Shown: piece by piece, positions 1 to 54,300 of the stretch
Layout of the letters: each line of letters begins with the position of its first letter
Position numbering within the stretch: position 1 is the stretch's first letter
DNA from: a virus
Reading direction: 5' to 3' (one strand)
IMG/VR virus record: IMGVR_UViG_3300005290_000037
Span: 1 to 54,300 of that record
Length of the DNA stretch: 54,300 bases
The notes under the pieces: model-generated
The model's database searches: none
Told to the model about the DNA's origin: nothing
The model's input: the letters and a program-made list of their open reading frames with translations, nothing else
Translations under genes and position numbers: made by a program

Positions 1-34
1 ACGCAAAGTGTTTCAGGTCAAGGCCGTCCCAAAC
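1..34. repeat. Left copy of terminal direct overlap
   Basis: The first 34 bases are repeated exactly at 54254-54287. This is the usual mark of a circular or circularly permuted assembly that runs past its own start. Joining the copies gives a circle of about 54,253 bp and puts the HNH gene at 53657 just upstream of the terminase genes, the order expected in a cos-type phage. A genuine 34-bp physical terminal repeat is less likely but not excluded. Confidence 0.9.
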
Positions 35-71
35 CACATCGGAGGAAACTTTCTATGTGGATGTAATCAAA

Positions 72-124
72 GTGCCAAATTTTTGACATTTTCGTGTCAG
101 AACTGGCACATGTGACATCTGTCA
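72..124. promoter_or_regulatory. Nested inverted repeats upstream of the terminase genes
   Basis: GTGCCA (72-77) pairs with TGGCAC (104-109). Inside it TGACA (84-88) pairs with TGTCA (95-99), around nearly the same centre. A second dyad, TGACA-TC-TGTCA, follows at 113-124. The 13-base word at 101-113 (AACTGGCACATGT) recurs directly at 54229-54241, about 125 bp away across the circular junction. Clustered direct and inverted repeats just before a small-terminase gene fit a terminase binding or cos region, or operators for a DNA-binding regulator. No convincing sigma-70 promoter was found here. Confidence 0.5.
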
Positions 125-233
125 TGTCTTTGACGCTTTCGCCTGTGTGCGGTCTTGAAAGTTAATGGATAGCGGTTGGGCCTAACTCTAAACAGGCCGT
201 AGAAAATCAGACGTTTTCATAGGGACAACGATC

Positions 234-767
234 ATGCCACGAGGCGGGCTCAGGGTCGGAGCCGGACGGAAAAAGAAGCAGGCAGCGATTCTGAGCCTCC
301 ACGCAGGAAGAGTCAGGCCGACTACGCCGGATGTGGACGTGGTTCCGGTGAGTGTTGAGGCGGTTCCTGTGGAGATGCCGGCGGATCTACCAGAGGACCA
401 GCGGGCGATCTGGCAGGGTCTGGCGCCATTCGCGGTGGAGCAGCGGACCTTGATCCCGGCCACGGCGGGCTCGTTTCGTGACCTTTGCCGCGCGATCGTC
501 GTGCGGGATGGGTTGCTGGCGACGATTCAGGCGGCCGGCTGGACGTTCATTAAGGTCAGCGTGGATGGCGCTGGTGTTGAGCACCAGGAGTTGAAGAAAC
601 ATCCGCTGACGGTTGAGTTCCGGGGCTGGGAACAGAGAGTGGAAGCTGGACGGGCACGATTCAAGCTCGCACCGATTGGGAAGGCGATTGCGCCAGAGGC
701 GCCGCCGAAAGCCTTGAGTCCGCTCGAAAAGCTGCAAGCGCAAGCGCGACAGATGAAACGGGGCTGA
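234..767 (+). CDS. terS: Terminase small subunit (P27-like)
   Basis: 177 aa. This is the DNA-recognition subunit of the packaging motor, which would bind the packaging site and recruit TerL. The basic N-terminus (GAGRKKKQ) and the central helical region after DLPEDQRAIW resemble P27-family small terminases, in both size and position. The gene overlaps terL by TGATG, so the two are translationally coupled. The ATG has only a weak upstream purine stretch. The 307-bp repeat-rich gap before it is the best place for cos. Assignment rests mostly on context and general family resemblance. Confidence 0.75.
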   Translation: MPRGGLRVGAGRKKKQAAILSLHAGRVRPTTPDVDVVPVSVEAVPVEMPADLPEDQRAIWQGLAPFAVEQRTLIPATAGSFRDLCRAIVVRDGLLATIQAAGWTFIKVSVDGAGVEHQELKKHPLTVEFRGWEQRVEAGRARFKLAPIGKAIAPEAPPKALSPLEKLQAQARQMKRG

Positions 768-2458
768 TGGTTTCGCATCGCGTCGATCAGTACGCCGACC
801 GGGTGCACACGGGCGAATTCGTCGCGGGGCCACTGGTGCGGCTGGCCTGTGCGCGGCATCTCGAGGAACGTCGACTCGCACTGACGAAGGCTGGCCATCC
901 GCGGGGCTTCTGGTTCGATGAGGCAGCGGCGAATCACATCATTGAGTTTTTCGAGACGGTGCTCCGGTTGCCGGACACCTTGGACCCAGACGGCGAACCG
1001 ATCCCGTTCCTCCTGACGCCGGCGAACACGTTCATTGTCGGATCGCTGTTCGGGTGGAAGTTGGCCGAGCAGTACGGCGGCTGGCGACGCTACCGCGAGT
1101 CCTATATCGAAATGGGCAAGGGGAACGCCAAAACACCGGTGGCGGCGGGGATTGGGCTGTATGGCCTGACGATGGATGGCGAGCAAGCCGCGGAAATCTA
1201 CAGCGCGGCGACGGGGATTGACCAGGCGAAACTCTGCTGGCTGGATGCTCAGCGCATGGTCGATGCGTCCCCAGAGCTCTCCGACATCATCTACCAGAGT
1301 CAGAACAATCTGGCTTATGAGCCGACGATGTCATTCTTTCGGCCGGTCTCGAATGAGAAGCGCGGGAAGTCAGGTCCACGCCCGCACATCTGCCTGATTG
1401 ACGAGCTCCACGAACACGCCGACGCGGTAATCGTCAACAAACTGCGGGCGGGTGCGAAACGGCGGAAGCAGCCGCTGTTTTTCGAGATTACCAACTCCGG
1501 CTTTGACCGGACGTCGATCTGTTTCCAGCATCACGACCACAGCCGGAAAGTGCTCGAGGGGATTCTCGAAGATGACCGCTGGTTCTCCTACGTCTGCGGG
1601 TTGGATGAAGGTGACGATCCGCTGACGGACAAGGCGTGTCACGTGAAAGCGAATCCGAACCTTGGGATTGTGATCCATCAGGACTATCTCGATCGCCAAG
1701 TCGCCAACGCGAAGAACATTCCGGCCGAAACCAATACCGTGCTCCGGTTGAACTTCTGTGTCTGGACGTCGCAGCACATCGAAGCGTGGGACATGGGCAA
1801 ATGGCGGCAAGCCGGCGCCGATTTGCACGTGACGGAGCGTGACTTACTCGGCCATCCCTGCTTCGGCGGACTCGACCTGGGTCAGAACGATGACTTTGCG
1901 GCCTGGGTGCGGATCTGGGATCTGCCCGAGTGCGTGGCCATCAAGTGCCGGTTCTGGCTGCCGCGGGCCGCCTTACAGAAGTATCCCGATCGCCCCTATG
2001 CCGAATGGGAACGCGCGGGCCTGTTAGAAGTCACCGATGGGAACACGACCGATTTGGATCTGATTGAAGATGCGGTGATTGACGACGCGCGCAGTGATGG
2101 CGTGAAAGAGATTGCCTATGACAAGCGCTTCGCGCAACAACTCGCGCTGCATTTGCAAGGGGCGGGCCTCACGGTGGTCGATACGCCGCAAGGCTTCGCG
2201 CTGAACGAATCGATCAAGAACGTCGCGAAGTTGATTGCCGACATGGAAATCGCGCACGGCAACAACCTGATCATGACGTGGATGATGGATAACACCGTGC
2301 TGCGGAATGGGCGGAACAAGGAAGTGCGGATCGACAAGGACGCCGCGAAGGAAAAGATTGACGGCCCATCAGCATTGGTCATGGCCAATGCGCGGCGGAT
2401 CGCCCAAGCGAAGCCGAAAGAATATCAACTGATGATCCTCGGAGGCACGCGCGCATGA
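767..2458 (+). CDS. terL: Terminase large subunit (ATPase and nuclease)
   Basis: 563 aa, normal for the family. An N-terminal ATPase (about residues 80-240) carries a Walker-A-like GKGNAKT, followed by a Walker B strand (CLIDELHEH) with its acidic pair. The C-terminal RNase H-like nuclease (about 360-540) has the acidic GGLDLGQNDD motif, a second acidic strand near AYDKRF and the late EKIDGPSALVMANARR stretch typical of Terminase_1 proteins. It would translocate DNA into the prohead and cut concatemers. The start is fixed by the TGATG overlap with terS. It is followed by a 59-aa gene sharing ATGA. Confidence 0.95.
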   Translation: MVSHRVDQYADRVHTGEFVAGPLVRLACARHLEERRLALTKAGHPRGFWFDEAAANHIIEFFETVLRLPDTLDPDGEPIPFLLTPANTFIVGSLFGWKLAEQYGGWRRYRESYIEMGKGNAKTPVAAGIGLYGLTMDGEQAAEIYSAATGIDQAKLCWLDAQRMVDASPELSDIIYQSQNNLAYEPTMSFFRPVSNEKRGKSGPRPHICLIDELHEHADAVIVNKLRAGAKRRKQPLFFEITNSGFDRTSICFQHHDHSRKVLEGILEDDRWFSYVCGLDEGDDPLTDKACHVKANPNLGIVIHQDYLDRQVANAKNIPAETNTVLRLNFCVWTSQHIEAWDMGKWRQAGADLHVTERDLLGHPCFGGLDLGQNDDFAAWVRIWDLPECVAIKCRFWLPRAALQKYPDRPYAEWERAGLLEVTDGNTTDLDLIEDAVIDDARSDGVKEIAYDKRFAQQLALHLQGAGLTVVDTPQGFALNESIKNVAKLIADMEIAHGNNLIMTWMMDNTVLRNGRNKEVRIDKDAAKEKIDGPSALVMANARRIAQAKPKEYQLMILGGTRA

Positions 2459-2634
2459 TCATTGCGCCGATTCCATTCTGGTATCGAGAGCTGACTAAGC
2501 GTGGCGAATGGAGACTTTCGATCGGCTCTCTTCGGCGCCGAGTGTTCGCGAAGAGGGTCGATCGCTTTCCAGAAGGGACGGTCTATCGTCTCTGGTTGTG
2601 GGTCGTTCAGATTCGACTCATGGTGAAGGCATGA
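2455..2634 (+). CDS. Small basic protein, unknown
   Basis: 59 aa, starting MIIAPIPFWYREL and rich in Arg and Trp. It is linked by ATGA overlaps to terL upstream and to the methyltransferase downstream, and this double coupling is the main reason to call it real. The hydrophobic stretch near VYRLWLWVVQIRLMV may be membrane-active or amphipathic. No function is recognised. Confidence 0.6.
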   Translation: MIIAPIPFWYRELTKRGEWRLSIGSLRRRVFAKRVDRFPEGTVYRLWLWVVQIRLMVKA

Positions 2635-3182
2635 ACTTGGTCGCCGCTCGCGCGGCTGACGGCTGGATGGCGGACGATGAACTCGTCTGGCTCGCTGAGC
2701 AAGCCGCGTGGGCCGATTCGATTATCGAAGTCGGCTCGTGGAAAGGTCGCTCCACGCTGGCACTGGCTGAGAACACGCCGGGGCATGTCTGGGCGGTGGA
2801 TCATTGGCAGGGCACACCTGGGGATGCCCATCTCGCAGAAGTCGAACGGCTCGGCGGACCGGACGGGTTGTATCAAGCCTTCTGCGAGAATTTGCGACAC
2901 TGCTTTGAGCGTGGCACGGTCAGCATGTTTCGGATGGACTCTGCCGAAGCGGCCAAGAACTTCCAGCGGGGCTCGGTCGATCTTGTGTTCATCGATGCAA
3001 GCCATGTCTACGCGGACGTGAAGCGCGACATCGAAACGTACCGTCCGCTGGTGAAACCGGGCGGGATCTTGTGTGGGCACGACTACGCCTGTCCGTCCCA
3101 TCGTGGCGTGCAGGATGCGGTAGATGAATTGTTTCCGAAGGTGAACCGCGCGGGGTTGTCGATCTGGTGGGTGCGGCTGTGA
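2631..3182 (+). CDS. SAM-dependent methyltransferase (Methyltransf_24 type)
   Basis: 183 aa starting MNLVAARA. The ATG shares ATGA with the preceding small gene, so I prefer it to an earlier in-frame start at 2508. The Rossmann motif I is IIEVGSWKGRSTLAL, followed by an acidic VDHWQG strand, then DLVFIDASH and a late PGGILCGHDY strand, as in class I enzymes of the small-molecule/sugar O-methyltransferase group. It opens a block with three glycosyltransferase-like genes and so probably methylates a sugar on a virion glycan. The substrate is inferred. Confidence 0.8.
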   Translation: MNLVAARAADGWMADDELVWLAEQAAWADSIIEVGSWKGRSTLALAENTPGHVWAVDHWQGTPGDAHLAEVERLGGPDGLYQAFCENLRHCFERGTVSMFRMDSAEAAKNFQRGSVDLVFIDASHVYADVKRDIETYRPLVKPGGILCGHDYACPSHRGVQDAVDELFPKVNRAGLSIWWVRL

Positions 3183-3313
3183 CTGAATACATGCGCGAAC
3201 GTCTTGTCAGAAGTCTGCCAAGTGATCGCTCTTGTCTCTCCTGGCTCAGGACGTTTGCCTGCGCCTTGTCTGGTGCGATCATCGGCACACTATTGGGAAT
3301 AATGACGAAATGA
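3179..3313 (+). CDS. Membrane mini-protein
   Basis: 44 aa with a GTG start that overlaps the preceding stop (GTGA), and a stop that overlaps the next start (ATGA). The C-terminal half (FACALSGAIIGTLLGIM) forms one predicted membrane helix. Function is unknown. Coupling on both sides argues that it is translated and sets the start of the next gene. Confidence 0.5.
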   Translation: MTEYMRERLVRSLPSDRSCLSWLRTFACALSGAIIGTLLGIMTK

Positions 3314-4080
3314 CGCGCATCGTCTTCTCGAAAGATCGCGCCCTACAACTGCACGCGTTTCTGCGGTCCTATCAGGATCACGTCTCGCCACACGCGCGGA
3401 TGACGGTGCTGTATAAAGCCAGCACGCTGCGACATCAAGCCGCGTATACGGACATGTTTCGCGCGTTTCCGTGGGTGCAACCGTTCCGCCAGTCGGCCAA
3501 CTTCAAGAAAGACTTGCTCGAATTGTTGCCGGCCTATGGCTGGGCGATCCTCTTTGCCGATGATCATTTGTTCGTGCGGCCGTGGGTGGAAGAAGAGCGG
3601 CTGATCAATCTGCATCTCGGGTTGAATCTGACGTGGTGTTACACGCTCAACGTGCCGCAACCGTTGCCGAGGCATGAGTTGATCGAGCCAGACAAGGTGT
3701 CGTGGTCATGGTGGCGTGGAGACGGCGATTGGGCATATCCACTCTGTCCGTGCGGGCACGTCTTTAATCTAGAGGAATGGCGCCCGATGATCGCCGCAGC
3801 AGAGTTCACGTCGCCGAATACTTTAGAGATGGCGCTGCAAGTCCATCGCTCAGCGTTTCTCTCGCGTCGTGGCCTCTGCTACCGCGCATCGAAACTGGTG
3901 CTCTTACCGTGGAACCGCGTGCAGGATGAATGCCCGAACCGCATCGCGGCAAACCTGCCGCATCCCGATCAACTCGTCGCGCAGTGGGAAGCGGGCTATC
4001 AGATCAACGTCTCGGCACTCTACGGCGTGCAGAATGAAAGTTTGCATCAGGAATTGCCGTTGGTCTTGGAGGCGCGGTGA
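3310..4080 (+). CDS. Glycosyltransferase-like protein
   Basis: 256 aa starting MTRIVFSKDRALQL. The ATG shares ATGA with the upstream mini-gene. An earlier in-frame start at 3232 would overlap that gene almost entirely and is rejected. The short N-terminal strand, the FADDHLF acidic motif near residue 88 and the later Trp-rich WSWWRGDGDW segment suggest a GT-A-like nucleotide-sugar enzyme. Its place between a methyltransferase and two more transferases supports a glycan role. The family is not firmly identified, and donor and acceptor are unknown. Confidence 0.6.
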   Translation: MTRIVFSKDRALQLHAFLRSYQDHVSPHARMTVLYKASTLRHQAAYTDMFRAFPWVQPFRQSANFKKDLLELLPAYGWAILFADDHLFVRPWVEEERLINLHLGLNLTWCYTLNVPQPLPRHELIEPDKVSWSWWRGDGDWAYPLCPCGHVFNLEEWRPMIAAAEFTSPNTLEMALQVHRSAFLSRRGLCYRASKLVLLPWNRVQDECPNRIAANLPHPDQLVAQWEAGYQINVSALYGVQNESLHQELPLVLEAR

Positions 4081-4691
4081 ACGTCACGATGCGGAGCGCA
4101 ATAATTTATTGCCCGCATTTGAATCGGGACATTCGCGGCTTGCTGAATGCGATTCCCTTTCCCCGGATTTGGACGGGCGCGCAAACCGCACGCGGGGAAG
4201 ACGGCTGCCTGCAGTGCCATCAGGCGATTGTGCTCTATGCGCTGGCGCACCACTGGCCGCAAGTCTTTGTGATGGAAGATGACTGCGCGTTGACTGAGCA
4301 GTTCTACTATCGGCGCTGGGTGGAAGATGCCGCATGGGCTGAGGCGCACGGGTATGACGTGTTGGTCGGTGGCTCCACTCGGACATACGGCGAGAAGGTC
4401 GTCAGGGACGGCCTGATCGAAGTCTCATCGTTCTGCAGCGCGCATTGCGTCGTCTATTTGCAGTCCAGTTACGAGACGATTCTGAAAACCGTGCAGCCAC
4501 ACGATCAGTCTATCGGGCGACTCGGCGCGAAATGTCTGTTGACGTGGCCGTTTGTCGCGGTGCAGCGCGCGGTCTTCTCTGGCATTCTGCGGCAGGAAGT
4601 GGATTACACGCCACTGTATGAGGCGCATGAGAAACGGCTCGGCCATGCCCTCGGTCTCCTTCAACCGCAGATGCCCATGCCGGTGTACTGA
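4077..4691 (+). CDS. Glycosyltransferase family 25-like
   Basis: 204 aa, GTG start in a GTGA overlap (an ATG lies four codons in). The early RGEDGCLQCHQAIVLYAL segment followed by VFVMEDDCAL is the pattern of LPS-type GT25 enzymes: a conserved Gly-Cys helix and then the ExDD motif that binds metal and nucleotide sugar. It is shorter than many GT25 proteins. It shares TGATG with the next transferase. It probably adds a sugar to a glycan that decorates the virion or the host surface, but the sequence does not say which. Confidence 0.7.
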   Translation: MNVTMRSAIIYCPHLNRDIRGLLNAIPFPRIWTGAQTARGEDGCLQCHQAIVLYALAHHWPQVFVMEDDCALTEQFYYRRWVEDAAWAEAHGYDVLVGGSTRTYGEKVVRDGLIEVSSFCSAHCVVYLQSSYETILKTVQPHDQSIGRLGAKCLLTWPFVAVQRAVFSGILRQEVDYTPLYEAHEKRLGHALGLLQPQMPMPVY

Positions 4692-5278
4692 TGATTAGCT
4701 TTGTGCTGCCCACGCTCGGCCGTCCCGGTCTTCTGACCGCGCTGGATTCGATCGAACTCTGGCCCGGTGACGAAGTGTTGGTCATCGGCGAAATGGCACA
4801 CCTGAACCCCTATATTCGATCCTTGGATGTGCAGCGCGGGGTCCGGTTCCTGCATTGTCCGCGCGGCAATGATTGGGGCCACAGCGAACGAAACTTCGCG
4901 CAGGCGCACGCGAAAGGGCGCTATCTCGCCAACCTGGACGATGATGACGTGTTCGTCCCCGGCGCGCGAGACCTAATGGCCGATGCGATGGAGACCACAC
5001 CGGACCGGCCGGTGATCTTCCGCATGTCGTATCCCAATGGCATGACGCTGTGGTACCGCTCGCACTATTTCGGCGATGACATCACTGGCGGGAATGTTGG
5101 GACGCCGATGATGTTTTTTCCGAATGACCGCGCGAAGTTAGGCCACTGGGGGCACGACTACACGGGCGACTTCCAGTTCCTCAAAAGCTGCAGATGGCGG
5201 CCAGAGGACTACGTCTGGCGGCCTGAAATCATCGCGTTAATCGGCCGGGATCAACACGCGGAGGCGGCCAGTGCGTGA
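4691..5278 (+). CDS. Glycosyltransferase family 2-like
   Basis: 195 aa. The opening MISFVLPTLGRPGLLTALDSI and the DDDD motif in ANLDDDDVFVPGA are classic GT2 (GT-A fold) signatures for nucleotide-sugar and divalent-metal binding. A late acidic segment (GHDYTGDFQF) may contribute to the active site. It is the last of three transferases in a tightly coupled run and overlaps the next gene by 8 bp. Donor and acceptor sugars are unknown. Confidence 0.8.
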   Translation: MISFVLPTLGRPGLLTALDSIELWPGDEVLVIGEMAHLNPYIRSLDVQRGVRFLHCPRGNDWGHSERNFAQAHAKGRYLANLDDDDVFVPGARDLMADAMETTPDRPVIFRMSYPNGMTLWYRSHYFGDDITGGNVGTPMMFFPNDRAKLGHWGHDYTGDFQFLKSCRWRPEDYVWRPEIIALIGRDQHAEAASA

Positions 5279-5462
5279 GAAGTCCATTACGGTGGAAGTG
5301 CAGCGGCCGCGGGGGCGTCCCAGGGCGGCCGCGCCGTTGGAAGAATCCGTCACGGCACGACTTCCGATTAATCAATATCGGCAACTGAAAGACCTAGCGG
5401 ATCGCCGGGATATGCATGTCTCGACGCTGGTCAGGCAACTCCTGATCTTCCGCCTGCGCTGA
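5271..5462 (+). CDS. Ribbon-helix-helix DNA-binding protein
   Basis: 63 aa, GTG start. The strand VTARLPINQYRQLKDLADRRDMHVSTLVRQLLIFRL matches the CopG/Arc ribbon-helix-helix fold: one beta strand, then two helices joined at a conserved turn. The N-terminus is basic (RPRGRPRAA). Such dimers bind short palindromes. It could regulate the structural operon, and the TGACA/TGTCA dyads at 72-124 are possible targets, though nothing in the sequence proves that link. Confidence 0.7.
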   Translation: MREKSITVEVQRPRGRPRAAAPLEESVTARLPINQYRQLKDLADRRDMHVSTLVRQLLIFRLR

Positions 5463-5518
5463 TTTTCGGTAATCAATAATTCCGCCACTACCTGAACCGC
5501 CTAGCATGAACCTAATTC

Positions 5519-7510
5519 ATGCTCCAGAAGGCGTATTCGCTCGTCACCGTCAAGGGGTTTGACCCCCAGAAGCGGACGTTTTCGGGCATCGCCACCTCCC
5601 CAGTTGCGGATCGCGTCGGCGACACCATCGACTCGAAGGGCATCAAATACAAAAACCCGCTGCCGCTCCTGCTGTATCACGACAGCAAAAAGCCGGTCGG
5701 TGAGGCGAAGTTCTCCCGATTCACGGGTGACGGCACGCCGTTCGATGCGCGCATTTCGTCGATTGACCGGCCCGGCATTGTGAAGGACCGGCTCGATGAA
5801 GCGATCGACTCCCTGAGCGCCGATCCGCCGCTGATTCGTGGTGTGAGTATCGGGTTCATGCCGCTGGAGTCGCCGGTCTACAACAAAGACACTGGCGGGT
5901 TCCACTACCCCAGTATCGAAGTGCACGAACTGAGCATGGTCGTTGTCCCGGCCCACCAGGACGCGACGATTACCACGCTCAAAGCGCTTGACGTGGACCA
6001 GCCCGCGCTCGGGCCAGACGTCACCGCTCCCAAACCTGCCGGCGTTTCGGCCTCATCGCGCACCGGAGTACGGTTGCGCACGGAACGCCCCATGGCCAAG
6101 AAAAGTTACGCCGACATGATTGCCGAGTGTATTGCGACGCGAAAGGAGCATACCGACCGTATCGACGCGCTTTTGCTAAAGCAAAACGACACCGGCCTGA
6201 CGATGGATCCGCAAGATGCGGAGGATCACGACGAACTCGCGGGAAAGGTGGAAGCGATCGATGCCCAGCTTGTGCGCTTGCGCGCGGCTGAAGCGCGCGA
6301 GAAGGCCGAAGCAGCTCAGGTGCGTCCGAGTGGTGGGTTGGAAGTTCGTCACGGTGCGCAGGTCAGCGTCACCGATCCAGTCAAGCAACTCGGGAAGGGC
6401 ATCATGTTCGCCCGCTACGCGATGTGCATGGGCATGTCCCGCGGCAATCCCTACGAAGCCAAACAGCTCGCGGTCGACAACTACGGTGATGGCACCGCGC
6501 CCATTCTGGCCAAGATGATCGACTGGCAAACCAAAGGCGCGGTCGGTGCGGCGAACACGCAGACCGCAGGGTGGGCCTCGGAGCTCGTCCCCTACACCCT
6601 GATGGACGACTTCATCGAATTTCTCCGACCGGGCACGCTGGTCGGCAAGTTCGGCACCACGCAGAATGGCGTGCAAATTCCGTCCTTGCGTCGGGTGCCG
6701 TTCAACACCAGGGTGTCTGGGTTCTCTGCCGGCCTGACGGCCAACTGGGTGGGAGAAGGGCTCCCGATTCTGCTCAGTAAGGCGACCAGCTTCACGACTT
6801 CGCTCTCGTGGGCGAAGGTGGCGGCGCTCACGGTGCTGACCAAGGAAGAAATTCGATTCAGCAATCCGAGCGCCGAAGCCAAAGTCCGCGACGAGATCGC
6901 GCGCTGCATGATCGCGAAGCTCGACAAGGACTTCATCGATCCGGCGAAGAGTGCATCGGCGAACGTCTCGCCGGCGTCCATCACCAACCAGACGGTCCCG
7001 ATCCTCACGACGGGCACCACGGCCGCCACGCTGCGGACGGATCTCGCGACCCTGATCGCCACGTTTGCGACGGCGAATCTCTCGCCTGAGGACATCGTGT
7101 TGATCATGAACACGGTCGACGCGCTGAACATCTCGCTGATGATCACGTCACTCGGCAATCCGGTCTTCCCGGGCCTGACGATGCAGGGCGGGAACCTCTT
7201 GGGCTTCCCGGTGATCACGACCACGCAGATGACCTCGATTGGATCGCCCGTCAGCAACATCATCGTCGCGGTCAAGGCCAGCGAAGTGTATCTGGCCGAT
7301 GACGGAGTTGTGACCGTGGATGCGAGCGATCAGGCCAGCGTCGAAATGGTGGACAGCTCGTCACAGACCGGCATCGTCGGCACCGGTGCTTCGCTGGTGT
7401 CGTTCTGGCAGGACGGCCTCGTCGGCCTGAAGGCGACCCGCGAGATTACCTGGAAGATTCGGCGCACTGGCGCGGCGCGCTACATCTACAACTCGGCGTA
7501 CAAGGCCTAA
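5519..7510 (+). CDS. Prohead protease-major capsid protein fusion (HK97 fold)
   Basis: 663 aa. Residues 1-160 are an HK97-type prohead protease, with the catalytic His in LLLYHDSKKPVG and Ser in LIRGVSIGFMP. Residues 190-280 are a charged helical segment suited to a scaffold/delta domain. Residues 290-663 are the HK97-fold capsid, with N-arm, the WASELVPYTLMDDFIEFLRPGTL segment, E-loop, and P- and A-domain strands. Many phages encode these as separate genes. Here one frame covers both, so the polyprotein must self-cleave or the capsid must also start internally. ATG 6089 (MAKKSYADM), preceded by GGA, is a weak candidate for that. Confidence 0.93.
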   Translation: MLQKAYSLVTVKGFDPQKRTFSGIATSPVADRVGDTIDSKGIKYKNPLPLLLYHDSKKPVGEAKFSRFTGDGTPFDARISSIDRPGIVKDRLDEAIDSLSADPPLIRGVSIGFMPLESPVYNKDTGGFHYPSIEVHELSMVVVPAHQDATITTLKALDVDQPALGPDVTAPKPAGVSASSRTGVRLRTERPMAKKSYADMIAECIATRKEHTDRIDALLLKQNDTGLTMDPQDAEDHDELAGKVEAIDAQLVRLRAAEAREKAEAAQVRPSGGLEVRHGAQVSVTDPVKQLGKGIMFARYAMCMGMSRGNPYEAKQLAVDNYGDGTAPILAKMIDWQTKGAVGAANTQTAGWASELVPYTLMDDFIEFLRPGTLVGKFGTTQNGVQIPSLRRVPFNTRVSGFSAGLTANWVGEGLPILLSKATSFTTSLSWAKVAALTVLTKEEIRFSNPSAEAKVRDEIARCMIAKLDKDFIDPAKSASANVSPASITNQTVPILTTGTTAATLRTDLATLIATFATANLSPEDIVLIMNTVDALNISLMITSLGNPVFPGLTMQGGNLLGFPVITTTQMTSIGSPVSNIIVAVKASEVYLADDGVVTVDASDQASVEMVDSSSQTGIVGTGASLVSFWQDGLVGLKATREITWKIRRTGAARYIYNSAYKA

Positions 7511-7553
7511 GTAGGCATCTGACGTGCATCCTTCTCGGTCGGAGGTAGACACG

Positions 7554-7733
7554 ATGACGGAGAAGGGACACGTCGGCGCGCATTCGACGCACGATCACGA
7601 CAAGCCGGAGTCTGAACGGCCGAGCAAGCCGGGGGAACCACCGCCTGGACCGAAGCCGACCACGACGCCGGAGAGTACGCCGGGCGGCCAGAAACCGACC
7701 GGCGAGCCGGGACAGACGACCGGCAATCGCTAG
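7554..7733 (+). CDS. Pro/Gly-rich hydrophilic protein
   Basis: 59 aa, preceded by a strong Shine-Dalgarno GGAGGT about 7 nt before the ATG. That site makes this start preferable to the in-frame one at 7524. The sequence is almost wholly Pro, Gly, Thr, Lys and Glu (KPGEPPPGPKPTTTPES), so it is probably disordered. The strong ribosome site just after the capsid gene fits an abundant virion-associated peptide, for example a head decoration or linker, but this is inference. Confidence 0.65.
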   Translation: MTEKGHVGAHSTHDHDKPESERPSKPGEPPPGPKPTTTPESTPGGQKPTGEPGQTTGNR

Positions 7734-7808
7734 AGACCCCAGGGGGCGAGCTCGATCGCGTTCGATTGGGCCGCCCCGTCACTCAACCCTGCGCTTAGGG
7801 AGCGTGTT
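7734..7808 (+). other. Short gap with G/C hairpin
   Basis: A 75-bp gap. GGGGCG near 7741-7746 can pair with CGCCCC near 7773-7778 around a loop containing the related words CTCGATC and TTCGATT. No T-run follows, so it is not a normal intrinsic terminator. It may attenuate transcription or stabilise the capsid mRNA. Confidence 0.3.
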
Positions 7809-8024
7809 GTGGCCCTCGACAATTTCACCATTCATCGCTATCGCGCCCTGCAGGAATGTCCGCAAGGGCAGCAGCCCGGACAAGTCTTTGAAGCCACGGA
7901 AGACGCAGGCAATATTCTGATTTCCGTGGGCGTGGTCGAACGGGTGCCCGACGATACCCCACTCGGCTTTCCGCGTGAGCGCGGCTCCTACAAACGGCGC
8001 GATCTGGTCGCTGAGAAGCGATGA
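7809..8024 (+). CDS. Small head-region protein, unknown
   Basis: 71 aa, GTG start, overlapping the portal gene by ATGA. Compact alpha/beta sequence (MALDNFTIHRYRALQ ... VGVVERVPDDTPLGF) with a basic C-terminus. Its place between capsid and portal suggests a head-assembly or decoration role. No family is recognised. Confidence 0.6.
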   Translation: MALDNFTIHRYRALQECPQGQQPGQVFEATEDAGNILISVGVVERVPDDTPLGFPRERGSYKRRDLVAEKR

Positions 8025-9397
8025 AGATCCAGATCGGGCGGTTCACGCTCGACACGAAAGGCTCGGCATCGGCAGCGCTCGGTGACGGCATTACGCACAT
8101 TCCGGCCTCAACCGCCGGCTGGTGGCCGGTGATCCGTGAGAGTTTCGCGGGCGCGTGGCAGCGTGGTGTGACGGTCCCGGTGGAAGATGCCCTCGCCCAT
8201 CCGACCTATTGGGCCTGCGTCACGCTGATTGCTGGGTCCATCGCGAAAGTCCGTCCGATGCTGGTCGAAGAACAAGGCGGCATCGAAACAGAAGTCGAGC
8301 GGCAATCACCCTACTCGCCAGTCCTTGAACGGCCCAATCACTACCAGAACCGCATCCAATTCTTCACCTACTGGATGCTCTCGAAGTTGATGCGCGGCAA
8401 TGCGTATGCGTTGAAGGCGCGCGACAGCCGTGGCATCGTCACCGATTTGTATCTACTTGATCCGTTGCGCGTGCGTCCACTGGTCGCGCCGAGTGGAGCG
8501 GTGTACTACGCCTGTCAGCAGGACATTCTGAACGACATTACCGAGGCGTCGATTGTGATTCCGGCGCGCGAAATCATTCACGACATTGGTTTCGCGCCGT
8601 ATCACCCACTGTGTGGCTTTTCGCCGGTCTATGCCTGCGGCTATCCCGCGATTCAAGCCCTGACGATCAACCGCAACGCCTCGAAGTTGTTTAGCAACGG
8701 CTTCCAATTAGGCGGGATTCTGAGCGCGCCTGGTCAAATCAGCGCGGATACCGCCAACCGTCTCGAAAAGTACTGGATGGAGAACTACAGCGGCGCGGAT
8801 AACGCCGGCAAGATTGCGGTCGTCGGCGATGGGATGAAATTCGATCAGCCCACGATGATGTCCGCCGTGGATGCGCAAGTCATCGATCAGTTGAAATGGA
8901 ACGACGAGAAGATTTGTGCGGTGCACCTGATCCCCGGCTACATGGTCGGGGTCGGCCCGTTACCGTCCTATAACAACGTCGACGCCCTCTGGAACCAGTA
9001 CTACGGGTTGTGTCTGCAGTACTACTTCGAATCGCTCGAGCTCTGTCTCACGGAAGGTCTGGAGCTCAAGGACGTCGGCTATGAGGTGGAGTTCGACATC
9101 GCCGAACTCGATCGCATGGATTCCGTACAGCGGATGGAAGTGGCGACCAAGGGCGTCATCGGTGGGGTGTTCAAACCGAATGAGGCGCGCGCCAGATTTA
9201 ATCTCCCGAAAGTCGATGGCGGCGATGCGGTCTACCTCCAGAAGCAGAACTGGCCACTCGAGAAATTGGGCAGCGACAACGTGAAGCCAGGCCAGACGGC
9301 ACCAGCCCCCCAGCAGCCTGCCGTCATGCCTGAGCCTGCGAAGTCGATCGATCAGGACGAACTGCTGTCACTCGTCATGAAACGGTTAGCCGCATGA
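8021..9397 (+). CDS. Portal protein (HK97 family)
   Basis: 458 aa, typical for an HK97-type portal. Such a protein forms the dodecameric ring through which DNA enters and leaves the head. Supporting signatures are AHPTYWACVTLIAGSIAKV near residue 65, a helical stem region around 230-290 (NRNASKLFSNGFQLGGIL), and the late segment with IPGYMVGVGPLPSYNNVDALWNQYY followed by the conserved MDSVQRMEVATKGVIGGVFKPNEAR. A Pro/Ala/Gln-rich linker (about 425-440) precedes the C-terminal helix. It overlaps the next gene by ATGA. Confidence 0.93.
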   Translation: MKIQIGRFTLDTKGSASAALGDGITHIPASTAGWWPVIRESFAGAWQRGVTVPVEDALAHPTYWACVTLIAGSIAKVRPMLVEEQGGIETEVERQSPYSPVLERPNHYQNRIQFFTYWMLSKLMRGNAYALKARDSRGIVTDLYLLDPLRVRPLVAPSGAVYYACQQDILNDITEASIVIPAREIIHDIGFAPYHPLCGFSPVYACGYPAIQALTINRNASKLFSNGFQLGGILSAPGQISADTANRLEKYWMENYSGADNAGKIAVVGDGMKFDQPTMMSAVDAQVIDQLKWNDEKICAVHLIPGYMVGVGPLPSYNNVDALWNQYYGLCLQYYFESLELCLTEGLELKDVGYEVEFDIAELDRMDSVQRMEVATKGVIGGVFKPNEARARFNLPKVDGGDAVYLQKQNWPLEKLGSDNVKPGQTAPAPQQPAVMPEPAKSIDQDELLSLVMKRLAA

Positions 9398-10449
9398 CCG
9401 ACACCGAAAAGATCGCCGATGTTGTCGTCGCGGCGGTGCGAGTCTCGACGAAGGTCATGGCAGATGACATGGCGGCGATGCAGGCCCGCATGGCCACGAT
9501 GGAAGCCATGCACTCGGCGATGGTGGCGCAGATGGCCACAATGAGTGATCGCATGGAGTCTTGCGAAGCAGACATGACGGCCTGTAAGGGCCGGATGGCC
9601 CAGATGCAAGACGAGATGGCGGCGATGCAAGGCGTGGGCAAGAGCCTTGCGGTGCTGGATGGACGGGTGCAGGAACTGTCAACGCGCAGTGCGATCCCTG
9701 GGCCGCCTGGCGAGCGTGGACCTACGGGTGATGCCGGCCCTCAAGGCGAACACGGACAGTCCGTGGACATTGGTGACGTGCGACAGATGGTTCAGGACGC
9801 GGTAGCGGACGTGCCACTACCGAAAGACGGGCAAGACGGCACCAGCGTGACCGCCGCAGACGTCGCGCCATTGATAGCTGCAGAAGTTGAGAAAGCCGTC
9901 TCGGCCTTGCCTGCACCGAAGGACGGCATCGGCCTGCTCAGCGCCCTGATAGATCGTGAAGGTGAGCTAGTAGTTACGCTCTCCGATGGCACCACGAAAC
10001 AATTAGGGCCAGTCGTCGGCCGAGACGTCGACATGCGCGAGGTCGAGCGGTTGATTACTGAAAAGGTGGCGCTTATTCCCGTCAAGGAAGGCGCACCAGG
10101 GAAGAACGGCATGGACGGCACCCTAGAAGGTGCCAGCATCAAACAGATCGACGAACGCACCTTCAGGTTCCTGCGTGCGGATGGCTCAGTGCTGGGCGAG
10201 ATGAAATCGTCGGCAATGGTCTACCGCGGCGTCTTCAGGTCTGGAGATGTCTACGAAAAAGGCGACGCCGTGACGCGCAACGGCTCGTTGTGGATCGCTC
10301 GCGATGATACCCAGGCGACTCCCGGCGATGGCGTGACCTCGTGGCAACTGGCGGCGAAGGCTGGCCGTGATGGGAAAGGGCTCCCAGGCGAACGCGGCCC
10401 ACAGGGCGCTAAAGGCGAGAAGGGCGATCCGGGGAGGAACTTCTCATGA
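9394..10449 (+). CDS. Collagen-like coiled-coil virion fibre protein
   Basis: 351 aa. Residues 1-90 are a Met-rich heptad coiled coil with repeated MAAMQARMATM-type units. Gly-X-Y triplets follow (IPGPPGERGPTGDAGPQGEHG), with a second set at the C-terminus (GLPGERGPQGAKGEKGDPG). Between them, residues near 280-330 (YRGVFRSGDVYEKGDAVTRNGSLW) resemble the carbohydrate-binding modules often found in phage fibres. It should trimerise as a thin fibre, probably on the head since it follows the portal. The block of glycan genes begins immediately after it, making it a candidate glycosylation target (inference). Confidence 0.75.
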   Translation: MTDTEKIADVVVAAVRVSTKVMADDMAAMQARMATMEAMHSAMVAQMATMSDRMESCEADMTACKGRMAQMQDEMAAMQGVGKSLAVLDGRVQELSTRSAIPGPPGERGPTGDAGPQGEHGQSVDIGDVRQMVQDAVADVPLPKDGQDGTSVTAADVAPLIAAEVEKAVSALPAPKDGIGLLSALIDREGELVVTLSDGTTKQLGPVVGRDVDMREVERLITEKVALIPVKEGAPGKNGMDGTLEGASIKQIDERTFRFLRADGSVLGEMKSSAMVYRGVFRSGDVYEKGDAVTRNGSLWIARDDTQATPGDGVTSWQLAAKAGRDGKGLPGERGPQGAKGEKGDPGRNFS

Positions 10450-11192
10450 GCCTCACCGGTCTGGCCATGTGGGAGCGGTGGCAAGACACCGTGCGCGCGG
10501 CGCTGCCGTTGTATGCGCAAAGTCCGTTCTACGTGAATCAGACGACTGTGACGGAGGACGAAGTCGATCGCGCGGTGACGGCATTGGATGCGCGTTGGGA
10601 CGTCTCGGGCATGACGCGGGATGTTGTGCACGGCGCGCGTGTGTTTGAGACCAGCCGCGGTCCCGTGACGCGTCAGTGGGTCGATGGGAATGTGGAAATC
10701 GGCTTTTTGTTTCAAGCGTTGCCCTATATGGCTGCGCACGACGTGCTGGACATCGGCGCTGGCTATGGGCGATTAGCGGTGATGTTGTCGCCATTGGTGC
10801 GGTCATATACCTGCGTCGATCCAGTCTCGGTGTCCGTGGACGTCTGCCGCGACTACACCGCACGGTATGCGCCGTCGGTGCGCGTGCTGAGTGTCGATGA
10901 ATTCCTGGCCGATCTTCCGACGCTGCGTCCCACGCTGGCGATCAATATCCACAGTTGGAACGAATGCGATCGGGCACAAATTACCGGCTGGCTGGACGTC
11001 CTTGATGTCTTAGCGGTGCCCTACCTGTTCACGGTGACGCACGACGCAGACCCGCAGGTGTTTACTGCGTGGGAAACGGACCAACCGAATTTCAGGCCAC
11101 TGATCGAAGCCCGCTACGACGTCATCGCTGAAGCAGCGCTAGGGTTTGGCGCATTGCCCCATGTGCTCTGGCGCCGAAAGGGGAACGCATGA
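10446..11192 (+). CDS. SAM-dependent methyltransferase
   Basis: 248 aa. Motif I is VLDIGAGYGRLAV, followed by the acidic TCVDPVSVSVDV strand, so this is a class I SAM-binding fold. The N-terminal 90 residues are helical and the C-terminus is alpha/beta. Similar proteins in glycan loci are called putative sugar O-methyltransferases. It opens the second glycan block and is coupled by ATGA on both sides. The substrate is inferred from the four sugar-enzyme genes that follow. Confidence 0.75.
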   Translation: MSLTGLAMWERWQDTVRAALPLYAQSPFYVNQTTVTEDEVDRAVTALDARWDVSGMTRDVVHGARVFETSRGPVTRQWVDGNVEIGFLFQALPYMAAHDVLDIGAGYGRLAVMLSPLVRSYTCVDPVSVSVDVCRDYTARYAPSVRVLSVDEFLADLPTLRPTLAINIHSWNECDRAQITGWLDVLDVLAVPYLFTVTHDADPQVFTAWETDQPNFRPLIEARYDVIAEAALGFGALPHVLWRRKGNA

Positions 11193-11809
11193 TCCCCGAC
11201 GTGCCGCCGCGCTGGCCTGGCGAGACGTTCGTGTGTATCGGCGGCGGGCCGAGTCTGACGACAGCCGATGTCGACGCGGTCCATGGTTGGGCGCGCGTCA
11301 TTGCGATCAACGATGCGTATCTCTTGGCGCCGTGGGCCGATGTGCTCTACGCCTGCGATGCGAAATGGTGGACTTGGCATCACGGCGTGCCGAGTTTCGG
11401 CGGGCCGAAGTATTCGATCGAGTCGTCTGATCCGGTGACATTCACCGAGGTGCAGGTGTTGAAGAACACCGGCATCACGGGCCTTGAGCTCGATCCGACC
11501 GGACTGCGGACGGGGATCAACAGCGGCTATCAGGCGATCAATCTGGCGGTGCATCTGGGCGCAGAGCGCATCCTGTTGCTCGGCTACGACATGAGCTGTG
11601 ATGGGACGCGCTCGCATTGGTTCGGCGAGCATCCGGACGCGCAGCCGTCACCGTATCCACAAATGCGCGAAGCCTTTGAATCGCTGGTAGAAGCGCTGCA
11701 GGCCATCGGCGTGACGGTGATCAACTGTTCTCGACGGACGGCCTTGACGACATTTCCCTGCGTCCCGCTCGAGCAGGAACTCGCGCGCCTGCGGGAGCGT
11801 GCGGCGTGA
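11189..11809 (+). CDS. DUF115/MptE-like protein (Maf-related sugar enzyme)
   Basis: 206 aa. The N-terminal FVCIGGGPSLTTADVDAV loop, then VIAINDAYLLAPWADVLYACD, and later GINSGYQAINLAVHLGAERILLLGYDM match the DUF115/MptE-like fold. That fold is shared by 6-hydroxymethylpterin pyrophosphokinase-like enzymes and Maf-type motility-associated glycosyltransferases. In phage glycan blocks the Maf-like role, transfer of a nine-carbon acidic sugar, is the more plausible one, but the sequence alone does not decide. Confidence 0.65.
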   Translation: MIPDVPPRWPGETFVCIGGGPSLTTADVDAVHGWARVIAINDAYLLAPWADVLYACDAKWWTWHHGVPSFGGPKYSIESSDPVTFTEVQVLKNTGITGLELDPTGLRTGINSGYQAINLAVHLGAERILLLGYDMSCDGTRSHWFGEHPDAQPSPYPQMREAFESLVEALQAIGVTVINCSRRTALTTFPCVPLEQELARLRERAA

Positions 11810-12540
11810 TCAAAGTCTTTGCCTGCTTCTACAACGAAGCGGCGTTGATCCCGTTCTTTCTGAGTCACTACCACTACGTGGATGCGATCCACGCGTTTGT
11901 CAGTCCGTCCACGGACGCCACACGGGAACTGCTCGCCGCCGATCCGCGCGTGTGTATTGACGATCGCGAGATGCCGGATGGCATCGATGACGATATGAAA
12001 GTGCTGTGGCTGAATGAGGCGATCGCTCGGCCGGACCACGAACACGCCTGGCATTTTGTCGTGGATGCCGACGAGTTCATCTGGCCGCCGCACGATCCCA
12101 CTGGAGAAACGGCGCGCTCGTATCTCTACACCGTTCCGAAATCTGAAGTCGCCCTCTACGCCATGATGCAGTTCGTCTATCGGTCCGAGACGGACACTGA
12201 TCTGGATGTGAACTCTACGCCCGTGGCCTTGCAACGTCGGCATGGGGTGCCGTTCGGGCGAAAGCCGCTGATTACGCGGGCGAATTGTGGCTTGCAGTAC
12301 GTGCCTGGGAATCACAACTTTACCGATCGCCATCCCTGCGCAAAGACGCACGAATTCCACGGTGCCCACTGGCAGAACGCCGATCCGTCCTTTGCCGTCA
12401 CGCGACGCGTGCGCGATAGAGCTGAACGTATTAGCGGCGTGAATCGGATCATGCATCACGGGACCCACCACTGGGGTGCGACGACCGCCACGGTTGAGGC
12501 GGAACTTGCGAGCCATCGCCATGATCCCGTTGTCCTCTAA
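11806..12540 (+). CDS. Glycosyltransferase (GT2/GT92-like)
   Basis: 244 aa, GTG start in a GTGA overlap. The opening VFACFYNEAALIPFFLSHY is the usual first strand and helix of the Glyco_tranf_2_4/GT92-like group. FVVDADEFIWPP supplies the DxD metal-binding motif. His-rich segments (KTHEFHGAHW, MHHGTHHWG) follow. It is the third gene of the second glycan block. Donor and acceptor are unknown. Confidence 0.75.
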   Translation: MIKVFACFYNEAALIPFFLSHYHYVDAIHAFVSPSTDATRELLAADPRVCIDDREMPDGIDDDMKVLWLNEAIARPDHEHAWHFVVDADEFIWPPHDPTGETARSYLYTVPKSEVALYAMMQFVYRSETDTDLDVNSTPVALQRRHGVPFGRKPLITRANCGLQYVPGNHNFTDRHPCAKTHEFHGAHWQNADPSFAVTRRVRDRAERISGVNRIMHHGTHHWGATTATVEAELASHRHDPVVL

Positions 12541-13438
12541 GCCGCGCGTCTTCGGCGTCGATTATCAGTTCCTGTCGTGTGGCAACGTGTTCACGCGCGG
12601 GCTTGTCCATGCGGCGGCGGATCTCGGCCTCGACTATCAGCATGGGCTGTGGGACGAACCGCACCTGACCGCTCGGATTCAGCAATTCGCGCCGGACCTG
12701 GTGTTCGTGGTGCACGGGCGCCGGTTCTCTGGCCTCTGGCGGCAGATCGCACGCTCGGCGGTGTGGCTCCTTGACGAACCGTACGAAGTGGATGATACGG
12801 CGACCTGGGCGGGGAAGTTCGACCACGTCTTTCTCAATGATCCGGCCACGCTGCATCGCCATCAGAACGCCACGTACCTGCCGGTCTGTTACGACCCGCA
12901 TCTGTATACGAACAACGGTGGCCCGCGCCCACATGCGGTGGGGTTTATCGGGGGAGGGAACGGCACGCGTGATCGCTACCTTGCCGGGTTAGCGCGTGCC
13001 GGACTCCTCACCTACGTGGTGGGGGGCGCGTGGAGCGATCCTGACGTCAATCGGCGGTGTCTCGCTGGCAACATCCAGCCGACGCAGACGGCCGCGCTGT
13101 ATCAGCAGACCCAGATCATCCTGAACGTCTTCCGCGAAGTGCATCACTTCAACCGGGAGCAGATCCCGGCGACGTCGCTGAATCCGCGGGTCTATGAAGC
13201 GCTGGCCTGCGGGGCGCTTGTGGTGAGTGAGTGGCGGCCTGAAGTCGATCAGATCGTGCCGGAGCTCCCGACGTTCACGACCGAAGCCGAGTGCATCGAT
13301 CTGATTGCGTACCTGCTCGCGCATCCAGTCGATGCGGAAGACATTCGGCAGCGGTGCGCCGAGCGGCTGAAGGACCACACCTACGCGAATCGGTTACAGA
13401 CCGTGCTGGCCACGGTGGGATCGGCGGTGGCCGCATGA
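12521..13438 (+). CDS. GT-B glycosyltransferase, CgeB-like
   Basis: 305 aa from ATG 12521 (MIPLSSKPRVFGVD). An earlier in-frame start at 12476 adds a basic stretch lying within the previous gene and is less likely. The second half has YFGGxGN-like VGFIGGGNGTRDRY, then LNVFREVHHFN and LNPRVYEALACGALVVSEWRPEVDQI. This is the C-terminal nucleotide-sugar half of GT-B enzymes in the Glyco_trans_1_2 (CgeB) group. It overlaps the next gene by ATGA. Confidence 0.8.
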   Translation: MIPLSSKPRVFGVDYQFLSCGNVFTRGLVHAAADLGLDYQHGLWDEPHLTARIQQFAPDLVFVVHGRRFSGLWRQIARSAVWLLDEPYEVDDTATWAGKFDHVFLNDPATLHRHQNATYLPVCYDPHLYTNNGGPRPHAVGFIGGGNGTRDRYLAGLARAGLLTYVVGGAWSDPDVNRRCLAGNIQPTQTAALYQQTQIILNVFREVHHFNREQIPATSLNPRVYEALACGALVVSEWRPEVDQIVPELPTFTTEAECIDLIAYLLAHPVDAEDIRQRCAERLKDHTYANRLQTVLATVGSAVAA

Positions 13439-14055
13439 CGCCGCGCGTCTCGATCGTGACGACGGTGTACGACCGGCTGGCCTGTTTGCAGCGGTGCCTG
13501 CGCTCCACACAGAAGCTGCACTATCGCGACTTTGAACAAATCGTGGTGTCGGATGCCCCGCGCGAGACGATGGTCACCGAGATCGCGGCGACCTGTGCGC
13601 AGTTTGGCGCCCAATATATCAACCTGCCGGCCCGTACCAACGATTGGGGCATTTCCCCGGCGATGGCGGGCCTCCGCGCCAGCCGTGGTGAGTTCGTCTG
13701 CTTCCTGAGTGATGACAACGCCTATCTGCCGGAGCACTTCGGACCACTGATCGCCGCGTTCGACGCCGATCCTGCGCTCGGATTCGTGTATTCCAGCTGT
13801 CTCTATGCCGGCCGGAAAGAACTGCGCTATTGCCCACCGGTCGGCGCGGGGATTGATCTTGGCCAGCCGCTGTTTCGGCGCGCGGTGCTCAACGAACTCT
13901 TTCCCGATGAATTGCCCTGTAAAGGCGTCTTTTCGTGGGACTGGGAATTAATCTGGCGGCTGATGGCGGCCAACGTAAAGTGGCAGCACGTTGACCAAAC
14001 TACGTTTGTCTTTCGGCTGGAAGCCTATCCCCAGTTGATGGCGGCGCTCGCATGA
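13435..14055 (+). CDS. Glycosyltransferase family 2
   Basis: 206 aa from ATG 13435, which shares ATGA with the CgeB-like gene. The longer frame from 13291 is rejected because it only reads the previous gene out of frame. Motifs: VSIVTTVYDRLACLQRCLRS (first GT2 strand), FVCFLSDDNAYLPEHF (acidic metal site) and FSWDWELIWRLMAANV late in the protein, like the GT2 ED/W region. It is the last enzyme of the second glycan block and is coupled to a 26-aa membrane peptide. Confidence 0.85.
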   Translation: MTPRVSIVTTVYDRLACLQRCLRSTQKLHYRDFEQIVVSDAPRETMVTEIAATCAQFGAQYINLPARTNDWGISPAMAGLRASRGEFVCFLSDDNAYLPEHFGPLIAAFDADPALGFVYSSCLYAGRKELRYCPPVGAGIDLGQPLFRRAVLNELFPDELPCKGVFSWDWELIWRLMAANVKWQHVDQTTFVFRLEAYPQLMAALA

Positions 14056-14132
14056 GACTGCTCATGGAGGTCATCATCTCGGCGCTCATTCTGTGGCAGG
14101 CGTATCTGTGGATGACGATGGTGATCGCATGA
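14052..14132 (+). CDS. 26-residue membrane peptide
   Basis: 26 codons (MRLLMEVIISALILWQAYLW...) forming one membrane-spanning helix. ATGA overlaps tie it to the glycosyltransferase upstream and the connector gene downstream. If translated it is among the shortest genes here. The double coupling and the absence of any gap argue for it, but its size makes chance possible. Confidence 0.45.
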   Translation: MRLLMEVIISALILWQAYLWMTMVIA

Positions 14133-14821
14133 GCGAACTCCAGATCACCGATTCGCTCATCAGCACGCTGCCGACGCCGGCGATCACGGTGGCGTATGCG
14201 AAAGACCACATTCGCGCGCTTGGGAATACCGACGACAACCTGATCGCGGTCTGGATCAACGCCGCGGCCTCCTATTTCGAGGAACAAACCGGCCGGCAAC
14301 TCATCACCGCCACGCGCGAAGCCTGGCTGGATGCTTTCCCGTGGGTCGGTGGCGCGGGCGCCATCAGCCGGATTGAACTGCCGCATCCGCCCCTGCAGTC
14401 CGTGGTCAGTGTCCAGTATCTGGACGCGGACGGGACGCTGCAATCGTTTACGGGCGGGTCGCCGGCGACCGCGTTATTTACAACCTCAGCACCGGCTGGT
14501 CCCTACGCGCGTCGGGGCTGGGTCGAACCGCTCTTCGGCCAGACGTGGCCGACGCCCTACGCGCAAACCGGTGCCATTCGGATTCGCTACACCTGCGGGT
14601 ACGGCGATACGCCCGATGACATTCCCGAACTGGTGCGAGGCATTCTCTGCTTTCTCGTCGGGCACTTCGATACCAACCGCTCAGCGGTACAGAACTCACA
14701 ACGGGGCGAGTCGGTGATGGCGTTGCCGTATGGCGTGCAGGAAATGATGAATGGCTTCAAGTATTCGGCGCTGCCATCGCAAGTGCTGCGCACGGTCTCC
14801 ACGGTGACGACATGGCCGTAA
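14129..14821 (+). CDS. Head-tail connector (HK97 gp6-like adaptor)
   Basis: 230 aa from ATG 14129. The helical N-terminus (TVAYAKDHIRALGNTDDNLIAVWINAAASYFEEQTGRQLI) is the signature of the phage gp6-like connector, which forms a ring under the portal. It is followed by a beta-rich insertion and the IRIRYTCGYGDTPDDIPELVRGILCFLVGHF helix that closes the fold. It is the first gene after the glycan block and returns to standard head-tail order. Confidence 0.88.
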   Translation: MSELQITDSLISTLPTPAITVAYAKDHIRALGNTDDNLIAVWINAAASYFEEQTGRQLITATREAWLDAFPWVGGAGAISRIELPHPPLQSVVSVQYLDADGTLQSFTGGSPATALFTTSAPAGPYARRGWVEPLFGQTWPTPYAQTGAIRIRYTCGYGDTPDDIPELVRGILCFLVGHFDTNRSAVQNSQRGESVMALPYGVQEMMNGFKYSALPSQVLRTVSTVTTWP

Positions 14822-15174
14822 CCGTCACGATCGGCGACTTGCGGCAAGTGGGCACGCTCTCCAACCCAGGGACACCCGTGGCGGACGGAGATGGCGGCTT
14901 CACCCAAACGTATACCGCCTTGGATCCTGAGGAATGGCGGTTCGCGATCGAGCGCGCCAGCGTGCGCGCGGCAGAACGGCATTTCGCGGGCGCCGTGATC
15001 GCGCATGGCACCTACATCATGCGGGGGCGGTTTCATCCGGACATTACCACGCAGACACGGATCGTCTGGACGGATCGCTCAGGGGCGGAACACACCGGCA
15101 ATGTGCTGGACGTCGACGATACCGAAGGCGCCGGCGTCGAAACGGTGGCGTTGGTTTCAGAGGTGGTGGACTGA
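14812..15174 (+). CDS. Head closure protein (phage H-T joining type)
   Basis: 120 aa, overlapping the adaptor gene. The beta-barrel pattern (IGDLRQVGTLSNPGTPVADGDGGFTQTYTAL ... WRFAIERASVRAAERH ... GTYIMRGRFHPDITTQTRIVW) matches the small head-tail joining proteins (SPP1 gp16 / HK97 gp7-like) that plug the connector after packaging. Order and size agree. Confidence 0.85.
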   Translation: MAVTVTIGDLRQVGTLSNPGTPVADGDGGFTQTYTALDPEEWRFAIERASVRAAERHFAGAVIAHGTYIMRGRFHPDITTQTRIVWTDRSGAEHTGNVLDVDDTEGAGVETVALVSEVVD

Positions 15175-15591
15175 ATGTCCGTGACGCTGCACTGGGACGG
15201 ATTGGACGAGTTCAAGGCCGATCTCGAGCAACTGCCCGAAGGGCTCACGACGGAGTCGGATCCGATCGTGGCGCGTGCGGCCACTAGTGCGGCGGCGGAC
15301 ATTCGTGCTGGGTATCCGAAGCGCACCGGCAATCTGAAAAAGAACGTCTTCGTCTCGCGGCTGGACAAAGGCAAGGACTTCGCGGGCTACATCGTGAAGA
15401 ACCCGGCGCCCCATGCGTTCATTTTCGAGAACGGCACGCAAGCGCGCCATACGGCAATCGGCGCGAACCGGGGCTCGATGCCGCCTGGCCATGTGTTCGT
15501 GCCAGCCGTGATCAGACGCCGCCGCGCGATGTATGTGCAACTGAAGGCGCTGCTGGTGACGTACGGACTTGTGGTGAGCGGTGACGCATGA
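15175..15591 (+). CDS. Neck/tail-completion protein (HK97 gp10-like)
   Basis: 138 aa. Opens with a short WDGLDEFKADLEQLPEGL strand-helix, then the conserved YPKRTGNLKKNVFVSRL motif of HK97 gp10-type proteins, and ends with a helix after HVFVPAVIRRRRAMYVQL. These proteins act at the head-tail junction. It lies one codon after the closure gene and overlaps the next by ATGA. Confidence 0.85.
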   Translation: MSVTLHWDGLDEFKADLEQLPEGLTTESDPIVARAATSAAADIRAGYPKRTGNLKKNVFVSRLDKGKDFAGYIVKNPAPHAFIFENGTQARHTAIGANRGSMPPGHVFVPAVIRRRRAMYVQLKALLVTYGLVVSGDA

Positions 15592-16043
15592 GTCACGATT
15601 CGGCCTCGATCGACAACGCCCTGGTGGCCAAGTTGGGCGCTGACGCCACGTTACTGTCGTACTGCCCCAATGGCGTCTACATGGATGAAGCACCGCAGGG
15701 CATGACGCGGTTTGTGATTGTGAGTCTGATCGATGAATCGGATGAACCGGTCTTCGGTGCCCGCGCCTACGAAGATGCGCTGTATCTCGTGGAAGCGCGA
15801 CTGCTGTCGACCACGGCCAATGCCAATGCGAACTGCAAAGCCGCGGCGGCGCGGATCGATCTGCTGCTAGATGATCAGCCGCTCACGATCGGCTCACCGC
15901 CTGCGCCAGTCGCGGGCTATACCCACATGCTCATGGCTCGCGAGTCTCGGATTCGTCTGACGGAGATCGACGAGATCGATCCGTCGATTCGGTGGTTTCG
16001 GCGAGGTGGCAATTATCGCGTGGTAATGGACGTCAATCCCTAG
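15588..16043 (+). CDS. Tail terminator protein (DUF3168-like)
   Basis: 151 aa. N-terminal helix (SIDNALVAKLGADATLLSYCP), then GVYMDEAPQGMTRFVIVSLIDESDEP and a YLVEARLLSTT strand, the layout of tail terminators (lambda gpU / HK97-like). These cap the tail tube and define its length together with the tape measure. Position just before the major tail protein supports the call. Confidence 0.8.
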   Translation: MSHDSASIDNALVAKLGADATLLSYCPNGVYMDEAPQGMTRFVIVSLIDESDEPVFGARAYEDALYLVEARLLSTTANANANCKAAAARIDLLLDDQPLTIGSPPAPVAGYTHMLMARESRIRLTEIDEIDPSIRWFRRGGNYRVVMDVNP

Positions 16044-16073
16044 GGTGATCGTGGGACATAAAGGAGACTGCAG

Positions 16074-16481
16074 ATGGCTCGTTTACATGGCAAGACCGGA
16101 CAGATTCTCATGGACACCACACCGGCCAGTCCGGTGACGCCGGTCGCGTTGGCCGATACCAACGCCTTCACCCTGGACATGTCCACCGACAAAGTCGATG
16201 TCACCTGTTTTCAGGACACCAACAAGCAGAAGGTGGTCGGCCTGCCGGACTTCAGCGGCACGCTGAGTGGGTTCTGGAACAAGACCACAAGCCCGACGTT
16301 TTTCGCTGTGGTCCTCGCGCAGGCGACGTGCTGGTTGCGGCTGTTGCCGAGCAGCAATGAGCCCACGTACATGTTTGAAGGGCTGGCCTACGTGGACGGC
16401 TCGATCAACTGCAGCGCGACCGGTGCCGTCTCCTTCAGCGGCAAGTTCGACGCTGCAGGTAACTGGGTCATGAGACCGTGA
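16074..16481 (+). CDS. Major tail tube protein
   Basis: 135 aa with a strong Shine-Dalgarno (AAGGAGA) before the ATG, as expected for an abundant structural protein. Beta-rich sequence including LDMSTDKVDVTCFQDTNKQKVVGLPDFSGTLSGFW, the usual tube-protein pattern in which a Cys/Phe turn precedes the G-L-x-D-x-S-G-T-L-S-G motif. It forms the hexameric rings of the tail tube. Confidence 0.85.
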   Translation: MARLHGKTGQILMDTTPASPVTPVALADTNAFTLDMSTDKVDVTCFQDTNKQKVVGLPDFSGTLSGFWNKTTSPTFFAVVLAQATCWLRLLPSSNEPTYMFEGLAYVDGSINCSATGAVSFSGKFDAAGNWVMRP

Positions 16482-16579
16482 TCGGAAGTTGAACAGGGCA
16501 TCCATAACATCCGGCAAGCCACGGCGCGATAGTCAGTTATTGTCGCTCGTGTCTTGCGGATGGAAATTGAACACTAGAC

Positions 16580-16930
16580 ATGGCGCTGGCAATTACCGGT
16601 GTGAACGGCCTGATCAAATGGTCGTATTACACCGCTGCAAAGATTGAAGGGTACGCGGTGTTTCGAGACAAGGACGGGCACTGGAGTATGACGGCCACGC
16701 TCGTCTTGTCCGATCCCTTCAAGCTGCGGCAGCGCCCGTTACTGTTTGTCGCACCCTACGTGCGGGAAACGTGTACAGCGTGCGGGAAAGTCAGACAAGT
16801 CTGTGTCTGTCGTGAGCCGCAAGTTGTGCACACGGCAGGTGAATGGCGCTGGCCGATTACCTCGCTCGAGATGGGCGCCGTGACTGGGCAGACGAAGATG
16901 CAGGCAGTCTTAGGCGAGCAATTACCGTAA
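16580..16930 (+). CDS. Tail-region protein with inserted zinc knuckle
   Basis: 116 aa, family not identified. The outer parts (VNGLIKWSYYTAAKIEGYAVFRDKDGHWSM and EWRWPITSLEM) read as one small beta domain. Between them CTACGKVRQVCVC offers four cysteines for a zinc knuckle, an unusual insertion in a tail-module protein. The 98-bp gap upstream (16482-16579) holds no clear gene; TTGCGG and TAGACA around 16555-16580 are too closely spaced for a good promoter. Confidence 0.6.
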   Translation: MALAITGVNGLIKWSYYTAAKIEGYAVFRDKDGHWSMTATLVLSDPFKLRQRPLLFVAPYVRETCTACGKVRQVCVCREPQVVHTAGEWRWPITSLEMGAVTGQTKMQAVLGEQLP

Positions 16931-16975
16931 GTCGACGGAAACGAGCCCAACGGGTTTCGACAGGGAGTACACAGT

Positions 16976-17524
16976 ATGCCGTTTAAGGACCCTGAAAGAC
17001 AAAGGGCATATTTCAGGGCTAGATATTTGTCCAAACGCGCTGAAATCTCAGCGCGGAAGAAACTGGCCTACAAGGCCAATCCGGACCCATCAAAGCTGCG
17101 AAGCAAGAAGTACAAGTCCGAGAACAGGGAGCTGTATCTAGCATCTAGCAATAGATACCGTGCAGCTTATTACCCACTGCATCGAGATAAGTACGCAGCG
17201 TATTCAAAATCCTATCGTGAGACCAATAGGATCAGGCTAGCAACAATCGCAGCCGTTTATCGCGCCGAACATAAGCGCGAACATGCTGAACACGAAGGAC
17301 GGCGGCGCGCCAGAAAGAAGAACACGGCATTCGAGAAGGTCGACTTCGTGAAGATTCTGCACGATTCCAACGGGTTGTGTGGAATATGCCAGCAGCCATT
17401 TGATCTCTTCGGGATCGACTTCGATCACATCATCCCACTAGCTCGTGGCGGAACACATTCCAACGGAAATATTCAGGCTACCCATTCGCGCTGTAATCGC
17501 GCGAAGGGTGTGAAGGTGGGGTGA
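16976..17524 (+). CDS. Free-standing HNH endonuclease
   Basis: 182 aa. The C-terminal 60 residues hold a complete HNH site: CGICQQPFDLFGIDFDHIIPLARGGTHSNGNIQATHSRCNRAKG, with a C-C/C zinc pair, the catalytic DH and the final N. The N-terminal 110 residues are a highly charged Lys/Arg/Tyr repeat region (DNA-binding), as in intron-like mobile HNH genes. It interrupts the conserved run between the major tail protein and the tail chaperone and is visibly richer in A/T than its neighbours, so it is probably a later insertion. Confidence 0.9.
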   Translation: MPFKDPERQRAYFRARYLSKRAEISARKKLAYKANPDPSKLRSKKYKSENRELYLASSNRYRAAYYPLHRDKYAAYSKSYRETNRIRLATIAAVYRAEHKREHAEHEGRRRARKKNTAFEKVDFVKILHDSNGLCGICQQPFDLFGIDFDHIIPLARGGTHSNGNIQATHSRCNRAKGVKVG

Positions 17525-17527
17525 CTT

Positions 17528-17926
17528 ATGAGAAATCGGTTTGTCCAACCAGACATCGTCAGACTCGATCTGTCTGACGGAGATTTCATCGACATCAAGA
17601 AAGAACTGAACGCCGGCGAGAATAGGCGTGTCTTCGCGCGTCTCGTGAAAGACATGCGCGCTGGCGAAAAGATCACGCTCGAGCCAGAACAAGTGGGACT
17701 CACCAAGCTTGTCGAATACTTGGTCGGCTGGTCCTTCACCGATGGGACTGGGAAGCCCGTCGAACTCAGCGAGGGCGCGATCCAAAGTCTGGATCAAGAG
17801 ACCTACGCGGAAATCGTGGCGGCCATCGATCAGCACGAAACCAAGATCGAGGCTGAACGGGCTGACCGAAAAAAAAAGACGACTGGGATGCACCCATCCG
17901 AAGCGATCTCAGCATCTGCAAGCTGA
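17528..17926 (+). CDS. Tail assembly chaperone, short form (gpG-like)
   Basis: 132 aa. It lies between tail tube and tape measure, the fixed place of tail chaperones in siphoviruses. Beta-rich start (IVRLDLSDGDFIDIKKELNAGENRRVF) followed by LVEYLVGWSFTDGTGKP and a helical C-terminus. In the nine-A tract at 17869-17877 it contains the slippery heptamer A AAA AAG. Without a shift, translation continues 16 codons past the slip site and stops at 17926. Confidence 0.85.
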   Translation: MRNRFVQPDIVRLDLSDGDFIDIKKELNAGENRRVFARLVKDMRAGEKITLEPEQVGLTKLVEYLVGWSFTDGTGKPVELSEGAIQSLDQETYAEIVAAIDQHETKIEAERADRKKKTTGMHPSEAISASAS

Positions 17927-18018
17927 TGCACTGGCCGTATCACTACGTCGGCGAACTGCCGCAGGACGTCTATGACGTGCTGGTGCGGATGATCACTGAA
18001 GAACAGAAGAGCGACTGA
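17528..18018 (+). CDS. Tail chaperone frameshift product (gpGT-like)
   Basis: Produced by a -1 shift on A AAA AAG (17872-17878), after which reading continues GAC GAC TGG... to TGA 18016-18018, for about 163 aa. The added 46 residues include LSICKLMHWPYHYVGELPQDVYDVLVRMI, which is protein-like and resembles the second half of tail chaperone fusions. Its stop overlaps the tape-measure start (TGATG). Lambda gpG/gpGT is the precedent: the two forms must be made in a set ratio to load the tape measure. Confidence 0.85.
17872..17878 (+). promoter_or_regulatory. Programmed -1 ribosomal frameshift site
   Basis: A AAA AAG in the zero frame of the chaperone gene, within a run of nine A (17869-17877). 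A AAA AAG is one of the most efficient -1 slippery heptamers known in bacteria. The frame reached is open for 46 codons and stops exactly at the next gene. No strong downstream hairpin was obvious by eye. Confidence 0.85.
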
Positions 18019-21000
18019 TGGCCATCACGGGTAAGTTCCAAGCGGACTTCAGTTCCTTTGTCGCCGAGACACAGAAGGCGACCACTGCGCTCAAAAGCGT
18101 GGAATCGGAAGCTGGGAAAGCCGCCACCGAACTCAACACGATGAGCACGACCGCCACGCGGTCGGTTGGGACGGTTGCGAAAGAACTGGTCCTAGCCCAG
18201 AAGGAAGTTACCGAACTCCAAAAACTGATTCGCCAGAATGCCGACAAGCCAGGCTTTATTGCTGGTCTTGAAGCCGAGCTCGATAGCAACATCCCCAAAA
18301 TTTCTGCGCTCAAGCGCGAACTGTCTGACCTGAAAAAACCGATCGAAGACGTGGCGACGGTCACCAAAACCACGTCCTCTGCCATCAGTGGGTTTGGTGA
18401 ACAGATCGCCAGTATGGCGACGGGGTTTATCACCGCCCAGGCGGCGATCGGTGTGGTGACTGGTGCGTTCCATACCCTCACGGGCTTCGTGGCCGATTCC
18501 GTCAAAGCCTATGCCGAAGCGGAATCCGCGCAAAAGAAACTCACGACGGCGCTGCAAGCCCAGGGCACGTCGACACCGGCCATCATTGCGCAATACGGCG
18601 ATCTGGCCACGCAGTTTCAACATACGACCGCGTTCAGCGATGACCTGATTACCAGCATGGAAGGTCTGCTTGTCCAAGTCGGCAATGTCATGCCGAATGC
18701 GATGCAGGCGGCCTTGAAGGCGTCGACCGATTTGGCGGCGGGTCTCGGGATCGATCTCGAAACGGCCACGACGATTGTGGCCAAAGCCGCGGCGGGGCAT
18801 ACCGAAACGCTCGGGCGGTACGGGATCAAGGTCGATCAAGCGAAGCTGGCGAGTGAAGGGTTTTCGGCGGTGCTGGAGGCGATTAATCGCCAGTTTGGCG
18901 GGCAGGCGGCCGCGCAACTCGATACGTATGCGGGCCGTGTCGAAAACCTGAAAAACCAATGGAACAACCTGCAGGAAGTATTCGGCAAACTCATCGTCAC
19001 CGATCCAGTGCTGAGTGCTGCATTACGCAACCTGAGTGAAGGGATCGGGGCGACCGCAGACAATGCCGGCAAGGCCAATCCGTCGATGGCGCGGTTCATC
19101 GAATTGCTGGGCATCCTGCCAGGGTCGGGCGCGGCCATCGCCTATCTCGAAGGGTTAGCGGCGCAGGCGAATGAGACCGCAGCCGCGTTGGAGCGGTTGA
19201 AGGCGGCGCAACTGTCTCCGGAAGTGTCTCACCTCCAACCGTTCGCGCCTGCCGTCAGCCACGGTCCGGACACTGGCTTTGTCGAAGGCTTGCGGCAAGG
19301 CTCGGACGCGATGGATGAACTCCATGCGGCCTTCAAACGATTCAAAGACGAGAAAGCCGAAGAAGAACTCAAACGCCAGCAGGCCGAATGGAAAGCCTGG
19401 GCAAAGTCAGTCGATGACGCCACCGTGGCGTCCAATCTGGGCGTCTTCACGCTGAATCGGTATCACAAAGAACTCGATGATGTGCGGCCGAGTCTGGATG
19501 CGGTGCGCGACCAATTCGAGAACTGGATTGCACCGCTGGACAGTGTCGAAGTTGGCATCAAGCTGACTTCGGATCAACTGGAAGGGTTGCAACGGGCCGG
19601 ACGCTTCGCCGAAGTCGCGATGGCGTCATTGAATCAGCAACTCCTGAAGTTGCCGAATGTTCATTCGTCGCTCGAAGGCGTCGATACGGCCGTACACAAG
19701 ACTGGTGACGGACTGAATGAACTCGCACGTGGATTCAGTCAGATGGCGCAAGTGTCAGATGGGGCACTCAGTGAGGTGGCACGCACGATCGGCACCGTCA
19801 TTACGGGACTTGATACGGCCATTAAAGCGGTCGGTGCACTCGGCACGGCGAGCCAATCCGGATTCGCCCAGATGGCCTCGAGCGCGCTCTCTGTCATTGC
19901 CGTCATTTACGAGATCGGCACCACGCTTCAGAGCATCATTCCGACGTTTGGCGATTTCGGGAATGTGAAACAGATTAAGAATCTGTTGCAACTGCAGGAC
20001 TATGTCAAATCGCTCGGCCTGACGGCTGACGAATTTAAACAGAAAGTCGAAGAGGCGGGACTGTCGCTGGAGCAACTCTCTCGGGACGTCCATGATCCGA
20101 AAGCGTTCGCCGCGGATCTCGAGATTCTGAAGAAAGGACTCGACGAGGCGAAGCAAAAGGCCGACGCATTGGCGGAGGCCATGCACGCGGGTGGCGCACG
20201 GTCCAATACGGAACTCCAGCACGCCGCCGATCTAGCGCGCGAAGCATTTGAGAAAGCGCTCAAATCAGAAGATTACTCGCAGGCGAATTTAGACAAGCTC
20301 TATCTGTCCTATCAACAGTCGTTAGCGGCATTGCCTGGTCCTGCTGGCGAGGCGGCGCAAGCGTGGCTGAAGGCGCATGACGCAATCGCGGGCACGGCCC
20401 AGGCGATTGATACGGCCTTGCAAAAATTGATTGATCGCCGTGATGCGCTGAATACGGCTATTTCACAAGAGGCACCAGAAGAGCAGATCGGCGTGATCGA
20501 GCAACAAATGCGCACAGAGCGTGACGCGATCGAACAGCAGATCAAGAACGCGCAGAAAGCGGCCGATGCGACGGCGGATGCGCAATCGGATGCGGCCCAC
20601 ATTACCGAAGAGCGGTGGGGCGATACCTCGAAAATCCTGCAAGAGCATTTGGAGGATGCGGGCGATCAGGCCGCCGACCATATCAGGGATGCCTTCGATT
20701 TCACGATTCACATTCCGATCGTGTTCGATGTCCCGGCGCTGCCGAGTTTCCCGCCACTGCCAGTGGTCCCGCAAGCCACTGGCGGCGATTGGCTTGTCAG
20801 AAAACCCACGTTGTTTCTCGCGGGTGAAAAGGGCGCCGAGCGGGCCACGTTTAGCCCTGTTGGGCAATCCTCAGGCACAGGCGGGGGCGATGTGGTGGCC
20901 GAGATCCGCGCCTTGCGCATGGCCATCCTGGCACAACCCACGGTGGTCTCGATCAGTGGCCGAGAGATTATCCGCGCGACCCATTACGAGTATGACCACA

Positions 21001-21050
21001 ACGTCGCAGGGGCGCGCACCGACCTGCAGGAACTGGCGGGGAATACCTAA
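18018..21050 (+). CDS. Tail tape measure protein
   Basis: 1010 aa, the second longest gene here. Long helical, Ala/Gln/Glu/Lys-rich stretches (coiled coil) with a hydrophobic segment near residues 130-165 (FGEQIASMATGFITAQAAIGVVTGAFHTLTGFVADSV) that could cross the host membrane during DNA ejection. Another hydrophobic stretch lies near 590-640. At about 0.15 nm per residue it predicts a tail near 150 nm, a long siphovirus tail. Start and stop are coupled to the neighbours (TGATG, TAATG). Confidence 0.93.
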   Translation: MAITGKFQADFSSFVAETQKATTALKSVESEAGKAATELNTMSTTATRSVGTVAKELVLAQKEVTELQKLIRQNADKPGFIAGLEAELDSNIPKISALKRELSDLKKPIEDVATVTKTTSSAISGFGEQIASMATGFITAQAAIGVVTGAFHTLTGFVADSVKAYAEAESAQKKLTTALQAQGTSTPAIIAQYGDLATQFQHTTAFSDDLITSMEGLLVQVGNVMPNAMQAALKASTDLAAGLGIDLETATTIVAKAAAGHTETLGRYGIKVDQAKLASEGFSAVLEAINRQFGGQAAAQLDTYAGRVENLKNQWNNLQEVFGKLIVTDPVLSAALRNLSEGIGATADNAGKANPSMARFIELLGILPGSGAAIAYLEGLAAQANETAAALERLKAAQLSPEVSHLQPFAPAVSHGPDTGFVEGLRQGSDAMDELHAAFKRFKDEKAEEELKRQQAEWKAWAKSVDDATVASNLGVFTLNRYHKELDDVRPSLDAVRDQFENWIAPLDSVEVGIKLTSDQLEGLQRAGRFAEVAMASLNQQLLKLPNVHSSLEGVDTAVHKTGDGLNELARGFSQMAQVSDGALSEVARTIGTVITGLDTAIKAVGALGTASQSGFAQMASSALSVIAVIYEIGTTLQSIIPTFGDFGNVKQIKNLLQLQDYVKSLGLTADEFKQKVEEAGLSLEQLSRDVHDPKAFAADLEILKKGLDEAKQKADALAEAMHAGGARSNTELQHAADLAREAFEKALKSEDYSQANLDKLYLSYQQSLAALPGPAGEAAQAWLKAHDAIAGTAQAIDTALQKLIDRRDALNTAISQEAPEEQIGVIEQQMRTERDAIEQQIKNAQKAADATADAQSDAAHITEERWGDTSKILQEHLEDAGDQAADHIRDAFDFTIHIPIVFDVPALPSFPPLPVVPQATGGDWLVRKPTLFLAGEKGAERATFSPVGQSSGTGGGDVVAEIRALRMAILAQPTVVSISGREIIRATHYEYDHNVAGARTDLQELAGNT

Positions 21051-21886
21051 TGGCGGTGGCGGCCCTGTGTGCGATCTATCAACGGCCGAGTGATCACATT
21101 CTCAGGAATGCCACGCTCACGATTCAGACGGGCGTTGATCCCGGTGATACGAACTACGCCCCGGCGTCACTGGTTGATGGCAATCCGGCGAAGGTGGCCA
21201 AGATCGATTCCACGACCGGCGCCTGGCTCGCGGATTTCGGAGCGGCGCAACGCGTCGATCTGGTGTCCCTGATCCACCACGATTTCGATGCCGGCGCCGA
21301 CGTGAAGATCCAAGGGAACGCGACGGATAGCTGGGGCGCGCCCTCATTCTCGGCGTCGATCACGATTCCGACCTGGTATGGACGCACGGCGAATCCGTGG
21401 CCCGTGACGCCGTGGCGGGATCTCACCAGCGCCAGTGGGTATAGCGCCACAGGATTTCGCTACTGGCGGCTTGTGATTACGGGCAATTCCCAGAACCTGC
21501 AACTTGGGCAGTGGTGGCTGGGGCCAGCGATTCGACACTTCGATCGGAATTACCGGTGGCATCAGGTGCGCGAGGTTCGCAGCCCCTTGATTCGATCGCG
21601 GACGGCGTTTGGGGTCGACACCATCTATAGCCGCGGCACGCATGTCGTCTCGTTTGTGCTCGATCAGCAGCCGACCACGACCTTTGCGGATGAACTCCGG
21701 ACGACGTGGATTGAGATGGGCGGCGGGGCCGAGCCGTGGCTCTTTGTGCCGGACCCGACCCTGAATGAAGCCTATCTCGTGCGCTGGGGCAGCGAGATGC
21801 AGAGTCTAACATACGACGTGAATAACGTCTGGGCGCAGTCCATCCAGATCGATGAAGTGGGCCGCGGGTTGCGGCCAGGAGTCTAG
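21050..21886 (+). CDS. Distal tail / minor tail protein
   Basis: 278 aa following the tape measure by TAATG. The first half has a jelly-roll feel (DSTTGAWLADFGAAQRVDLVSLIHHDF, then FRYWRLVITGNSQNLQLGQWWLG), like F5/8-type or galactose-binding domains in tail-tip proteins. The second half (VVSFVLDQQPTTTFADELRTTWIEM) is beta-rich. Position suits a Dit-like baseplate hub protein. Exact family is unproven. Confidence 0.7.
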   Translation: MAVAALCAIYQRPSDHILRNATLTIQTGVDPGDTNYAPASLVDGNPAKVAKIDSTTGAWLADFGAAQRVDLVSLIHHDFDAGADVKIQGNATDSWGAPSFSASITIPTWYGRTANPWPVTPWRDLTSASGYSATGFRYWRLVITGNSQNLQLGQWWLGPAIRHFDRNYRWHQVREVRSPLIRSRTAFGVDTIYSRGTHVVSFVLDQQPTTTFADELRTTWIEMGGGAEPWLFVPDPTLNEAYLVRWGSEMQSLTYDVNNVWAQSIQIDEVGRGLRPGV

Positions 21887-21888
21887 GC

Positions 21889-22377
21889 ATGACGGGCGAT
21901 ACCCTGTTGGTGTTCACGGCGGAAAGCGCCCGCCTTCCGTCCTCGGGGACGCCGGCCTATCTGGACACACGCAACAGTCATCCCGTGGTGTCTTTTACCG
22001 CTGGCGATATTTGTACCTTCGGGGCGATCCTGCCGGTGTCCTATGGCCTGAGTGGGGTGACGGTCCGACTGCATTATGCGATGGCGACGGCCACCACGAA
22101 TGCCGTGAAATGGACGACCGCGTTTGAGCGCGTGGGTGATGGGCAGCAGGACATCGATAGCGATGGCTTTGCCACCGGCGTGAGCGTCGGGGATGCGACC
22201 GTGCCGGGGACGTCTGGCTTTGTAGACATTTACACCAATACCCATGCCAATGGATCCGAGATGGACAGCATCGCCGTGGGGGAATATTTCCGCCTGAAAG
22301 TCACCCGGAGTACGCCGTCTGGATCAGCGGCGGCTGGTGAAGCGCAACTCGTGGCGGTGGAAATCCGCGAACAATAA
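21889..22377 (+). CDS. Tail-tip structural protein, unknown
   Basis: 162 aa, beta-rich throughout (VVSFTAGDICTFGAILPVSYGLSGVTVRLHYAMA ... EYFRLKVTRST), resembling a single beta-sandwich domain. It lies 2 bp after the distal tail gene and directly before the large tip protein, so it is probably a baseplate component. No specific family recognised. Confidence 0.6.
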   Translation: MTGDTLLVFTAESARLPSSGTPAYLDTRNSHPVVSFTAGDICTFGAILPVSYGLSGVTVRLHYAMATATTNAVKWTTAFERVGDGQQDIDSDGFATGVSVGDATVPGTSGFVDIYTNTHANGSEMDSIAVGEYFRLKVTRSTPSGSAAAGEAQLVAVEIREQ

Positions 22378-24948
22378 ATGGCCGTCACCCTTACTGCGGC
22401 GGCGACCGCGCGCATCGATTGTGGCGATTACCTCTATAACAACGGGGCATGGACGGTGGCTGTCACGCTCACGCCCAGCGGTGGACTCGTCGCGAATAAC
22501 CGAATTGTCGGCCAATGGAGCAATGTCGCCGCTAATCAGAATTTTGTGCTGGTGATGGTCGATACGACGGAAATTGGCTTCGTCGTCGCGAACGGGGCTG
22601 GCGCGTCCTATTCTGTGCGGACCACCGATATGGGGATGGTCACGGGGACCACGTATCGGATCGTGGCCCTCTGGTACGGGTCGGCATTCGGCGGCCCGCA
22701 CATGGATATTTACGCGAATGGCGTGCAGAAAACGACCGTGGCGTGGTTCTCTTCTGCCTCATTTGCCCAGACGGCGAATTCGTCCGCGAAGTTTGAGATT
22801 GGCTATGAAACATCCAGTAGCACGGCCTGCGTGGATGGCGATTATTCAGAGGTGGCGGTCTGGATCGGGTCGCATCAGCCTGAAACAGCACTGGCGTATA
22901 CGAAAGGCTTCTCGCCACGGTTTCTCAAGACATTAAACGCTGAAGGTGTGCTCTATCTCCCGCTCGAGAACATCAATAACCTCCAATCGCTCTGGGAAGA
23001 CCACTTCGTGCCACTCGGGCCGCCCACGATTACGAACACGGGTGGGACGACAGCCGGTACGCACGCCCTGTTGATTCAGCCTCGGTCTGCCGTCAAGTTT
23101 GAGAGCACGCACACCGAAACGACGTTCGATACCTTTCCCGATGGCACAGTCTCACATCCCCTGACGTGGCTAGAGCATTACGTCGAAGATCCGGTCAATA
23201 GCGTGCCGGCGTCCAGTAATCGCACCTACGCCGAAGTGGATCTCTGCGATCGTTCCACGTATTACCTCGGCTACAAAGCGCCCTATGTGCTCGAATGGGC
23301 GCATATCACGCGCGGCCTCTCGGATCATCAAGGGAACCTGGAGCATCTGAGTTTCGGGGCCACCTGTTCTGACACGTCCCGCTATTTTCGCGGGTTGCTG
23401 GCCGATGCCGCGGGCACACGGTTTTTTACGAACCGCCCAGCCGTCGAACGGATGATCGATGACGACGATCGCCGCGTGGAAGGCGTGCCTAGGCTCGTCG
23501 CGAACGGGTTTATCAGCGATTACGAACCGCTTGGCGGGTTGAAGTTTCGCTTGGCATGTTCCGATTGGTTGCGCCGGAAAGGCACACGATCGCGCAAGAG
23601 TTTCCAGAAGTGGCAGCCGCTGATCATTCCTGAAGACTTCGATGTGAACACGACGCCGCGCGGCTTACTGAACAAGCCGGCGCCGGTGATCTATGGGAGT
23701 CATTCAGATACGGAAGGCGCGTATGCCCCAGTCTATACCGGGATCCGGCTCTGCCCGGATGCGGTGTATCGCACGGAATTTCTGATTGCTGGCCATGCGT
23801 GTAAGGGCATTCCGACGGGGGAGGTGTATGTCGATGGTGTCCAAGTCTCGGGGGCCGCGTTGGCGGCGAATTGGATTATTCCAGGGACCGCCGAATGGAC
23901 GGGCGCGGGATTCACGGAACAATACCTCGAGAGTTTCGGGCGCCGGTACTTCACGCTCTACGTGGAGCGGGCCGAAGCGATTGCCTTGAATCTCGTCACC
24001 GCAGACGAGGTGTCACCGGGGACCGCCCGTCTGACGATCAATATAGACGGGATCGAAACCATCGGCGACGGCACAGGCACCCTGATTACCTCGCTCGTGC
24101 TCCAATGTCAGCACTTCGCGGAGAATCCCGGCGATCGGCCGTGGAACGCGCAGGACTGGGTCAATACCTCTCCCTTTTTCTTCTCGGCCATTCCCGCCTT
24201 AACGCTGGTGGATCGCGCAAGTTTCGCCGCCGTCGATGCGTTAGTGAACCTCGACGGCGCTGGCGTGATCGGCTTCAACGGCGAAGCAATCGGCACGATG
24301 GACGTGCTCGCGCGATTCTGCCTCAGTGGTGATTTCCAGATCGGGATCAATCGCTTCGGCCAATTAATCGCGGCCTACGAGCCAGCGTCGGCGCCGGCCA
24401 CGATGCAAGCGATTGACGATGTGACGAATATCGAAGCGGACTCCTTAACCATTCAGGATGACGTACCGGGTCGCTTTTGGAATATCCAACCGTATCGGTA
24501 TGCACCGGACTATTCCGGCCGTCATCTCGGTGATGCGGTGTTTGTCGGCGGCGTGCGGATCGTGCCGCCCGATCCCGGCGGCTGGCTGTCGGCCGTGAAT
24601 GGCGATACGGAGTTGCGAGATAGCGCCTCCATCACCAATTACGACCAGGAGATCGCTGGTCAAAACCTCGATTTGCACTTTATTCGTGATAGTGCCGATG
24701 CGTTGGCTGTCGTCACGCGGCGGTTGAATCGCTACAAGAACCCTTTACGGTCGGCGCAGTTGACTGTGCCGCTGTCAGGGACCAGTGTGGATCTGGGGGA
24801 CATCTTTACCGTCAGTGCCGTTGATGGCATCTCCGCCACTGGGTGGACGGATCGACCGTTGCGGTGCGTGCGGCATGAACTGAACCCCAATCAGAACACG
24901 GTGACGCTGGAGGCGTATGACATCCAGCGCGTGTGGGATGCGGTGTAG
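22378..24948 (+). CDS. Large tail-tip protein with N-terminal LamG/ConA-like domain
   Basis: 856 aa. Residues 1-190 read as a concanavalin/LamG-type lectin domain (WTVAVTLTPSGGLVANNRIVGQW ... PHMDIYANGVQKTTVAWFSSASFAQTANSSAKFEIGYE), which would bind a surface glycan. The remainder is a long beta-rich tip protein like the central hub or Tal proteins of siphoviruses, ending with a DxGDIFTVSAVDG domain. It follows the distal tail genes and probably plays a part in host recognition. Confidence 0.75.
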   Translation: MAVTLTAAATARIDCGDYLYNNGAWTVAVTLTPSGGLVANNRIVGQWSNVAANQNFVLVMVDTTEIGFVVANGAGASYSVRTTDMGMVTGTTYRIVALWYGSAFGGPHMDIYANGVQKTTVAWFSSASFAQTANSSAKFEIGYETSSSTACVDGDYSEVAVWIGSHQPETALAYTKGFSPRFLKTLNAEGVLYLPLENINNLQSLWEDHFVPLGPPTITNTGGTTAGTHALLIQPRSAVKFESTHTETTFDTFPDGTVSHPLTWLEHYVEDPVNSVPASSNRTYAEVDLCDRSTYYLGYKAPYVLEWAHITRGLSDHQGNLEHLSFGATCSDTSRYFRGLLADAAGTRFFTNRPAVERMIDDDDRRVEGVPRLVANGFISDYEPLGGLKFRLACSDWLRRKGTRSRKSFQKWQPLIIPEDFDVNTTPRGLLNKPAPVIYGSHSDTEGAYAPVYTGIRLCPDAVYRTEFLIAGHACKGIPTGEVYVDGVQVSGAALAANWIIPGTAEWTGAGFTEQYLESFGRRYFTLYVERAEAIALNLVTADEVSPGTARLTINIDGIETIGDGTGTLITSLVLQCQHFAENPGDRPWNAQDWVNTSPFFFSAIPALTLVDRASFAAVDALVNLDGAGVIGFNGEAIGTMDVLARFCLSGDFQIGINRFGQLIAAYEPASAPATMQAIDDVTNIEADSLTIQDDVPGRFWNIQPYRYAPDYSGRHLGDAVFVGGVRIVPPDPGGWLSAVNGDTELRDSASITNYDQEIAGQNLDLHFIRDSADALAVVTRRLNRYKNPLRSAQLTVPLSGTSVDLGDIFTVSAVDGISATGWTDRPLRCVRHELNPNQNTVTLEAYDIQRVWDAV

Positions 24949-25109
24949 CGGGTAAGACGAGTCGGGGCTGGTCCCGTGGGCCACACGAAACCAACCCCTA
25001 AGCGAGCAGAGCAGCGTGAGTAGTAATCACGCGACCCGGATCGCCTAGCGCGGATCCTAAACCGAGTGAAAGTGGGTCGCTTTACGGAGATGCACGAAAG
25101 CGAACCTTA
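24949..25109 (+). ncRNA. Structured noncoding region (candidate RNA or leader)
   Basis: 161 bp without a convincing gene. Stems seen: 24964-24972 with 24990-24998 (9 bp, one mismatch), enclosing CGTG/CACG; GCGTGA (25014-25019) with TCACGC (25027-25032) around a 7-nt loop; GCGACCC (25031-25037) with GGGTCGC (25074-25080), enclosing GGATC/GATCC; and, as an alternative to the last, CGCTTT (25078-25083) with AAAGCG (25097-25102), right before the GTG at 25110. No T-run follows. It may be a 5' leader controlling the lysis cassette or an independent RNA. Confidence 0.45.
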
Positions 25110-25568
25110 GTGGGACCACAGTCACAGAACGGCGCGCTTTTGCAATTAGTCCATGCCAATCGTGACGAAGCGGAGAAGGGACACAAGCGTCTCCGCACCG
25201 ACGTGGATGGCATTGGCAAGAAAGTCGCTGGCATGGAAGCGGTGCAAACCGATCTGCAACTGCGCGTGCAGAAGTTGGAGCTGGCACCGGTCAACGTCGA
25301 GAAAGTGTCCTTTTCGAGCGTGCAATTAATTGGGGTGGTCGTGGCCAGTCTGGCGCTGGCTGCCGGGATGTGGCAGTTGCATGTCGGGATTGATGACGTC
25401 AAGACCACCGTGGCCAATGCCGCGAAACTGCAGGATGAGCGGAACGCCACGCAGAAGGAAACGCTTGACAACCTCGGGCGACAGATCGAGATGCGACGGG
25501 TGGAGATTCAGCGGGTTCGCGACGACTTGGCGGAATACATGCGGCAACCGAAGAAGGAGACACGTTAA
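25110..25568 (+). CDS. Coiled-coil protein with one membrane helix
   Basis: 152 aa, GTG start and no good Shine-Dalgarno. A helical N-terminal arm (LQLVHANRDEAEKGHKRLRTDVDGIGKKV) precedes a membrane span near residues 70-92 (VQLIGVVVASLALAAGMW), followed by a long charged coiled coil. The layout suits a membrane-anchored lysis accessory or tail-associated protein. The only possible start in the open frame is 25110, and it sits directly behind an alternative hairpin that could restrict its translation. Confidence 0.65.
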   Translation: MGPQSQNGALLQLVHANRDEAEKGHKRLRTDVDGIGKKVAGMEAVQTDLQLRVQKLELAPVNVEKVSFSSVQLIGVVVASLALAAGMWQLHVGIDDVKTTVANAAKLQDERNATQKETLDNLGRQIEMRRVEIQRVRDDLAEYMRQPKKETR

Positions 25569-25804
25569 TGGCCTTTCAGAGTGAAGACATTGAAAACTGC
25601 ATTCTCGGGATCTGCTGCGAACCAACGCGGCAGATGAAAGCCCTCGCCAAGAAACTGCACGAGGATACGAAACTCGCCGATCCGATTGCGATGACGGTGG
25701 CGGCGTGGATCCTCGACCACTACGACCTCGCCCCGAAGGGCGACCTCGAGTCGCTGTTCAAGCACGTGGCCGAGATGGCGCGCGAATATCCCTATCAGGG
25801 CTGA
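25568..25804 (+). CDS. Small helical protein, unknown
   Basis: 78 aa, TAATG-coupled to the upstream gene and TGATG-coupled to the next. Helical and acidic (QMKALAKKLHEDTKLADPIAMTVAAWILDHYDL). No family recognised. Position within a tight cassette suggests a role with the lysozyme-like protein. Confidence 0.6.
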   Translation: MAFQSEDIENCILGICCEPTRQMKALAKKLHEDTKLADPIAMTVAAWILDHYDLAPKGDLESLFKHVAEMAREYPYQG

Positions 25805-26304
25805 TGAACTCGACCGTCTTTCTGCGCACGGCGATTGAGCCAGCCATGAGCCTGCTACCGGCGCGGATGGACAGTGCTGAAGCCCGCGCGCTCATGCTGT
25901 CGATCGCCCTACAGGAATCACGGTTGCTCTACCGGCGGCAGATTGGCGGGCCGGCGCGGGGGTATACGCAATTCGAGAAGGGCGGGATCGGCGGGGTGTT
26001 GATGCACTCGGCCTCTAGTGTGCCCGCCATGCAGCTCTGTGAGGCATTGGACATCGCGTCGACGACCGACTCGATCTATCAGGCGATTGAGTTTAACGAC
26101 GTGCTCTGTGCGGGCTTGACGCGGTTGCTGCTGTGGACGTCCCCGATGGTGTTACCGGGCCTCCACGATCCCGAACGCGGCTGGGAGCTCTATGCGGAGA
26201 CGTGGCGGCCTGGGCGGCCACACCGCGTGACGTGGGACATGTTCTATGCCCATGCGTGGGAGACCGTGACCGGTGTCCCACCTGAGACGGTCCTGAAGAT
26301 ATGA
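25804..26304 (+). CDS. Lysozyme/transglycosylase-like protein (candidate endolysin)
   Basis: 166 aa from ATG 25804. LMLSIALQESRLLYRRQIGGPARGYTQFEKGG has the pattern of SLT-type muramidases: a helix ending in the catalytic Glu of ALQES, then a Gly-x-Ala-x-Gly-x-x-QF loop that shapes the active site. It would cut peptidoglycan glycan strands, either at lysis or at entry. Neighbouring holin-like genes favour lysis. The rest of the domain is not diagnostic, so family placement is moderate. Confidence 0.65.
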   Translation: MNSTVFLRTAIEPAMSLLPARMDSAEARALMLSIALQESRLLYRRQIGGPARGYTQFEKGGIGGVLMHSASSVPAMQLCEALDIASTTDSIYQAIEFNDVLCAGLTRLLLWTSPMVLPGLHDPERGWELYAETWRPGRPHRVTWDMFYAHAWETVTGVPPETVLKI

Positions 26305-26313
26305 GGCCAATTC

Positions 26314-27000
26314 ATGGATGACGCACACGGACTCGGTCGACGCTTTGCGCCCGATGATCGCGACCGACGGTTCTCGATGCAGGCGACGGTCTTTCCGCAT
26401 CCGGCCTTACCGCCGCGGCCGCGCCAGCGTCCCTACAACCTTGGCATGACGCTCGACCAGGGCGCAACGTCGCAATGCGTCGGCTACAGCTGCCGGGACA
26501 AGTTGGCCAGCGCGCCGTTTATGGTGCACGTGGATCAAGGGCCGTCAGCCTTTGAGATTTACACCGGCGCGCAGAAGGTCGACGAGTGGCCCGGTGAAGA
26601 CTACGACGGCACGTCTGTCCGTGGTGGTTTCAAGTTTCTGCAGCAGACGGGATACCTCTCCTCGTATGTCTGGGCCGCATCCCTTGAGGATTGCGTCCGG
26701 TTCCTGCGGGACGGCTACGGGACGCTGGTCCTGGGGACGAACTGGTACGACCGCATGTTTACGCCGGATGAACATGGCTTTGTGTCGCTGGCGGGTCCGA
26801 TTGCTGGCGGTCATGCGTATCACTGCTTCTGGGCGGTGCCGGAGCGCGAAGAGTTCTGGTGCAAGAACTCATGGGGACCGAGTTGGGGCATCGAACTGCA
26901 CAAACGACCCGGCTGCTTCAAGTTGCGGTACGCCGACTTCGCGCGGTTGCTATCTGAGGATGGCGAAGCAGGCGCCGGTCTCGAGATCAAGGTGAACTAA
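26314..27000 (+). CDS. Papain-like (C1) cysteine protease
   Basis: 228 aa. The catalytic Cys is in LDQGATSQCVGYSCRD, the His in IAGGHAYHCFWAV and the Asn in FWCKNSWGPSWGIEL, the canonical C1 order with the oxyanion Gln just before the Cys. There is no signal peptide or long pro-region, so it resembles a mature enzyme. GAGG precedes the ATG by 8 nt. Next to a lysozyme-like gene it may cut cell-wall peptides or act as a virion or host-directed protease. Targets are unknown. Confidence 0.85.
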   Translation: MDDAHGLGRRFAPDDRDRRFSMQATVFPHPALPPRPRQRPYNLGMTLDQGATSQCVGYSCRDKLASAPFMVHVDQGPSAFEIYTGAQKVDEWPGEDYDGTSVRGGFKFLQQTGYLSSYVWAASLEDCVRFLRDGYGTLVLGTNWYDRMFTPDEHGFVSLAGPIAGGHAYHCFWAVPEREEFWCKNSWGPSWGIELHKRPGCFKLRYADFARLLSEDGEAGAGLEIKVN

Positions 27001-27152
27001 TGGATCCAATTACCGCGGTCGCCAATGCGATCCAAGCCGTGGCCGAAATGGTCACGGAAATTAGCCAAGGCCAACCACCAGAGGTGAAGAAACAAATGTG
27101 GGAATGGTGGGTGGAAGACATCGCCTGGTGGCGTGGGCTCTTGAAGAAGTGA
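27000..27152 (+). CDS. Small Trp-rich helical protein
   Basis: 50 aa, TAATG overlap with the protease. MDPITAVANAIQAVAEMVTE then QPPEVKKQMWEWWVEDIAWW: an amphipathic helix followed by a Trp-rich helix. Short proteins of this look often sit in phage lysis cassettes, but I know no proven function. Confidence 0.6.
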   Translation: MDPITAVANAIQAVAEMVTEISQGQPPEVKKQMWEWWVEDIAWWRGLLKK

Positions 27153-27158
27153 GGCTGC

Positions 27159-27779
27159 ATGAAACTGCCTGACGACGTGAAAGCGATCCGGACGCGCTAC
27201 GTGGCCAAATATCCAGTGCCGCAAGGCACGCCCGAGACCATTGACGATCTGGTGCGGGCCTGGACGGTGCGATTCTGCGAACAGGTGCACTTCGATACCA
27301 AGGATGCGCGCTACGGGGCCAAGCGGGCGGATCCAGGGCGGCCGATCGGGAAGGACACACTGGCCCGCAACGATGCGAGTGGGCTGATCGGCTGGGATCT
27401 GCTGCTCGGGACGGGGACCGGCCATCCGACGTTGTATCCGGATCCGGATTCGCTGGCACTCGGGCCGGGCACGCCGGATGGTGGCGCGTCTGGACAAGTC
27501 TTCGTCCCGGTCGCGCCGGTGGATCATCTCGCCGGGAGTCCTGTTCCGCCAGACCCGACGCCACCGCCCTCAACGACCTACACACTGGACACGTATTTCG
27601 CGTTCAGGAACGAGCTCGAGAAGATTTACCAGGAAGAACTGTTTCGGTCGGTGGCCTGCGATCCGGACGCGATTGTGAACTGGCTGTTTCACTGGCGTGA
27701 AGAAGGCAAAGACGCGGCGTGGATAAGGGCGCGGATCAAAGAGTCGCCGGAATGGCACTCGAAGCATCCCAATGGCTGA
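27159..27779 (+). CDS. Lysis-cassette protein, unknown
   Basis: 206 aa, GAGG Shine-Dalgarno. N-terminal part includes FCEQVHFDTKDARYGAKRADPGRPIGKDTLARND, a compact alpha/beta motif. A Pro-rich linker (SPVPPDPTPPPSTTY) leads to a C-terminal helical region (ELEKIYQEELFRSVACDPDAIVNWLFHW). The arrangement, a small domain, linker and second domain, suits a wall-binding or host-interaction protein. Family not recognised. Confidence 0.6.
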   Translation: MKLPDDVKAIRTRYVAKYPVPQGTPETIDDLVRAWTVRFCEQVHFDTKDARYGAKRADPGRPIGKDTLARNDASGLIGWDLLLGTGTGHPTLYPDPDSLALGPGTPDGGASGQVFVPVAPVDHLAGSPVPPDPTPPPSTTYTLDTYFAFRNELEKIYQEELFRSVACDPDAIVNWLFHWREEGKDAAWIRARIKESPEWHSKHPNG

Positions 27780-28290
27780 ATCGACGCGTGTGCCGACGTC
27801 CAGTCCGAACCATACCGGCTGGTCATTGGAAACGGCGATCGACTATCTGTTAGCGGTGATCCGAGAGAAGGACGATCATCTGCACACGCTGGTCCTCAGT
27901 AACGATCGGCGCTATGAGGAACGGTTCGTGGCATCACAGAAGGCACTTGAACTCGGCTTAGCGGGCACGAAGTCTGAAATCAGCCTAGCGCTGGCCGCGG
28001 CCGATCGAGCGGTGCAGAAAGCCGAAATGGCGACCGAGAAGCGGTTCGAAAGCGTCAACGAGTTCAGGGGCACGCTCGATCAGCAGCAACGCACACTCAT
28101 CCCGCGCACCGAGGTCGACGTACTGGTCCGTGGTCTCGACGAAAAGATCACGCAACTCACAAAGCAGATCGACGGGATGCTTTCGGAGCGCGCGGGCATC
28201 AGGGGCGGGTGGGGGTACGCGGTAGGCGTCGTCGGGTTAATGCTCGCTGTCGGTTCACTCGTCACGATGATGCTCAGAACGATTCACTGA
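27772..28290 (+). CDS. Coiled-coil protein with C-terminal membrane helix
   Basis: 172 aa. Long charged coiled coil (residues 25-140) followed by one membrane span at the end (GWGYAVGVVGLMLAVGSLVTMML). Such tail-anchored coiled coils are common beside holins. It could be a holin partner or spanin-like component, though no signal peptide or lipobox is present. Confidence 0.6.
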   Translation: MAESTRVPTSSPNHTGWSLETAIDYLLAVIREKDDHLHTLVLSNDRRYEERFVASQKALELGLAGTKSEISLALAAADRAVQKAEMATEKRFESVNEFRGTLDQQQRTLIPRTEVDVLVRGLDEKITQLTKQIDGMLSERAGIRGGWGYAVGVVGLMLAVGSLVTMMLRTIH

Positions 28291-28299
28291 AAGGACACG

Positions 28300-28653
28300 A
28301 TGTCTGGAGACGGACAGATTACAACGGTTGTCGTCGGCGGCACAGGTGGCGGAGGGGGGACGATTACCTCTCAAAACGTCGTGACGCCTGCAGGCCAGCC
28401 AAACATCACCATTCGAGCGGTTCCTACCGCGCTCGCGTTGCTGTTTGGGACGGCGTATCAGTTTCTTGTGGTCTTCGCGGGGTTATTGTCAGCCGCAGGT
28501 CTCGGGAACAAGTTCATCCCGTTCACCGACGTCCAGACGTTGGTCGCTGGCGCAGCGTCGGCGGCAGCGATCACCGCTGGCTTTGATCTCGTCAAGAGTC
28601 TCATCGTGATCGTTGGGAAGCTCAAAGAGCGCTACCCGCTCTTGGGCGTGTAA
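28300..28653 (+). CDS. Holin-like membrane protein
   Basis: 117 aa. Gly-rich N-terminus (VVVGGTGGGGGTITS) then two hydrophobic segments, TALALLFGTAYQFLVVFAGLLSAAGLG and VAGAASAAAITAGFDLVKSLIVIVG, with a basic C-terminus (KLKERYPLL), the layout of small holins. Neighbours include a second holin-like gene and a lysozyme-like gene. Confidence 0.6.
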   Translation: MSGDGQITTVVVGGTGGGGGTITSQNVVTPAGQPNITIRAVPTALALLFGTAYQFLVVFAGLLSAAGLGNKFIPFTDVQTLVAGAASAAAITAGFDLVKSLIVIVGKLKERYPLLGV

Positions 28654-28664
28654 GGAGACAAGCA

Positions 28665-28844
28665 ATGCTGATGTTGATTCTCACGATCGCGGCACTGGGA
28701 TTTCTGGTCTGGCTAGTGACCACCTACGTCCCCATGCCGGCGCCCTTCAAAACCGTCATCTACGTGGTGGCGGTTGTCGTGCTCATCCTGTACCTGATGT
28801 CCGCATTTGGCGTCGTCGGGCCACCGGTGCCGCAGATCCGGTGA
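28665..28844 (+). CDS. Two-helix membrane protein, second holin candidate
   Basis: 59 aa with an excellent Shine-Dalgarno (AAGGAGA, about 8 nt before ATG). Two membrane helices: LMLILTIAALGFLVWLVTTYV and VIYVVAVVVLILYLMSAF, separated by a short PMPAPFKT turn. Shares TGATG with the next gene. Size and topology fit a class II holin. With the gene at 28300 this gives two candidates, so holin and antiholin is possible. Confidence 0.65.
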   Translation: MLMLILTIAALGFLVWLVTTYVPMPAPFKTVIYVVAVVVLILYLMSAFGVVGPPVPQIR

Positions 28845-28996
28845 TGGCCTCACTCGATCCGGCCATCGAACCGGAGAGCGGCGAGAGTTACAAAGTCCTG
28901 TTCGAGCGGATGAAAGCGGCGTATGTGGACGTGCTCAAGCAGTTGCGTGATCTGCTCGACGCGAAGCCTGAACATCAGAAGAGAGAACCCCTATGA
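28844..28996 (+). CDS. Small acidic helical protein
   Basis: 50 aa, TGATG overlap upstream and ATGA overlap downstream. Single helix-rich sequence (SYKVLFERMKAAYVDVLKQLRDLLDAK). Function unknown. Reliable as a gene because of coupling on both sides. Confidence 0.6.
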   Translation: MASLDPAIEPESGESYKVLFERMKAAYVDVLKQLRDLLDAKPEHQKREPL

Positions 28997-30582
28997 AGCT
29001 ACACCGTCTGCTATTGGTCGTCGCCGCCCTGAGTCTGACGGGCCTCGCGCTGTTCTCGGCGACACCCCTGACGGTGGCGCCGTATGTCGCCACCCTGGCG
29101 ATCGGGCAACACGTCCAACTGAATGCGACCGGCGGCAACGGATCCTCGAAGTGGTCTTCGTCGGCGCCGCTGATTGTTAGTGTGACGTCGAATGGCTGGG
29201 TCAACGGCGTCTCAGCCGGCACGGCGGTGATTACCGTGCGGCGGGGATCCTCCACAGCTAAGTCAACGATTACGGTGACACCGACAGCACCGCCACCGGT
29301 GATTGATCCGCCGGTGCCGCCAGAGCCTGGACCGATTCCGCCAGGTCCGGTGATTCTGGTGCCGACCTGTCAACACGATGACGTTCAATCCGCGATCGAT
29401 GCCGCGACGGATGGGACGACGGTGCAGATTGCTGCTGGGAGCTGTGTTTGGCCGCTCCACGTCGGGTGGAGTGACAAGAACATCATCGTGAAAGGGGCGG
29501 GCATCGACAAGACGGTGATTACCACGACGGGGCAGTTCAGTTGGTACATCGGGGCCAACGCGACAGGGAAAGCGCACTTCCGTCTGTCGGGCATGACGTT
29601 AGCTGGCAACATCACGAACGCGGCGATCGCCATTACGACGGAAGGCAACCCCGGCGTGAACTCCGGCTGGCGCGTCGATCACATCAAGTTCAATTTCCCG
29701 ACGGGCGAGCGGCGCGGCGTCACGGTCCGTGGCGTGACCTATGGCGTCATTGACCACAATGACTTCCTGTGGAGCAACGGTGTCGCTGTGGGTGTCGCGG
29801 CTTTCAACGCGTCAGACGCCTGCGTCTCACCACCGACCAACGCTGAGGGTAACTTCGCTAGCTCGCAACCACTCGACCTCGGTACGGCGAACGCGATCTA
29901 CGTCGAGGACAACACGTTCACCTCGCAGGGCGCGCCGATGATCGTGTATGACGACTCGGCGGGCGGCGGCCGGATGGTGTTTCGCTACAACACGGTCAAT
30001 GGCGGCTTCGTCTATTCGCATTGGACGCGCGGATGCGAGGTTGGTGGCTTCATCCACGAGATTTACAACAACACGTTCATCGGCAACGCCGACTACAACG
30101 ACTATGCCGTCCGGTTGGAATCTGGCACGGGCGTGATGTTCAACAATACGGTGCGCAGCTATCAGACGCTGCCGCCCTATGTCGTGCTTGATGATCGGCG
30201 AGCAGGCGGCAGCGGCGAGGCCTCCTTACCGTTTAACGCCTGCGACGGTAATCAGGCGTGGGATGGGAATAAAGGTGATCCGGTAGCCCCTGGCTGGCCG
30301 TGCTTCGGCCAAATTGGTCGGTCGCCAGGAAAGTCATTAGCTGCCAGCATTGCTGGAGACAAGCAAGTCTCTGCGCCGTTCTACTTCTGGAATAACGGCC
30401 TCGAGTTGACGTGTGCGTCCGGCGGTGCGTGCACGGACGTGCTGTCGGTCTGGGCCACGCCCGCGGCCTACGTGAAAGCGTCGCCCCATCCAAACGGTGA
30501 AGTGGACTACGTGATGAACGGCAAGACGCCGAAGCCTGGGTATACGCCGTTCACCTATCCGCATCCGTTGGTGACGCCGTGA
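28993..30582 (+). CDS. Secreted BIG2 and right-handed beta-helix protein
   Basis: 529 aa. An N-terminal signal peptide (basic MKLHR, then LLLVVAALSLTGLALFSAT) is followed by a BIG2-type Ig domain (about 28-95), a Pro-rich linker (PPPVIDPPVPPEPGPIPPGP) and a long beta-helix (about 130-450) resembling pectate-lyase-like or parallel-beta-helix proteins (CQHDDVQSAIDAATDGTTVQI). A signal peptide is odd for a virion protein, because virions assemble in the cytoplasm. That points to a protein exported by the infected cell, for example a glycan-degrading or surface-altering enzyme, or to a gene captured from a host. Beta-helix tail spikes are the alternative. Confidence 0.75.
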   Translation: MKLHRLLLVVAALSLTGLALFSATPLTVAPYVATLAIGQHVQLNATGGNGSSKWSSSAPLIVSVTSNGWVNGVSAGTAVITVRRGSSTAKSTITVTPTAPPPVIDPPVPPEPGPIPPGPVILVPTCQHDDVQSAIDAATDGTTVQIAAGSCVWPLHVGWSDKNIIVKGAGIDKTVITTTGQFSWYIGANATGKAHFRLSGMTLAGNITNAAIAITTEGNPGVNSGWRVDHIKFNFPTGERRGVTVRGVTYGVIDHNDFLWSNGVAVGVAAFNASDACVSPPTNAEGNFASSQPLDLGTANAIYVEDNTFTSQGAPMIVYDDSAGGGRMVFRYNTVNGGFVYSHWTRGCEVGGFIHEIYNNTFIGNADYNDYAVRLESGTGVMFNNTVRSYQTLPPYVVLDDRRAGGSGEASLPFNACDGNQAWDGNKGDPVAPGWPCFGQIGRSPGKSLAASIAGDKQVSAPFYFWNNGLELTCASGGACTDVLSVWATPAAYVKASPHPNGEVDYVMNGKTPKPGYTPFTYPHPLVTP

Positions 30583-30758
30583 CAGACGTGATCCGCCGGA
30601 GCAATTGGAAAGACGCGGGCAATGTCGCCGTACCGAAATGCCCTAAATGTGGATCTGCTAACTCGCCCCAGCAGTCGCCGATTATTGAACGTGTGAATCT
30701 GGAATATGTGTGCTTGGTGTGTTCGCACGCATGGCCCGTGGCTTCGTCTGCGGCATGA
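30579..30758 (+). CDS. Zinc-ribbon mini-protein
   Basis: 59 aa, GTG start in GTGA overlap with the beta-helix gene. CPKCGSANS ... YVCLVCSHAW gives two CxxC knuckles, a zinc ribbon. Function unknown; perhaps nucleic-acid binding. Confidence 0.6.
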   Translation: MTDVIRRSNWKDAGNVAVPKCPKCGSANSPQQSPIIERVNLEYVCLVCSHAWPVASSAA

Positions 30759-30759
30759 C

Positions 30760-30981
30760 ATGGTTACGCTTTGGTGCGTTCTCTGCGGCGAAGCCTATCG
30801 TAGTTCCGGCACGATTCCGCCGTCGTGCCCGCGATGCCTGCAGACGACGCGCTGGACGACGCGTGCGAGCGTAGACATCCCGAAAGTGCGCTATGCCCTG
30901 AGTTGGATGGATGTGCGGTTCCTGCATTCCTTGCGGATTGATCCCGAGGAGCGCCCGTTTATCGACTCTGTGGCCAGCTAG
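30760..30981 (+). CDS. Zinc-ribbon protein
   Basis: 73 aa from ATG 30760, one base after the preceding stop. The longer frame from 30706 would overlap that gene. WCVLCGEAY and CPRCLQ make a CxxC-CxxC zinc knuckle, then a charged C-terminus (LRIDPEERPFI). It is the last plus-strand gene before the immunity region. Function unknown. Confidence 0.6.
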   Translation: MVTLWCVLCGEAYRSSGTIPPSCPRCLQTTRWTTRASVDIPKVRYALSWMDVRFLHSLRIDPEERPFIDSVAS

Positions 30982-31065
30982 CGCGGGAATCCTTCAGACG
31001 TCGGCGCGTGGCAACTCAGATTCCCCTGTCTGAGTGACGGACTGGCGGCTGAGGGATTCTCGCGT
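30981..31065. terminator. Bidirectional terminator between convergent genes
   Basis: An imperfect 17-bp inverted repeat (14 of 17 positions pair) joins 30981-30997 with 31049-31065. The loop carries a perfect 6-bp hairpin, ACTCAG (31014-31019) with CTGAGT (31030-31035). It lies exactly between the convergent ends of the plus-strand zinc-ribbon gene and the minus-strand lipoprotein gene. No long U-tract is present, so termination may be partial or depend on a host factor. Confidence 0.6.
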
Positions 31066-31070
31066 TGGAA

Positions 31071-31700
31071 TCAATACGACCCGCTCGCGGTGGCGATGTT
31101 GGGGAATCCAGAAGCGAAGCCTGACCGATATAGCGCCCCGTCCTTATAGATGCCCACCGTAATCGATCCCGTGTCGCCACTGGAATCAATTTGGCAGGAG
31201 AGATACAGAAAATCGCCGGTGTTCGCTCTGGCCCAGGTGTACGAGAACGGAATACTGACGACACTTTGGTTGGTGCCCCCAGTGGCGTTGGCATAGGTGG
31301 CGCTGCAGCGGCGCGCCGTGCCGGTGATCCGATATTCCACGACCGGGGGCGCCAGTGACAGGTTGAAGTCGACATTGGTGTCGGCCGTAATGACGCGCGT
31401 CGTGCGACTCGTGATCCACCCGGTGAACTCTGCCCAAATGTCGGTCGAGCCTTCCTTGATGGCGATCGCATAGTGCCCATTGGCCGTGGTGTTGGTCGCG
31501 CCTTTCACGGCGCCTGTGGCCGTATCGAAGAAGCGCAGATAGACATTCCCGAGCGGCGCGCCGTCTGGCGCCGCATGGACGAATCCGGCGACGGTATACG
31601 TCTTCGGTGTGGGCGCTGGCGGCGTGCTCGGCGTGACGGGTGAGTCTTTGCCACAGGCGACGACTCCGGCGGCGAGCAGGCAGACCAGCATGAGGCGCAT
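31071..31700 (-). CDS. Lipoprotein with carboxypeptidase-regulatory-like domain (candidate lysogenic conversion gene)
   Basis: 209 aa from the ATG whose SD is GGAGA with a 6-nt spacer. Signal peptide MRLMLVCLLAAGVVAC ends in a lipobox (AGVVAC, Cys at the cleavage site), followed by a Pro/Thr linker and a beta-sandwich (YTVAGFVHAAPDGAPLGNVYLRFFD), like CarboxypepD_reg domains. It should be an envelope lipoprotein. It lies last in the minus-strand repressor operon, so it would be made in the lysogen. That makes surface change or superinfection exclusion a reasonable hypothesis; no such activity is shown. Confidence 0.75.
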   Translation of the reverse strand: MRLMLVCLLAAGVVACGKDSPVTPSTPPAPTPKTYTVAGFVHAAPDGAPLGNVYLRFFDTATGAVKGATNTTANGHYAIAIKEGSTDIWAEFTGWITSRTTRVITADTNVDFNLSLAPPVVEYRITGTARRCSATYANATGGTNQSVVSIPFSYTWARANTGDFLYLSCQIDSSGDTGSITVGIYKDGALYRSGFASGFPNIATASGSY

Positions 31701-31711
31701 CGGCTCTCCAG

Positions 31712-31921
31712 TCACACGGTGTAGTGATCGAGGAAGCGCTCGAGCCAGTCAAGCGCATATTCAGCGACCTTTGGGTGCATCAGTACCAGAATTTGATAGC
31801 GGTCGATCAGGGAACGTACCCGCTGCTGCTGCGGCGATGTCAACGGTGACTTCGGTGAGGAAGGCTCTGAGCCTTTCGAGTTCCTTTGCCGCTTCTGACG
31901 CGGGAACCTGACCACGGTCAT
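31712..31921 (-). CDS. Small basic protein overlapping the repressor
   Basis: 69 aa. It overlaps the 3' end of the repressor gene by about 160 bp in another frame, then continues into its own stretch (VRSLIDRYQILVLMHPKVAEYALDWLERFLDHY), which reads like a real helical protein. It ends 11 nt before the lipoprotein start. No Shine-Dalgarno is visible at its ATG, so translation may depend on coupling with the repressor. Function unknown. Confidence 0.5.
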   Translation of the reverse strand: MTVVRFPRQKRQRNSKGSEPSSPKSPLTSPQQQRVRSLIDRYQILVLMHPKVAEYALDWLERFLDHYTV

Positions 31922-32369
31922 ATATCTGAGTGTCTAGAGTCTGCCTAAGGTCGCGCTTGCCTTTCAAGCCTCTTATTGGGGCACTGTGTCGAAACCGTGC
32001 GGCTGTGGCACTTACTGACGCAGCTTCGACCAGAGCCAGAAAATGTTCTCGTGTGAATTCGTGCAATGCGCGGAAGGCGAGCACGAGGCGTTGTTCGTCG
32101 GCACTCAGATCCTTGGCTTTGACCTCGAACAATTCCCCAATCGAGACCCGAAAGTAATCCGCAATATCGTCTAAATGATCGATGGTGATCGGGTTCTCGC
32201 GGCCTGCGGTGCCGTGCTTGAAATAGCTCAGATCCTGTGTCCGAAGTTTGGTCCCACCAGGACGCTGAAAACTGAAGTCTGACAGGCGTTTCGCGGCGCC
32301 GTGCCCTTCCGCCTCAATCAATTGGCGCAGCTTCCGCCGTAAGCGCTGCGTGACGGTGGCGCGAGGCAT
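31761..32369 (-). CDS. CI-like transcriptional repressor (XRE-type HTH)
   Basis: 202 aa from ATG 32369 (MPRATVTQRLRRKLRQLI). A longer frame to 32516 would cover both promoters and is rejected. The helix-turn-helix and Xre-like region (KRLSDFSFQRPGGTKLRTQDLSYFKHGTAG ... IDHLDDIADYFRVSIGELF) lies at residues 20-85. The C-terminal part is helical and differs from lambda CI's LexA-like protease domain: no Ser-Lys protease motif is seen, so SOS-driven self-cleavage is not indicated. Transcribed from the back-to-back promoter 32380-32408. Confidence 0.85.
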   Translation of the reverse strand: MPRATVTQRLRRKLRQLIEAEGHGAAKRLSDFSFQRPGGTKLRTQDLSYFKHGTAGRENPITIDHLDDIADYFRVSIGELFEVKAKDLSADEQRLVLAFRALHEFTREHFLALVEAASVSATAARFRHSAPIRGLKGKRDLRQTLDTQIYDRGQVPASEAAKELERLRAFLTEVTVDIAAAAAGTFPDRPLSNSGTDAPKGR

Positions 32370-32379
32370 TTCGGCAGCG

Positions 32380-32408
32380 AGTATCGCGCATTCTTCACAC
32401 GCTGTAAA
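32380..32408 (-). promoter_or_regulatory. Repressor promoter (PRM-like), near-leaderless
   Basis: On the minus strand: -35 TTTACA (32403-32408), 17-bp spacer, -10 GATACT (32380-32385). The repressor ATG is 10 nt beyond the -10, so the mRNA should begin only a few bases before or at the ATG, with no room for a Shine-Dalgarno. Lambda PRM also gives a leaderless cI transcript. Confidence 0.65.
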
Positions 32409-32437
32409 CGCTAACTGGTTGCAGGCGTTAGGCTTAC
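32404..32437. promoter_or_regulatory. Candidate operator, imperfect inverted repeat
   Basis: GTAAACGCTAAC (32404-32415) against CGTTAGGCTTAC (32426-32437) forms an inverted repeat with a one-base offset. It overlaps the repressor promoter's -35. Together with GTAATTAC (32485-32492) and GAATAATTC (32501-32509) at the other promoter, it makes a plausible set of repressor/Cro binding sites. No footprint data are available. Confidence 0.45.
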
Positions 32438-32478
32438 CAGAGAGGGAAAAATATTTACGCAACGGCGGCCGAAACCGC

Positions 32479-32514
32479 TTGACAGTAATTACCAGATTGT
32501 GAATAATTCCCTCC
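32479..32514 (+). promoter_or_regulatory. Cro promoter (PR-like), near-leaderless, with operators
   Basis: -35 TTGACA (32479-32484) is a perfect match. Spacer is 17 bp and -10 is AATAAT (32502-32507). The Cro-like ATG at 32515 begins about 7 nt beyond the -10, so transcription should start at or next to the start codon. Two perfect short palindromes overlap it: GTAATTAC in the spacer and GAATAATTC over the -10, both likely operators. Confidence 0.85.
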
Positions 32515-32721
32515 ATGCCACAGCGCGTGTATCCGAACTTGGTCAGCTACTTCGACAAGACGGACGAAACGCAGCAACAAGTCGCCAGCGAGCTCGGCAT
32601 CAGCACCGCGTATATGTCGATGATCAAGTGGCGGCAACGGCAGCCCGACCTCGCGCTAGCGCTCCGCATTTCTGAGCGTTGCAACGTCCCCCTGGAAAGC
32701 CTGATCCGGAAAGCGAGCTAA
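32515..32721 (+). CDS. Cro-like repressor (XRE HTH)
   Basis: 68 aa. ETQQQVASELGISTAYMSMIKWRQRQPDLALALRISERCNVPLESLI is a textbook lambda-type helix-turn-helix (about residues 18-60). It is divergent from the CI-like gene and transcribed from a near-consensus promoter, the arrangement of a CI/Cro switch. First gene of the early rightward operon. Confidence 0.88.
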   Translation: MPQRVYPNLVSYFDKTDETQQQVASELGISTAYMSMIKWRQRQPDLALALRISERCNVPLESLIRKAS

Positions 32722-33075
32722 CGATGCGCCTAGGTTTGGGCAAATGCCGTCTCGGATCGGCTGAGTCGTTCACGATGCGGGAACCGACCTGTGAATCGTC
32801 GTTCACTATCGGAAAACGCCAGACAATAGACACTGGGTCTGATAATGGATGTTGTGTTGAATGGGAAGATTGCCGATTTCCTGAATGTGAATCGGCGCGT
32901 GCTTCTGCCCGAATCTCGTTAGCGGACCTCAAGTCTACCTCGATCGGCTGCGCGTGGCGGCGCGTTCTTCAGCGTATCGCTCAACACCAGCACGGCCAGT
33001 CTCAACCGCACTTTCTGCGCTTCGACTTCCGCCGCGCGTCTTTCCACTTCGGCTTGCCACGATTGCAGGCTCTGC
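32722..33075 (+). other. 354-bp gap after cro with operator-like repeats
   Basis: No convincing plus-strand gene. A continuous frame crosses it but has poor coding character, and a 26-codon frame at 32845-32922 is too short to judge. Two inverted repeats stand out: GTGAA-N6-TTCAC at 32791-32806 and CAGAC-N12-GTCTG at 32820-32841. A GATAAT (a -10-like word) follows at 32841-32846. This may be regulatory, for example a delayed-early promoter or an antitermination (nut-like) site. A minus-strand frame fills its right half. Confidence 0.4.
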
Positions 33076-33077
33076 AT
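32919..33077 (-). CDS. Possible small minus-strand helical protein
   Basis: 52 aa, MQSLQSWQAEVERRAAEVEAQKVRL..., an amphipathic helix that looks coding in composition. It lies opposite the only long gap in the early operon, and its ATG overlaps the next plus-strand start (CATGG). It has no Shine-Dalgarno. Either a real antisense gene or the chance reading of a regulatory region. Confidence 0.3.
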   Translation of the reverse strand: MQSLQSWQAEVERRAAEVEAQKVRLRLAVLVLSDTLKNAPPRAADRGRLEVR

Positions 33078-33462
33078 GGCTAACAGTCTGTCGAAGGCTC
33101 AGCCGTCACAGGAAGTCGCCAATTTAGACGGCGTGCGACCACGCATGGCAAAAGCAGTCACACCCAGTCACACCGAGTTGCGCCGTGTGATTGCCCTGGC
33201 CCTGGAACGCGTCGGGCCGCTCAAGGCGGCGGCCGAAGAGATGGGCATTGACCGCGCGCAGATGTATCGGCAACTGCAAAACGGGCACTTGACGATTGAG
33301 CGGCTCGAGGCGCTCGGCCCAGCCTTCGGGGCAGAGCTCGGCCGGATGCTGCTCGATGCCTTCGGGCCGCTCAGTACTCCGCAAGCCCGCGCCAGGCAGG
33401 ACATTCGTGAGATGCGCCGACTCCTCGATGAACTCGATCAAGTGGTGGAGATGATCGCATGA
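33076..33462 (+). CDS. HTH DNA-binding protein (early regulator)
   Basis: 128 aa. LRRVIALALERVGPLKAAAEEMGIDRAQMYRQLQNGHLTIERLEALG (about residues 35-81) is a helix-turn-helix of the type found in phage activators/repressors such as CII or in resolvase-like HTH domains. The C-terminus is helical and may give dimers. A later ATG at 33145 (MAKAVTPSHTEL) would give 105 aa and is a credible alternative start. It shares ATGA with the next gene. Confidence 0.65.
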   Translation: MANSLSKAQPSQEVANLDGVRPRMAKAVTPSHTELRRVIALALERVGPLKAAAEEMGIDRAQMYRQLQNGHLTIERLEALGPAFGAELGRMLLDAFGPLSTPQARARQDIREMRRLLDELDQVVEMIA

Positions 33463-33548
33463 GCATTCACATCAACGGCCATACGTACGTCGTGCGAACC
33501 GAAGCCGAATTATTGGACTTACTGCAGTTGCTGAAGTCCGGCCGATGA
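33459..33548 (+). CDS. 29-residue peptide
   Basis: Coupled by ATGA at both ends. MSIHINGHTYVVRTEAELLDLLQLLKSGR reads as a short strand-strand-helix. Function unknown. It is kept because the overlaps on both sides would otherwise leave an unusual gap. Confidence 0.5.
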   Translation: MSIHINGHTYVVRTEAELLDLLQLLKSGR

Positions 33549-33805
33549 ATCAAGTCGATGCCCTGCTCTGGCAAGTACTGGCGCTGACCGTCCACACCCG
33601 TGCGAAGGAGCCTCCGATGACCACGCCTGTTGAACTCCTCGAGAGTCGGATCGCCTACTACCGTGCGTTGGATCCGGTGACGGCCGAAGGGCGGACACAG
33701 CGCGACGCCGTCGTGCATGAACTGCTCAATTGCCTCTGGAGTTTGCAACTGCAAGCCGTGAATGCGCTGCACCTGGCGCAGATCGATGCGGGGCTAACCA
33801 AGTGA
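33545..33805 (+). CDS. Small helical protein, unknown
   Basis: 86 aa, ATGA overlap upstream and GTGA overlap downstream. Helical (VELLESRIAYYRALDPVTAEGRTQRDAVVHELLNCLWSLQLQ). No family identified. Early operon. Confidence 0.6.
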   Translation: MNQVDALLWQVLALTVHTRAKEPPMTTPVELLESRIAYYRALDPVTAEGRTQRDAVVHELLNCLWSLQLQAVNALHLAQIDAGLTK

Positions 33806-33993
33806 ACGCCCTTGAGACGATCTGCTTATTTCTCGGCCTGCTGTTGGGGGCGCTGTGCTTAGCCAAGCTGCTGAGTGTCGGCGCGTTTCGGATCACGAAA
33901 AAACCGACACGGATTGATCACAACTGGTTAGTGAGTCACGAGCGGGAAGAGCGGTTGAAGGCGGCGGCGATTTGGCGCGGGTATAAGCGATGA
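33802..33993 (+). CDS. Membrane mini-protein
   Basis: 63 aa from GTG 33802 in a GTGA overlap. One N-terminal membrane helix (ICLFLGLLLGALCLAKLLSV) and a basic cytoplasmic tail. A longer upstream frame from 33730 is rejected because it lies inside the previous gene. Function unknown. Confidence 0.6.
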   Translation: MNALETICLFLGLLLGALCLAKLLSVGAFRITKKPTRIDHNWLVSHEREERLKAAAIWRGYKR

Positions 33994-34244
33994 GCGACAT
34001 CGGCTTCGCGGCTGCCGCCTGCAAATTGGGCCGTGCCATCTGGAAGGCTCGCGTCCGCGCCTATGACCTCTCCTGTATCGACTGGGATGACCTCGACCAC
34101 ACGACGCGGCATCTCTACGTGACTCAGGCCGGCGACATTCTCAGAGCCAACGCACCGATCTCGATGGTCTCGCCCGCGCCGACTCCGTTGTTTGATGCCT
34201 TTGTCGCACAGGCTCGTGCTCAATTTCCGAGGATTGTGAAATGA
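33990..34244 (+). CDS. Small early protein, unknown
   Basis: 84 aa, ATGA overlaps at both ends. Compact sequence (CKLGRAIWKARVRAYDLSCIDWDDLDHTTRHLYVTQAG). It lies directly before the RecT-like gene and may belong to the recombination module. No recognised family. Confidence 0.6.
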   Translation: MSDIGFAAAACKLGRAIWKARVRAYDLSCIDWDDLDHTTRHLYVTQAGDILRANAPISMVSPAPTPLFDAFVAQARAQFPRIVK

Positions 34245-35176
34245 CCCAAGCGTTGCAAGCCGGACCGACGCCGATGGACGCCGCGATTGTCGAGCGTGTC
34301 CTCATTCACGGCGATCTGCGGCAACTCACACCAGCCCAGAAGGTCTCGTATTACAACCGCGTCTGCGAATCGGTGGGCCTGAATCCACTGACGAAGCCAT
34401 TTGAATACATCGTCCTGAACGGGAAAGAGACGCTGTATGCCAAGCGGGACGCCACCGATCAACTCCGCAAGATCCACAACGTCAGCGTCCAAATCGTCGC
34501 GCGGGAAGTGACCGAGGATTGTTATGTGGTCACGGCTCGCGCGACCCTGCCTACCAATCGGCAGGATGAATCGATTGGCGCGGTGCCGATTTCCAACCTT
34601 CGCGGAGAAAACCGCGCAAACGCGATGATGAAGTGCGAGACGAAAGCCAAGCGGCGCGTCACGCTCTCCATTTGTGGCCTTGGGATGTTGGATGAAACCG
34701 AGGTCGATTCGTTAAATCATCAACTGGCGCCGCTGATTGTGACGCCGTTGCCCCCTCCGACGCCCGTTACTGCCGCTCCGACGGTCGCAGGCGTTCAAGT
34801 CCCGCCGACTCAGAGCGGGGGAGATTCTGAGCGTAGGCCGAGCGGGGCCGAAACGGCTGGGGATGCCGCTCCCTCTCCAGCCTCCATCCCGCCAGGCTTT
34901 GAACTGATCGCCGAAGTGCGATCCTCGCGCGCTGGGAGTGTGGGGGAATTAGTCCTGCAATCGGGCGAGTGCCATCTGATTTACAAGGCGCAATTAAAAA
35001 CGCTGGCTGAAGAGTGCTGCCAATTGCGGATTCCGGTGCAGTTGGATCTCAAGAAATCAGGTAGTGGGAACTTCTACTGCACCGGCATTCATAAATTGCC
35101 ACCGCCGATCACAGATACAGAGCTCGACGCGCAAGCGGCCAAAGAATCCGGCGACGGAAAGGATCTGCCGTTTTGA
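34241..35176 (+). CDS. RecT/Red-beta-like single-strand annealing protein
   Basis: 311 aa. The pattern LTPAQKVSYYNRVCESVGLNPLTKPFEYI, then NGKETLYAKRDATDQLRKIHNVS and finally MMKCETKAKRRVTLSICGLGMLDETEVD parallels Red-beta: a GLNP motif, a substrate strand and a final AxxKARR-like helix leading to a D/E-rich end. Residues 170-225 are a disordered Pro/Thr/Ala linker, and a second C-terminal domain (225-300) is beta-rich, longer than usual for the family. It would anneal ssDNA during phage recombination. Naming rests on pattern, not alignment. Confidence 0.65.
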   Translation: MTQALQAGPTPMDAAIVERVLIHGDLRQLTPAQKVSYYNRVCESVGLNPLTKPFEYIVLNGKETLYAKRDATDQLRKIHNVSVQIVAREVTEDCYVVTARATLPTNRQDESIGAVPISNLRGENRANAMMKCETKAKRRVTLSICGLGMLDETEVDSLNHQLAPLIVTPLPPPTPVTAAPTVAGVQVPPTQSGGDSERRPSGAETAGDAAPSPASIPPGFELIAEVRSSRAGSVGELVLQSGECHLIYKAQLKTLAEECCQLRIPVQLDLKKSGSGNFYCTGIHKLPPPITDTELDAQAAKESGDGKDLPF

Positions 35177-35400
35177 GCACCGCGACGGACACGATCACGG
35201 TTCAGCTCTATCAGAGCGTGGGCGGGTTGGCCGTGGAAGTCTCTGGCCTGCCCTTCTGTTCTCCGGTGGAATCCGAGAACCGCGCGCAGCAATACGAACT
35301 GGCCGCAGAGGCGATGCGGCAGCACTACCCGGAGTTGGTGATTCGGAAGTCCGCAGCGATTAATGGTGATGGCTTCCTCTTCTGGTGTGAGGCCATCTGA
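35173..35400 (+). CDS. Small protein, unknown
   Basis: 75 aa, TTG start in a TTGA overlap with the annealing gene. Alpha/beta (ITVQLYQSVGGLAVEVSGLPF ... ENRAQQYELAAEAMRQHYP). May be a partner of the annealing protein. No family recognised. Confidence 0.55.
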   Translation: MSTATDTITVQLYQSVGGLAVEVSGLPFCSPVESENRAQQYELAAEAMRQHYPELVIRKSAAINGDGFLFWCEAI

Positions 35401-35615
35401 TGCCGCGCGTGGCTGTCCATCATCATCCGTGTGCGGACTGCGGCGCCAAAACTGAATGCTGCGGCAGTTGGGAAGAGAACTACGACGGCGTTCCTGATGT
35501 GATCTGCCGTGAGTGGCATCTGCTTGGCGGCTTCACTAATCCTGATTTCGTCTGTGAGTCATGCGACCTTAAACGCGCGGAAGCGGCACGACGTGAATAC
35601 GCAGGTGGCGCATAA
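35400..35615 (+). CDS. Zinc-binding mini-protein
   Basis: 71 aa, TGATG overlap. Cysteine pairs CADCGAKTECCG and CESCDLKR give a zinc ribbon. One of at least six zinc-ribbon genes in the early region. Function unknown. Confidence 0.6.
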   Translation: MPRVAVHHHPCADCGAKTECCGSWEENYDGVPDVICREWHLLGGFTNPDFVCESCDLKRAEAARREYAGGA

Positions 35616-36047
35616 GTGGCCTTCAACCTTCCGACGCTGGCCGAGATGCAAACACGGCGGCGTGCGGTGTCGAAGTCTGAACTACCGACACGGATGGACA
35701 AAGCCGACGCGAAAAAGAAGGCGACCGCGCTGGATGTGCGGAAACTCGTCGAGTGGGCCAAGCAGGTTAAAGATCGGGACGGCTGGAAAGACCGATATAC
35801 CGGCCGACGTGTCAAGGGCACTCGGATGGTGCTGCATCCTGACGCGGCCCATGCCCATCACGTCGCCCCGCGCGAGAACACCGACGTGCGCTACGACACC
35901 AGGAACGGGATCACGCTGAGCGCAAAAACCCACGATCGTGTGGAACGCAATCAACTCCTGATCGTTGGAACCGTCTGGTTCACCGTCAACGGTAAGCGCT
36001 ACATCAATTGTGACTATCCCGTGAAGTTTATGGAGACTGAGCGATGA
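35616..36047 (+). CDS. HNH-type nuclease, zinc-free
   Basis: 143 aa, GTG start. The C-terminal half has MVLHPDAAHAHHVAPRENTDVRYDTRNGITLSAKTHDRVER: an HH catalytic pair, the N of NGI and the final His fit the HNH (beta-beta-alpha metal) fold, without the CxxC zinc pairs of the mobile HNH proteins. It could be a recombination or processing nuclease working with the annealing protein upstream. Shares ATGA with the next small gene. Confidence 0.65.
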   Translation: MAFNLPTLAEMQTRRRAVSKSELPTRMDKADAKKKATALDVRKLVEWAKQVKDRDGWKDRYTGRRVKGTRMVLHPDAAHAHHVAPRENTDVRYDTRNGITLSAKTHDRVERNQLLIVGTVWFTVNGKRYINCDYPVKFMETER

Positions 36048-36193
36048 GCCTTTGGCATCGGCTGCTCATAGCGCTGGGCCTGCGTAAGACGCTTTCTGAG
36101 GCGTGGTGGCGCGAGTTCGATCGACGCGCCTTTCGGATTACTGGTGATTCATCGCCACGCTGGAATTGGGACGCATGGGACAAAAAATGGTGA
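36044..36193 (+). CDS. 49-residue protein
   Basis: ATGA overlap with the HNH gene and a 7-bp overlap with the next ATG. MSLWHRLLIALGLRKTLSEAWWREFDRRAF..., rich in Trp and Arg, with an amphipathic start. Function unknown. Its stop (TGA 36191-36193) is fixed just after the next start. Confidence 0.55.
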   Translation: MSLWHRLLIALGLRKTLSEAWWREFDRRAFRITGDSSPRWNWDAWDKKW

Positions 36194-36537
36194 CGCAGCC
36201 AACGCTCGACCTCTTCGCGCCGGCCGTGCGGCCCGTCTCCGAGTCACCCATTCGGATTCCGCATCAGTCGGGATCGCACAGTTCATGGACTGGGGCGCAG
36301 GCGCAAACGCTGAAGCTCTGGACCGAGAAGCAATCGGCTCTGTTGCAGATGATCGACAACGGCCAACCGCTGACGCGGAATCAATTGGCGTTGTTTCTCC
36401 ACTGGCCGCTGAGTTCGGTGTGCAGTGTGCTAGCGAGCGTGCGGGATAAGTTGGAAGTCGTCGACTACGAATCTTATGACTGGGGCGGAGGACGCATTAC
36501 CAAGCGGGAACGGTTTCAGATCAAAAGGGCGAAGTAG
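36187..36537 (+). CDS. Winged-helix-type DNA-binding protein
   Basis: 116 aa from ATG 36187; ATG 36175 is also possible. LKLWTEKQSALLQMIDNGQPLTRNQLALFLHWPLSSVCSVLASVRDKL is a winged-helix pattern, with a beta wing after it (VVDYESYDWGGGRITKRERFQI). It probably binds DNA and may regulate or load the replication proteins that follow. Confidence 0.6.
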   Translation: MVTQPTLDLFAPAVRPVSESPIRIPHQSGSHSSWTGAQAQTLKLWTEKQSALLQMIDNGQPLTRNQLALFLHWPLSSVCSVLASVRDKLEVVDYESYDWGGGRITKRERFQIKRAK

Positions 36538-37032
36538 ATGGCCGCTGAGAAGTCGCCAGCCTTCCAGTTCTCACGGAAGACGCAACAGCGTTTCTGGGTG
36601 AAGGTCCAGGCTGGCCCTGACGATCAGTGCTGGATCTGGCACGGCGCAAAAGACGCAGAAGGCTACGGTTATTTCTGGGACGGCGTTGCGAACCGACGAG
36701 CGCATCGTTACGCCTACGCTTTAAAAGCGTGGGACGTATTCCTAGATGGCCATGTGCTGCATTCTTGTGATAACCCGTCGTGCGTCAATCCGAAACATCT
36801 GAGACTTGGCACACACGCGGAAAACATCAGAGAACGCAATCAGAAGGGTCGCCACAATCTTCCGAGCGGTGATCGGCACTGGTATAAAGCGCTCGACCAG
36901 GAGAAGGCTGATCGTATTCGCGCGTGGGTATTCCGTGGGCAGTCACAGGCTTCAGTGGCTCGCGCCTTCGGTGTTAGCCCTGCGACGGTCTGCCGCCTAA
37001 TTAACGGTCAACAGCGGAAGGAGCTGCGCTAG
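36538..37032 (+). CDS. HNH homing-type endonuclease with captured N-terminus
   Basis: 164 aa. HNH_3-like core: CWIWHGAKDAEGYGYFWDGVANRRAHRYAYALKAWD, then LHSCDNPSCVNPKHLRLGTHAENIRERN, with the catalytic H, N and second H and a zinc-binding Cys pair. A C-terminal helix-turn-helix (SQASVARAFGVSPATVCRLING) gives DNA recognition. The first 11 residues, MAAEKSPAFQF, copy the start of the next gene (MAPEKSPAFQF), although 10 of those 11 codons differ in DNA. The gene seems to have entered in front of that gene, carrying a recoded copy of its start. Confidence 0.9.
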   Translation: MAAEKSPAFQFSRKTQQRFWVKVQAGPDDQCWIWHGAKDAEGYGYFWDGVANRRAHRYAYALKAWDVFLDGHVLHSCDNPSCVNPKHLRLGTHAENIRERNQKGRHNLPSGDRHWYKALDQEKADRIRAWVFRGQSQASVARAFGVSPATVCRLINGQQRKELR

Positions 37033-37799
37033 TGGCTCCAGAGAAATCGCCTGCTTTCCAATTTTATCCTAAGGACTTCCTGATGGATGGCAACGTCCAA
37101 GGGATGAGTTTGGCTGAGCGCGGGGCGTATATCACGCTGCTCTGTATCTGTTGGCAGGAGCAGTCAATTCCTGACGACGAAATACGGCTGGCGCGCATGG
37201 TCGGCCTACCTCTGGCTTTATTCAAGAAACTCTGGCCGTCAGTACGGGTCTGTTTCACGCCAAAAGGGGACGCGTTTATCCACAAGCGGCTCGAGATCGA
37301 ACGGGAGAAACAGGAAGCGTATCGTCGCCGCCAAAGCGACAAGGGGAAAGCTAGTGCAGCCAACCGGAAGGCAACCGAGAGGCAACCAGAAGCCAACCAC
37401 GGTTCAACCGGGCCTCAACCAGATGGGCAACCGAACGTCAACTCTCCGATCTCCGATCTCCGATCTCCATTAAAGAACAAGAAAGAACTATCTTCGCCGA
37501 AAGAGCCGGCGAACCCAGAGGTGGCGTCATTTCTGAAATGGTTCCCCGAGGAATACAAACTTAGACGTCACGGAGCGGACTACCTTGTCGTCTTCGAGAG
37601 GGACGGTTCCATCGTGAAGCGACTCCTTAAAACGGCGTCGTATCAACGACTTCAGAAACTCTCACAGATCATGCTCTCCGATAAATGCGAGGACGATTAC
37701 GTCATCAATTCCGATCGCAGTATTCAGATTCTCAGCACGAAATTTAACTGGTTGTCGGATCGTCTAGCCCAGTTTGAAGCACGGGTCAAAAGCGCATGA
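37032..37799 (+). CDS. DUF1376 replication-type protein
   Basis: 255 aa, GTG start overlapping the HNH stop. The N-terminal EKSPAFQFYPKDFLMDGNVQGMSLAERGAYITLLCICWQEQ is the DUF1376 signature, seen in phage and plasmid replication genes. A charged linker (about 90-165) with Gln/Pro repeats leads to a C-terminal domain (about 165-250). It probably acts in initiation or helicase loading. The HNH insert sits exactly at its start. A 7-bp tandem repeat (37444-37468) lies inside the linker. Confidence 0.7.
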   Translation: MAPEKSPAFQFYPKDFLMDGNVQGMSLAERGAYITLLCICWQEQSIPDDEIRLARMVGLPLALFKKLWPSVRVCFTPKGDAFIHKRLEIEREKQEAYRRRQSDKGKASAANRKATERQPEANHGSTGPQPDGQPNVNSPISDLRSPLKNKKELSSPKEPANPEVASFLKWFPEEYKLRRHGADYLVVFERDGSIVKRLLKTASYQRLQKLSQIMLSDKCEDDYVINSDRSIQILSTKFNWLSDRLAQFEARVKSA

Positions 37800-38074
37800 G
37801 GTGCGTGCTGTGTGCCGATAAAGGCGTGATTCGTATCGGCTACCAAGAGGCGCCGCGAGAAGGGTATGTCGATTACGGGATCTGTTCCTGTGCGAAGGGC
37901 CAGAAGTTTCGCGCGCCAGGCTTTCAGCGCGTCTTAGCGCAGCGATTTGGGGTGGAGCTTGAGCAAGTAAACCTCGTCGAAGAGCTCCTTGATCCGCAGG
38001 ATTTGCCTGGGTTTGTGGCGCCGGCCGTGGACGTGACTGACGCTGGCCGGAAGTCAGGCCGGGCCAAGTTATGA
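37796..38074 (+). CDS. Zinc-binding protein
   Basis: 92 aa, ATGA overlap with the DUF1376 gene. CVLCADKGVIRI and GICSCAKG give CxxC and CxC zinc ligands, followed by an acidic helical C-terminus. Placed between DUF1376 and the methyltransferase. A role with replication proteins is possible, unproven. Confidence 0.6.
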   Translation: MRCVLCADKGVIRIGYQEAPREGYVDYGICSCAKGQKFRAPGFQRVLAQRFGVELEQVNLVEELLDPQDLPGFVAPAVDVTDAGRKSGRAKL

Positions 38075-38283
38075 GCGATCACTGCCGGACCTGTGGCAAG
38101 GAAGGCAGCCGCATCGACGCCCCGTACTACATCAACCAGGAAGAATTTACCGATTCGTACTGCGGCTGGTGTGGTGTGAAGTGGGGCAGTTACGTCGATG
38201 CCATCAAAGAAGCGAATGAACCCAGACGGAAACGACCGCGACTCATAACCACGAATCATGGCTTTACACGTATTGGTCGGTGA
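38071..38283 (+). CDS. Zinc-ribbon mini-protein
   Basis: 70 aa, ATGA overlap. CRTCGKEGSRI ... YCGWCGVKWG gives a CxxC-CxxC zinc site, then a basic tail (PRRKRPRLI). Function unknown. Confidence 0.6.
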   Translation: MSDHCRTCGKEGSRIDAPYYINQEEFTDSYCGWCGVKWGSYVDAIKEANEPRRKRPRLITTNHGFTRIGR

Positions 38284-38347
38284 TTTCCAGCAGGCGGGGA
38301 AGGTCCGTCCGCCGAAGACGCGGGCGAGGGGTGGCGCCTCATGCTGA
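38258..38347 (+). CDS. Possible 29-residue protein
   Basis: MALHVLVGDFQQAGKVRPPKTRARGGASC, overlapping the zinc gene upstream and the methyltransferase start downstream. It reads as protein-like (strand then basic tail) and fills the gap between those genes, but has no clear ribosome site. It may be a coincidence. Confidence 0.35.
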   Translation: MALHVLVGDFQQAGKVRPPKTRARGGASC

Positions 38348-39993
38348 TCCAAGCGGATGCCCGATCCCTACCGTTACGGGATGGGTGCGTCGATTGCTGC
38401 GTGACGTCACCGCCGTATTTCGGCTTGCGGGATTACGGGGTGCGTACCCAAATCGGCCTCGAAGGCACACCGGAAGCCTATATCGCCTCGATTTGCTCGG
38501 TATTCAGGGAAATTCGACGCGTACTTAAGGACGAGGGTACGGCATGGCTGAATCTCGGGGATGGTTTCGGCACCGTTGGGAATAGGAATGGTTTAGATGC
38601 GTCCACCCTCGGTGGAAGCAAGACGTATGGACGTGGCTGTGATGCTGAACGTCCCGATCGAATCGTGGATCTTGGCGTGAGAGCGAAGAATCTACTCGGC
38701 ATCCCGTGGCGCGTCGCGCTGGCGCTGCAAGCGGACGGCTGGTACCTCCGCTCCGACATCATCTGGAGTAAACCCAATCCGATGCCGGAGAGCGTTCAAG
38801 GAACGCATTATTCTAGGCATCTAGTTACGGTAGATGAATATGAGAGATTGTCTGGTTTGCGGTACCTCTGCGAGTGTGCCGGGGACGACTGGGCCGGCGA
38901 CGTGCCCCCGCTGTCGGAGGGCCAAATATCTCATCGCAAAGCGCCGCTATCAGCAGAGTGCGAAGGGGAAAGCTACCGCGCGTCTGCGCGAGGAACGTGC
39001 CGATGTGCGCGAAAAGCGACGGGTGTTCTCAGCGTCACAACAAGGCCAACAGAACAACAAGAAATATCGCCAGACACCGAAGGGGCAGGCGGTCGGTCGA
39101 AAGCGGGCGGCGAATTATCGATCTCGGCGGAAGAATGCCGAGGGAATACTGACGGCTCAGGATTGGCTGACGATTCTCGAGCAGCACAAGTATCGGTGCT
39201 ATTACTGCCGAAAGCGCAAGATAAAACTAACACTCGATCATGTCATCCCGCTCAGCAAGGGCGGCAGGAACTCGCCAGAGAACATCGTTCCAGCGTGTCA
39301 GTCGTGCAACTGCGCGAAGCGGGACAAGATGATTCTTCTCTGCTAGTCGGATGCCCAGGCTGCGATAAGTGTATTGGGCATCATGGCTACACATTCCATC
39401 TGTCGGCAGGCCGGCCGACGAAGGCGCATGAGTATCTGTTCCTGCTGACCAAAAGCGAGAAGTACTACTACGACCAAGCCTCGATCTTCGAGCCGTACGC
39501 CGAGAGTACGTTGCGTGAAGTCGAAGACGGATACGACGGACTCGGCCTGAAGGATTACGCGGCGGCTGGCGTCCAGAACCCCAGCGACACCAAGCGTCGC
39601 ATCATCGATAGCATCAATAAAAAACGCAGCAGTTACCGGCCCGGGTCCGCGTCGAACATGAACAGCGGTGAACATGTAAAGAAATCCGATGCGGGCCTGC
39701 CACTACGAGAAGGTGGACGCAACAAGCGTACCGTCTGGACGATTCCCACGATGCCCTACGCCGGCGCGCACTTCGCCACCATGCCAGAGAAGTTAGTCGA
39801 GCCCTGCATCCTGGCTGGGTGTCCAATGGGCGGGCTCGTGCTCGATCCGTTCAGTGGTTCAGGAACGGTGCTGGCCGTGGCAGAACGACTCGGACGGCGC
39901 GGGGTCGGCGTGGATCTTAATCCGGCCTATCACGAACTCGCGAAGGTTCGCACGGCGCAGCGTGGCTTGAGATTCGGCGAGGCCGCAGTATGA
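38341..39993 (+). CDS. DNA methyltransferase (N4/N6 class) containing a nested gene
   Basis: 550 aa, long for the family. Motif IV TSPPYFGLRDYG is early, followed by SDIIWSKPNPMPESV; the SAM motif I LVLDPFSGSGTVLAVAERLGRRGVGVDL is near the end. That IV-then-I order and the SPPY sequence fit an N4-cytosine or beta-class amino-methyltransferase. Residues about 165-330 are not family-like: their DNA encodes an HNH nuclease in another frame (38834-39346). The domain resumes at CPGCDKCIGHHGYTFHLSAGRPTKAHEYLF. No matching restriction enzyme was found, so it may shield phage DNA from host restriction. Confidence 0.85.
   Translation: MLIQADARSLPLRDGCVDCCVTSPPYFGLRDYGVRTQIGLEGTPEAYIASICSVFREIRRVLKDEGTAWLNLGDGFGTVGNRNGLDASTLGGSKTYGRGCDAERPDRIVDLGVRAKNLLGIPWRVALALQADGWYLRSDIIWSKPNPMPESVQGTHYSRHLVTVDEYERLSGLRYLCECAGDDWAGDVPPLSEGQISHRKAPLSAECEGESYRASARGTCRCARKATGVLSVTTRPTEQQEISPDTEGAGGRSKAGGELSISAEECRGNTDGSGLADDSRAAQVSVLLLPKAQDKTNTRSCHPAQQGRQELAREHRSSVSVVQLREAGQDDSSLLVGCPGCDKCIGHHGYTFHLSAGRPTKAHEYLFLLTKSEKYYYDQASIFEPYAESTLREVEDGYDGLGLKDYAAAGVQNPSDTKRRIIDSINKKRSSYRPGSASNMNSGEHVKKSDAGLPLREGGRNKRTVWTIPTMPYAGAHFATMPEKLVEPCILAGCPMGGLVLDPFSGSGTVLAVAERLGRRGVGVDLNPAYHELAKVRTAQRGLRFGEAAV
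38834..39346 (+). CDS. HNH endonuclease nested inside the methyltransferase gene
   Basis: 170 aa, wholly inside the methyltransferase gene in the +1 frame relative to it. N-terminal zinc ribbon (CLVCG ... CPRCRR), a Lys/Arg-rich DNA-binding stretch, and a clean HNH site: YRCYYCRKRKIKLTLDHVIPLSKGGRNSPENIVPACQSCNCAKRDK. ATG 38834 or 38840 could start it. Unlike a plain insertion, the methyltransferase frame stays open through all 171 codons, so both frames may be used. Its insertion point is where the methyltransferase carries a variable zinc-knuckle loop. Confidence 0.85.
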   Translation: MNMRDCLVCGTSASVPGTTGPATCPRCRRAKYLIAKRRYQQSAKGKATARLREERADVREKRRVFSASQQGQQNNKKYRQTPKGQAVGRKRAANYRSRRKNAEGILTAQDWLTILEQHKYRCYYCRKRKIKLTLDHVIPLSKGGRNSPENIVPACQSCNCAKRDKMILLC

Positions 39994-40028
39994 AGATTCT
40001 GATGTGTGGCTCCCAGGTGGGGAGGTAG

Positions 40029-40136
40029 ATGGCGAAGCGTAGTTGGTGGCAATTCGTGAAAACCGACGTGGGATTTTGGCTACTCGTCGGACTCAACATC
40101 ATCAGTGCGTTGTTTCTGGCGTCGGCGATTCTATGA
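40029..40136 (+). CDS. 35-residue membrane peptide
   Basis: Strong GGGGAGG ribosome site 4 nt before the ATG. MAKRSWWQFVKTDVGFWLLVGLNIISALFLASAIL is one membrane helix with a basic, Trp-rich N-terminus, so it should insert in the inner membrane. It lies just after the methyltransferase. Function unknown; possibly an exclusion or immunity peptide. Confidence 0.6.
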   Translation: MAKRSWWQFVKTDVGFWLLVGLNIISALFLASAIL

Positions 40137-40170
40137 GAGTCGGTCAAGCGAGAAAGCTGGACGCGAACTG

Positions 40171-40572
40171 ATGGCTAATCACAGAGAAGAGTGGACGAAG
40201 GCTGTCACGAAACTTCAAATGACAAAAGCAGTTCAGTCAAAATACAAGGCTGTAAAGGTCACCGTGGACGGGATCGTCTTCGACAGCAAGCGTGAGGCGG
40301 CTCGCTACCACGAATTAAAGCTGATGGAGAAGGCCGGCAAGATTCGCAATCTGCGTCTTCAGACGCGCTGGCCGCTGGTGGTTCAGAAGGATGGCGAGTT
40401 GTCTGTGCTCGCCGGCGTGCAAGTCGGTGTCTACATGTCCGATTTCGATTATGAAGAACTCCCTAGCGGCGCCTATGTGGTGGAAGATTCCAAAGGCGTC
40501 AGAACCGCGTTGTATCGCTGGAAGGCGAAGCATATGGCGATTCAGTATGGCATTCAGATCCGAGAAGTCTAG
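40171..40572 (+). CDS. DUF1064 nuclease-like protein
   Basis: 133 aa from ATG 40171. KYKAVKVTVDGIVFDSKREAARYHELKLMEKAGKIRNLRLQ followed by YMSDFDYEELPSGAYVVEDSKGVRT and YRWKAKHMAIQYGIQIREV matches the DUF1064 pattern: D ... E/D-x-K of a PD-(D/E)XK-type fold. Proteins of this family are common in phage replication regions and are suspected to resolve or trim DNA structures. An upstream frame from 40105 is rejected because it covers the membrane peptide. Confidence 0.8.
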   Translation: MANHREEWTKAVTKLQMTKAVQSKYKAVKVTVDGIVFDSKREAARYHELKLMEKAGKIRNLRLQTRWPLVVQKDGELSVLAGVQVGVYMSDFDYEELPSGAYVVEDSKGVRTALYRWKAKHMAIQYGIQIREV

Positions 40573-40611
40573 GGATGTGGCGCAAGCCTTGACGGCGATC
40601 GGGGTGAAAAC

Positions 40612-40899
40612 ATGAAACCAGTGTGTGTGCCTTGCCAGCGGTTTTTCAGGCCAGAGCGGAACGGCTACTACTTTATCGAGGGGATGCCCACACAAGGGCG
40701 CCCATTGCCAGGCACTCAAGAGCCTCACCATTGGCAACCTTACAAGCTTTGGGTTGGTGACCTCTGGCAATGTGACGGCTGCGGCGCGCAGATCGTGAGC
40801 GGTGTTGGATCTCGACCACTCGGCGAGCATTACGAGTCAGATTTCGCTGAGCAGGTCACACGAACTGGCGCCTCGCAATTACAGGTCAATGATTGTTAG
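40612..40899 (+). CDS. Conserved phage zinc protein
   Basis: 95 aa with a purine-rich ribosome site (GGGGTGAAAAC). CVPCQRFF and CDGCGAQI give two CxxC zinc pairs around a Trp-rich centre (EPHHWQPYKLWVGDLWQC). The same arrangement recurs in many environmental phages, but I know no function. Its end (LQVNDC) is 96 bp from the TnpB stop and marks the right edge of that mobile unit. Confidence 0.65.
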   Translation: MKPVCVPCQRFFRPERNGYYFIEGMPTQGRPLPGTQEPHHWQPYKLWVGDLWQCDGCGAQIVSGVGSRPLGEHYESDFAEQVTRTGASQLQVNDC

Positions 40900-41014
40900 G
40901 TTGGGTAGGCCCCCGGCCGCCCGAAGGGGTAGCCCCGTGAAAGTCCGAAGGGGTGAGGTAAACGGCTCTACGGCCAAGGCCGATAGCTTTCCGCCTAGCT
41001 CGCTGTAGCGAGCT
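40900..41014 (-). ncRNA. Candidate omega-RNA and right end of the TnpB element
   Basis: Downstream of tnpB on the minus strand, partly inside its last codons. Stem AGCTCGCT (40997-41004) with AGCGAGCT (41007-41014); GGGG-TAG-CCCC (40926-40936); and the repeat CCGAAGGGGT at 40921-40930 and 40945-40954. TnpB omega-RNAs characteristically span the tnpB 3' end and finish at the element's right edge, where the guide begins. The boundary is probably near 40900-40906. It cannot be placed exactly by eye. Confidence 0.65.
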
Positions 41015-42083
41015 GGCAGGTCTGAGGCGGGCTTACGAGCCGCCCAAGCCTTGAGAGATTCAAGGCAGCGTTGAAATCAGCGTTCGTCGAGTAGCCACAA
41101 TGCACACACCGGAAAAAGGCTTGATCTCGTCGATTGGCTTTCTCGCAATGACCGCACGCGCTACAGGTGCGGCTCGTGTTGCGGGGATCGACCAACGCGA
41201 CTGGAACGCCGGAGAGTGTAGCTTTGTACTCGATAAACGCGCGCAGTTGATAGAACGCCCAGCCGGAGTGCTTGGCGCGGTGCTTCCGCCTAACCGTTGT
41301 CCGCGATCGGATGTGCGTCAGGTCTTCCAACGCAATACCTCGCTTCGTGTCTTTAGCGGTAGTGACGATCTGCTTACTGATGCAGTGGTTCTGGTGGCGT
41401 CGAAAGCGGGCCTCTCGGCCGGCCAGATTCCTCAGTCGTTTCTTGGCGCCTCGCGTTCCTTTGCGTTGGAGGCTTCGCCGGTTCCTATGGTGGCGTCGCC
41501 GCACACGTTCGACTGTTGTTCCGCTGTGCGTCGTACCGTCGCTGTCGGTTGCCAAGTTGACGATACCCAAGTCAATGCCGAGAAAATCGGACGGAGTGAT
41601 AGGGGCACCGTCAGGAACCACGATACTCGCGTACAGATAGAACTTCCCGTCTCTGAGGACGAGATCGCATTGTCCTTTCAGGCGGTCGAATCGCGCCCGT
41701 TGATACTCGCCGAACATCAACGGAACGAGCTGTCGGCCATCCAGGGTCAACAGGCTTACGGTGTCCATGCCTTTGAAGGACATCAACCGCTCGTCAAGCG
41801 TGATTGCGCCGTCAGGTCGAAATTTCGGACAGACGGTCTTGTCTCGCGCGAAGCATTCGACGGCCTTTCCGATGGCGCGCACAGCCATCTGGCTCGACAA
41901 ACCGAATCGTTTCCGCAATTCGTAGTAGACGAGTTTGTGAATGCTCGGCTGACTGCGTACGCCAGCCTGAAAGCCTGCCCTAGCCGCATAAGTGGCCGCA
42001 GCGTTGAAGGCGCGCATCGTGGCCCGCAGTTGCGACGATTGAATAACTGTCGGCAGAAGCCGCAATTGCAGCGTCAGTATCAA
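40995..42083 (-). CDS. tnpB: TnpB, RNA-guided nuclease (IS605/IS1341 type), orphan
   Basis: 362 aa, TTG start. All three RuvC catalytic residues are present: D in FLGIDLGIVNLATD, E in GIALEDLTHIRSR and D in CGYSTNADFNAALNLSR, plus the four-Cys zinc knuckle CSACGHCEKANRRDQAFFRCVHC. It is therefore likely active as an omega-RNA-guided DNA nuclease, the ancestor type of Cas12. No TnpA transposase is nearby, so the unit would need one from elsewhere. Coding strand is opposite to the surrounding operon. The left end with its hairpin follows at 42084-42119. Confidence 0.93.
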   Translation of the reverse strand: MILTLQLRLLPTVIQSSQLRATMRAFNAAATYAARAGFQAGVRSQPSIHKLVYYELRKRFGLSSQMAVRAIGKAVECFARDKTVCPKFRPDGAITLDERLMSFKGMDTVSLLTLDGRQLVPLMFGEYQRARFDRLKGQCDLVLRDGKFYLYASIVVPDGAPITPSDFLGIDLGIVNLATDSDGTTHSGTTVERVRRRHHRNRRSLQRKGTRGAKKRLRNLAGREARFRRHQNHCISKQIVTTAKDTKRGIALEDLTHIRSRTTVRRKHRAKHSGWAFYQLRAFIEYKATLSGVPVALVDPRNTSRTCSACGHCEKANRRDQAFFRCVHCGYSTNADFNAALNLSRLGRLVSPPQTCQLATAS

Positions 42084-42119
42084 GGCTTACAGTGTAGGAT
42101 AGATTCTATCCGTAATCAA
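42084..42119 (-). mobile_element. Left end of TnpB element with hairpin and TAM-like site
   Basis: GGATAGATTCTATCC (42097-42111) is a 7-bp inverted repeat of the type recognised at IS605 ends. Outside it, TTGAT on the minus strand (42115-42119) matches the TAM of ISDra2-type elements, the expected left flank. With the right end near 40900, the element is about 1.2 kb. Insertion is between the zinc protein (40612-40899) and the gene at 42134. Confidence 0.55.
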
Positions 42120-42133
42120 TCTAGGCGGGCGCT

Positions 42134-42397
42134 ATGAGCCGCAAAAAGAAACAACCCGACCCTGACGTGATTCGCTTAACCAACCTGAGTGCCAAGGTGG
42201 TTTCGAGTTTCACGATTACCAACGTCAGTGAGGCCGACATCCGGATGCTGCATGAGGGCCGCGTGCCTGACTGGATCATCCAGACAGCGGATTATTACTT
42301 GCGCGACAACCCGAAGCCATCGGACATCGATCCGGCGTTCTTCAAGGCGCGGGAAGAAGAACAGGCCGCCGACGCGGTAGCACGGGACGTGGCGTGA
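42134..42397 (+). CDS. Small protein, unknown
   Basis: 87 aa. Lys-rich start (MSRKKKQPDPDVIRL), then VVSSFTITNVSEADIRMLHEGRVPDWIIQTADYYLRD and an acidic end. It is the first gene after the TnpB unit, whose left end is 14 bp upstream. No recognised family. Confidence 0.6.
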   Translation: MSRKKKQPDPDVIRLTNLSAKVVSSFTITNVSEADIRMLHEGRVPDWIIQTADYYLRDNPKPSDIDPAFFKAREEEQAADAVARDVA

Positions 42398-42448
42398 CTC
42401 TCAGGCAGTCCATTCGCGTATAAGGATTCTCATGGTTCGAAGGCTCAA

Positions 42449-43267
42449 ATGACTGAAGCAAAAGATGTTGGGCTCCTCGGGACGCTGATCGAGCGAGTTC
42501 GCATCCAACTACAAGCCTACGCAACCGATAGGCATATCGCTGGCGACTTCGATCAAGAAGCAGAAGCGAATCGAAACATCAACGAATTAGGCGCTCTGGC
42601 GCTCCCCACGGCCCCACCACAACAGGAGAGTCTTGTGATGACGGCTGAACTGATGCGATGGATCGATCAGCGGTTCGCGCGGTCCACGACGACCGAACGT
42701 GACAAGGCGCTGCTGAACGATCTGAGCCAATGGATCGCGAAAATGCAGTGCGTGCCCCCGGCCCCACCACAGGGACAGGAACAGCTCCAGCAAATCGTGA
42801 AATACCTGCACGATGGCGAGTATCGAAACCGGGAGGATTGGGGTTCGCAAGGACTCGACTCAGCGGAAGTAGCGATCCAATGGCTGCTTGCGAATCGGTT
42901 GGCGGCCTCTCCACCCGCGCAGGCCCAGGAGCAGGAACCTGAGATCGATTTGAGCGAGGTGGACTGTCCCCACTGTAACGGAATCGGAAAGATCATTCGT
43001 GCGTATAAACCGGCACCCGCGCAGGCCCAGGAGCACGACCTAGATGGCGGTGATTTATTGGCGCGAGCACGCGAACTCGCAAAGGCACACAAGGCGAAGG
43101 CGGCAATTGTCGAACATCCCGACGGAACTATGACGCTGAACGAGTCGGCAATCATCGCATTACAAGCCAAGGAAATCAGGCTCTTGCGGGATCGGTGTGC
43201 ATCACTCGAACGGTTGGCGGCGGCTCCCCCGGCCCAGGGGTGGCCACAAGACAAGGAATCGAAATGA
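42449..43267 (+). CDS. Modular repeat protein with PPAQ/QEQ linkers and a zinc site
   Basis: 272 aa. Several short blocks, each ending in a similar tail (PTAPPQQESL, PPAPPQGQEQ, ASPPAQAQEQEP, PAPAQAQEHDL, AAAPPAQGWP), alternate with unrelated helical segments. A CPHCNGIG zinc knuckle occurs near residue 173. AAGG precedes the ATG by about 6 nt. It looks like successive short proteins joined, each with its C-terminal tail kept. Function unknown. Confidence 0.65.
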   Translation: MTEAKDVGLLGTLIERVRIQLQAYATDRHIAGDFDQEAEANRNINELGALALPTAPPQQESLVMTAELMRWIDQRFARSTTTERDKALLNDLSQWIAKMQCVPPAPPQGQEQLQQIVKYLHDGEYRNREDWGSQGLDSAEVAIQWLLANRLAASPPAQAQEQEPEIDLSEVDCPHCNGIGKIIRAYKPAPAQAQEHDLDGGDLLARARELAKAHKAKAAIVEHPDGTMTLNESAIIALQAKEIRLLRDRCASLERLAAAPPAQGWPQDKESK

Positions 43268-43470
43268 CGAGCGACGAAGAGTTCAGGCTGGCGAATCACG
43301 CGTTTGAGTTGATGCCGCTGCCGATGCGCGAGGACGTGTTACAGCGGTTCGCGAAGTTGCGGTATCCCAATGTTCGCGATCGGTTCTTTGAGGCTGTCCA
43401 CGCGTCGATTAGGCTCCCGGCGCCGCCGCGCGCCGCTCAGGAGCAGCCAAACAGTACAGAGAAGCGTTAG
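43264..43470 (+). CDS. Small protein with the recurring C-terminal tail
   Basis: 68 aa from ATG 43264 in an ATGA overlap. Helical (ANHAFELMPLPMREDVLQRFAKLRYPNVRDRFFEAV), ending in RAAQEQPN, the same kind of tail found in the previous gene and in the gene at 44305. Function unknown. Confidence 0.6.
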   Translation: MTSDEEFRLANHAFELMPLPMREDVLQRFAKLRYPNVRDRFFEAVHASIRLPAPPRAAQEQPNSTEKR

Positions 43471-43532
43471 CGCGCGTGGACACGATGGATGGTTAGCGAT
43501 TTCTTCTTACCGCATCGACCGAACGGAGATAC

Positions 43533-44273
43533 GTGACGCCTTATTACGAACAGAGCGGAGTGACGATTTACCACGGCGGGGCGCTCGCGGTGCTGGATAT
43601 GTGGGAAGGGTTTCGTTCTCAGTCATTCGACTTGCTGCTCACCGATCCGCCCTACGGCATTAGAGAGGCCAGATCGAATAACAAATCACGAAGCGCTCTC
43701 GCTGTGTCTAGGGATTATGGCGTGTCGTCATGGGACGACAGGCCGGCGCATGAGGCGATTGCGATGGCCCGACGATTCTGCCGATGGCAGATCGTATTCG
43801 GCGGGAATTATTATGACCTTCCCGCCTCTCGGTGCTGGTTGGTGTGGGACAAGGAAAACGGCGCCAATGATTTCGCTGACTGCGAACTCGCGTGGACGAA
43901 TCTGGATAAGGCTATTCGCCGAATCGTCTATCGCTGGCAAGGCATGTTGCAAGAGCCTGGAATACCGCGCGAACTCCGTCAGCATCCGACGCAGAAGCCT
44001 GAGGCGGTGATGCGCTGGGCGCTCCTGCAAGCCCCTGAGAGCGTTCGAACAGTGCTCGACCCGTTCATGGGCAGCGGCACCACGCTTGTGGCTGCCAAGA
44101 GGCTGGGGCGTGTGGCGGTTGGTATTGAGCGAGAAGAGCGGTATTGCGAGATTGCCGCTCAACGACTACAACAGGAAGCTTTTGATTTCTCGCCTGAGAC
44201 GGATGAACCACGAACGCTGGACGCTGGAGATCCTGTCGGTCTATTAGGGTTGGAAGGTACGACGCGAGACTAA
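43533..44273 (+). CDS. DNA methyltransferase (DPPY class, D12-like order)
   Basis: 246 aa, GTG start with a GGAG ribosome site. Motif IV LLLTDPPYGIRE, then the SAM motif RTVLDPFMGSGTTLVAAKRLGRVAVGIERE near the end, with QHPTQKPEAVMRWALLQAPE before it. This is the gamma/beta-type order of many phage N6-adenine or N4-cytosine methyltransferases. With the gene at 38341 the phage carries two, neither beside a restriction gene, so protection against host restriction is the simplest reading. Confidence 0.85.
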   Translation: MTPYYEQSGVTIYHGGALAVLDMWEGFRSQSFDLLLTDPPYGIREARSNNKSRSALAVSRDYGVSSWDDRPAHEAIAMARRFCRWQIVFGGNYYDLPASRCWLVWDKENGANDFADCELAWTNLDKAIRRIVYRWQGMLQEPGIPRELRQHPTQKPEAVMRWALLQAPESVRTVLDPFMGSGTTLVAAKRLGRVAVGIEREERYCEIAAQRLQQEAFDFSPETDEPRTLDAGDPVGLLGLEGTTRD

Positions 44274-44304
44274 TTCTCTGTATTTTGTAGTTTGAGGATC
44301 CCCC

Positions 44305-44613
44305 ATGCCCCGACTCGATGAGATCGCCACCCACTTGAAAGTTGGTTATTGGTCGAAGCCACAACGAGCCGCTGACGATGTGAACTTTCTGGTGGCCGAG
44401 GTCCGATCCCTCCAGCAGCAACTCGCCGACGTGCGATCGTTCACCAAAACAACGGGCTCGGTTCGCAACGGCCTGTCTGACGACGTGGAGTGCGTGCGTG
44501 GGCTTCAAGAGCGTGTCAGGTTTACTGAATCGTTTGAGACGCTACAAAAGCAATTAGCCGAGGCCCAGCAGCAGATCGCGGCGCTGCGGCTCGCCGCTCA
44601 GGAGCAGCCGTGA
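44305..44613 (+). CDS. Coiled-coil protein with the recurring tail
   Basis: 102 aa. N-terminal domain (LDEIATHLKVGYWSKPQRAADDVNFL) followed by two heptad stretches (EVRSLQQQLADVRSF; LQKQLAEAQQQIAALRL), ending in AAQEQP like its neighbours. It probably forms dimers. Function unknown. Confidence 0.65.
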   Translation: MPRLDEIATHLKVGYWSKPQRAADDVNFLVAEVRSLQQQLADVRSFTKTTGSVRNGLSDDVECVRGLQERVRFTESFETLQKQLAEAQQQIAALRLAAQEQP

Positions 44614-44622
44614 GGAACGCTG

Positions 44623-44871
44623 GTGCTTGATCACGCTCGCCGATACCGCGGCCCTGATCGCCAGAAGCGCGCCACAAAGAGTTATGCCCCACGCACCGCC
44701 TGTCCGCAATGCACCTGTCTCGATTCGCGCGTGGTGGATCCTCGGCCGTTGATTGGCTTGGGTGACGGTAAGACGTACTGGCGAGCTCGCGAGTGCGTCC
44801 GGTGTGGGACCATCTACTCGACCGAAGAAATCCCCCGAGCCATCCTCTCGCGCACCTCAAAATCCGCCTAA
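44623..44871 (+). CDS. Zinc-ribbon protein
   Basis: 82 aa, GTG start. CPQCTCLDSRV ... ECVRCGTIYSTEE makes a four-Cys ribbon like those at the start of NrdR-type regulators, but without the ATP-cone. Basic N-terminus (RRYRGPDRQKRATK). A gap of 60 bp to the beta-helix gene holds no evident promoter. Confidence 0.6.
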   Translation: MLDHARRYRGPDRQKRATKSYAPRTACPQCTCLDSRVVDPRPLIGLGDGKTYWRARECVRCGTIYSTEEIPRAILSRTSKSA

Positions 44872-44931
44872 CAATTCACAACATATTGCGTTCCCGCACA
44901 GGATTCTCCGCACAATGCGAAGCGGATCCGT

Positions 44932-46221
44932 GTGAGTCGGAAGCATTATCACCTCGTGACCCTCGAGCAAATTATGAGCCGTGGACGCCGGAAACCGAAG
45001 CCCACACCAGAGCCACCCCCACCCCCACCCCTGCCAACGCCTACGCCTCCGGTCGACACGTCCTATGGTACGATCCTTGTGCCGCCATTTGATGGGACGG
45101 AAATCCTGATCGCGGCTGGTGCCAACATCCAGTCTGCGATTGATGCCGCTCCCAGTGGGACGCGGTTTCGCCTCCAGGCTGGGATTCATCCGATCCTAAG
45201 CGCGAAAGTCCCAAAGAACGGGACCGTGCTGATCGGCGAATACGGCGCGATTCTGGACGGGACGGGCTGGACGTCCCTCGACACCACCGCGGCGGCCTTT
45301 CGGGCGCATAACGAAGGCATCAACGACGTCACGATCAGCAACCTCGAGATCCGCAACATGCCGCAACAGGGGATTCACGCCTGCGGCAATCAATGCACGC
45401 CGAATAACACCGGCTGGATCATCGACCACTGTTACATCCACCACAACCGCTTTGCGGTGCAGACCGGCAGCAACGCGATCATCCGGTACAACCGACTCAC
45501 GGATAACGCCGCGCCCAGCGGGACGTCCGGCGCCTACAACATTGGCTTCGCGGACAATATCGAAGTCCTCCATAACGAGATTGCCCGGAATGGGGCTGAG
45601 ACGAAATTCGGGGATTGCACGCGGATTTGGTTCCACGACAACTGGGTGTATGCCCAGACGTATAACGGCACCTGGCTGGATGGCTGTGACGACACCGGCG
45701 CGGACGATGCCCACTATTCGGTCATCGAAAATAACGTCTACGAAGACATTCCAATCTTCTCGGTGTTTATCGAGATCAGCCGGTATGTGAAGGTCCGCAA
45801 CAACACCATTCGGCGCTCAGGGTGGGGCGGCGTGCAGGTGGGGACCGCGCATCACGTGCTCGTCGAGGGCAATTCCATCATCACGCCGGCGGGCGGCGCC
45901 TACGCCATTCAGTTGCGGGTCGATTGTGGCCGGCAGGACTTCGGGGCACTCGACTACGACCTGAAAAACAACACCATCCAAAACAACACGCTGGTGGGGG
46001 ACTATTCCGGGGCGATTACGGCCCTGGTCATTGATGAATCGCTGACGACCTGTGATCCGTCGTACCTCACCAACGCGAAGCAGAATAACTGGATCGGCAA
46101 TCACTATGACGTGTCCAATCCAGCGGCGGCGATCTTTGCGTGGGGCGTGAATCCCTCGCCGTCGAAGACGTTCGCGGAGTGGCAGGCGCTCGGGCAGGAT
46201 CTCGCGGGCTCGATCGCATGA
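44932..46221 (+). CDS. Right-handed beta-helix tail spike (pectate-lyase-like)
   Basis: 429 aa; GTG 44932, or ATG 44974 as the alternative start. A Pro-rich linker (PTPEPPPPPPLPTPTPPV) joins a short N-terminus to a long beta-helix whose rungs are visible as repeated N-D-V-T-I-S-N and I-I-R-Y-N-R-L/E-V-L-H-N-E-I turns (about residues 75-380). Beta-helix enzymes of this kind cleave or bind capsular and cell-surface polysaccharides. No signal peptide, so it fits a virion spike, in contrast to the gene at 28993. Confidence 0.8.
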   Translation: MSRKHYHLVTLEQIMSRGRRKPKPTPEPPPPPPLPTPTPPVDTSYGTILVPPFDGTEILIAAGANIQSAIDAAPSGTRFRLQAGIHPILSAKVPKNGTVLIGEYGAILDGTGWTSLDTTAAAFRAHNEGINDVTISNLEIRNMPQQGIHACGNQCTPNNTGWIIDHCYIHHNRFAVQTGSNAIIRYNRLTDNAAPSGTSGAYNIGFADNIEVLHNEIARNGAETKFGDCTRIWFHDNWVYAQTYNGTWLDGCDDTGADDAHYSVIENNVYEDIPIFSVFIEISRYVKVRNNTIRRSGWGGVQVGTAHHVLVEGNSIITPAGGAYAIQLRVDCGRQDFGALDYDLKNNTIQNNTLVGDYSGAITALVIDESLTTCDPSYLTNAKQNNWIGNHYDVSNPAAAIFAWGVNPSPSKTFAEWQALGQDLAGSIA

Positions 46222-47177
46222 TCTTCGACCGCGCGTGGTTTAACCGGCATCAACGTAGCCTCATGGCCGCGTGTCAGGTACCGGGGTTGGGCCGTGAACT
46301 ACGGGCTGCGCTCGGCCTGGACTTACCTGGCCGCGTCGTGCGGATCCTGCCGCACGCCTACGTCGTGCAAGATGGCCAGACACGAATGGCCGAGTTCCGC
46401 ACCAGTCCTCGGTTTGCCAGACGCCTCTACGCGGAGTATCTGCCGATCTGGAAGCTGGCCCATTGGTTTGACCAGCGCGTGGCCAACCCATTTATCCCGG
46501 CGTTGAATCTGGGATTCGATACGCTCACGGCCTACCCAGACCCGACGCCAGAAACCACGACGGTGGATGGCTATGTCGGGCGGATCGGCGTGAATGAAAC
46601 CTTTCCGACGATTGTCGCGGGGGCTGGGACTGGGGGCACGGATCATTCCAGCACGGACGTCTTTTGCTATCTGAAGGCGAGTGCGACGACCGACCAGTAC
46701 GATCAATTGCGGCGGTTATTTTTCCTCTTCGATACGTCCACGATTGGGGCGGGGTCCACGGTCAGCGCGGCGACGTGTTCACTCTGGGGGATTGGGAAAG
46801 ATGCGGGGTTAGGACAAACCGATCTCACGATTGTGTCCTCGAATCCCGCCACCAATTTGGAATTGATCGATGCGGACTTCAGCACGCTCGGCACCACCAC
46901 CTTTGGCTCTGTGGCCTTTGGTTCGTTTACCTCAAACAACACGGCGTATACAGATTTCACGCTGAACGCGAGCGGCCTGTCAGCGATTGCCAAGACCGGC
47001 GTGACGAAGTATGGGGCGCGGCTCGACTGGGACCGGTCGGGGACGTTCGGCGGCGTCTGGGGCACGGGGCTGACCGCCTATTACCAAGTCAACATGGTGG
47101 AGAACGCCAGCGGGACGGCGAAGGCGCCTAAACTCGTGGTCACGTTTAGCGGCCCGTTTCTGTTGGTGAGCAACTAG
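46218..47177 (+). CDS. Virion-associated protein with DNRLRE-like beta domain
   Basis: 319 aa from ATG 46218 in an ATGA overlap; an upstream frame from 46140 lies inside the spike gene. Residues 1-110 are helical/basic and the rest is a beta-sandwich with the DRLRE-type features LFFLFDTSTIGAGSTVSAATCSLWGIG. Following the spike and before the fibre, it is likely a receptor-binding or adaptor protein. Confidence 0.65.
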   Translation: MIFDRAWFNRHQRSLMAACQVPGLGRELRAALGLDLPGRVVRILPHAYVVQDGQTRMAEFRTSPRFARRLYAEYLPIWKLAHWFDQRVANPFIPALNLGFDTLTAYPDPTPETTTVDGYVGRIGVNETFPTIVAGAGTGGTDHSSTDVFCYLKASATTDQYDQLRRLFFLFDTSTIGAGSTVSAATCSLWGIGKDAGLGQTDLTIVSSNPATNLELIDADFSTLGTTTFGSVAFGSFTSNNTAYTDFTLNASGLSAIAKTGVTKYGARLDWDRSGTFGGVWGTGLTAYYQVNMVENASGTAKAPKLVVTFSGPFLLVSN

Positions 47178-47178
47178 C

Positions 47179-50100
47179 GTGGCCTACGATCCGCACGCCA
47201 ACCTCGCGATTACCACTGTCGCTGTCGCGCCCTCGCCAGCGTTGTCTGGGACGTCGCTAACGCTCACGGCGGATGCAGGCGGCGCGCTCTTTCCGGCACC
47301 AGGTGCGCAAGGCTACAACGTCACGGTGTGGGCGACGGGCACGCAGCCTATTCCCACGAACGCTGAGATCGTCCGCGTGACCGGCAAAGTCGGGAATGTC
47401 CTCACCATTGTTCGGACCCAGGAAGGCACCTCCGCGCGCGCGATCGTCGTCGGGGATCTGATTGCCGTCACGATCACCGCCAAAGTCGTCACGGACGTCG
47501 AAGCGGCCATCACGGCCAATACGAATTTCGCCGGCACGAATGGCGCGATCACGGGCGGGTCGATCACGGTCAATACGTCCGGCGTGTCCGTGAATTTGCC
47601 GGCCTACCTCACGACGGCGGCGCTCTCGAATCATTCCCACGGCAATCCGACACTGAACCTCACAAACCTGTCAGGGACGACCGCGAGTAATAGCGCTGGC
47701 TTGACGCTGTCTCTGAGCGCAGCCGCGCAATCGGCCCAGACGGGCATTTCAGGGATTGCTGGCTCGAATACCACGTATTCCTCTGGGACGGTGCAATTCA
47801 CCGGCGTCGGCGGTGGCGTGACAGTCAGTTCCAACACGGGCCAGCGGATTGACATCTCCGTGGCTGCGCCAGTGGCGCAAACCGTCCAGACGCAGAATCT
47901 GATTGCGGCCAGTCTCTCCGGCAATACGGCCGGCGTCCTGGCCTTGGTGTCCTCAGGGACGGCCATTTTCGCCGGTGGGAATAACATCACCCTGAGCCAG
48001 AACGGGCAATCGATCACGATCAGTGGCGCGAACGCGGGTGGCGCGCAAACTGCGATCAGTGGCGTGGTGGTCTCGAACACCACGTATACCTCCGGCACGA
48101 TCAGTTTTTCCAACGCCGGGAACATCACGATCAGCTCGAGTGTGAACGGCGCGACGCAATACGTCGTGCTCAGTGGCCACGCGTCGCAAACGAATCAAAG
48201 CGCGATCAAGGGCTTCGGCGTCAGTAATACCGGACAGACGGCCGGCAACACCGGGATTTCGAGTGGCATTGATTGGGTGTTGGCGGGCTCTGGGTCGATC
48301 ACGCTCTCGCAGAGCACGGCGGGTGGTGGGCCGAATACGGTCTGGATGCAGCATCCTGCATGGATCACGACGGCGACTCAGTCTTCGATGACCGTGTCGG
48401 ATGCGGCGACGTCAGGCACGCTCGCGCGTCTGGCCTTCACGAATCTGAATGGCGTGACGCTGTCGCTGTCCACTGGCGCGGCTGGTTCGCACACGATCGT
48501 CGGGTCACACAACGCGATTACCTCACAGTCGACGCAATTTCTCGCCTTGACACTGGGTGGGAATACGGCTGGGACCACGACGTTCCACGCCACCAACAAC
48601 GCCAGCTTGTTCTTCAACGGCGGGAACAACGTCACGTTGAGCGGGAACGGTTCCACGGTCACGATCTCCGCAGCGAATCAAACGGTTCAGACCCAGAACC
48701 TCATCGCGGCGAGTCTGTCTGGTAACACCGCTGGGGTGCTCGCGCTTGTGTCGTCAGGCACGATGATTTTTGCGGGCGGCAACAACATTACGCTCTCGCA
48801 GAACGGCCAGTCAGTCACGATTTCCGGGGCGAATGCAGGGGGGGCCCAGACAGCCATCTCCGGGATCGTGGTGTCAGACACGACCTATACGTCTGGGACG
48901 GTGTCTTTCAGCAACCAGGCAAACGTCACGATCGGATCATCGGCCAACGGGGCGACGCAGTACATCAGATTGTCGGTCGCGCCCGTTACGAACTCCAGTC
49001 TGACGATGCAGGCGGGGGCCTCCACGCTCTCGTCGGTGTCGCGGGTGGCGTTCGTGGACTCGAATGGCGTGTCCTTTGGGGCGTCCACGTCGAACAACGG
49101 CAGCATTTCCATCACGGCGACGGTCAAGACGGACTATCTCACCACGCAATCGACCCAATTCCTGGCGCTCACCCTTGGTGGCAATACCGCCGGCACGACG
49201 ACGTTTCATGCGACGAACAATGCCAGCCTGTTTTTCAATGGTGGCAACAACATCACGCTGTCCGGCAACGGGTCGACGGTTACGATTTCGGCTGCAAATC
49301 AGACGAACCAAAGCGCGATCAAAGCCTTTGGTGTGAGCAATACCGGGCAAACGGCCGGAAATACAGGTGTCTCAACGGGCATTGATTGGGTACTCGCGGG
49401 GTCGCAGTCGATTACCCTGTCGCAAAGCACGGCGGTCGGTGGGCCGAATACGGTCTGGATGCAGCATCCGGCGTGGCTGACCACTGCGATGGCCTCCAAC
49501 CGAGGCTCCGACTTCGTGGCAGCCACGGCAGCCTTTGCGGGCACGAATGCGTCCGGCACGATCGCTTCGGATGGCATTTCGGTCTCGGTCGCGGCACCTG
49601 GGGCGGCGGCGGAGAACAACTGGATCAATCTGCTCGGGGCGAATACGGCGGGGAATACCAGCGCGTCGGGGTCCACGATCGGTTGGAGTGGCGGCAACGG
49701 CGTGACGTTGTCGGGCACGAACAATTCTCAGGTCGTCATCTCCGTAAACACCTACAGCACGGTCGGCACGGCGACGACGGCGTACTCAGTGGCTTCGGCG
49801 AACTCGGTCGGCACCGTCACGCGGTGGGCGGCTGAAGATCATGCCCATGCGGGTGTTGGGGCGATCGGCATTTCAACATCTGGCAATACCGCTGGCACCA
49901 CCGGTAGCGTCTTGGGCACCTATTGGTTCCAGGGCGGCAATAACATCACGGTGAGCCAGATCACGTCCAACAACGGCAGTCACACGCTGGTCCTGTCTGG
50001 TGCGGCGGGTGGCGGATCGCCGCAGTCGTACTACCTGAATATCGACAATTACGCCGGCATGGTGACCGGAGCGAGCGCGATCACGCAGACCAGTGGATCT

Positions 50101-50829
50101 TCCATCTTTGTGCAGCCGTTCATTATCAGAAACGACATGAGCGCGAGTTATCTGCGTCTGCTCGCGTCGTTTAATGATTCCGCGGTGGGGACGGCTGGCA
50201 CGCCGGTGGTCAATTCCACGTTTTCCGTTGAACGCTACACAACGATCGGCGTCGTGCTCTACAGCCAGGGCACTGGGGCAAGCAGCCGGTCGCTGCAATA
50301 TGTGACGTCGAGTTCGGCCGGGCTCACGGGGCAAACCGTCTGTGGCGCCGGTGCGCAGTCCTCACGCTATACGGTCACGGTCGCCAAGACCTACCCCGCG
50401 ACCGGCGCGACGAACAATAATTACACCAGCAGTTACGCGGTATCGTCGGCCTCGATCGTCGTGAGTAGTAACAGCAATACGCTGTTCACGGGGCCACGGT
50501 TTCTGGATATTCCGTGGGCGCGATCCTTCAGTGCCGGCAATTATTGGTTTGGGATTGGCGCGTCCACGAGTTCGACGAGTAACAGCGGCAATATTAGTTT
50601 TGCTGGGACCGCCGCCATGCCAGTCTCGATTCATGGCATCTCGCAGATTGCCTTGTCGATGGGCCTCTTGGGTGCGGTGACGTCGGCCTCCGATCATCAG
50701 ATGCAACTCGCGCAAGGCGTGTGGACGACGAATTCTTCGATTTGGTCAACCAGTTCGATCGCGATCAGCCAGGTGAGCCAAGTGGTCTCGAATCCTCAAC
50801 TTCCGTTCCAACTGATTCGGCAGGCCTGA
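47179..50829 (+). CDS. Long repetitive tail fibre
   Basis: 1216 aa, the longest gene here. Low-complexity Ser/Thr/Gly/Asn beta-repeat structure over about residues 130-950, with three longer modules each occurring twice: A (47881-48114 and 48682-48915), B (about 48188-48365 and 49309-49478) and C (about 48526-48682 and 49147-49304). An N-terminal attachment domain (about 1-110) and a C-terminal knob (950-1216) bracket them. The stalk probably forms a trimeric beta fibre. Modules A and C are repeated in protein but recoded in DNA. Confidence 0.85.
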   Translation: MAYDPHANLAITTVAVAPSPALSGTSLTLTADAGGALFPAPGAQGYNVTVWATGTQPIPTNAEIVRVTGKVGNVLTIVRTQEGTSARAIVVGDLIAVTITAKVVTDVEAAITANTNFAGTNGAITGGSITVNTSGVSVNLPAYLTTAALSNHSHGNPTLNLTNLSGTTASNSAGLTLSLSAAAQSAQTGISGIAGSNTTYSSGTVQFTGVGGGVTVSSNTGQRIDISVAAPVAQTVQTQNLIAASLSGNTAGVLALVSSGTAIFAGGNNITLSQNGQSITISGANAGGAQTAISGVVVSNTTYTSGTISFSNAGNITISSSVNGATQYVVLSGHASQTNQSAIKGFGVSNTGQTAGNTGISSGIDWVLAGSGSITLSQSTAGGGPNTVWMQHPAWITTATQSSMTVSDAATSGTLARLAFTNLNGVTLSLSTGAAGSHTIVGSHNAITSQSTQFLALTLGGNTAGTTTFHATNNASLFFNGGNNVTLSGNGSTVTISAANQTVQTQNLIAASLSGNTAGVLALVSSGTMIFAGGNNITLSQNGQSVTISGANAGGAQTAISGIVVSDTTYTSGTVSFSNQANVTIGSSANGATQYIRLSVAPVTNSSLTMQAGASTLSSVSRVAFVDSNGVSFGASTSNNGSISITATVKTDYLTTQSTQFLALTLGGNTAGTTTFHATNNASLFFNGGNNITLSGNGSTVTISAANQTNQSAIKAFGVSNTGQTAGNTGVSTGIDWVLAGSQSITLSQSTAVGGPNTVWMQHPAWLTTAMASNRGSDFVAATAAFAGTNASGTIASDGISVSVAAPGAAAENNWINLLGANTAGNTSASGSTIGWSGGNGVTLSGTNNSQVVISVNTYSTVGTATTAYSVASANSVGTVTRWAAEDHAHAGVGAIGISTSGNTAGTTGSVLGTYWFQGGNNITVSQITSNNGSHTLVLSGAAGGGSPQSYYLNIDNYAGMVTGASAITQTSGSSIFVQPFIIRNDMSASYLRLLASFNDSAVGTAGTPVVNSTFSVERYTTIGVVLYSQGTGASSRSLQYVTSSSAGLTGQTVCGAGAQSSRYTVTVAKTYPATGATNNNYTSSYAVSSASIVVSSNSNTLFTGPRFLDIPWARSFSAGNYWFGIGASTSSTSNSGNISFAGTAAMPVSIHGISQIALSMGLLGAVTSASDHQMQLAQGVWTTNSSIWSTSSIAISQVSQVVSNPQLPFQLIRQA
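47881..48114 (+). repeat. Fibre module A, copy 1
   Basis: 78 codons sharing 73 identical residues with copy 2 at 48682-48915. In the first 27 codons all residues are identical, yet 20 of the 27 codons differ at synonymous positions. Confidence 0.9.
48682..48915 (+). repeat. Fibre module A, copy 2
   Basis: Second copy of the 78-residue module (five substitutions against copy 1), heavily recoded. Confidence 0.9.
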
Positions 50830-50830
50830 G

Positions 50831-51550
50831 ATGGCGCAACCACAATTAGTGATTCAGGACTTCGGTGGTGCGCATAACGCCCAACCCGATCAAACACGGG
50901 CGCGGTTGATTAAAGGCGCGAGCTGGAAGAAACAACGAGTGATCGTTGTGATACCCGCTGGCGATTCCATCCCGGCGAAAGTGGCGCTTTCGTTGTGGAA
51001 TCTGGGGTTTCCTCCCAATAACGGCGTGGTGCGGATTCTGGCGCAAGGACTGGAAGTCGGCGACGCCTACACCACCGCGATCGAACAAATTCTCGCGCAT
51101 CCGGATCTCTCGCAGTGGGAATACCTGTTGACAGTGGAGCACGACAACGCCCCACCGAGTGACGGCGTAGTGAAGTTGATCGCCCAGTTGGACGCCCATC
51201 CAGAACTCTCGTGTGTGGGTGGCTTGTATTTCACGAAAGGGCCAGATGGCGTCGCGCAGATTTGGGGCGATCCCACGGATGCCGTACTGAACTTCCGGCC
51301 GCGCGTGCCCGTGGATGGGCAGTTGGTCGAGTGTTGCGGTACGGGGATGGGCTTCAATTTGTTTCGGCTCGCAATGTTCAAAGATGCCCGGCTTCGTAAG
51401 CCGTGGTTCAAGACATTGGCCGGCGCCGATGGATTCGCCACGCAAGATTTGTACTTCTGGACGGATGCACGGAAGTACGGGTATCGCTGTGCGATTGATT
51501 GCGCGGTCAAAGTCGGGCACTTTGATGCTCAAAACGATGTCATGTGGTAG
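50831..51550 (+). CDS. Glycosyltransferase-like protein (GT-A)
   Basis: 239 aa. LTVEHDNAPPSDGVVKLIAQL gives the acidic metal site; QVVECCGTG-like VECCGTGMGFNLFRLAMF and DGFATQDLYFWTDARKYGYR complete a GT-A pattern seen in phage glycosyltransferases. It directly follows the fibre, a plausible acceptor for its sugar. The N-terminal 35 residues are an extra basic arm. Donor unknown. Confidence 0.7.
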   Translation: MAQPQLVIQDFGGAHNAQPDQTRARLIKGASWKKQRVIVVIPAGDSIPAKVALSLWNLGFPPNNGVVRILAQGLEVGDAYTTAIEQILAHPDLSQWEYLLTVEHDNAPPSDGVVKLIAQLDAHPELSCVGGLYFTKGPDGVAQIWGDPTDAVLNFRPRVPVDGQLVECCGTGMGFNLFRLAMFKDARLRKPWFKTLAGADGFATQDLYFWTDARKYGYRCAIDCAVKVGHFDAQNDVMW

Positions 51551-51580
51551 AGCCATAGTGCCTCACCAATTAGCGAGGGA

Positions 51581-51838
51581 ATGATGGCGAAAGATTTAAC
51601 CGCCATTGGCGGCAAAGTCGCGCAAATTCAACCACTGCTCGACGCCGATGGCATCACGATTGTCGGATTGAACGTCTCGTTTAATTTGCTCTATCGGGAT
51701 CTGGTCGGCAACATCCAGACCGTCACCACGCTCGAAACGTTCGATGGCTGGGCGGCCTTGTCCAGTCAGCAAAAGACCAATATGCAAGACATTCGCAACA
51801 CGATCGTCGCGGCCATTACCGCGGCGTTTATCACGTAA
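51581..51838 (+). CDS. Small tail-region protein
   Basis: 85 aa with a GCGAGGGA ribosome site. Two adjacent ATG codons could start it. ITIVGLNVSFNLLYRDLVGNIQTVTTLETFDGWAALSSQQK reads as one beta-strand and helix domain. Possibly a baseplate or capsid-surface component. No family known. Confidence 0.55.
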   Translation: MMAKDLTAIGGKVAQIQPLLDADGITIVGLNVSFNLLYRDLVGNIQTVTTLETFDGWAALSSQQKTNMQDIRNTIVAAITAAFIT

Positions 51839-51845
51839 AGGCTCT

Positions 51846-52430
51846 ATGGGACGTGCATCGACGGCGAAGAAAGTCAAGGCGCTCGAGACGCCAGCGGCAC
51901 CACTCAAGCTCGATTTCGGGTGTGGCCCGCATAAGCGAGAAGGCTTTAAAGGGGTTGATGCCACGGCTTTCGTGGGCGTCGATTTCGTGGTCGACCTGAC
52001 ACAGACGCCGTGGCCGTGGGCCAACGAGTCTGTTGCAGAAGCGCACGCGTCGCACTTCGTGGAACATTTGACGGCTCTGCAGCGTGCGGCGTTCTGTAAC
52101 GAGCTTTATCGCATTCTCGTCCCTGGTGGGACGTGTCAGATCATCGTGCCGCATTGGGCGAGTTGTCGGGCCTACGGCGATCCGACGCACCAATGGCCGC
52201 CCGTCAGCGAGTTCTGGTTTTACTACCTCTCGAAAGAATGGCGCGGCCAGAACGCCCCCCACACGGATGCGCAGTATCTCGCTGGCGGATTTGCGTGTGA
52301 TTTCGAGGCGACGTGGGGTTATGCGATGCGGCCTGATCTGCAGGTGCGCAATCAGGAATATCAGCAGTTTGCGATCGGGAACTACAAAGAAGCCGTGCAG
52401 GATTTGATTGCCAACCTGAAGAAACGCTGA
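51846..52430 (+). CDS. SAM-dependent methyltransferase (type 11-like)
   Basis: 194 aa from ATG 51846, with an AAAGG ribosome site; longer frames from 51744 fall inside the previous gene. LKLDFGCGPHKREGFKGVDATAFVGVDFVVDL is motif I and II, then VAEAHASHFVEHL and ELYRILVPGGTCQIIVPHW as in Methyltransf_11 enzymes, which methylate small molecules or sugars. Paired with the transferase at 50831 it forms a third glycan unit. Substrate unknown. Confidence 0.75.
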   Translation: MGRASTAKKVKALETPAAPLKLDFGCGPHKREGFKGVDATAFVGVDFVVDLTQTPWPWANESVAEAHASHFVEHLTALQRAAFCNELYRILVPGGTCQIIVPHWASCRAYGDPTHQWPPVSEFWFYYLSKEWRGQNAPHTDAQYLAGGFACDFEATWGYAMRPDLQVRNQEYQQFAIGNYKEAVQDLIANLKKR

Positions 52431-52446
52431 TGTTTGGGGTGTAGGC

Positions 52447-52548
52447 GTGATTGACGCTATCGCATTTCTCGTCGTGGCGATTGTCCTGAGTTTATGCGTC
52501 GCCATCATGGTGATTGCATCGGCATGGGCAGATAAAGATGTTCGGTGA
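52447..52548 (+). CDS. 33-residue membrane peptide
   Basis: GTG start. VIDAIAFLVVAIVLSLCVAIMVIASAW is one membrane helix. Its stop overlaps the next start around GATGTTCGGTGA. Function unknown. Confidence 0.5.
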   Translation: MIDAIAFLVVAIVLSLCVAIMVIASAWADKDVR

Positions 52549-52651
52549 CATCGACTTGATTATTTTGCAGATAGTCGTAATCGCCGCAGGCGTGGCACTT
52601 ATCGGATTAGCCATTATTGCATCGGTAATGGGGTCCAAGCGTGTTCGGTAG
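52538..52651 (+). CDS. 37-residue membrane peptide
   Basis: MFGDIDLIILQIVVIAAGVALIGLAIIASVMGSKRVR, one membrane helix with a basic end. It starts inside the previous gene and ends inside the next, with near-identical GTTCGGT words at both junctions. Possibly duplicated with its neighbour. Confidence 0.5.
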   Translation: MFGDIDLIILQIVVIAAGVALIGLAIIASVMGSKRVR

Positions 52652-52832
52652 TCTCGTCTTCGGTGGTGGGTATTTCGCGCAAGGGCCGCCCGGCGTGGCG
52701 GTGCTGCCGCCGGCGAATCCCGCCCAGGCTGACGTCACGGTGATGGTGCGGCCCGATGTCGGCACGATTCAAGTGCGGCCGGATGATGGCACCGTGCGTC
52801 CGCAGTCTGCAGAAGAGGTCGAACCCCAATGA
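52641..52832 (+). CDS. Small virion-surface-type protein
   Basis: 63 aa, GTG start within the previous gene's last codons. MFGSLVFGGGYFAQGPPG then a Pro/Val/Asp-rich beta arm (DVTVMVRPDVGTIQVRPDDGTVRP). Looks like a decoration or adaptor segment. Shares ATGA with the next gene. Confidence 0.55.
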   Translation: MFGSLVFGGGYFAQGPPGVAVLPPANPAQADVTVMVRPDVGTIQVRPDDGTVRPQSAEEVEPQ

Positions 52833-53167
52833 GCACGACGGTCAAAGACGGCGCTCTCATCACGATCGATCCCAGCGATGCCACCGTCTTGGATTGGGAT
52901 TGGGGCACGAAGCATCTGGCCGTTGGCGTGACCATCTCGAGCAGCAGCTTCCGACTCGTCGCCATTCGCCAAGCGGCTTCCCCGAGCCCTGTGACGTTGG
53001 ATAGCGACTCCATTCTGACCGGCGATCGGACGACTCAGGTGCGGATTGTGGGGGCTGGCGATGCCGCGCTTGGCGATCTCTTTCAATTGACCAACTCGAT
53101 TACGACCAGCGAGAGTCCACCCCAGATCAAGGAGCGGTCGATTCGCTTACTGGTGGAGCAACGATGA
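52829..53167 (+). CDS. Beta-rich virion protein, unknown
   Basis: 112 aa, ATGA overlap at both ends. Regular beta strands (ALITIDPSDATVLDWDWGTKHLAVGVTI ... TTQVRIVGAGDAALGDLFQLTNSI) suggest one beta-sandwich domain. Typical of small head- or tail-decoration proteins. No family recognised. Confidence 0.6.
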   Translation: MSTTVKDGALITIDPSDATVLDWDWGTKHLAVGVTISSSSFRLVAIRQAASPSPVTLDSDSILTGDRTTQVRIVGAGDAALGDLFQLTNSITTSESPPQIKERSIRLLVEQR

Positions 53168-53460
53168 ATAGACGCGAACTGTTGCAAAGCGTGATCGGCG
53201 TTGCGGCGGCTTCAGGTGTGGAGGTCAAAGCCAGCAGTTACGACGGCCCACCTGAGAAACCGGCGCTGGTCGTCCTTGAGTGTGATTATGCGCTCAGCGA
53301 TGAAACGTCTCGGAGGTTGATGTCTTCCTGGGAAGACGGCGTGAAGGGCACTCCATTCGAAGGCGTCAAGGCCATCGTGTTTGCCGATGGGTTACGCCTC
53401 ACGGTCTTGGATGCCAATGGGCATGTGTTGAATCGGGCGATTGAGCCTGCGGAGCAGTAA
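53164..53460 (+). CDS. Conserved phage protein with Tat-like N-terminus
   Basis: 98 aa. MNRRELLQSVIGVAAASG has a twin-arginine, hydrophobic-region, Ala-rich pattern like a short Tat signal, followed by an alpha/beta domain (ALVVLECDYALSDETSRRLMSSWEDGVKGTPFEGVKAIVF). Similar short proteins are common in environmental phages. I know no function. Whether the Tat-like start is real is untested. Confidence 0.55.
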   Translation: MNRRELLQSVIGVAAASGVEVKASSYDGPPEKPALVVLECDYALSDETSRRLMSSWEDGVKGTPFEGVKAIVFADGLRLTVLDANGHVLNRAIEPAEQ

Positions 53461-53675
53461 TGAGTGATTCAGGACGTTGTCAGTGCGGCTCCATCTTGTA
53501 TTTTGACGAACGCGATCGGTGTTCCGCTTGTATTTTGGCCACTAGACTCAAGATGGCTGATGTTCGTGAACTTGGGATGATTGCGTGTCGTGGCCAACGC
53601 TACGAGAAGGAATTACAGCAGAACATTATGAAGGCGCTGAATGAGCGAGGCTGGAAATGCCCACCGCGCCTTTGA
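53460..53675 (+). CDS. Zinc-binding mini-protein
   Basis: 71 aa, TAATG overlap. CQCGSILYFDERDRCSACIL makes a CxC-CxxC zinc ribbon, with a helical end. Overlaps the HNH gene by 19 bp. Function unknown. Confidence 0.55.
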   Translation: MSDSGRCQCGSILYFDERDRCSACILATRLKMADVRELGMIACRGQRYEKELQQNIMKALNERGWKCPPRL

Positions 53676-54082
53676 GGCCGTGCGCTGGTGGCTGTGGCGT
53701 GCTTGTCCAATCAGGACGTTGCCCAGCCTGCAGTCGCCACTCTGAACAACGCCGCGGCACGGCGCATCGGCGTGGCTATACCTGGCGCTACTGGCAACCG
53801 TTCCGCCGGCAGTTCTTCGCCATGTTGGTCAATGCTGGCATCCTTCCGGTCTGTGGTGCGGCCCTTCCTACAGGCCCAGCCAATCGCGACAGTGCGTGTC
53901 GGGATGCCGGGCTCGACACCTTCACCAGCGCGGATGGTTCTAGCCTGCACCTGGACCACGAACCAGCCCTTGAGGACTGGGAACGTTCAGATCCAGCGCG
54001 AGTCTGTGACCCGCACCGCATCGTGCTCAAGTGCCAGTCCTGCCATCAAGCCAAGACGGCGAAGGAGCTCCACCATGTCTGA
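53657..54082 (+). CDS. HNH nuclease of the packaging region
   Basis: 141 aa. N-terminal zinc pair (CAGGCGVLVQSGRCPACSRH), a basic arm and a C-terminal HNH site: LHLDHEPALEDWERSDPARVCDPHRIVLKCQSCHQAK, with D, H and the last Cys pair. Once circularised it sits directly upstream of terS/terL, the position of the HNH protein that many cos-type phages need for terminase cutting of cos. That role is inferred from position. Confidence 0.8.
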   Translation: MPTAPLRPCAGGCGVLVQSGRCPACSRHSEQRRGTAHRRGYTWRYWQPFRRQFFAMLVNAGILPVCGAALPTGPANRDSACRDAGLDTFTSADGSSLHLDHEPALEDWERSDPARVCDPHRIVLKCQSCHQAKTAKELHHV

Positions 54083-54179
54083 TCCCTTCCCGTGGTGTGA
54101 CTGCGGTGCCTGTCAGTTGCGTCGTGCACTGAATGAAGTTGAACGGTTGAAGCAGTTAGCGTCGAACGGATCCTCGTAA
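54075..54179 (+). CDS. 34-residue Cys-rich peptide
   Basis: AAGGAG ribosome site about 8 nt before the ATG. PWCDCGACQLRRALNEVERLKQLA gives a CxC and C cluster and a short amphipathic helix. It overlaps the HNH end and is the last gene before the packaging gap. Function unknown. Confidence 0.5.
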   Translation: MSDPFPWCDCGACQLRRALNEVERLKQLASNGSS

Positions 54180-54228
54180 CTCGTTGAAGCAAATCAGACA
54201 CAGCGAAAGTGATTGGCATCGAATATAA

Positions 54229-54241
54229 AACTGGCACATGT
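54229..54241. repeat. Direct copy of the 101-113 word
   Basis: AACTGGCACATGT, identical to 101-113, on the other side of the circular junction and about 125 bp away. It forms part of the repeat cluster in the candidate packaging region. Confidence 0.6.
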
Positions 54242-54253
54242 CACCACGGGGGG

Positions 54254-54287
54254 ACGCAAAGTGTTTCAGGTCAAGGCCGTCCCAAAC
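54254..54287. repeat. Right copy of terminal direct overlap
   Basis: Exact copy of 1-34, preceded by six G (54248-54253). This is the assembly overlap that closes the circle. Confidence 0.9.
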
Positions 54288-54300
54288 AGATCGGAAGAGC
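54288..54300 (+). other. Illumina adapter residue (assembly artefact)
   Basis: AGATCGGAAGAGC, the first 13 bases of the TruSeq adapter, exactly at the end of the sequence and directly after the 34-bp overlap, where the two copies first diverge. It is library-derived and should be trimmed. Confidence 0.95.

Follow-up and report, generated by a model that had tools for sequence, protein, structure and literature searches.

The 54,300 bases analyzed, referred to below as the window, make up a virus record in IMG/VR. A DNA methyltransferase gene occupies positions 38341 to 39993 on the forward strand and encodes 550 amino acids in a frame that remains open across a long insert. Its product matches the Pfam family PF01555 (N6_N4_Mtase) above the cut-off with an E value of 1.7e-41, carries the motif TSPPY (at 38404) followed by DPFSGSGT (at 39844), and has structural matches to M.BceJIV, CcrM, and MboIIA. 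Based on the Pfam match, the motif order, and the fold, we assign the predicted product to the beta-class N6/N4 DNA methyltransferases.

Wholly within this gene lies a second open reading frame on the same strand (38834 to 39346), which encodes a predicted HNH endonuclease of 170 amino acids in the +1 frame; the two frames begin 493 nucleotides apart, leaving a remainder of 1 after division by 3. Two HNH families in Pfam match the inner frame above the gathering cut-off (PF14279 HNH_5, 1.5e-13; PF01844 HNH, 7.7e-12). The start conserved among its relatives is probably not 38834 itself and instead the ATG at 38840, giving a protein of 168 amino acids that begins MRDC. Near the N terminus is a zinc-finger-like CxxC...CxxC motif (38849 to 38914, forward strand) in which C6, C9, C24, and C27 are invariant among eight members of the family. 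The HNH catalytic core (39197 to 39310, forward strand) contains C122/C125, D135-H136, N150, C155/C158, and N159, all of which are invariant across the eight relatives. The predicted model has a mean pLDDT of 82.6 and places a bba-type core at the C-terminal end; Foldseek matches it best, though only modestly, to the Gme HNH nickase (4h9d) and McrA (6ghc). The first-pass annotation had described a complete HNH nuclease with intact zinc ligands and HNH residues nested in the +1 frame of the methyltransferase gene, and the coordinates, Pfam matches, and invariant residues all agree with this description. A Pfam scan of the methyltransferase frame returned no intein domain, and no Rfam covariance model for a group I or group II intron matched in the window.

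Comparison with about 70 viral methyltransferases lacking the insert delimits what was added. In these proteins the site reads PMPESV-TD-RPTKAHEY, with five residues separating the PMPESV and KAHEY motifs. In the window, 205 codons (residues 153-357; 38797 to 39411, forward strand) stand in place of the two TD codons, and the borders of this mobile unit are backed by an identical block common to contigs L085 and L086. The unit exceeds the HNH open reading frame at both ends. Upstream it includes an arm with a conserved AT-rich pattern (38797 to 38839, forward strand) that probably serves as an internal initiation region, and downstream it includes a CPGCDKC zinc-knuckle arm (39352 to 39411, forward strand) that is coded only in the methyltransferase frame and travels with the unit. 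Methyltransferase residues from about 165 to 330 had been proposed to be extra; the extra segment is real, but its true extent is 153-357. Its placement in a variable loop next to the CPGCxKC knuckle, also proposed earlier, is likewise supported. In the predicted structure of the methyltransferase the core is confident and the knuckle arm is folded, while residues 175-329, which overlap the nuclease gene, have pLDDT values of about 30-45 and are predicted to be disordered.

We searched IMG/VR, GTDB genomes, and phage and plasmid records for relatives, and the resulting counts are lower bounds. At least seven further distinct nested HNH genes were found on IMG/VR contigs, each at the same site, in the same +1 frame, and with the host frame open (L002, L003, L085 with the same insert in L086, L087, L088, L095, and L099 with the same insert in L100). 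Their HNH proteins are 45-65% identical to that of the window. The CPGCxKC knuckle is conserved in the host frame, and it also occurs without an HNH gene, on a short linker, in L105, L106, and L104, the last with its reading divided between two frames. Because the arm is found both with and without the nuclease, it probably has a role of its own. The arm without HNH is probably the state that was first invaded, and the compound loop may later have moved into short-loop methyltransferases such as that of the window. Scanning genome contigs with three of the nested HNHs gave no matches, and scanning with all eight gave solely more distant HNHs; one of these, on planctomycete contig L183, was rejected as a nested case since its +1 frame is closed. 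None of the annotated phage records carries this host-frame insert.

Two contigs differ in the state of the host gene. In L088 the methyltransferase (2366-4464) is apparently frameshifted and the nested HNH is intact, and in L003 an antisense NUMOD3-HNH gene (1214-1765, reverse strand) parts the N-terminal portion of the methyltransferase from the remainder. These cases point either to occasional loss of the host enzyme or to errors in the contigs. The strand complementary to the L003 antisense gene is stop-free (0 stops against 7.7 expected); this gene was nevertheless dropped as an in-frame nested case, as the stop-free complementary frame is not the methyltransferase frame.

Selection on the shared bases was assessed by permuting synonymous codons within each HNH gene and then counting stops in the methyltransferase frame. 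The window has 0 host-frame stops against a mean of 6 expected (P = 0.0002), whereas its third frame has 7 against 5.8 expected. All eight nested genes have 0 host-frame stops against means of 3.8-9.0, with P values of 0.0004 for L002, <5e-5 for both L003 and L085, 0.00025 for L087, 0.0066 for L088, <1e-4 for L095, and 1e-4 for L099. Third-frame controls for the nested genes contain 7-18 stops, 15 stops interrupt the equivalent frame of L001, a stand-alone relative, and 145 non-nested HNH matches average 0.061 stops per codon in that frame. Many GC-rich actinobacterial HNH genes have open alternative frames; these are uninformative and were left out of the counts. Since stops are absent from all eight nested genes and present in the control frames, we conclude that openness of the host frame is selected. 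The first-pass annotation had put the chance of such openness at about one in a thousand and had raised selection for read-through as an explanation; the permutations bear out both points and make the estimate a conservative one.

The two frames differ in the kind of constraint they appear to carry. Between the window and L002, 28%, 25%, and 60% of HNH codon positions 1, 2, and 3 differ, and between L087 and L088 the values are 6%, 3%, and 24%. The latter pair is 94% identical in the HNH protein and 73% in the host frame. Judged from these sequence comparisons, the HNH frame carries amino-acid constraint, which speaks against the earlier suggestion of a nuclease tuned for silence. Within the overlap, the host frame at first also seemed to be under amino-acid selection, but the signal disappeared with the third frame as a control: the excess of identity over a stop-free null is 0.064 for the host frame and 0.059 for the unused third frame. 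In the overlap, then, the methyltransferase frame lacks detectable amino-acid constraint but is under strong constraint to remain stop-free, and staying open is the only selection seen there in these alignments. The first-pass annotation had listed missing constraint in either frame as a finding that would count against its reading, and this holds in part.

Several comparisons show that the unit has moved between genes. Over a block of 809 nt that starts inside the PNPMPESV codons and ends inside the TKSHEY codons, L085 and L086 are exactly identical, and outside the insert their methyltransferases have only 66% protein identity. In a tree of 66 methyltransferases built with the insert left out, in which long branches are present, the window methyltransferase groups with the insert-free L030, L005, L007, and L008 (support 100/97), and its HNH is 62-65% identical to the HNHs of far methyltransferases. 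The presence of the insert requires six changes on this tree, and a single clade of insert-bearing methyltransferases is rejected (AU p=4e-66). HNH and host-protein identities are nonetheless correlated (r = 0.67). A patchy distribution together with a shared block is what homing with co-conversion should produce. The nuclease gene apparently spreads by copying from phage to phage, with the host gene still readable. The suggestion that this is a homing element needing neither intron nor intein fits its behavior, given the shared block, the scattered insert, and the lack of Rfam or Pfam splicing matches.

The region before the HNH start points to how the nuclease may be made. A pattern, CAT-NNN-RTT-ACA-NTN-NAA-GAR-TATG, is conserved there across relatives, and in the 36 nt before the ATG at 38840 wobble positions are AT-rich even in GC-rich genes: in L099, GC3 is 0.80 outside and AT3 is 0.54 within this region, and the corresponding values for L085 are 0.78 and 0.62. 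RNA structure before the start is weaker than the gene average in seven of seven genes tested, though not extreme. There is no canonical Shine-Dalgarno site before the HNH start, and a promoter scan found no forward promoter upstream of it. Internal initiation is the likeliest route to the HNH protein.

We consider it probable that the insert is a splicing-free homing element in which HNH is translated from an internal start, empty alleles are cleaved, and the host is spared by an in-frame disordered loop. Under this model, the nuclease would be translated from the ATG at 38840 on the methyltransferase mRNA and would cut insert-free methyltransferase alleles in or close to the conserved region coding for PMPESV...RPTKAHEY. 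Recombinational repair would then copy the entire loop, HNH and both knuckle arms included, into the allele that was cut. Because the length of the insert is divisible by three and stops in the host frame are removed by selection, the host enzyme would be spared: ribosomes reading through would produce a methyltransferase from whose small zinc-knuckle arm a disordered loop of about 155 residues projects, and this loop-bearing enzyme would presumably be active. The model builds on the dual open frames, the selection for openness, the constraint on the nuclease frame, the movement of the unit between genes, and the absence of known introns and inteins, which we regard as established.

An alternative is that a single ancestral HNH insertion into a zinc-knuckle methyltransferase became trapped and has since been inherited vertically as a dual-coding region, with little or no present homing and with openness persisting because the methyltransferase is needed. 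All members at this site share one frame and have homologous HNHs, the knuckle methyltransferases without HNH (L105, L106, and the split-reading L104) offer a plausible ancestral state, and the correlation between HNH and host identities is what vertical inheritance would leave. Such a history is difficult to reconcile with an identical block in two different methyltransferase genes, with the rejection of a single insert clade, or with a window gene nested among insert-free relatives, and we think it unlikely. Even less probable is that the host-frame segment has a protein function of its own, such as DNA recognition, with the HNH frame secondary and partly used. The occurrence of the CPGCxKC arm with and without HNH agrees with such a function, but the overlap itself is predicted to be disordered, and its host-frame excess, so close to that of the third frame, leaves no detectable amino-acid selection to account for, so that within the overlap this reading is largely refuted.

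Phage group I introns often carry HNH genes, and the insert might therefore be an unrecognised self-splicing intron, or an unusual intein, that is removed so that the open host frame is incidental. A spliced RNA needs no avoidance of stops, yet every copy avoids them; the host-frame CPGCxKC knuckle is conserved, and the Rfam and Pfam scans found neither kind of element. We give this last explanation very little credence. The splicing-free homing element remains our preferred reading.

Other loops of the same methyltransferase family also contain HNH genes. In L114 a related HNH is nested in the +1 frame of the loop that GAPWER and TTGWKPxCxC flank (0 stops where 9.5 are expected, P<1e-4), and in L116 another is nested in +1 between NLRNYWAIP and PGAHFATFP (0 against 4.6, P=0.002). 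L002 carries, besides its nested gene, a second HNH in antisense orientation (4391-4924, reverse strand) between WEIATQPFS and SSHFAVFPEK, the same protein region as the L116 site, and the methyltransferase frame is open across it (0 stops against 3.1, P=0.013). Scans of close relatives found no further nested copies of the L114 and L116 HNHs. The presence of HNHs in these loops indicates that in-frame invasion is recurrent in this host family; as the sense HNHs are related to each other, independent origins are suggested by the different sites and strand. On balance we favor the view that HNH genes have settled repeatedly and independently in several loops of one phage methyltransferase family, always with the host open, in sense +1 at three loops (those of the window-type, L114, and L116 genes) and in antisense in L002. 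If so, an in-frame disordered loop would be a third, splicing-free answer to the damage that homing genes do to their hosts, reached several times.

The hidden-HNH arrangement as a kind has been known since the ShiLan domain, an out-of-frame HNH hidden in a mycobacteriophage DNA methylase (Arsenault, Gosselin, and Gogarten 2025, PMC11855218; Gosselin et al. 2023, PMC9957025). A second hidden HNH with a different insertion was described in the helicase-methylase Pacc40 gp60 (PMC11855218), and another phage case, Applejack, is reported in PMC12613952. Like ShiLan, the window element is an insertion in a phage DNA methylase without a methylase-frame stop and with HNH in another frame, has a patchy distribution and no detectable intron or intein, and is predicted to form a disordered loop in the host protein; like Pacc40 gp60, by its description, it is an HNH-like open reading frame that lies within a methylase gene but in a different frame. 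The ShiLan-type HNH of Mantra gp64, however, belongs to the HNH_3 family without the CxxC core of the window HNH, lies in the -1/+2 rather than the +1 frame, and is inserted elsewhere in a different methylase subfamily. A profile search of Mantra with the nested HNHs found no match, and the openness of Mantra gp64, which is GC-rich, does not differ statistically from chance expectation (P=0.33, synonymous permutation). Mantra gp64 (L265) also has a LAGLIDADG domain besides its hidden HNH. On these sequence grounds, the window element is of the ShiLan-type kind and outside the ShiLan family, in a separate and more widespread lineage. What is new is this lineage and the evidence that openness is selected; the text of PMC11855218 reports no codon-level test of host-frame openness.

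Among better-known nucleases, the window protein shares the Zn-stabilised HNH core of PF01844/PF14279 enzymes such as the Gme HNH nickase and McrA. Unlike those stand-alone or fused proteins, its gene is nested, and the protein has in addition a CxxC finger at the N terminus and helical repeats. Patchy distribution and flank co-conversion are shared with group I intron-borne, intein-borne, and free-standing phage homing endonucleases, from which it differs in having no splicing apparatus and an unsplit host gene. Homing genes are thought to depend on a location in an intron, in an intein, or between genes if the host gene is to survive. In this case a single stretch of bases codes for both nuclease and host, and the codon statistics show selection holding the host frame open. 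Lower-GC lineages make the system testable with respect to the product made, the choice of inner start, and methylation with an insert of about 200 residues. In annotated methyltransferases, what look like "variable low-complexity loops" may conceal genes.

Elsewhere in the window, upstream of the methyltransferase, is a second, stand-alone HNH gene (36538-37032; HNH_3 with a C-terminal HTH), of the same Pfam family as the Mantra ShiLan-type HNH and unlike the nested HNH. Downstream, on the reverse strand, is a TnpB/IS605 OrfB-like gene with a Cas12f1-like TNB domain (40995-42083). Positions 17297-17518, in an open frame of 197 amino acids, show a weak likeness to the nested HNH (33% identity, E 4.5e-6).

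What the first reader, a model, noticed from the sequence alone, without database searches (positions are those of the whole stretch)
40900..42119. Orphan phage TnpB with intact RuvC triad and candidate omega-RNA
TnpB is intact (D, E and D plus the zinc knuckle), its 3' end overlaps a stem-rich stretch typical of omega-RNA, and the left end has a 7-bp hairpin next to a TTGAT TAM-like site. No TnpA is present. The unit lies on the opposite strand, between two intact phage genes. The predicted guide is the sequence beyond the right end near 40900, which in this family equals the flank of the empty site. A phage-borne TnpB could drive its own retention by cutting genomes that lack it, or attack rival phages or plasmids.
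Basis: partly seen in the sequence, partly recalled or inferred. Interest (0 to 1): 0.78.

Follow-up and report, generated by a model that had tools for sequence, protein, structure and literature searches.

The report
Immobile phage TnpB with guide RNA
A bacterial virus carries an intact RNA-guided DNA-cutting enzyme of a known transposon family, with its guide RNA but without the transposon's left end, so it probably can no longer jump and may survive by cutting sister viruses that lack it.

Summary
An intact tnpB (40995-42083, minus strand, DED triad, four zinc cysteines, dN/dS about 0.11 against its closest relative) lies between tailed-phage genes, with no TnpA. A covariance model built from 34 relatives finds its omega-RNA at 41050-40958. 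The RNA scaffold ends at GTTTAC, position 40958. So the guide starts at 40957 (CTCACCCCTTCGGACT), not near 40900.

The "TTGAT TAM plus hairpin" is misread. TTGATT-N17-TACACT matches the family's conserved leaderless promoter. The real left-end hairpin, present in most relatives, is absent, so the copy is probably not mobilisable. Intact relatives show the family TAM is TCAY, the complement of an RTGA start codon. Here CTCAT is the complement of the start of gene 42134. Joining the flanks there puts a ribosome-binding site before the ATG, a plausible empty site that equals TAM plus guide.

Left-end loss is scattered over about 16 changes on the tree, and the nuclease residues are intact in all 19 left-end-less copies.

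Best explanation: an immobilised IS200/IS605 (IS1341-type) nuclease that persists by cutting empty alleles (homing). A relic without function is the main rival. No close empty-site phage was found.

The parts
40995..42083 (-). tnpB, 362 aa, TTG start; RuvC D171/E253/D336 and zinc cysteines C307, C310, C326, C329 intact
   Evidence: comparative promoter analysis; identical hexamer in L003
42091..42096 (-). -10 hexamer TACACT, 7 nt before the start codon (leaderless, as in relatives)
   Evidence: 8 of 12 consensus positions, so the stand-alone scan does not report it
40958..41050 (-). omega-RNA scaffold, overlapping the 3' end of tnpB
   Evidence: covariance model from 34 relatives, 27.7 bits, E 6e-6, only hit in the window; structure
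41031..41036 (-). GTAAGC, 5' strand of the omega-RNA pseudoknot, in the loop of stem 1
   Evidence: family helix 99% paired, four of six pairs change on both sides
40958..40963 (-). GTTTAC, 3' strand of the pseudoknot and right end of the element
40938..40957 (-). predicted guide CTCACCCCTTCGGACTTTCA (first 16-20 nt beyond the right end)
   Evidence: right-end boundary; guide length by analogy with ISDra2 (PMC8612924)
42134..42138 (-). CTCAT, inferred TAM and left insertion boundary, complement of the start (ATGAG) of gene 42134
   Evidence: family TAM TCAY from intact left ends; flank joining; inferred
42120..42133 (-). 14-nt remnant between the inferred TAM and the -35 box where relatives carry the left-end hairpin; now holds a weak ribosome-binding site for gene 42134
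   Evidence: no left-end model hit; SD energy -6.2 kcal/mol; inferred
40948..40957 (+). AAGGGGTGAG, ribosome-binding site that would precede ATG 42134 in the empty site
   Evidence: -8.0 kcal/mol, best 2% of window positions
40612..40899 (+). upstream phage gene, 95 aa, homologues in other phages
42134..42397 (+). downstream phage ORF, 87 aa, no relatives found; the element sits between its inferred ribosome-binding site and start codon

Best explanation
An IS200/IS605-family (IS1341-type) element inserted in a phage at a CTCAT site, between the ribosome-binding site and the start codon of gene 42134. It later lost its left end. What remains is a leaderless promoter, an intact TnpB nuclease, an intact omega-RNA and a 16-20 nt guide read from the flank beyond 40958. 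Without the left-end hairpin and TnpA it should no longer transpose. Because the guide plus CTCAT equals the reconstructed empty site, TnpB should cut phage genomes that lack the insert, and repair from the TnpB-bearing genome copies it in, as a homing endonuclease does. Shown: intact protein and residues, omega-RNA scaffold with family pseudoknot, right-end boundary, absent left end, absent TnpA. Supported by comparison: promoter, TAM family TCAY. Inferred: the exact left boundary, expression, cleavage and homing.
For: Intact ORF and triad, and purifying selection against L035 (dN/dS 0.131/1.145 by NG86). Cas12f/TnpB fold. Omega-RNA found by a model built without this sequence or L035. Pseudoknot helix 99% paired with changes on both sides. 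Right-end boundary shared by independent insertions. Left-end model hits most relatives but not here. TAM TCAY in 51 of 52 intact left ends scored. Flank joining gives a -8.0 kcal/mol ribosome-binding site before ATG 42134. Intact relatives whose TCAT starts an ORF show the same effect (mean -7.2 against -3.2 in controls, p 1e-4). Left-end loss needs about 16 changes on the tree, and all 19 left-end-less copies keep DED and CCCC. TnpB-driven spread of insertion sequences by a gene-drive effect is reported for plasmids (PMC11870625).
Against: No real empty-site phage was found, so the empty site is reconstructed, not observed. No expression data. The promoter scores 8 of 12 and is not reported by a plain scan. 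Ribosome-binding-site spacing in the joined site is tight. The omega-RNA score is among the lower ones of the family (27.7 bits). A recently immobilised copy that is still intact would look the same.
Confidence: 0.55

Rival explanations
1. A decaying relic: the element lost its left end by chance or because that restored translation of gene 42134, and tnpB with its omega-RNA is intact only because the loss is recent. It has no selected function in the phage.
For: Left-end loss is scattered over the tree. A left-end-less copy with stop codons exists (L044). The deletion leaves a usable ribosome-binding site for gene 42134.
Against: 18 of 19 left-end-less copies have open frames and all keep the catalytic residues; dN/dS about 0.11 against L035, though part of that branch predates the loss.
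Confidence: 0.33
2. A phage-borne interference weapon that cuts rival phages, plasmids or host loci matching the guide.
For: An active TnpB can interfere with plasmids (ISDra2, PMC8612924).
Against: The guide 18-mer has no exact match in IMG/VR and the 20-mer has none elsewhere in the window with up to 3 mismatches. One 14-nt match in L138 lacks the TAM and the 20-nt guide does not match there. The guide is just the insertion flank.
Confidence: 0.06
3. A still-mobile element moved in trans by a host Y1 transposase.
For: The right end is intact, and IS1341-type elements are thought to rely on TnpA in trans (general knowledge, not tested here).
Against: The left-end hairpin that relatives carry is absent.
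Confidence: 0.04
4. A nuclease-dead RNA-guided regulator of the TldR kind.
For: TldRs are phage-borne TnpB derivatives (PMC13418256).
Against: All three RuvC acidic residues are present and aligned.
Confidence: 0.02

Closest known systems
ISDra2 TnpB (IS200/IS605), PDB 8H1J, 8BF8, 8EXA
   Same: RuvC triad and zinc ribbon, guide RNA overlapping the 3' end of tnpB, guide taken from the flank beyond the right end
   Different: ISDra2 has TnpA, both ends and a TTGAT TAM (PMC8612924); here no TnpA, no left end, inferred TAM CTCAT, weak sequence similarity (phmmer 7.4e-7)
IS1341-type elements (tnpB without tnpA); closest copy L035, 81% identical, in another viral contig
   Same: Same TnpB clade, promoter layout, omega-RNA and GTTTAC right end
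   Different: L035 keeps the left-end hairpin after a CTCAT TAM; the window has lost it
Cas12f (AsCas12f, OsCas12f)
   Same: Best fold and sequence matches among solved structures
   Different: No CRISPR array seen at this locus; single omega-RNA guide
TldR phage-borne RNA-guided repressors
   Same: Immobilised TnpB derivative in a phage with its guide RNA
   Different: TldR has an inactivated RuvC; here it is intact
Free-standing phage homing endonucleases (HNH, GIY-YIG)
   Same: Predicted logic: cut the empty allele, spread by repair
   Different: Target set by an RNA guide rather than by protein contacts; homing not demonstrated

Membership tests
IS200/IS605 superfamily, TnpB of IS1341 type | TnpB/Cas12f domain with D-E-D triad and four-cysteine zinc ribbon | tested here: met
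IS200/IS605 superfamily, TnpB of IS1341 type | omega-RNA overlapping the 3' end of tnpB and ending at the right end | tested here: met
   boundary
IS200/IS605 superfamily, TnpB of IS1341 type | no tnpA inside the element (IS1341 type) | tested here: met
IS200/IS605 superfamily, TnpB of IS1341 type | left end with subterminal hairpin next to the TAM | tested here: not met
   it is therefore a derivative, not a complete mobile element
IS200/IS605 superfamily, TnpB of IS1341 type | insertion directly 3' of the family TAM (TCAY) | tested here: inconclusive
   CTCAT at 42138-42134 fits the TAM and gives a ribosome-binding site on joining, but no empty site was found
IS200/IS605 superfamily, TnpB of IS1341 type | RNA-guided, TAM-dependent DNA cleavage | not testable with these tools
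   needs biochemistry
TldR | inactivated RuvC | tested here: not met
   D171, E253, D336 present
Type V-F CRISPR-Cas (Cas12f) | adjacent CRISPR array | tested here: not met
   repeat search of 40850-42200 gives no array, only one 24-nt pair at 71% identity beside short two-copy matches; the whole window was not searched for arrays
Homing endonuclease | target equals the insert-free allele | tested here: inconclusive
   guide plus CTCAT equals the reconstructed empty site; no real empty allele found
Homing endonuclease | super-Mendelian inheritance in co-infection | not testable with these tools
   needs a co-infection experiment

The most novel reading that the evidence does not exclude
Left-end-less TnpB units in phages are a recurrent class of RNA-guided homing endonucleases. 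Transposition has been lost many times independently, while promoter, nuclease, omega-RNA and a guide against the insert-free allele are kept. Because the family TAM (TCAY) is the complement of a start codon, their targets are often ribosome-binding sites of phage genes.
Probability: 0.3. Interest if true: 0.72.

Novelty: new member of a known kind. Interest (0 to 1): 0.45.

Why it matters
TnpB is thought to keep its transposon in place after excision. A copy that probably cannot be excised yet keeps an intact nuclease and guide separates that role from plain homing, and makes a direct test possible in phage co-infection. The comparison also gives a testable TAM (TCAY) and a leaderless promoter for an uncharacterised TnpB clade, and suggests that these elements often land between the ribosome-binding site and the start codon.

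Tried and rejected
TTGAT as TAM: rejected, it is the -35 hexamer. Guide near 40900: rejected, the right end is 40958. Omega-RNA through Rfam: no family reached its threshold anywhere in the window. Empty site through relatives of the two flanking genes: the 95-aa gene has relatives with different downstream sequence, the 87-aa gene has none. Relatives through the neighbouring methyltransferase: 80 loci, none syntenic across the site. Nearby phage DNA in GenBank: none. Guide targets: none elsewhere within 3 mismatches in the window, none exact (18-mer) in IMG/VR; a 14-nt match in L138 was rejected because the TAM is absent and the full guide does not match. My first idea that left-end loss marks most phage copies was too strong: many viral copies keep the left end, and L042 has one about 1.9 kb upstream. 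The viral against cellular difference (18 of 71 against 1 of 20, one-sided p 0.039) is weak, partly judged by eye and open to sampling bias.

Full report
Setting. The window is one IMG/VR virus record of 54,300 bases with terminase, portal, major head and tail proteins, so a tailed phage. Its first 34 bases recur near the end, followed only by AGATCGGAAGAGC, which I recognise as Illumina adapter sequence. The genome is therefore probably circularly complete, with a short sequencing artefact at the 3' end.

The protein. The ORF 40995-42083 (minus, TTG start, 362 aa) matches Pfam Cas12f1-like_TNB and OrfB_IS605. Among 15 relatives D171, E253 and D336 are aligned and conserved, and the window has all four zinc-ribbon cysteines. 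AlphaFold2 gives mean pLDDT 85, and Foldseek ranks Cas12f first, with ISFba1 and ISDra2 TnpB further down. Against L035, the closest copy (81% identical, another viral contig), NG86 gives dN 0.131 and dS 1.145. There is no Y1 transposase in the record.

The right end and the guide. Relatives share a structure at the 3' end of tnpB: a stem whose loop pairs with the last six bases of the element. The pairing varies across the family (GTCAAC/GTTGAC, GTCAGA/TCTGAC, GTCATG/CATGAC, GTAAGC/GCTTAC), and the window has GTAAGC/GTTTAC with one G-U pair. On 34 sequences the helix is 99% paired, four of six pairs have changes on both sides, and slid controls lose the signal. The ends were picked partly by this pairing, so these counts lean towards it. 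An independent check is that homology between copies in different sites stops there (L042/L046 exactly, L012 against L013 or L024 within a base, L021/L033/L034 within one or two bases). A covariance model built without the window or L035 finds the window's omega-RNA at 41050-40958, E 6e-6, its only hit. The guide therefore starts at 40957.

The left side. Sixteen intact relatives define a left end: TCAY, then about 12 to 25 nt, then a hairpin framed by GGAAnCC and GGAGGAA. A model of it hits most relatives. In the window it gives nothing next to tnpB, even with filters off. What lies there is TTGATT-N17-TACACT, seven bases before the start codon. The same leaderless layout recurs in the family (for example TTGACA-N18-TATAAT in L038), and the cellular copy L003 has the same two hexamers besides its own complete left end. 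So the TTGAT is a -35 box. Alone the hexamers match only 8 of 12 positions (one search reports nothing); the case rests on comparison.

The empty site. TCAY is the complement of RTGA. In the window the gene facing away from tnpB starts ATGAG at 42134, giving CTCAT on the minus strand, the same TAM as L035 and L138. Joining the flanks at 42134 and 40957 gives CCGAAGGGGTGAG^ATGAGCCGC, with an anti-Shine-Dalgarno pairing of -8.0 kcal/mol, in the best 2% of window positions. Intact relatives support the logic: where TCAT starts an ORF of 50 or more codons, the right flank supplies a ribosome-binding site (n = 12, mean -7.2 against -3.2 further out in the same flanks, p 1e-4). TAMs that start such ORFs are only slightly commoner than background (25 of 51, about 49%, against 39%), so this is a tendency, not a rule. 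The element thus probably entered between ribosome-binding site and start codon, and its guide equals the empty site. The present upstream sequence still offers a weaker site (-6.2).

How common is left-end loss? Of 91 copies on one tree, 19 lack a visible left end (model plus inspection by eye). They are scattered (16 changes, about as many as shuffled labels), all 19 keep DED and CCCC, and only L044 has stop codons. Nearly all of those searched keep a recognisable omega-RNA. Loss is therefore recurrent and does not go with loss of the nuclease. It is somewhat commoner in viral contigs (18 of 71 against 1 of 20, one-sided p 0.039), but sampling differed.

Mechanism. Peel-and-paste transposition needs both ends and TnpA, as established for ISDra2 and IS608 (PMC8612924 and general knowledge). 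The window lacks one end and TnpA, so retention after excision, the accepted role of TnpB, has little object here. What the parts still allow is cutting of insert-free genomes: transcription from the leaderless promoter, processing of the 3' region into omega-RNA, recognition of CTCAT plus guide, a double-strand break, and repair from a TnpB-bearing genome. A gene-drive effect of TnpB has been reported for plasmids (PMC11870625). All steps after the sequence anatomy are inferred. The main rival is a recent relic; present data do not separate the two.

Known kinds. It is an IS1341-type TnpB by protein and RNA, but not a complete element, because the left end was tested and not met. It is not TldR (RuvC intact; PMC13418256). 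No CRISPR array is visible at the locus, unlike the tnpB-CRISPR loci described in Thermus Lalka phages (PMC11437467).

Noticed in passing
38341-39993 and 38834-39346, plus strand: An HNH endonuclease ORF (170 aa) lies in another frame inside a DNA methyltransferase gene. Methyltransferases without it align from about residue 152 directly to 358, so the gene carries an insert of about 205 codons that stays open in the host frame. L057 (HNH 62% identical) has the same nested arrangement and L058 a related one. No Rfam intron was found.
   Followed up: partly
54254-54300: The first 34 bases of the record recur at 54254-54287, followed by AGATCGGAAGAGC: the genome is probably circular, and the last 13 bases look like Illumina adapter left in the assembly.
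   Followed up: yes
40903-40950: Two imperfect 24-nt direct repeats (71% identical) just beyond the right end of the element, overlapping the guide.
   Followed up: no
L042 and L046: Two copies of one element in a single viral contig, 95% identical at the ends; L042 has its left end about 1.9 kb upstream of tnpB, so it carries extra sequence that L046 lacks.
   Followed up: no
L197, L198, L200: tnpB without a visible left end whose start overlaps or abuts the stop codon of the gene before it, as if read in a phage operon.
   Followed up: no
family-wide, L002-L206: tnpB of this clade appears to be transcribed leaderless: a sigma-70-type -10 hexamer often ends 6-7 nt before the start codon.
   Followed up: partly

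Follow-up and report, generated by a model that had tools for sequence, protein, structure and literature searches.

Silently saturated repeats in a modular tail-fibre-like protein probably reflect an old, constrained pool of shaft modules in uncultured phages

Introduction

Genes that carry closely similar protein segments and dissimilar DNA can be compared with two described systems. The first is that of mosaic receptor-binding proteins and tail fibres of phages, in a survey of which amino-acid identities of 70% or 90% were taken as recently emerged mosaicism (PMC10684548). The second is polyubiquitin, where near-identical protein repeats show many silent differences, purifying selection has been offered as the explanation, and concerted and birth-and-death evolution have been debated (PMC10457151; Nei et al. 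2000, cited there). The ubiquitin repeats of one species are usually closer to each other at silent sites than to those of other species (PMC10457151).

Here, we analyse a tail-fibre-like gene that resembles both systems and differs from each. It is encoded in the IMG/VR record IMGVR_UViG_3300005290_000037, whose whole 54,300 bases are hereafter called the window; the ends of the record are linear or of unknown class, which leaves room for a longer genome of the phage. As in mosaic fibres, otherwise unrelated proteins share homologous fragments (at 50-98% amino-acid identity), and a conserved shaft is joined to a variable C-terminal part. Unlike in the mosaic fibres, the same modules recur several times in one gene, and modules that are 90-98% identical are saturated at silent sites and hence old, which differs from the reading made in that survey. 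The likeness to polyubiquitin lies in the near-identical protein repeats, their many silent differences and the role of purifying selection. In contrast with polyubiquitin, silent closeness within a genome seems weak when the whole family is considered and is not seen in two of the window's repeats (modules A and C below), and the repeats are exchanged between genomes.

Results

Three repeated modules in a tail-fibre-like gene

The window encodes TerL (positions 767-2458), a capsid protein fused to a protease (5519-7510), a portal protein (8021-9397) and a tape-measure protein (18018-21050). The forward-strand ORF at 47179-50829, with a GTG start, encodes a modular tail-fibre-like protein of 1216 amino acids, a designation drawn from the ORF, its module layout and its relatives in phage contigs. 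It is a chain of modules of about 45-60 amino acids, made of units of about 50 residues and of few types, with 'QT-Q' linkers between them and a C-terminal head at the end. No Pfam, PHROG or NCBIfam family matched this ORF below 0.001, and the records of related phages annotate their counterparts as 'tail fiber' or as hypothetical. The labels 'fibre' and 'shaft' derive from the composition and length of the protein, its repeats, its place behind the structural genes and the way in which one related record is annotated. Directly upstream (44932-46221) lies a gene for a right-handed beta-helix protein, possibly a tailspike or depolymerase.

Three modules of the fibre, all read on the forward strand, occur twice, and chance cannot explain these protein repeats. 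The first-pass annotation of this DNA had described module A as a repeat of 78 amino acids, and its counts were reproduced: 47881-48114 and 48682-48915 have 73 of 78 residues identical at a DNA identity of 69%, and in the first 27 codons all residues match while 20 codons are silently different. The repeat is longer than first described, since copy 1, composed of two units of about 50 amino acids (47878-48162), and copy 2 (48679-48963) share 85 of 95 residues. Module C had been said to behave in the same way, and it does: its copies (48526-48684 and 49147-49305) are identical at 52 of 53 residues and differ in 34 of 52 codons. In module B (48187-48375 and 49300-49488), 57 of 63 residues are identical and 26 of 53 codons differ. 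The identical DNA stretch previously noticed in this module is present, with a length of 32 bp (48325-48356 in copy 1 and 49438-49469 in copy 2) instead of 31, and lies over the low-degeneracy residues GGPNTVWMQHP. Another module, at 48385-48519, is present in a single copy; its nearest relative is in the phage contig L118 (98% identity in the best window of 45 amino acids).

Silent sites are saturated under strong protein constraint

We computed the expected number of silent differences by drawing codons at random according to their usage in the fibre itself, considering degenerate codons at identical residues. Module A shows silent differences in 59 of 85 codons, against 50.1 ± 4.4 expected at random, while the values are 34 against 29.8 ± 3.5 for module C and 26 against 30.9 ± 3.5 for module B. 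Taken together, 119 of the 190 comparable codons differ, where random draws give 110.8 ± 6.6 (about +1.2 standard deviations). Silent differences are thus at the level of random draws, which means that silent change in the three modules is saturated, without a significant excess beyond saturation. For A and C, saturation leaves the NG86 estimate of dS without a defined value, while dS is 1.34 for B; dN is 0.149 for A, 0.035 for C and 0.066 for B. The full count therefore bears out the earlier proposal that synonymous divergence is at saturation under strong protein constraint.

It had also been argued that neutral drift without gene conversion would have altered residues as well. This overlooks purifying selection: between whole TerL genes of related phages, the ratio of observed to expected silent differences (silent ratio) is close to saturation at 85-90% amino-acid identity (0.88), and is 0.73 at 90-95% and 0.45 at 95-98%. 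Given these values, modules A and B, at 89-90% identity, behave as any conserved gene of a phage ordinarily would. Module C (98% over 53 amino acids) and the fibre modules with at least 95% identity (ratio 0.96-0.98) are beyond the TerL range. Intragenic fibre segments of 40-60 amino acids with at least 95% identity have a silent ratio of 0.98, and TerL has no such segment. Since the fibre segments were picked for high identity, we applied the same choice to TerL, which provided only two segments of 40-100 amino acids at 90% identity or more, with ratios of 0.77 and 0.70.

The constraint is not uniform along the protein. The shaft modules are 80-98% identical, whereas the C-terminal heads (49957-50826 in the window) have 19-31% identity between fibres. 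Structure models of a module (pLDDT 62) and of the head (pLDDT 45) are low-confidence monomers, too weak to interpret. The head had no match in the PDB at an E-value of 0.001 (best 0.05); the central fibre of mycobacteriophage Douge is in its top four matches, a weak hint only.

The modules belong to a pool shared across phages

A search with the whole fibre at first gave no relatives, but searches made module by module succeeded and found relatives in 29 viral contigs for A, in 4 for B and in 5 for C. The resulting sample consists of 38 fibre ORFs of related phage contigs, which were recruited through the very modules under study. Every relative is of metagenomic origin, and the phage collection contained no isolate phage with such a fibre, only uncultured 'Manatee Spring' records. 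We scanned these 38 ORFs in windows of 45 amino acids and counted those having a relative of 70% identity or more (1138 windows). The best relative was in another phage in 704 of them and in the same fibre in 397, with 37 ties. The fibre of our window shares fragments at 50% amino-acid identity or more with otherwise unrelated fibres and is a patchwork: its nearest relative switches every 50-100 residues, from L085 to L094, L109, L086, L090/L083, L114, L118, L116 and L105 in turn, at amino-acid identities of up to 98%. Protein similarity is not accompanied by DNA similarity. The match to L118, when taken over a wider stretch of 75 residues, has 67 identical residues and differs in 49 of 66 codons, and fewer than or equal to 2% of DNA 25-mers are shared between the fibres of different contigs for all pairs except L121/L122. 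Internal repeats of many other fibres show the same pattern: L099 has 168 amino acids at 93% identity, with silent differences of 66%, and in L109 a stretch of 49 residues is fully identical, with silent differences of 63%.

Conserved DNA in the linkers as crossover points was ruled out, because codon choice in the 'QTVQTQ' linkers shows the same randomness as that within the modules (0.99 versus 0.97). Two loci have a pair of fibre-type ORFs each, L087 (4017 and 7292) and L110 (4104 and 7880). The same modules are also present in contigs of metagenome-assembled genomes labelled Azambacteria and Saccharibacteria (L113, 4645-7191; L112, 5785-7296; L111, 1394-2989). The N-terminus of the L113 protein looks like that of a secreted protein and is joined by the motif 'NILSYQGRLTD', which we take to resemble cell-surface proteins of these bacteria; the fibre modules come next, together with a head motif of similar kind.

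Scarcity of young copies and origin of individual copies

Young copies are rare: only 5 of the 563 best matches of fibres to themselves have a silent ratio below 0.5. One possible reason is the ascertainment caused by short-read assembly, in which near-identical repeats break the contigs and only diverged ones are seen whole. We found one clean case, in L117 (1-366), where the fibre is cut by the contig end right at a repeat, of which the terminal 98 bases are exact and 108 bp are 99% identical; this end is an assembly break at a young duplication. The other contigs that end inside fibres (L090, L092, L095 and L098) do not show such a terminal repeat (0 of 4). Hence, the assembly loss of young duplicates is real and hides some of them. 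It is doubtful as an account of the whole pattern, since copies of intermediate age should assemble easily and are nevertheless scarce, and since it leaves the conservation of the protein unexplained.

The copies could also differ because a distant phage, with codon habits of its own, recently donated one copy of each module. The earlier suggestion that a copy came from a relative holds for parts of the fibre. Copy 2 of module B is 94% identical to L117 and 93% to L116 and L114, against 90% to copy 1. It has residues in common with L116 and L117 that copy 1 lacks and groups with these two in the tree (SH-aLRT 88; p-AU of 0.07 for the two copies as a single clade). The second half of copy 1 of module A is likewise nearest to L114. 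The suggestion fails in that a donor with an exact DNA match was not found for any copy, and none of the fibres found shares appreciable 25-mers with that of the window. Third-position GC is similar between copies (A 0.79/0.76, B 0.73/0.68, C 0.81/0.70; whole fibre 0.75), and the first half of module A groups within the phage, copy 1 being sister to copy 2 (support 95). The nearest protein to each copy of C is the other copy (98% versus 87% elsewhere). We thus regard recent import as unlikely. The closeness of the C copies to each other also implies that pure exchange with a pool is not the whole explanation.

Codon choice and exact repeats

The first-pass annotation had suggested selection against DNA repeats as one cause. 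In high-identity segments, the silent ratio is 0.937 within genes (65 pairs) and 0.938 between phages (405 pairs), where pairs within one fibre are not independent; for anchored type-1 modules, the intragenic value of 0.900 (95% interval 0.836-0.959) is slightly below the between-phage value of 0.979. Neither comparison gives a sign of selection for recoding, and the pattern is not confined to the fibre of the window. We then shuffled synonymous codons within each fibre and counted exact internal repeats. When all fibres are pooled, there are 227 exact internal 24-mer repeats against 23 ± 10 after shuffling, and the fibre of the window has 9 against 0.6 expected, an enrichment instead of a depletion. 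The excess comes from few fibres, mainly L108 and L090, and roughly one fibre in two has no more repeats than expected at random. Over 30 shuffles, the longest exact repeat had a median of 17 bp and a maximum of 32 bp, the latter being the length of the repeat observed in module B. Among complete fibres, L108 (4548-8405) has the youngest internal duplications, with a longest exact repeat of 50 bp and 77 repeated 30-mer pairs, and L090 retains an exact repeat of 42 bp. We rejected active codon avoidance on the strength of the codon-shuffle test and of the comparison of intragenic with between-phage copies.

The same proposal had assumed that the phage encodes its own RecT-like annealer. Profiles of RecT (PF03837) and ERF (PF04404) had no match in the window, so that this annealer stays putative. 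The ORF at 34241-35176 encodes a protein that other phages conserve (41-51% overall), which carries the motif ANAMMKCETKAKRRVTLSICGLGMLDETE and has no family match; judged by eye, it possibly resembles a single-strand annealing protein.

Homology-dependent deletion might still filter the growth of shafts: DNA-similar copies would be lost at once, shafts would lengthen only by modules that had been recoded beforehand, and long repetitive shafts would owe their stability to the very pool of protein-identical modules with different silent sites. We find this quite improbable. Selection against DNA repeats proper, where recombination of the phage or host deletes identical copies and recoded or already different ones persist, would fit the saturation of nearly all intragenic pairs and the excess of 1.9-2.0 standard deviations over random codon choice in module A, but is very unlikely in view of the enrichment of exact repeats, the unexceptional divergence of intragenic copies, the small joint excess of the three modules, the exact duplicates kept in L117, L108 and L090, and the absence of RecT and ERF families from the window.

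Discussion

We think it probable that the silently diverged repeats derive from an old and highly constrained pool of shaft modules, built by duplication and exchange and coupled to a variable C-terminal head. The tail-fibre-like shaft would be a chain of modules of about 45-60 amino acids from a pool common to many phages. Each module would be under very strong purifying selection, probably imposed by packing in a repetitive, beta-rich shaft. The copies within one gene would stem partly from duplications long ago and partly from exchange between phages, and would have been separate for long, or already different on arrival, such that silent sites became fully randomised while residues remained fixed. 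Silent divergence would then be passive drift at saturation, without active selection. The head would vary freely between fibres and is likely to be the receptor-facing part. The rarity of young intragenic copies counts against the shared pool, as they are fewer than steady duplication might give, and assembly loss explains part of this deficit. The mechanism is most likely an ordinary one, purifying selection with old duplication and exchange, and it is the degree of conservation and its extent over the whole family that stand out.

These results have implications for the dating of fibre mosaicism. Modules that are more than 90% identical in amino acids and yet silently saturated make amino-acid identity a poor clock for the exchange of fibres, so that fragments with 90-98% identity do not imply recent exchange. 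Silent-site divergence should replace amino-acid identity for this purpose, or serve to check it. The modules that are identical in protein and different in DNA are a natural set for tests of repeat stability. For the phages themselves, they delineate a family of fibres of uncultured phages. At silent saturation its shaft modules exceed TerL in conservation, and they are shared, with DNA recoded by drift, among copies of one gene as well as between phages.
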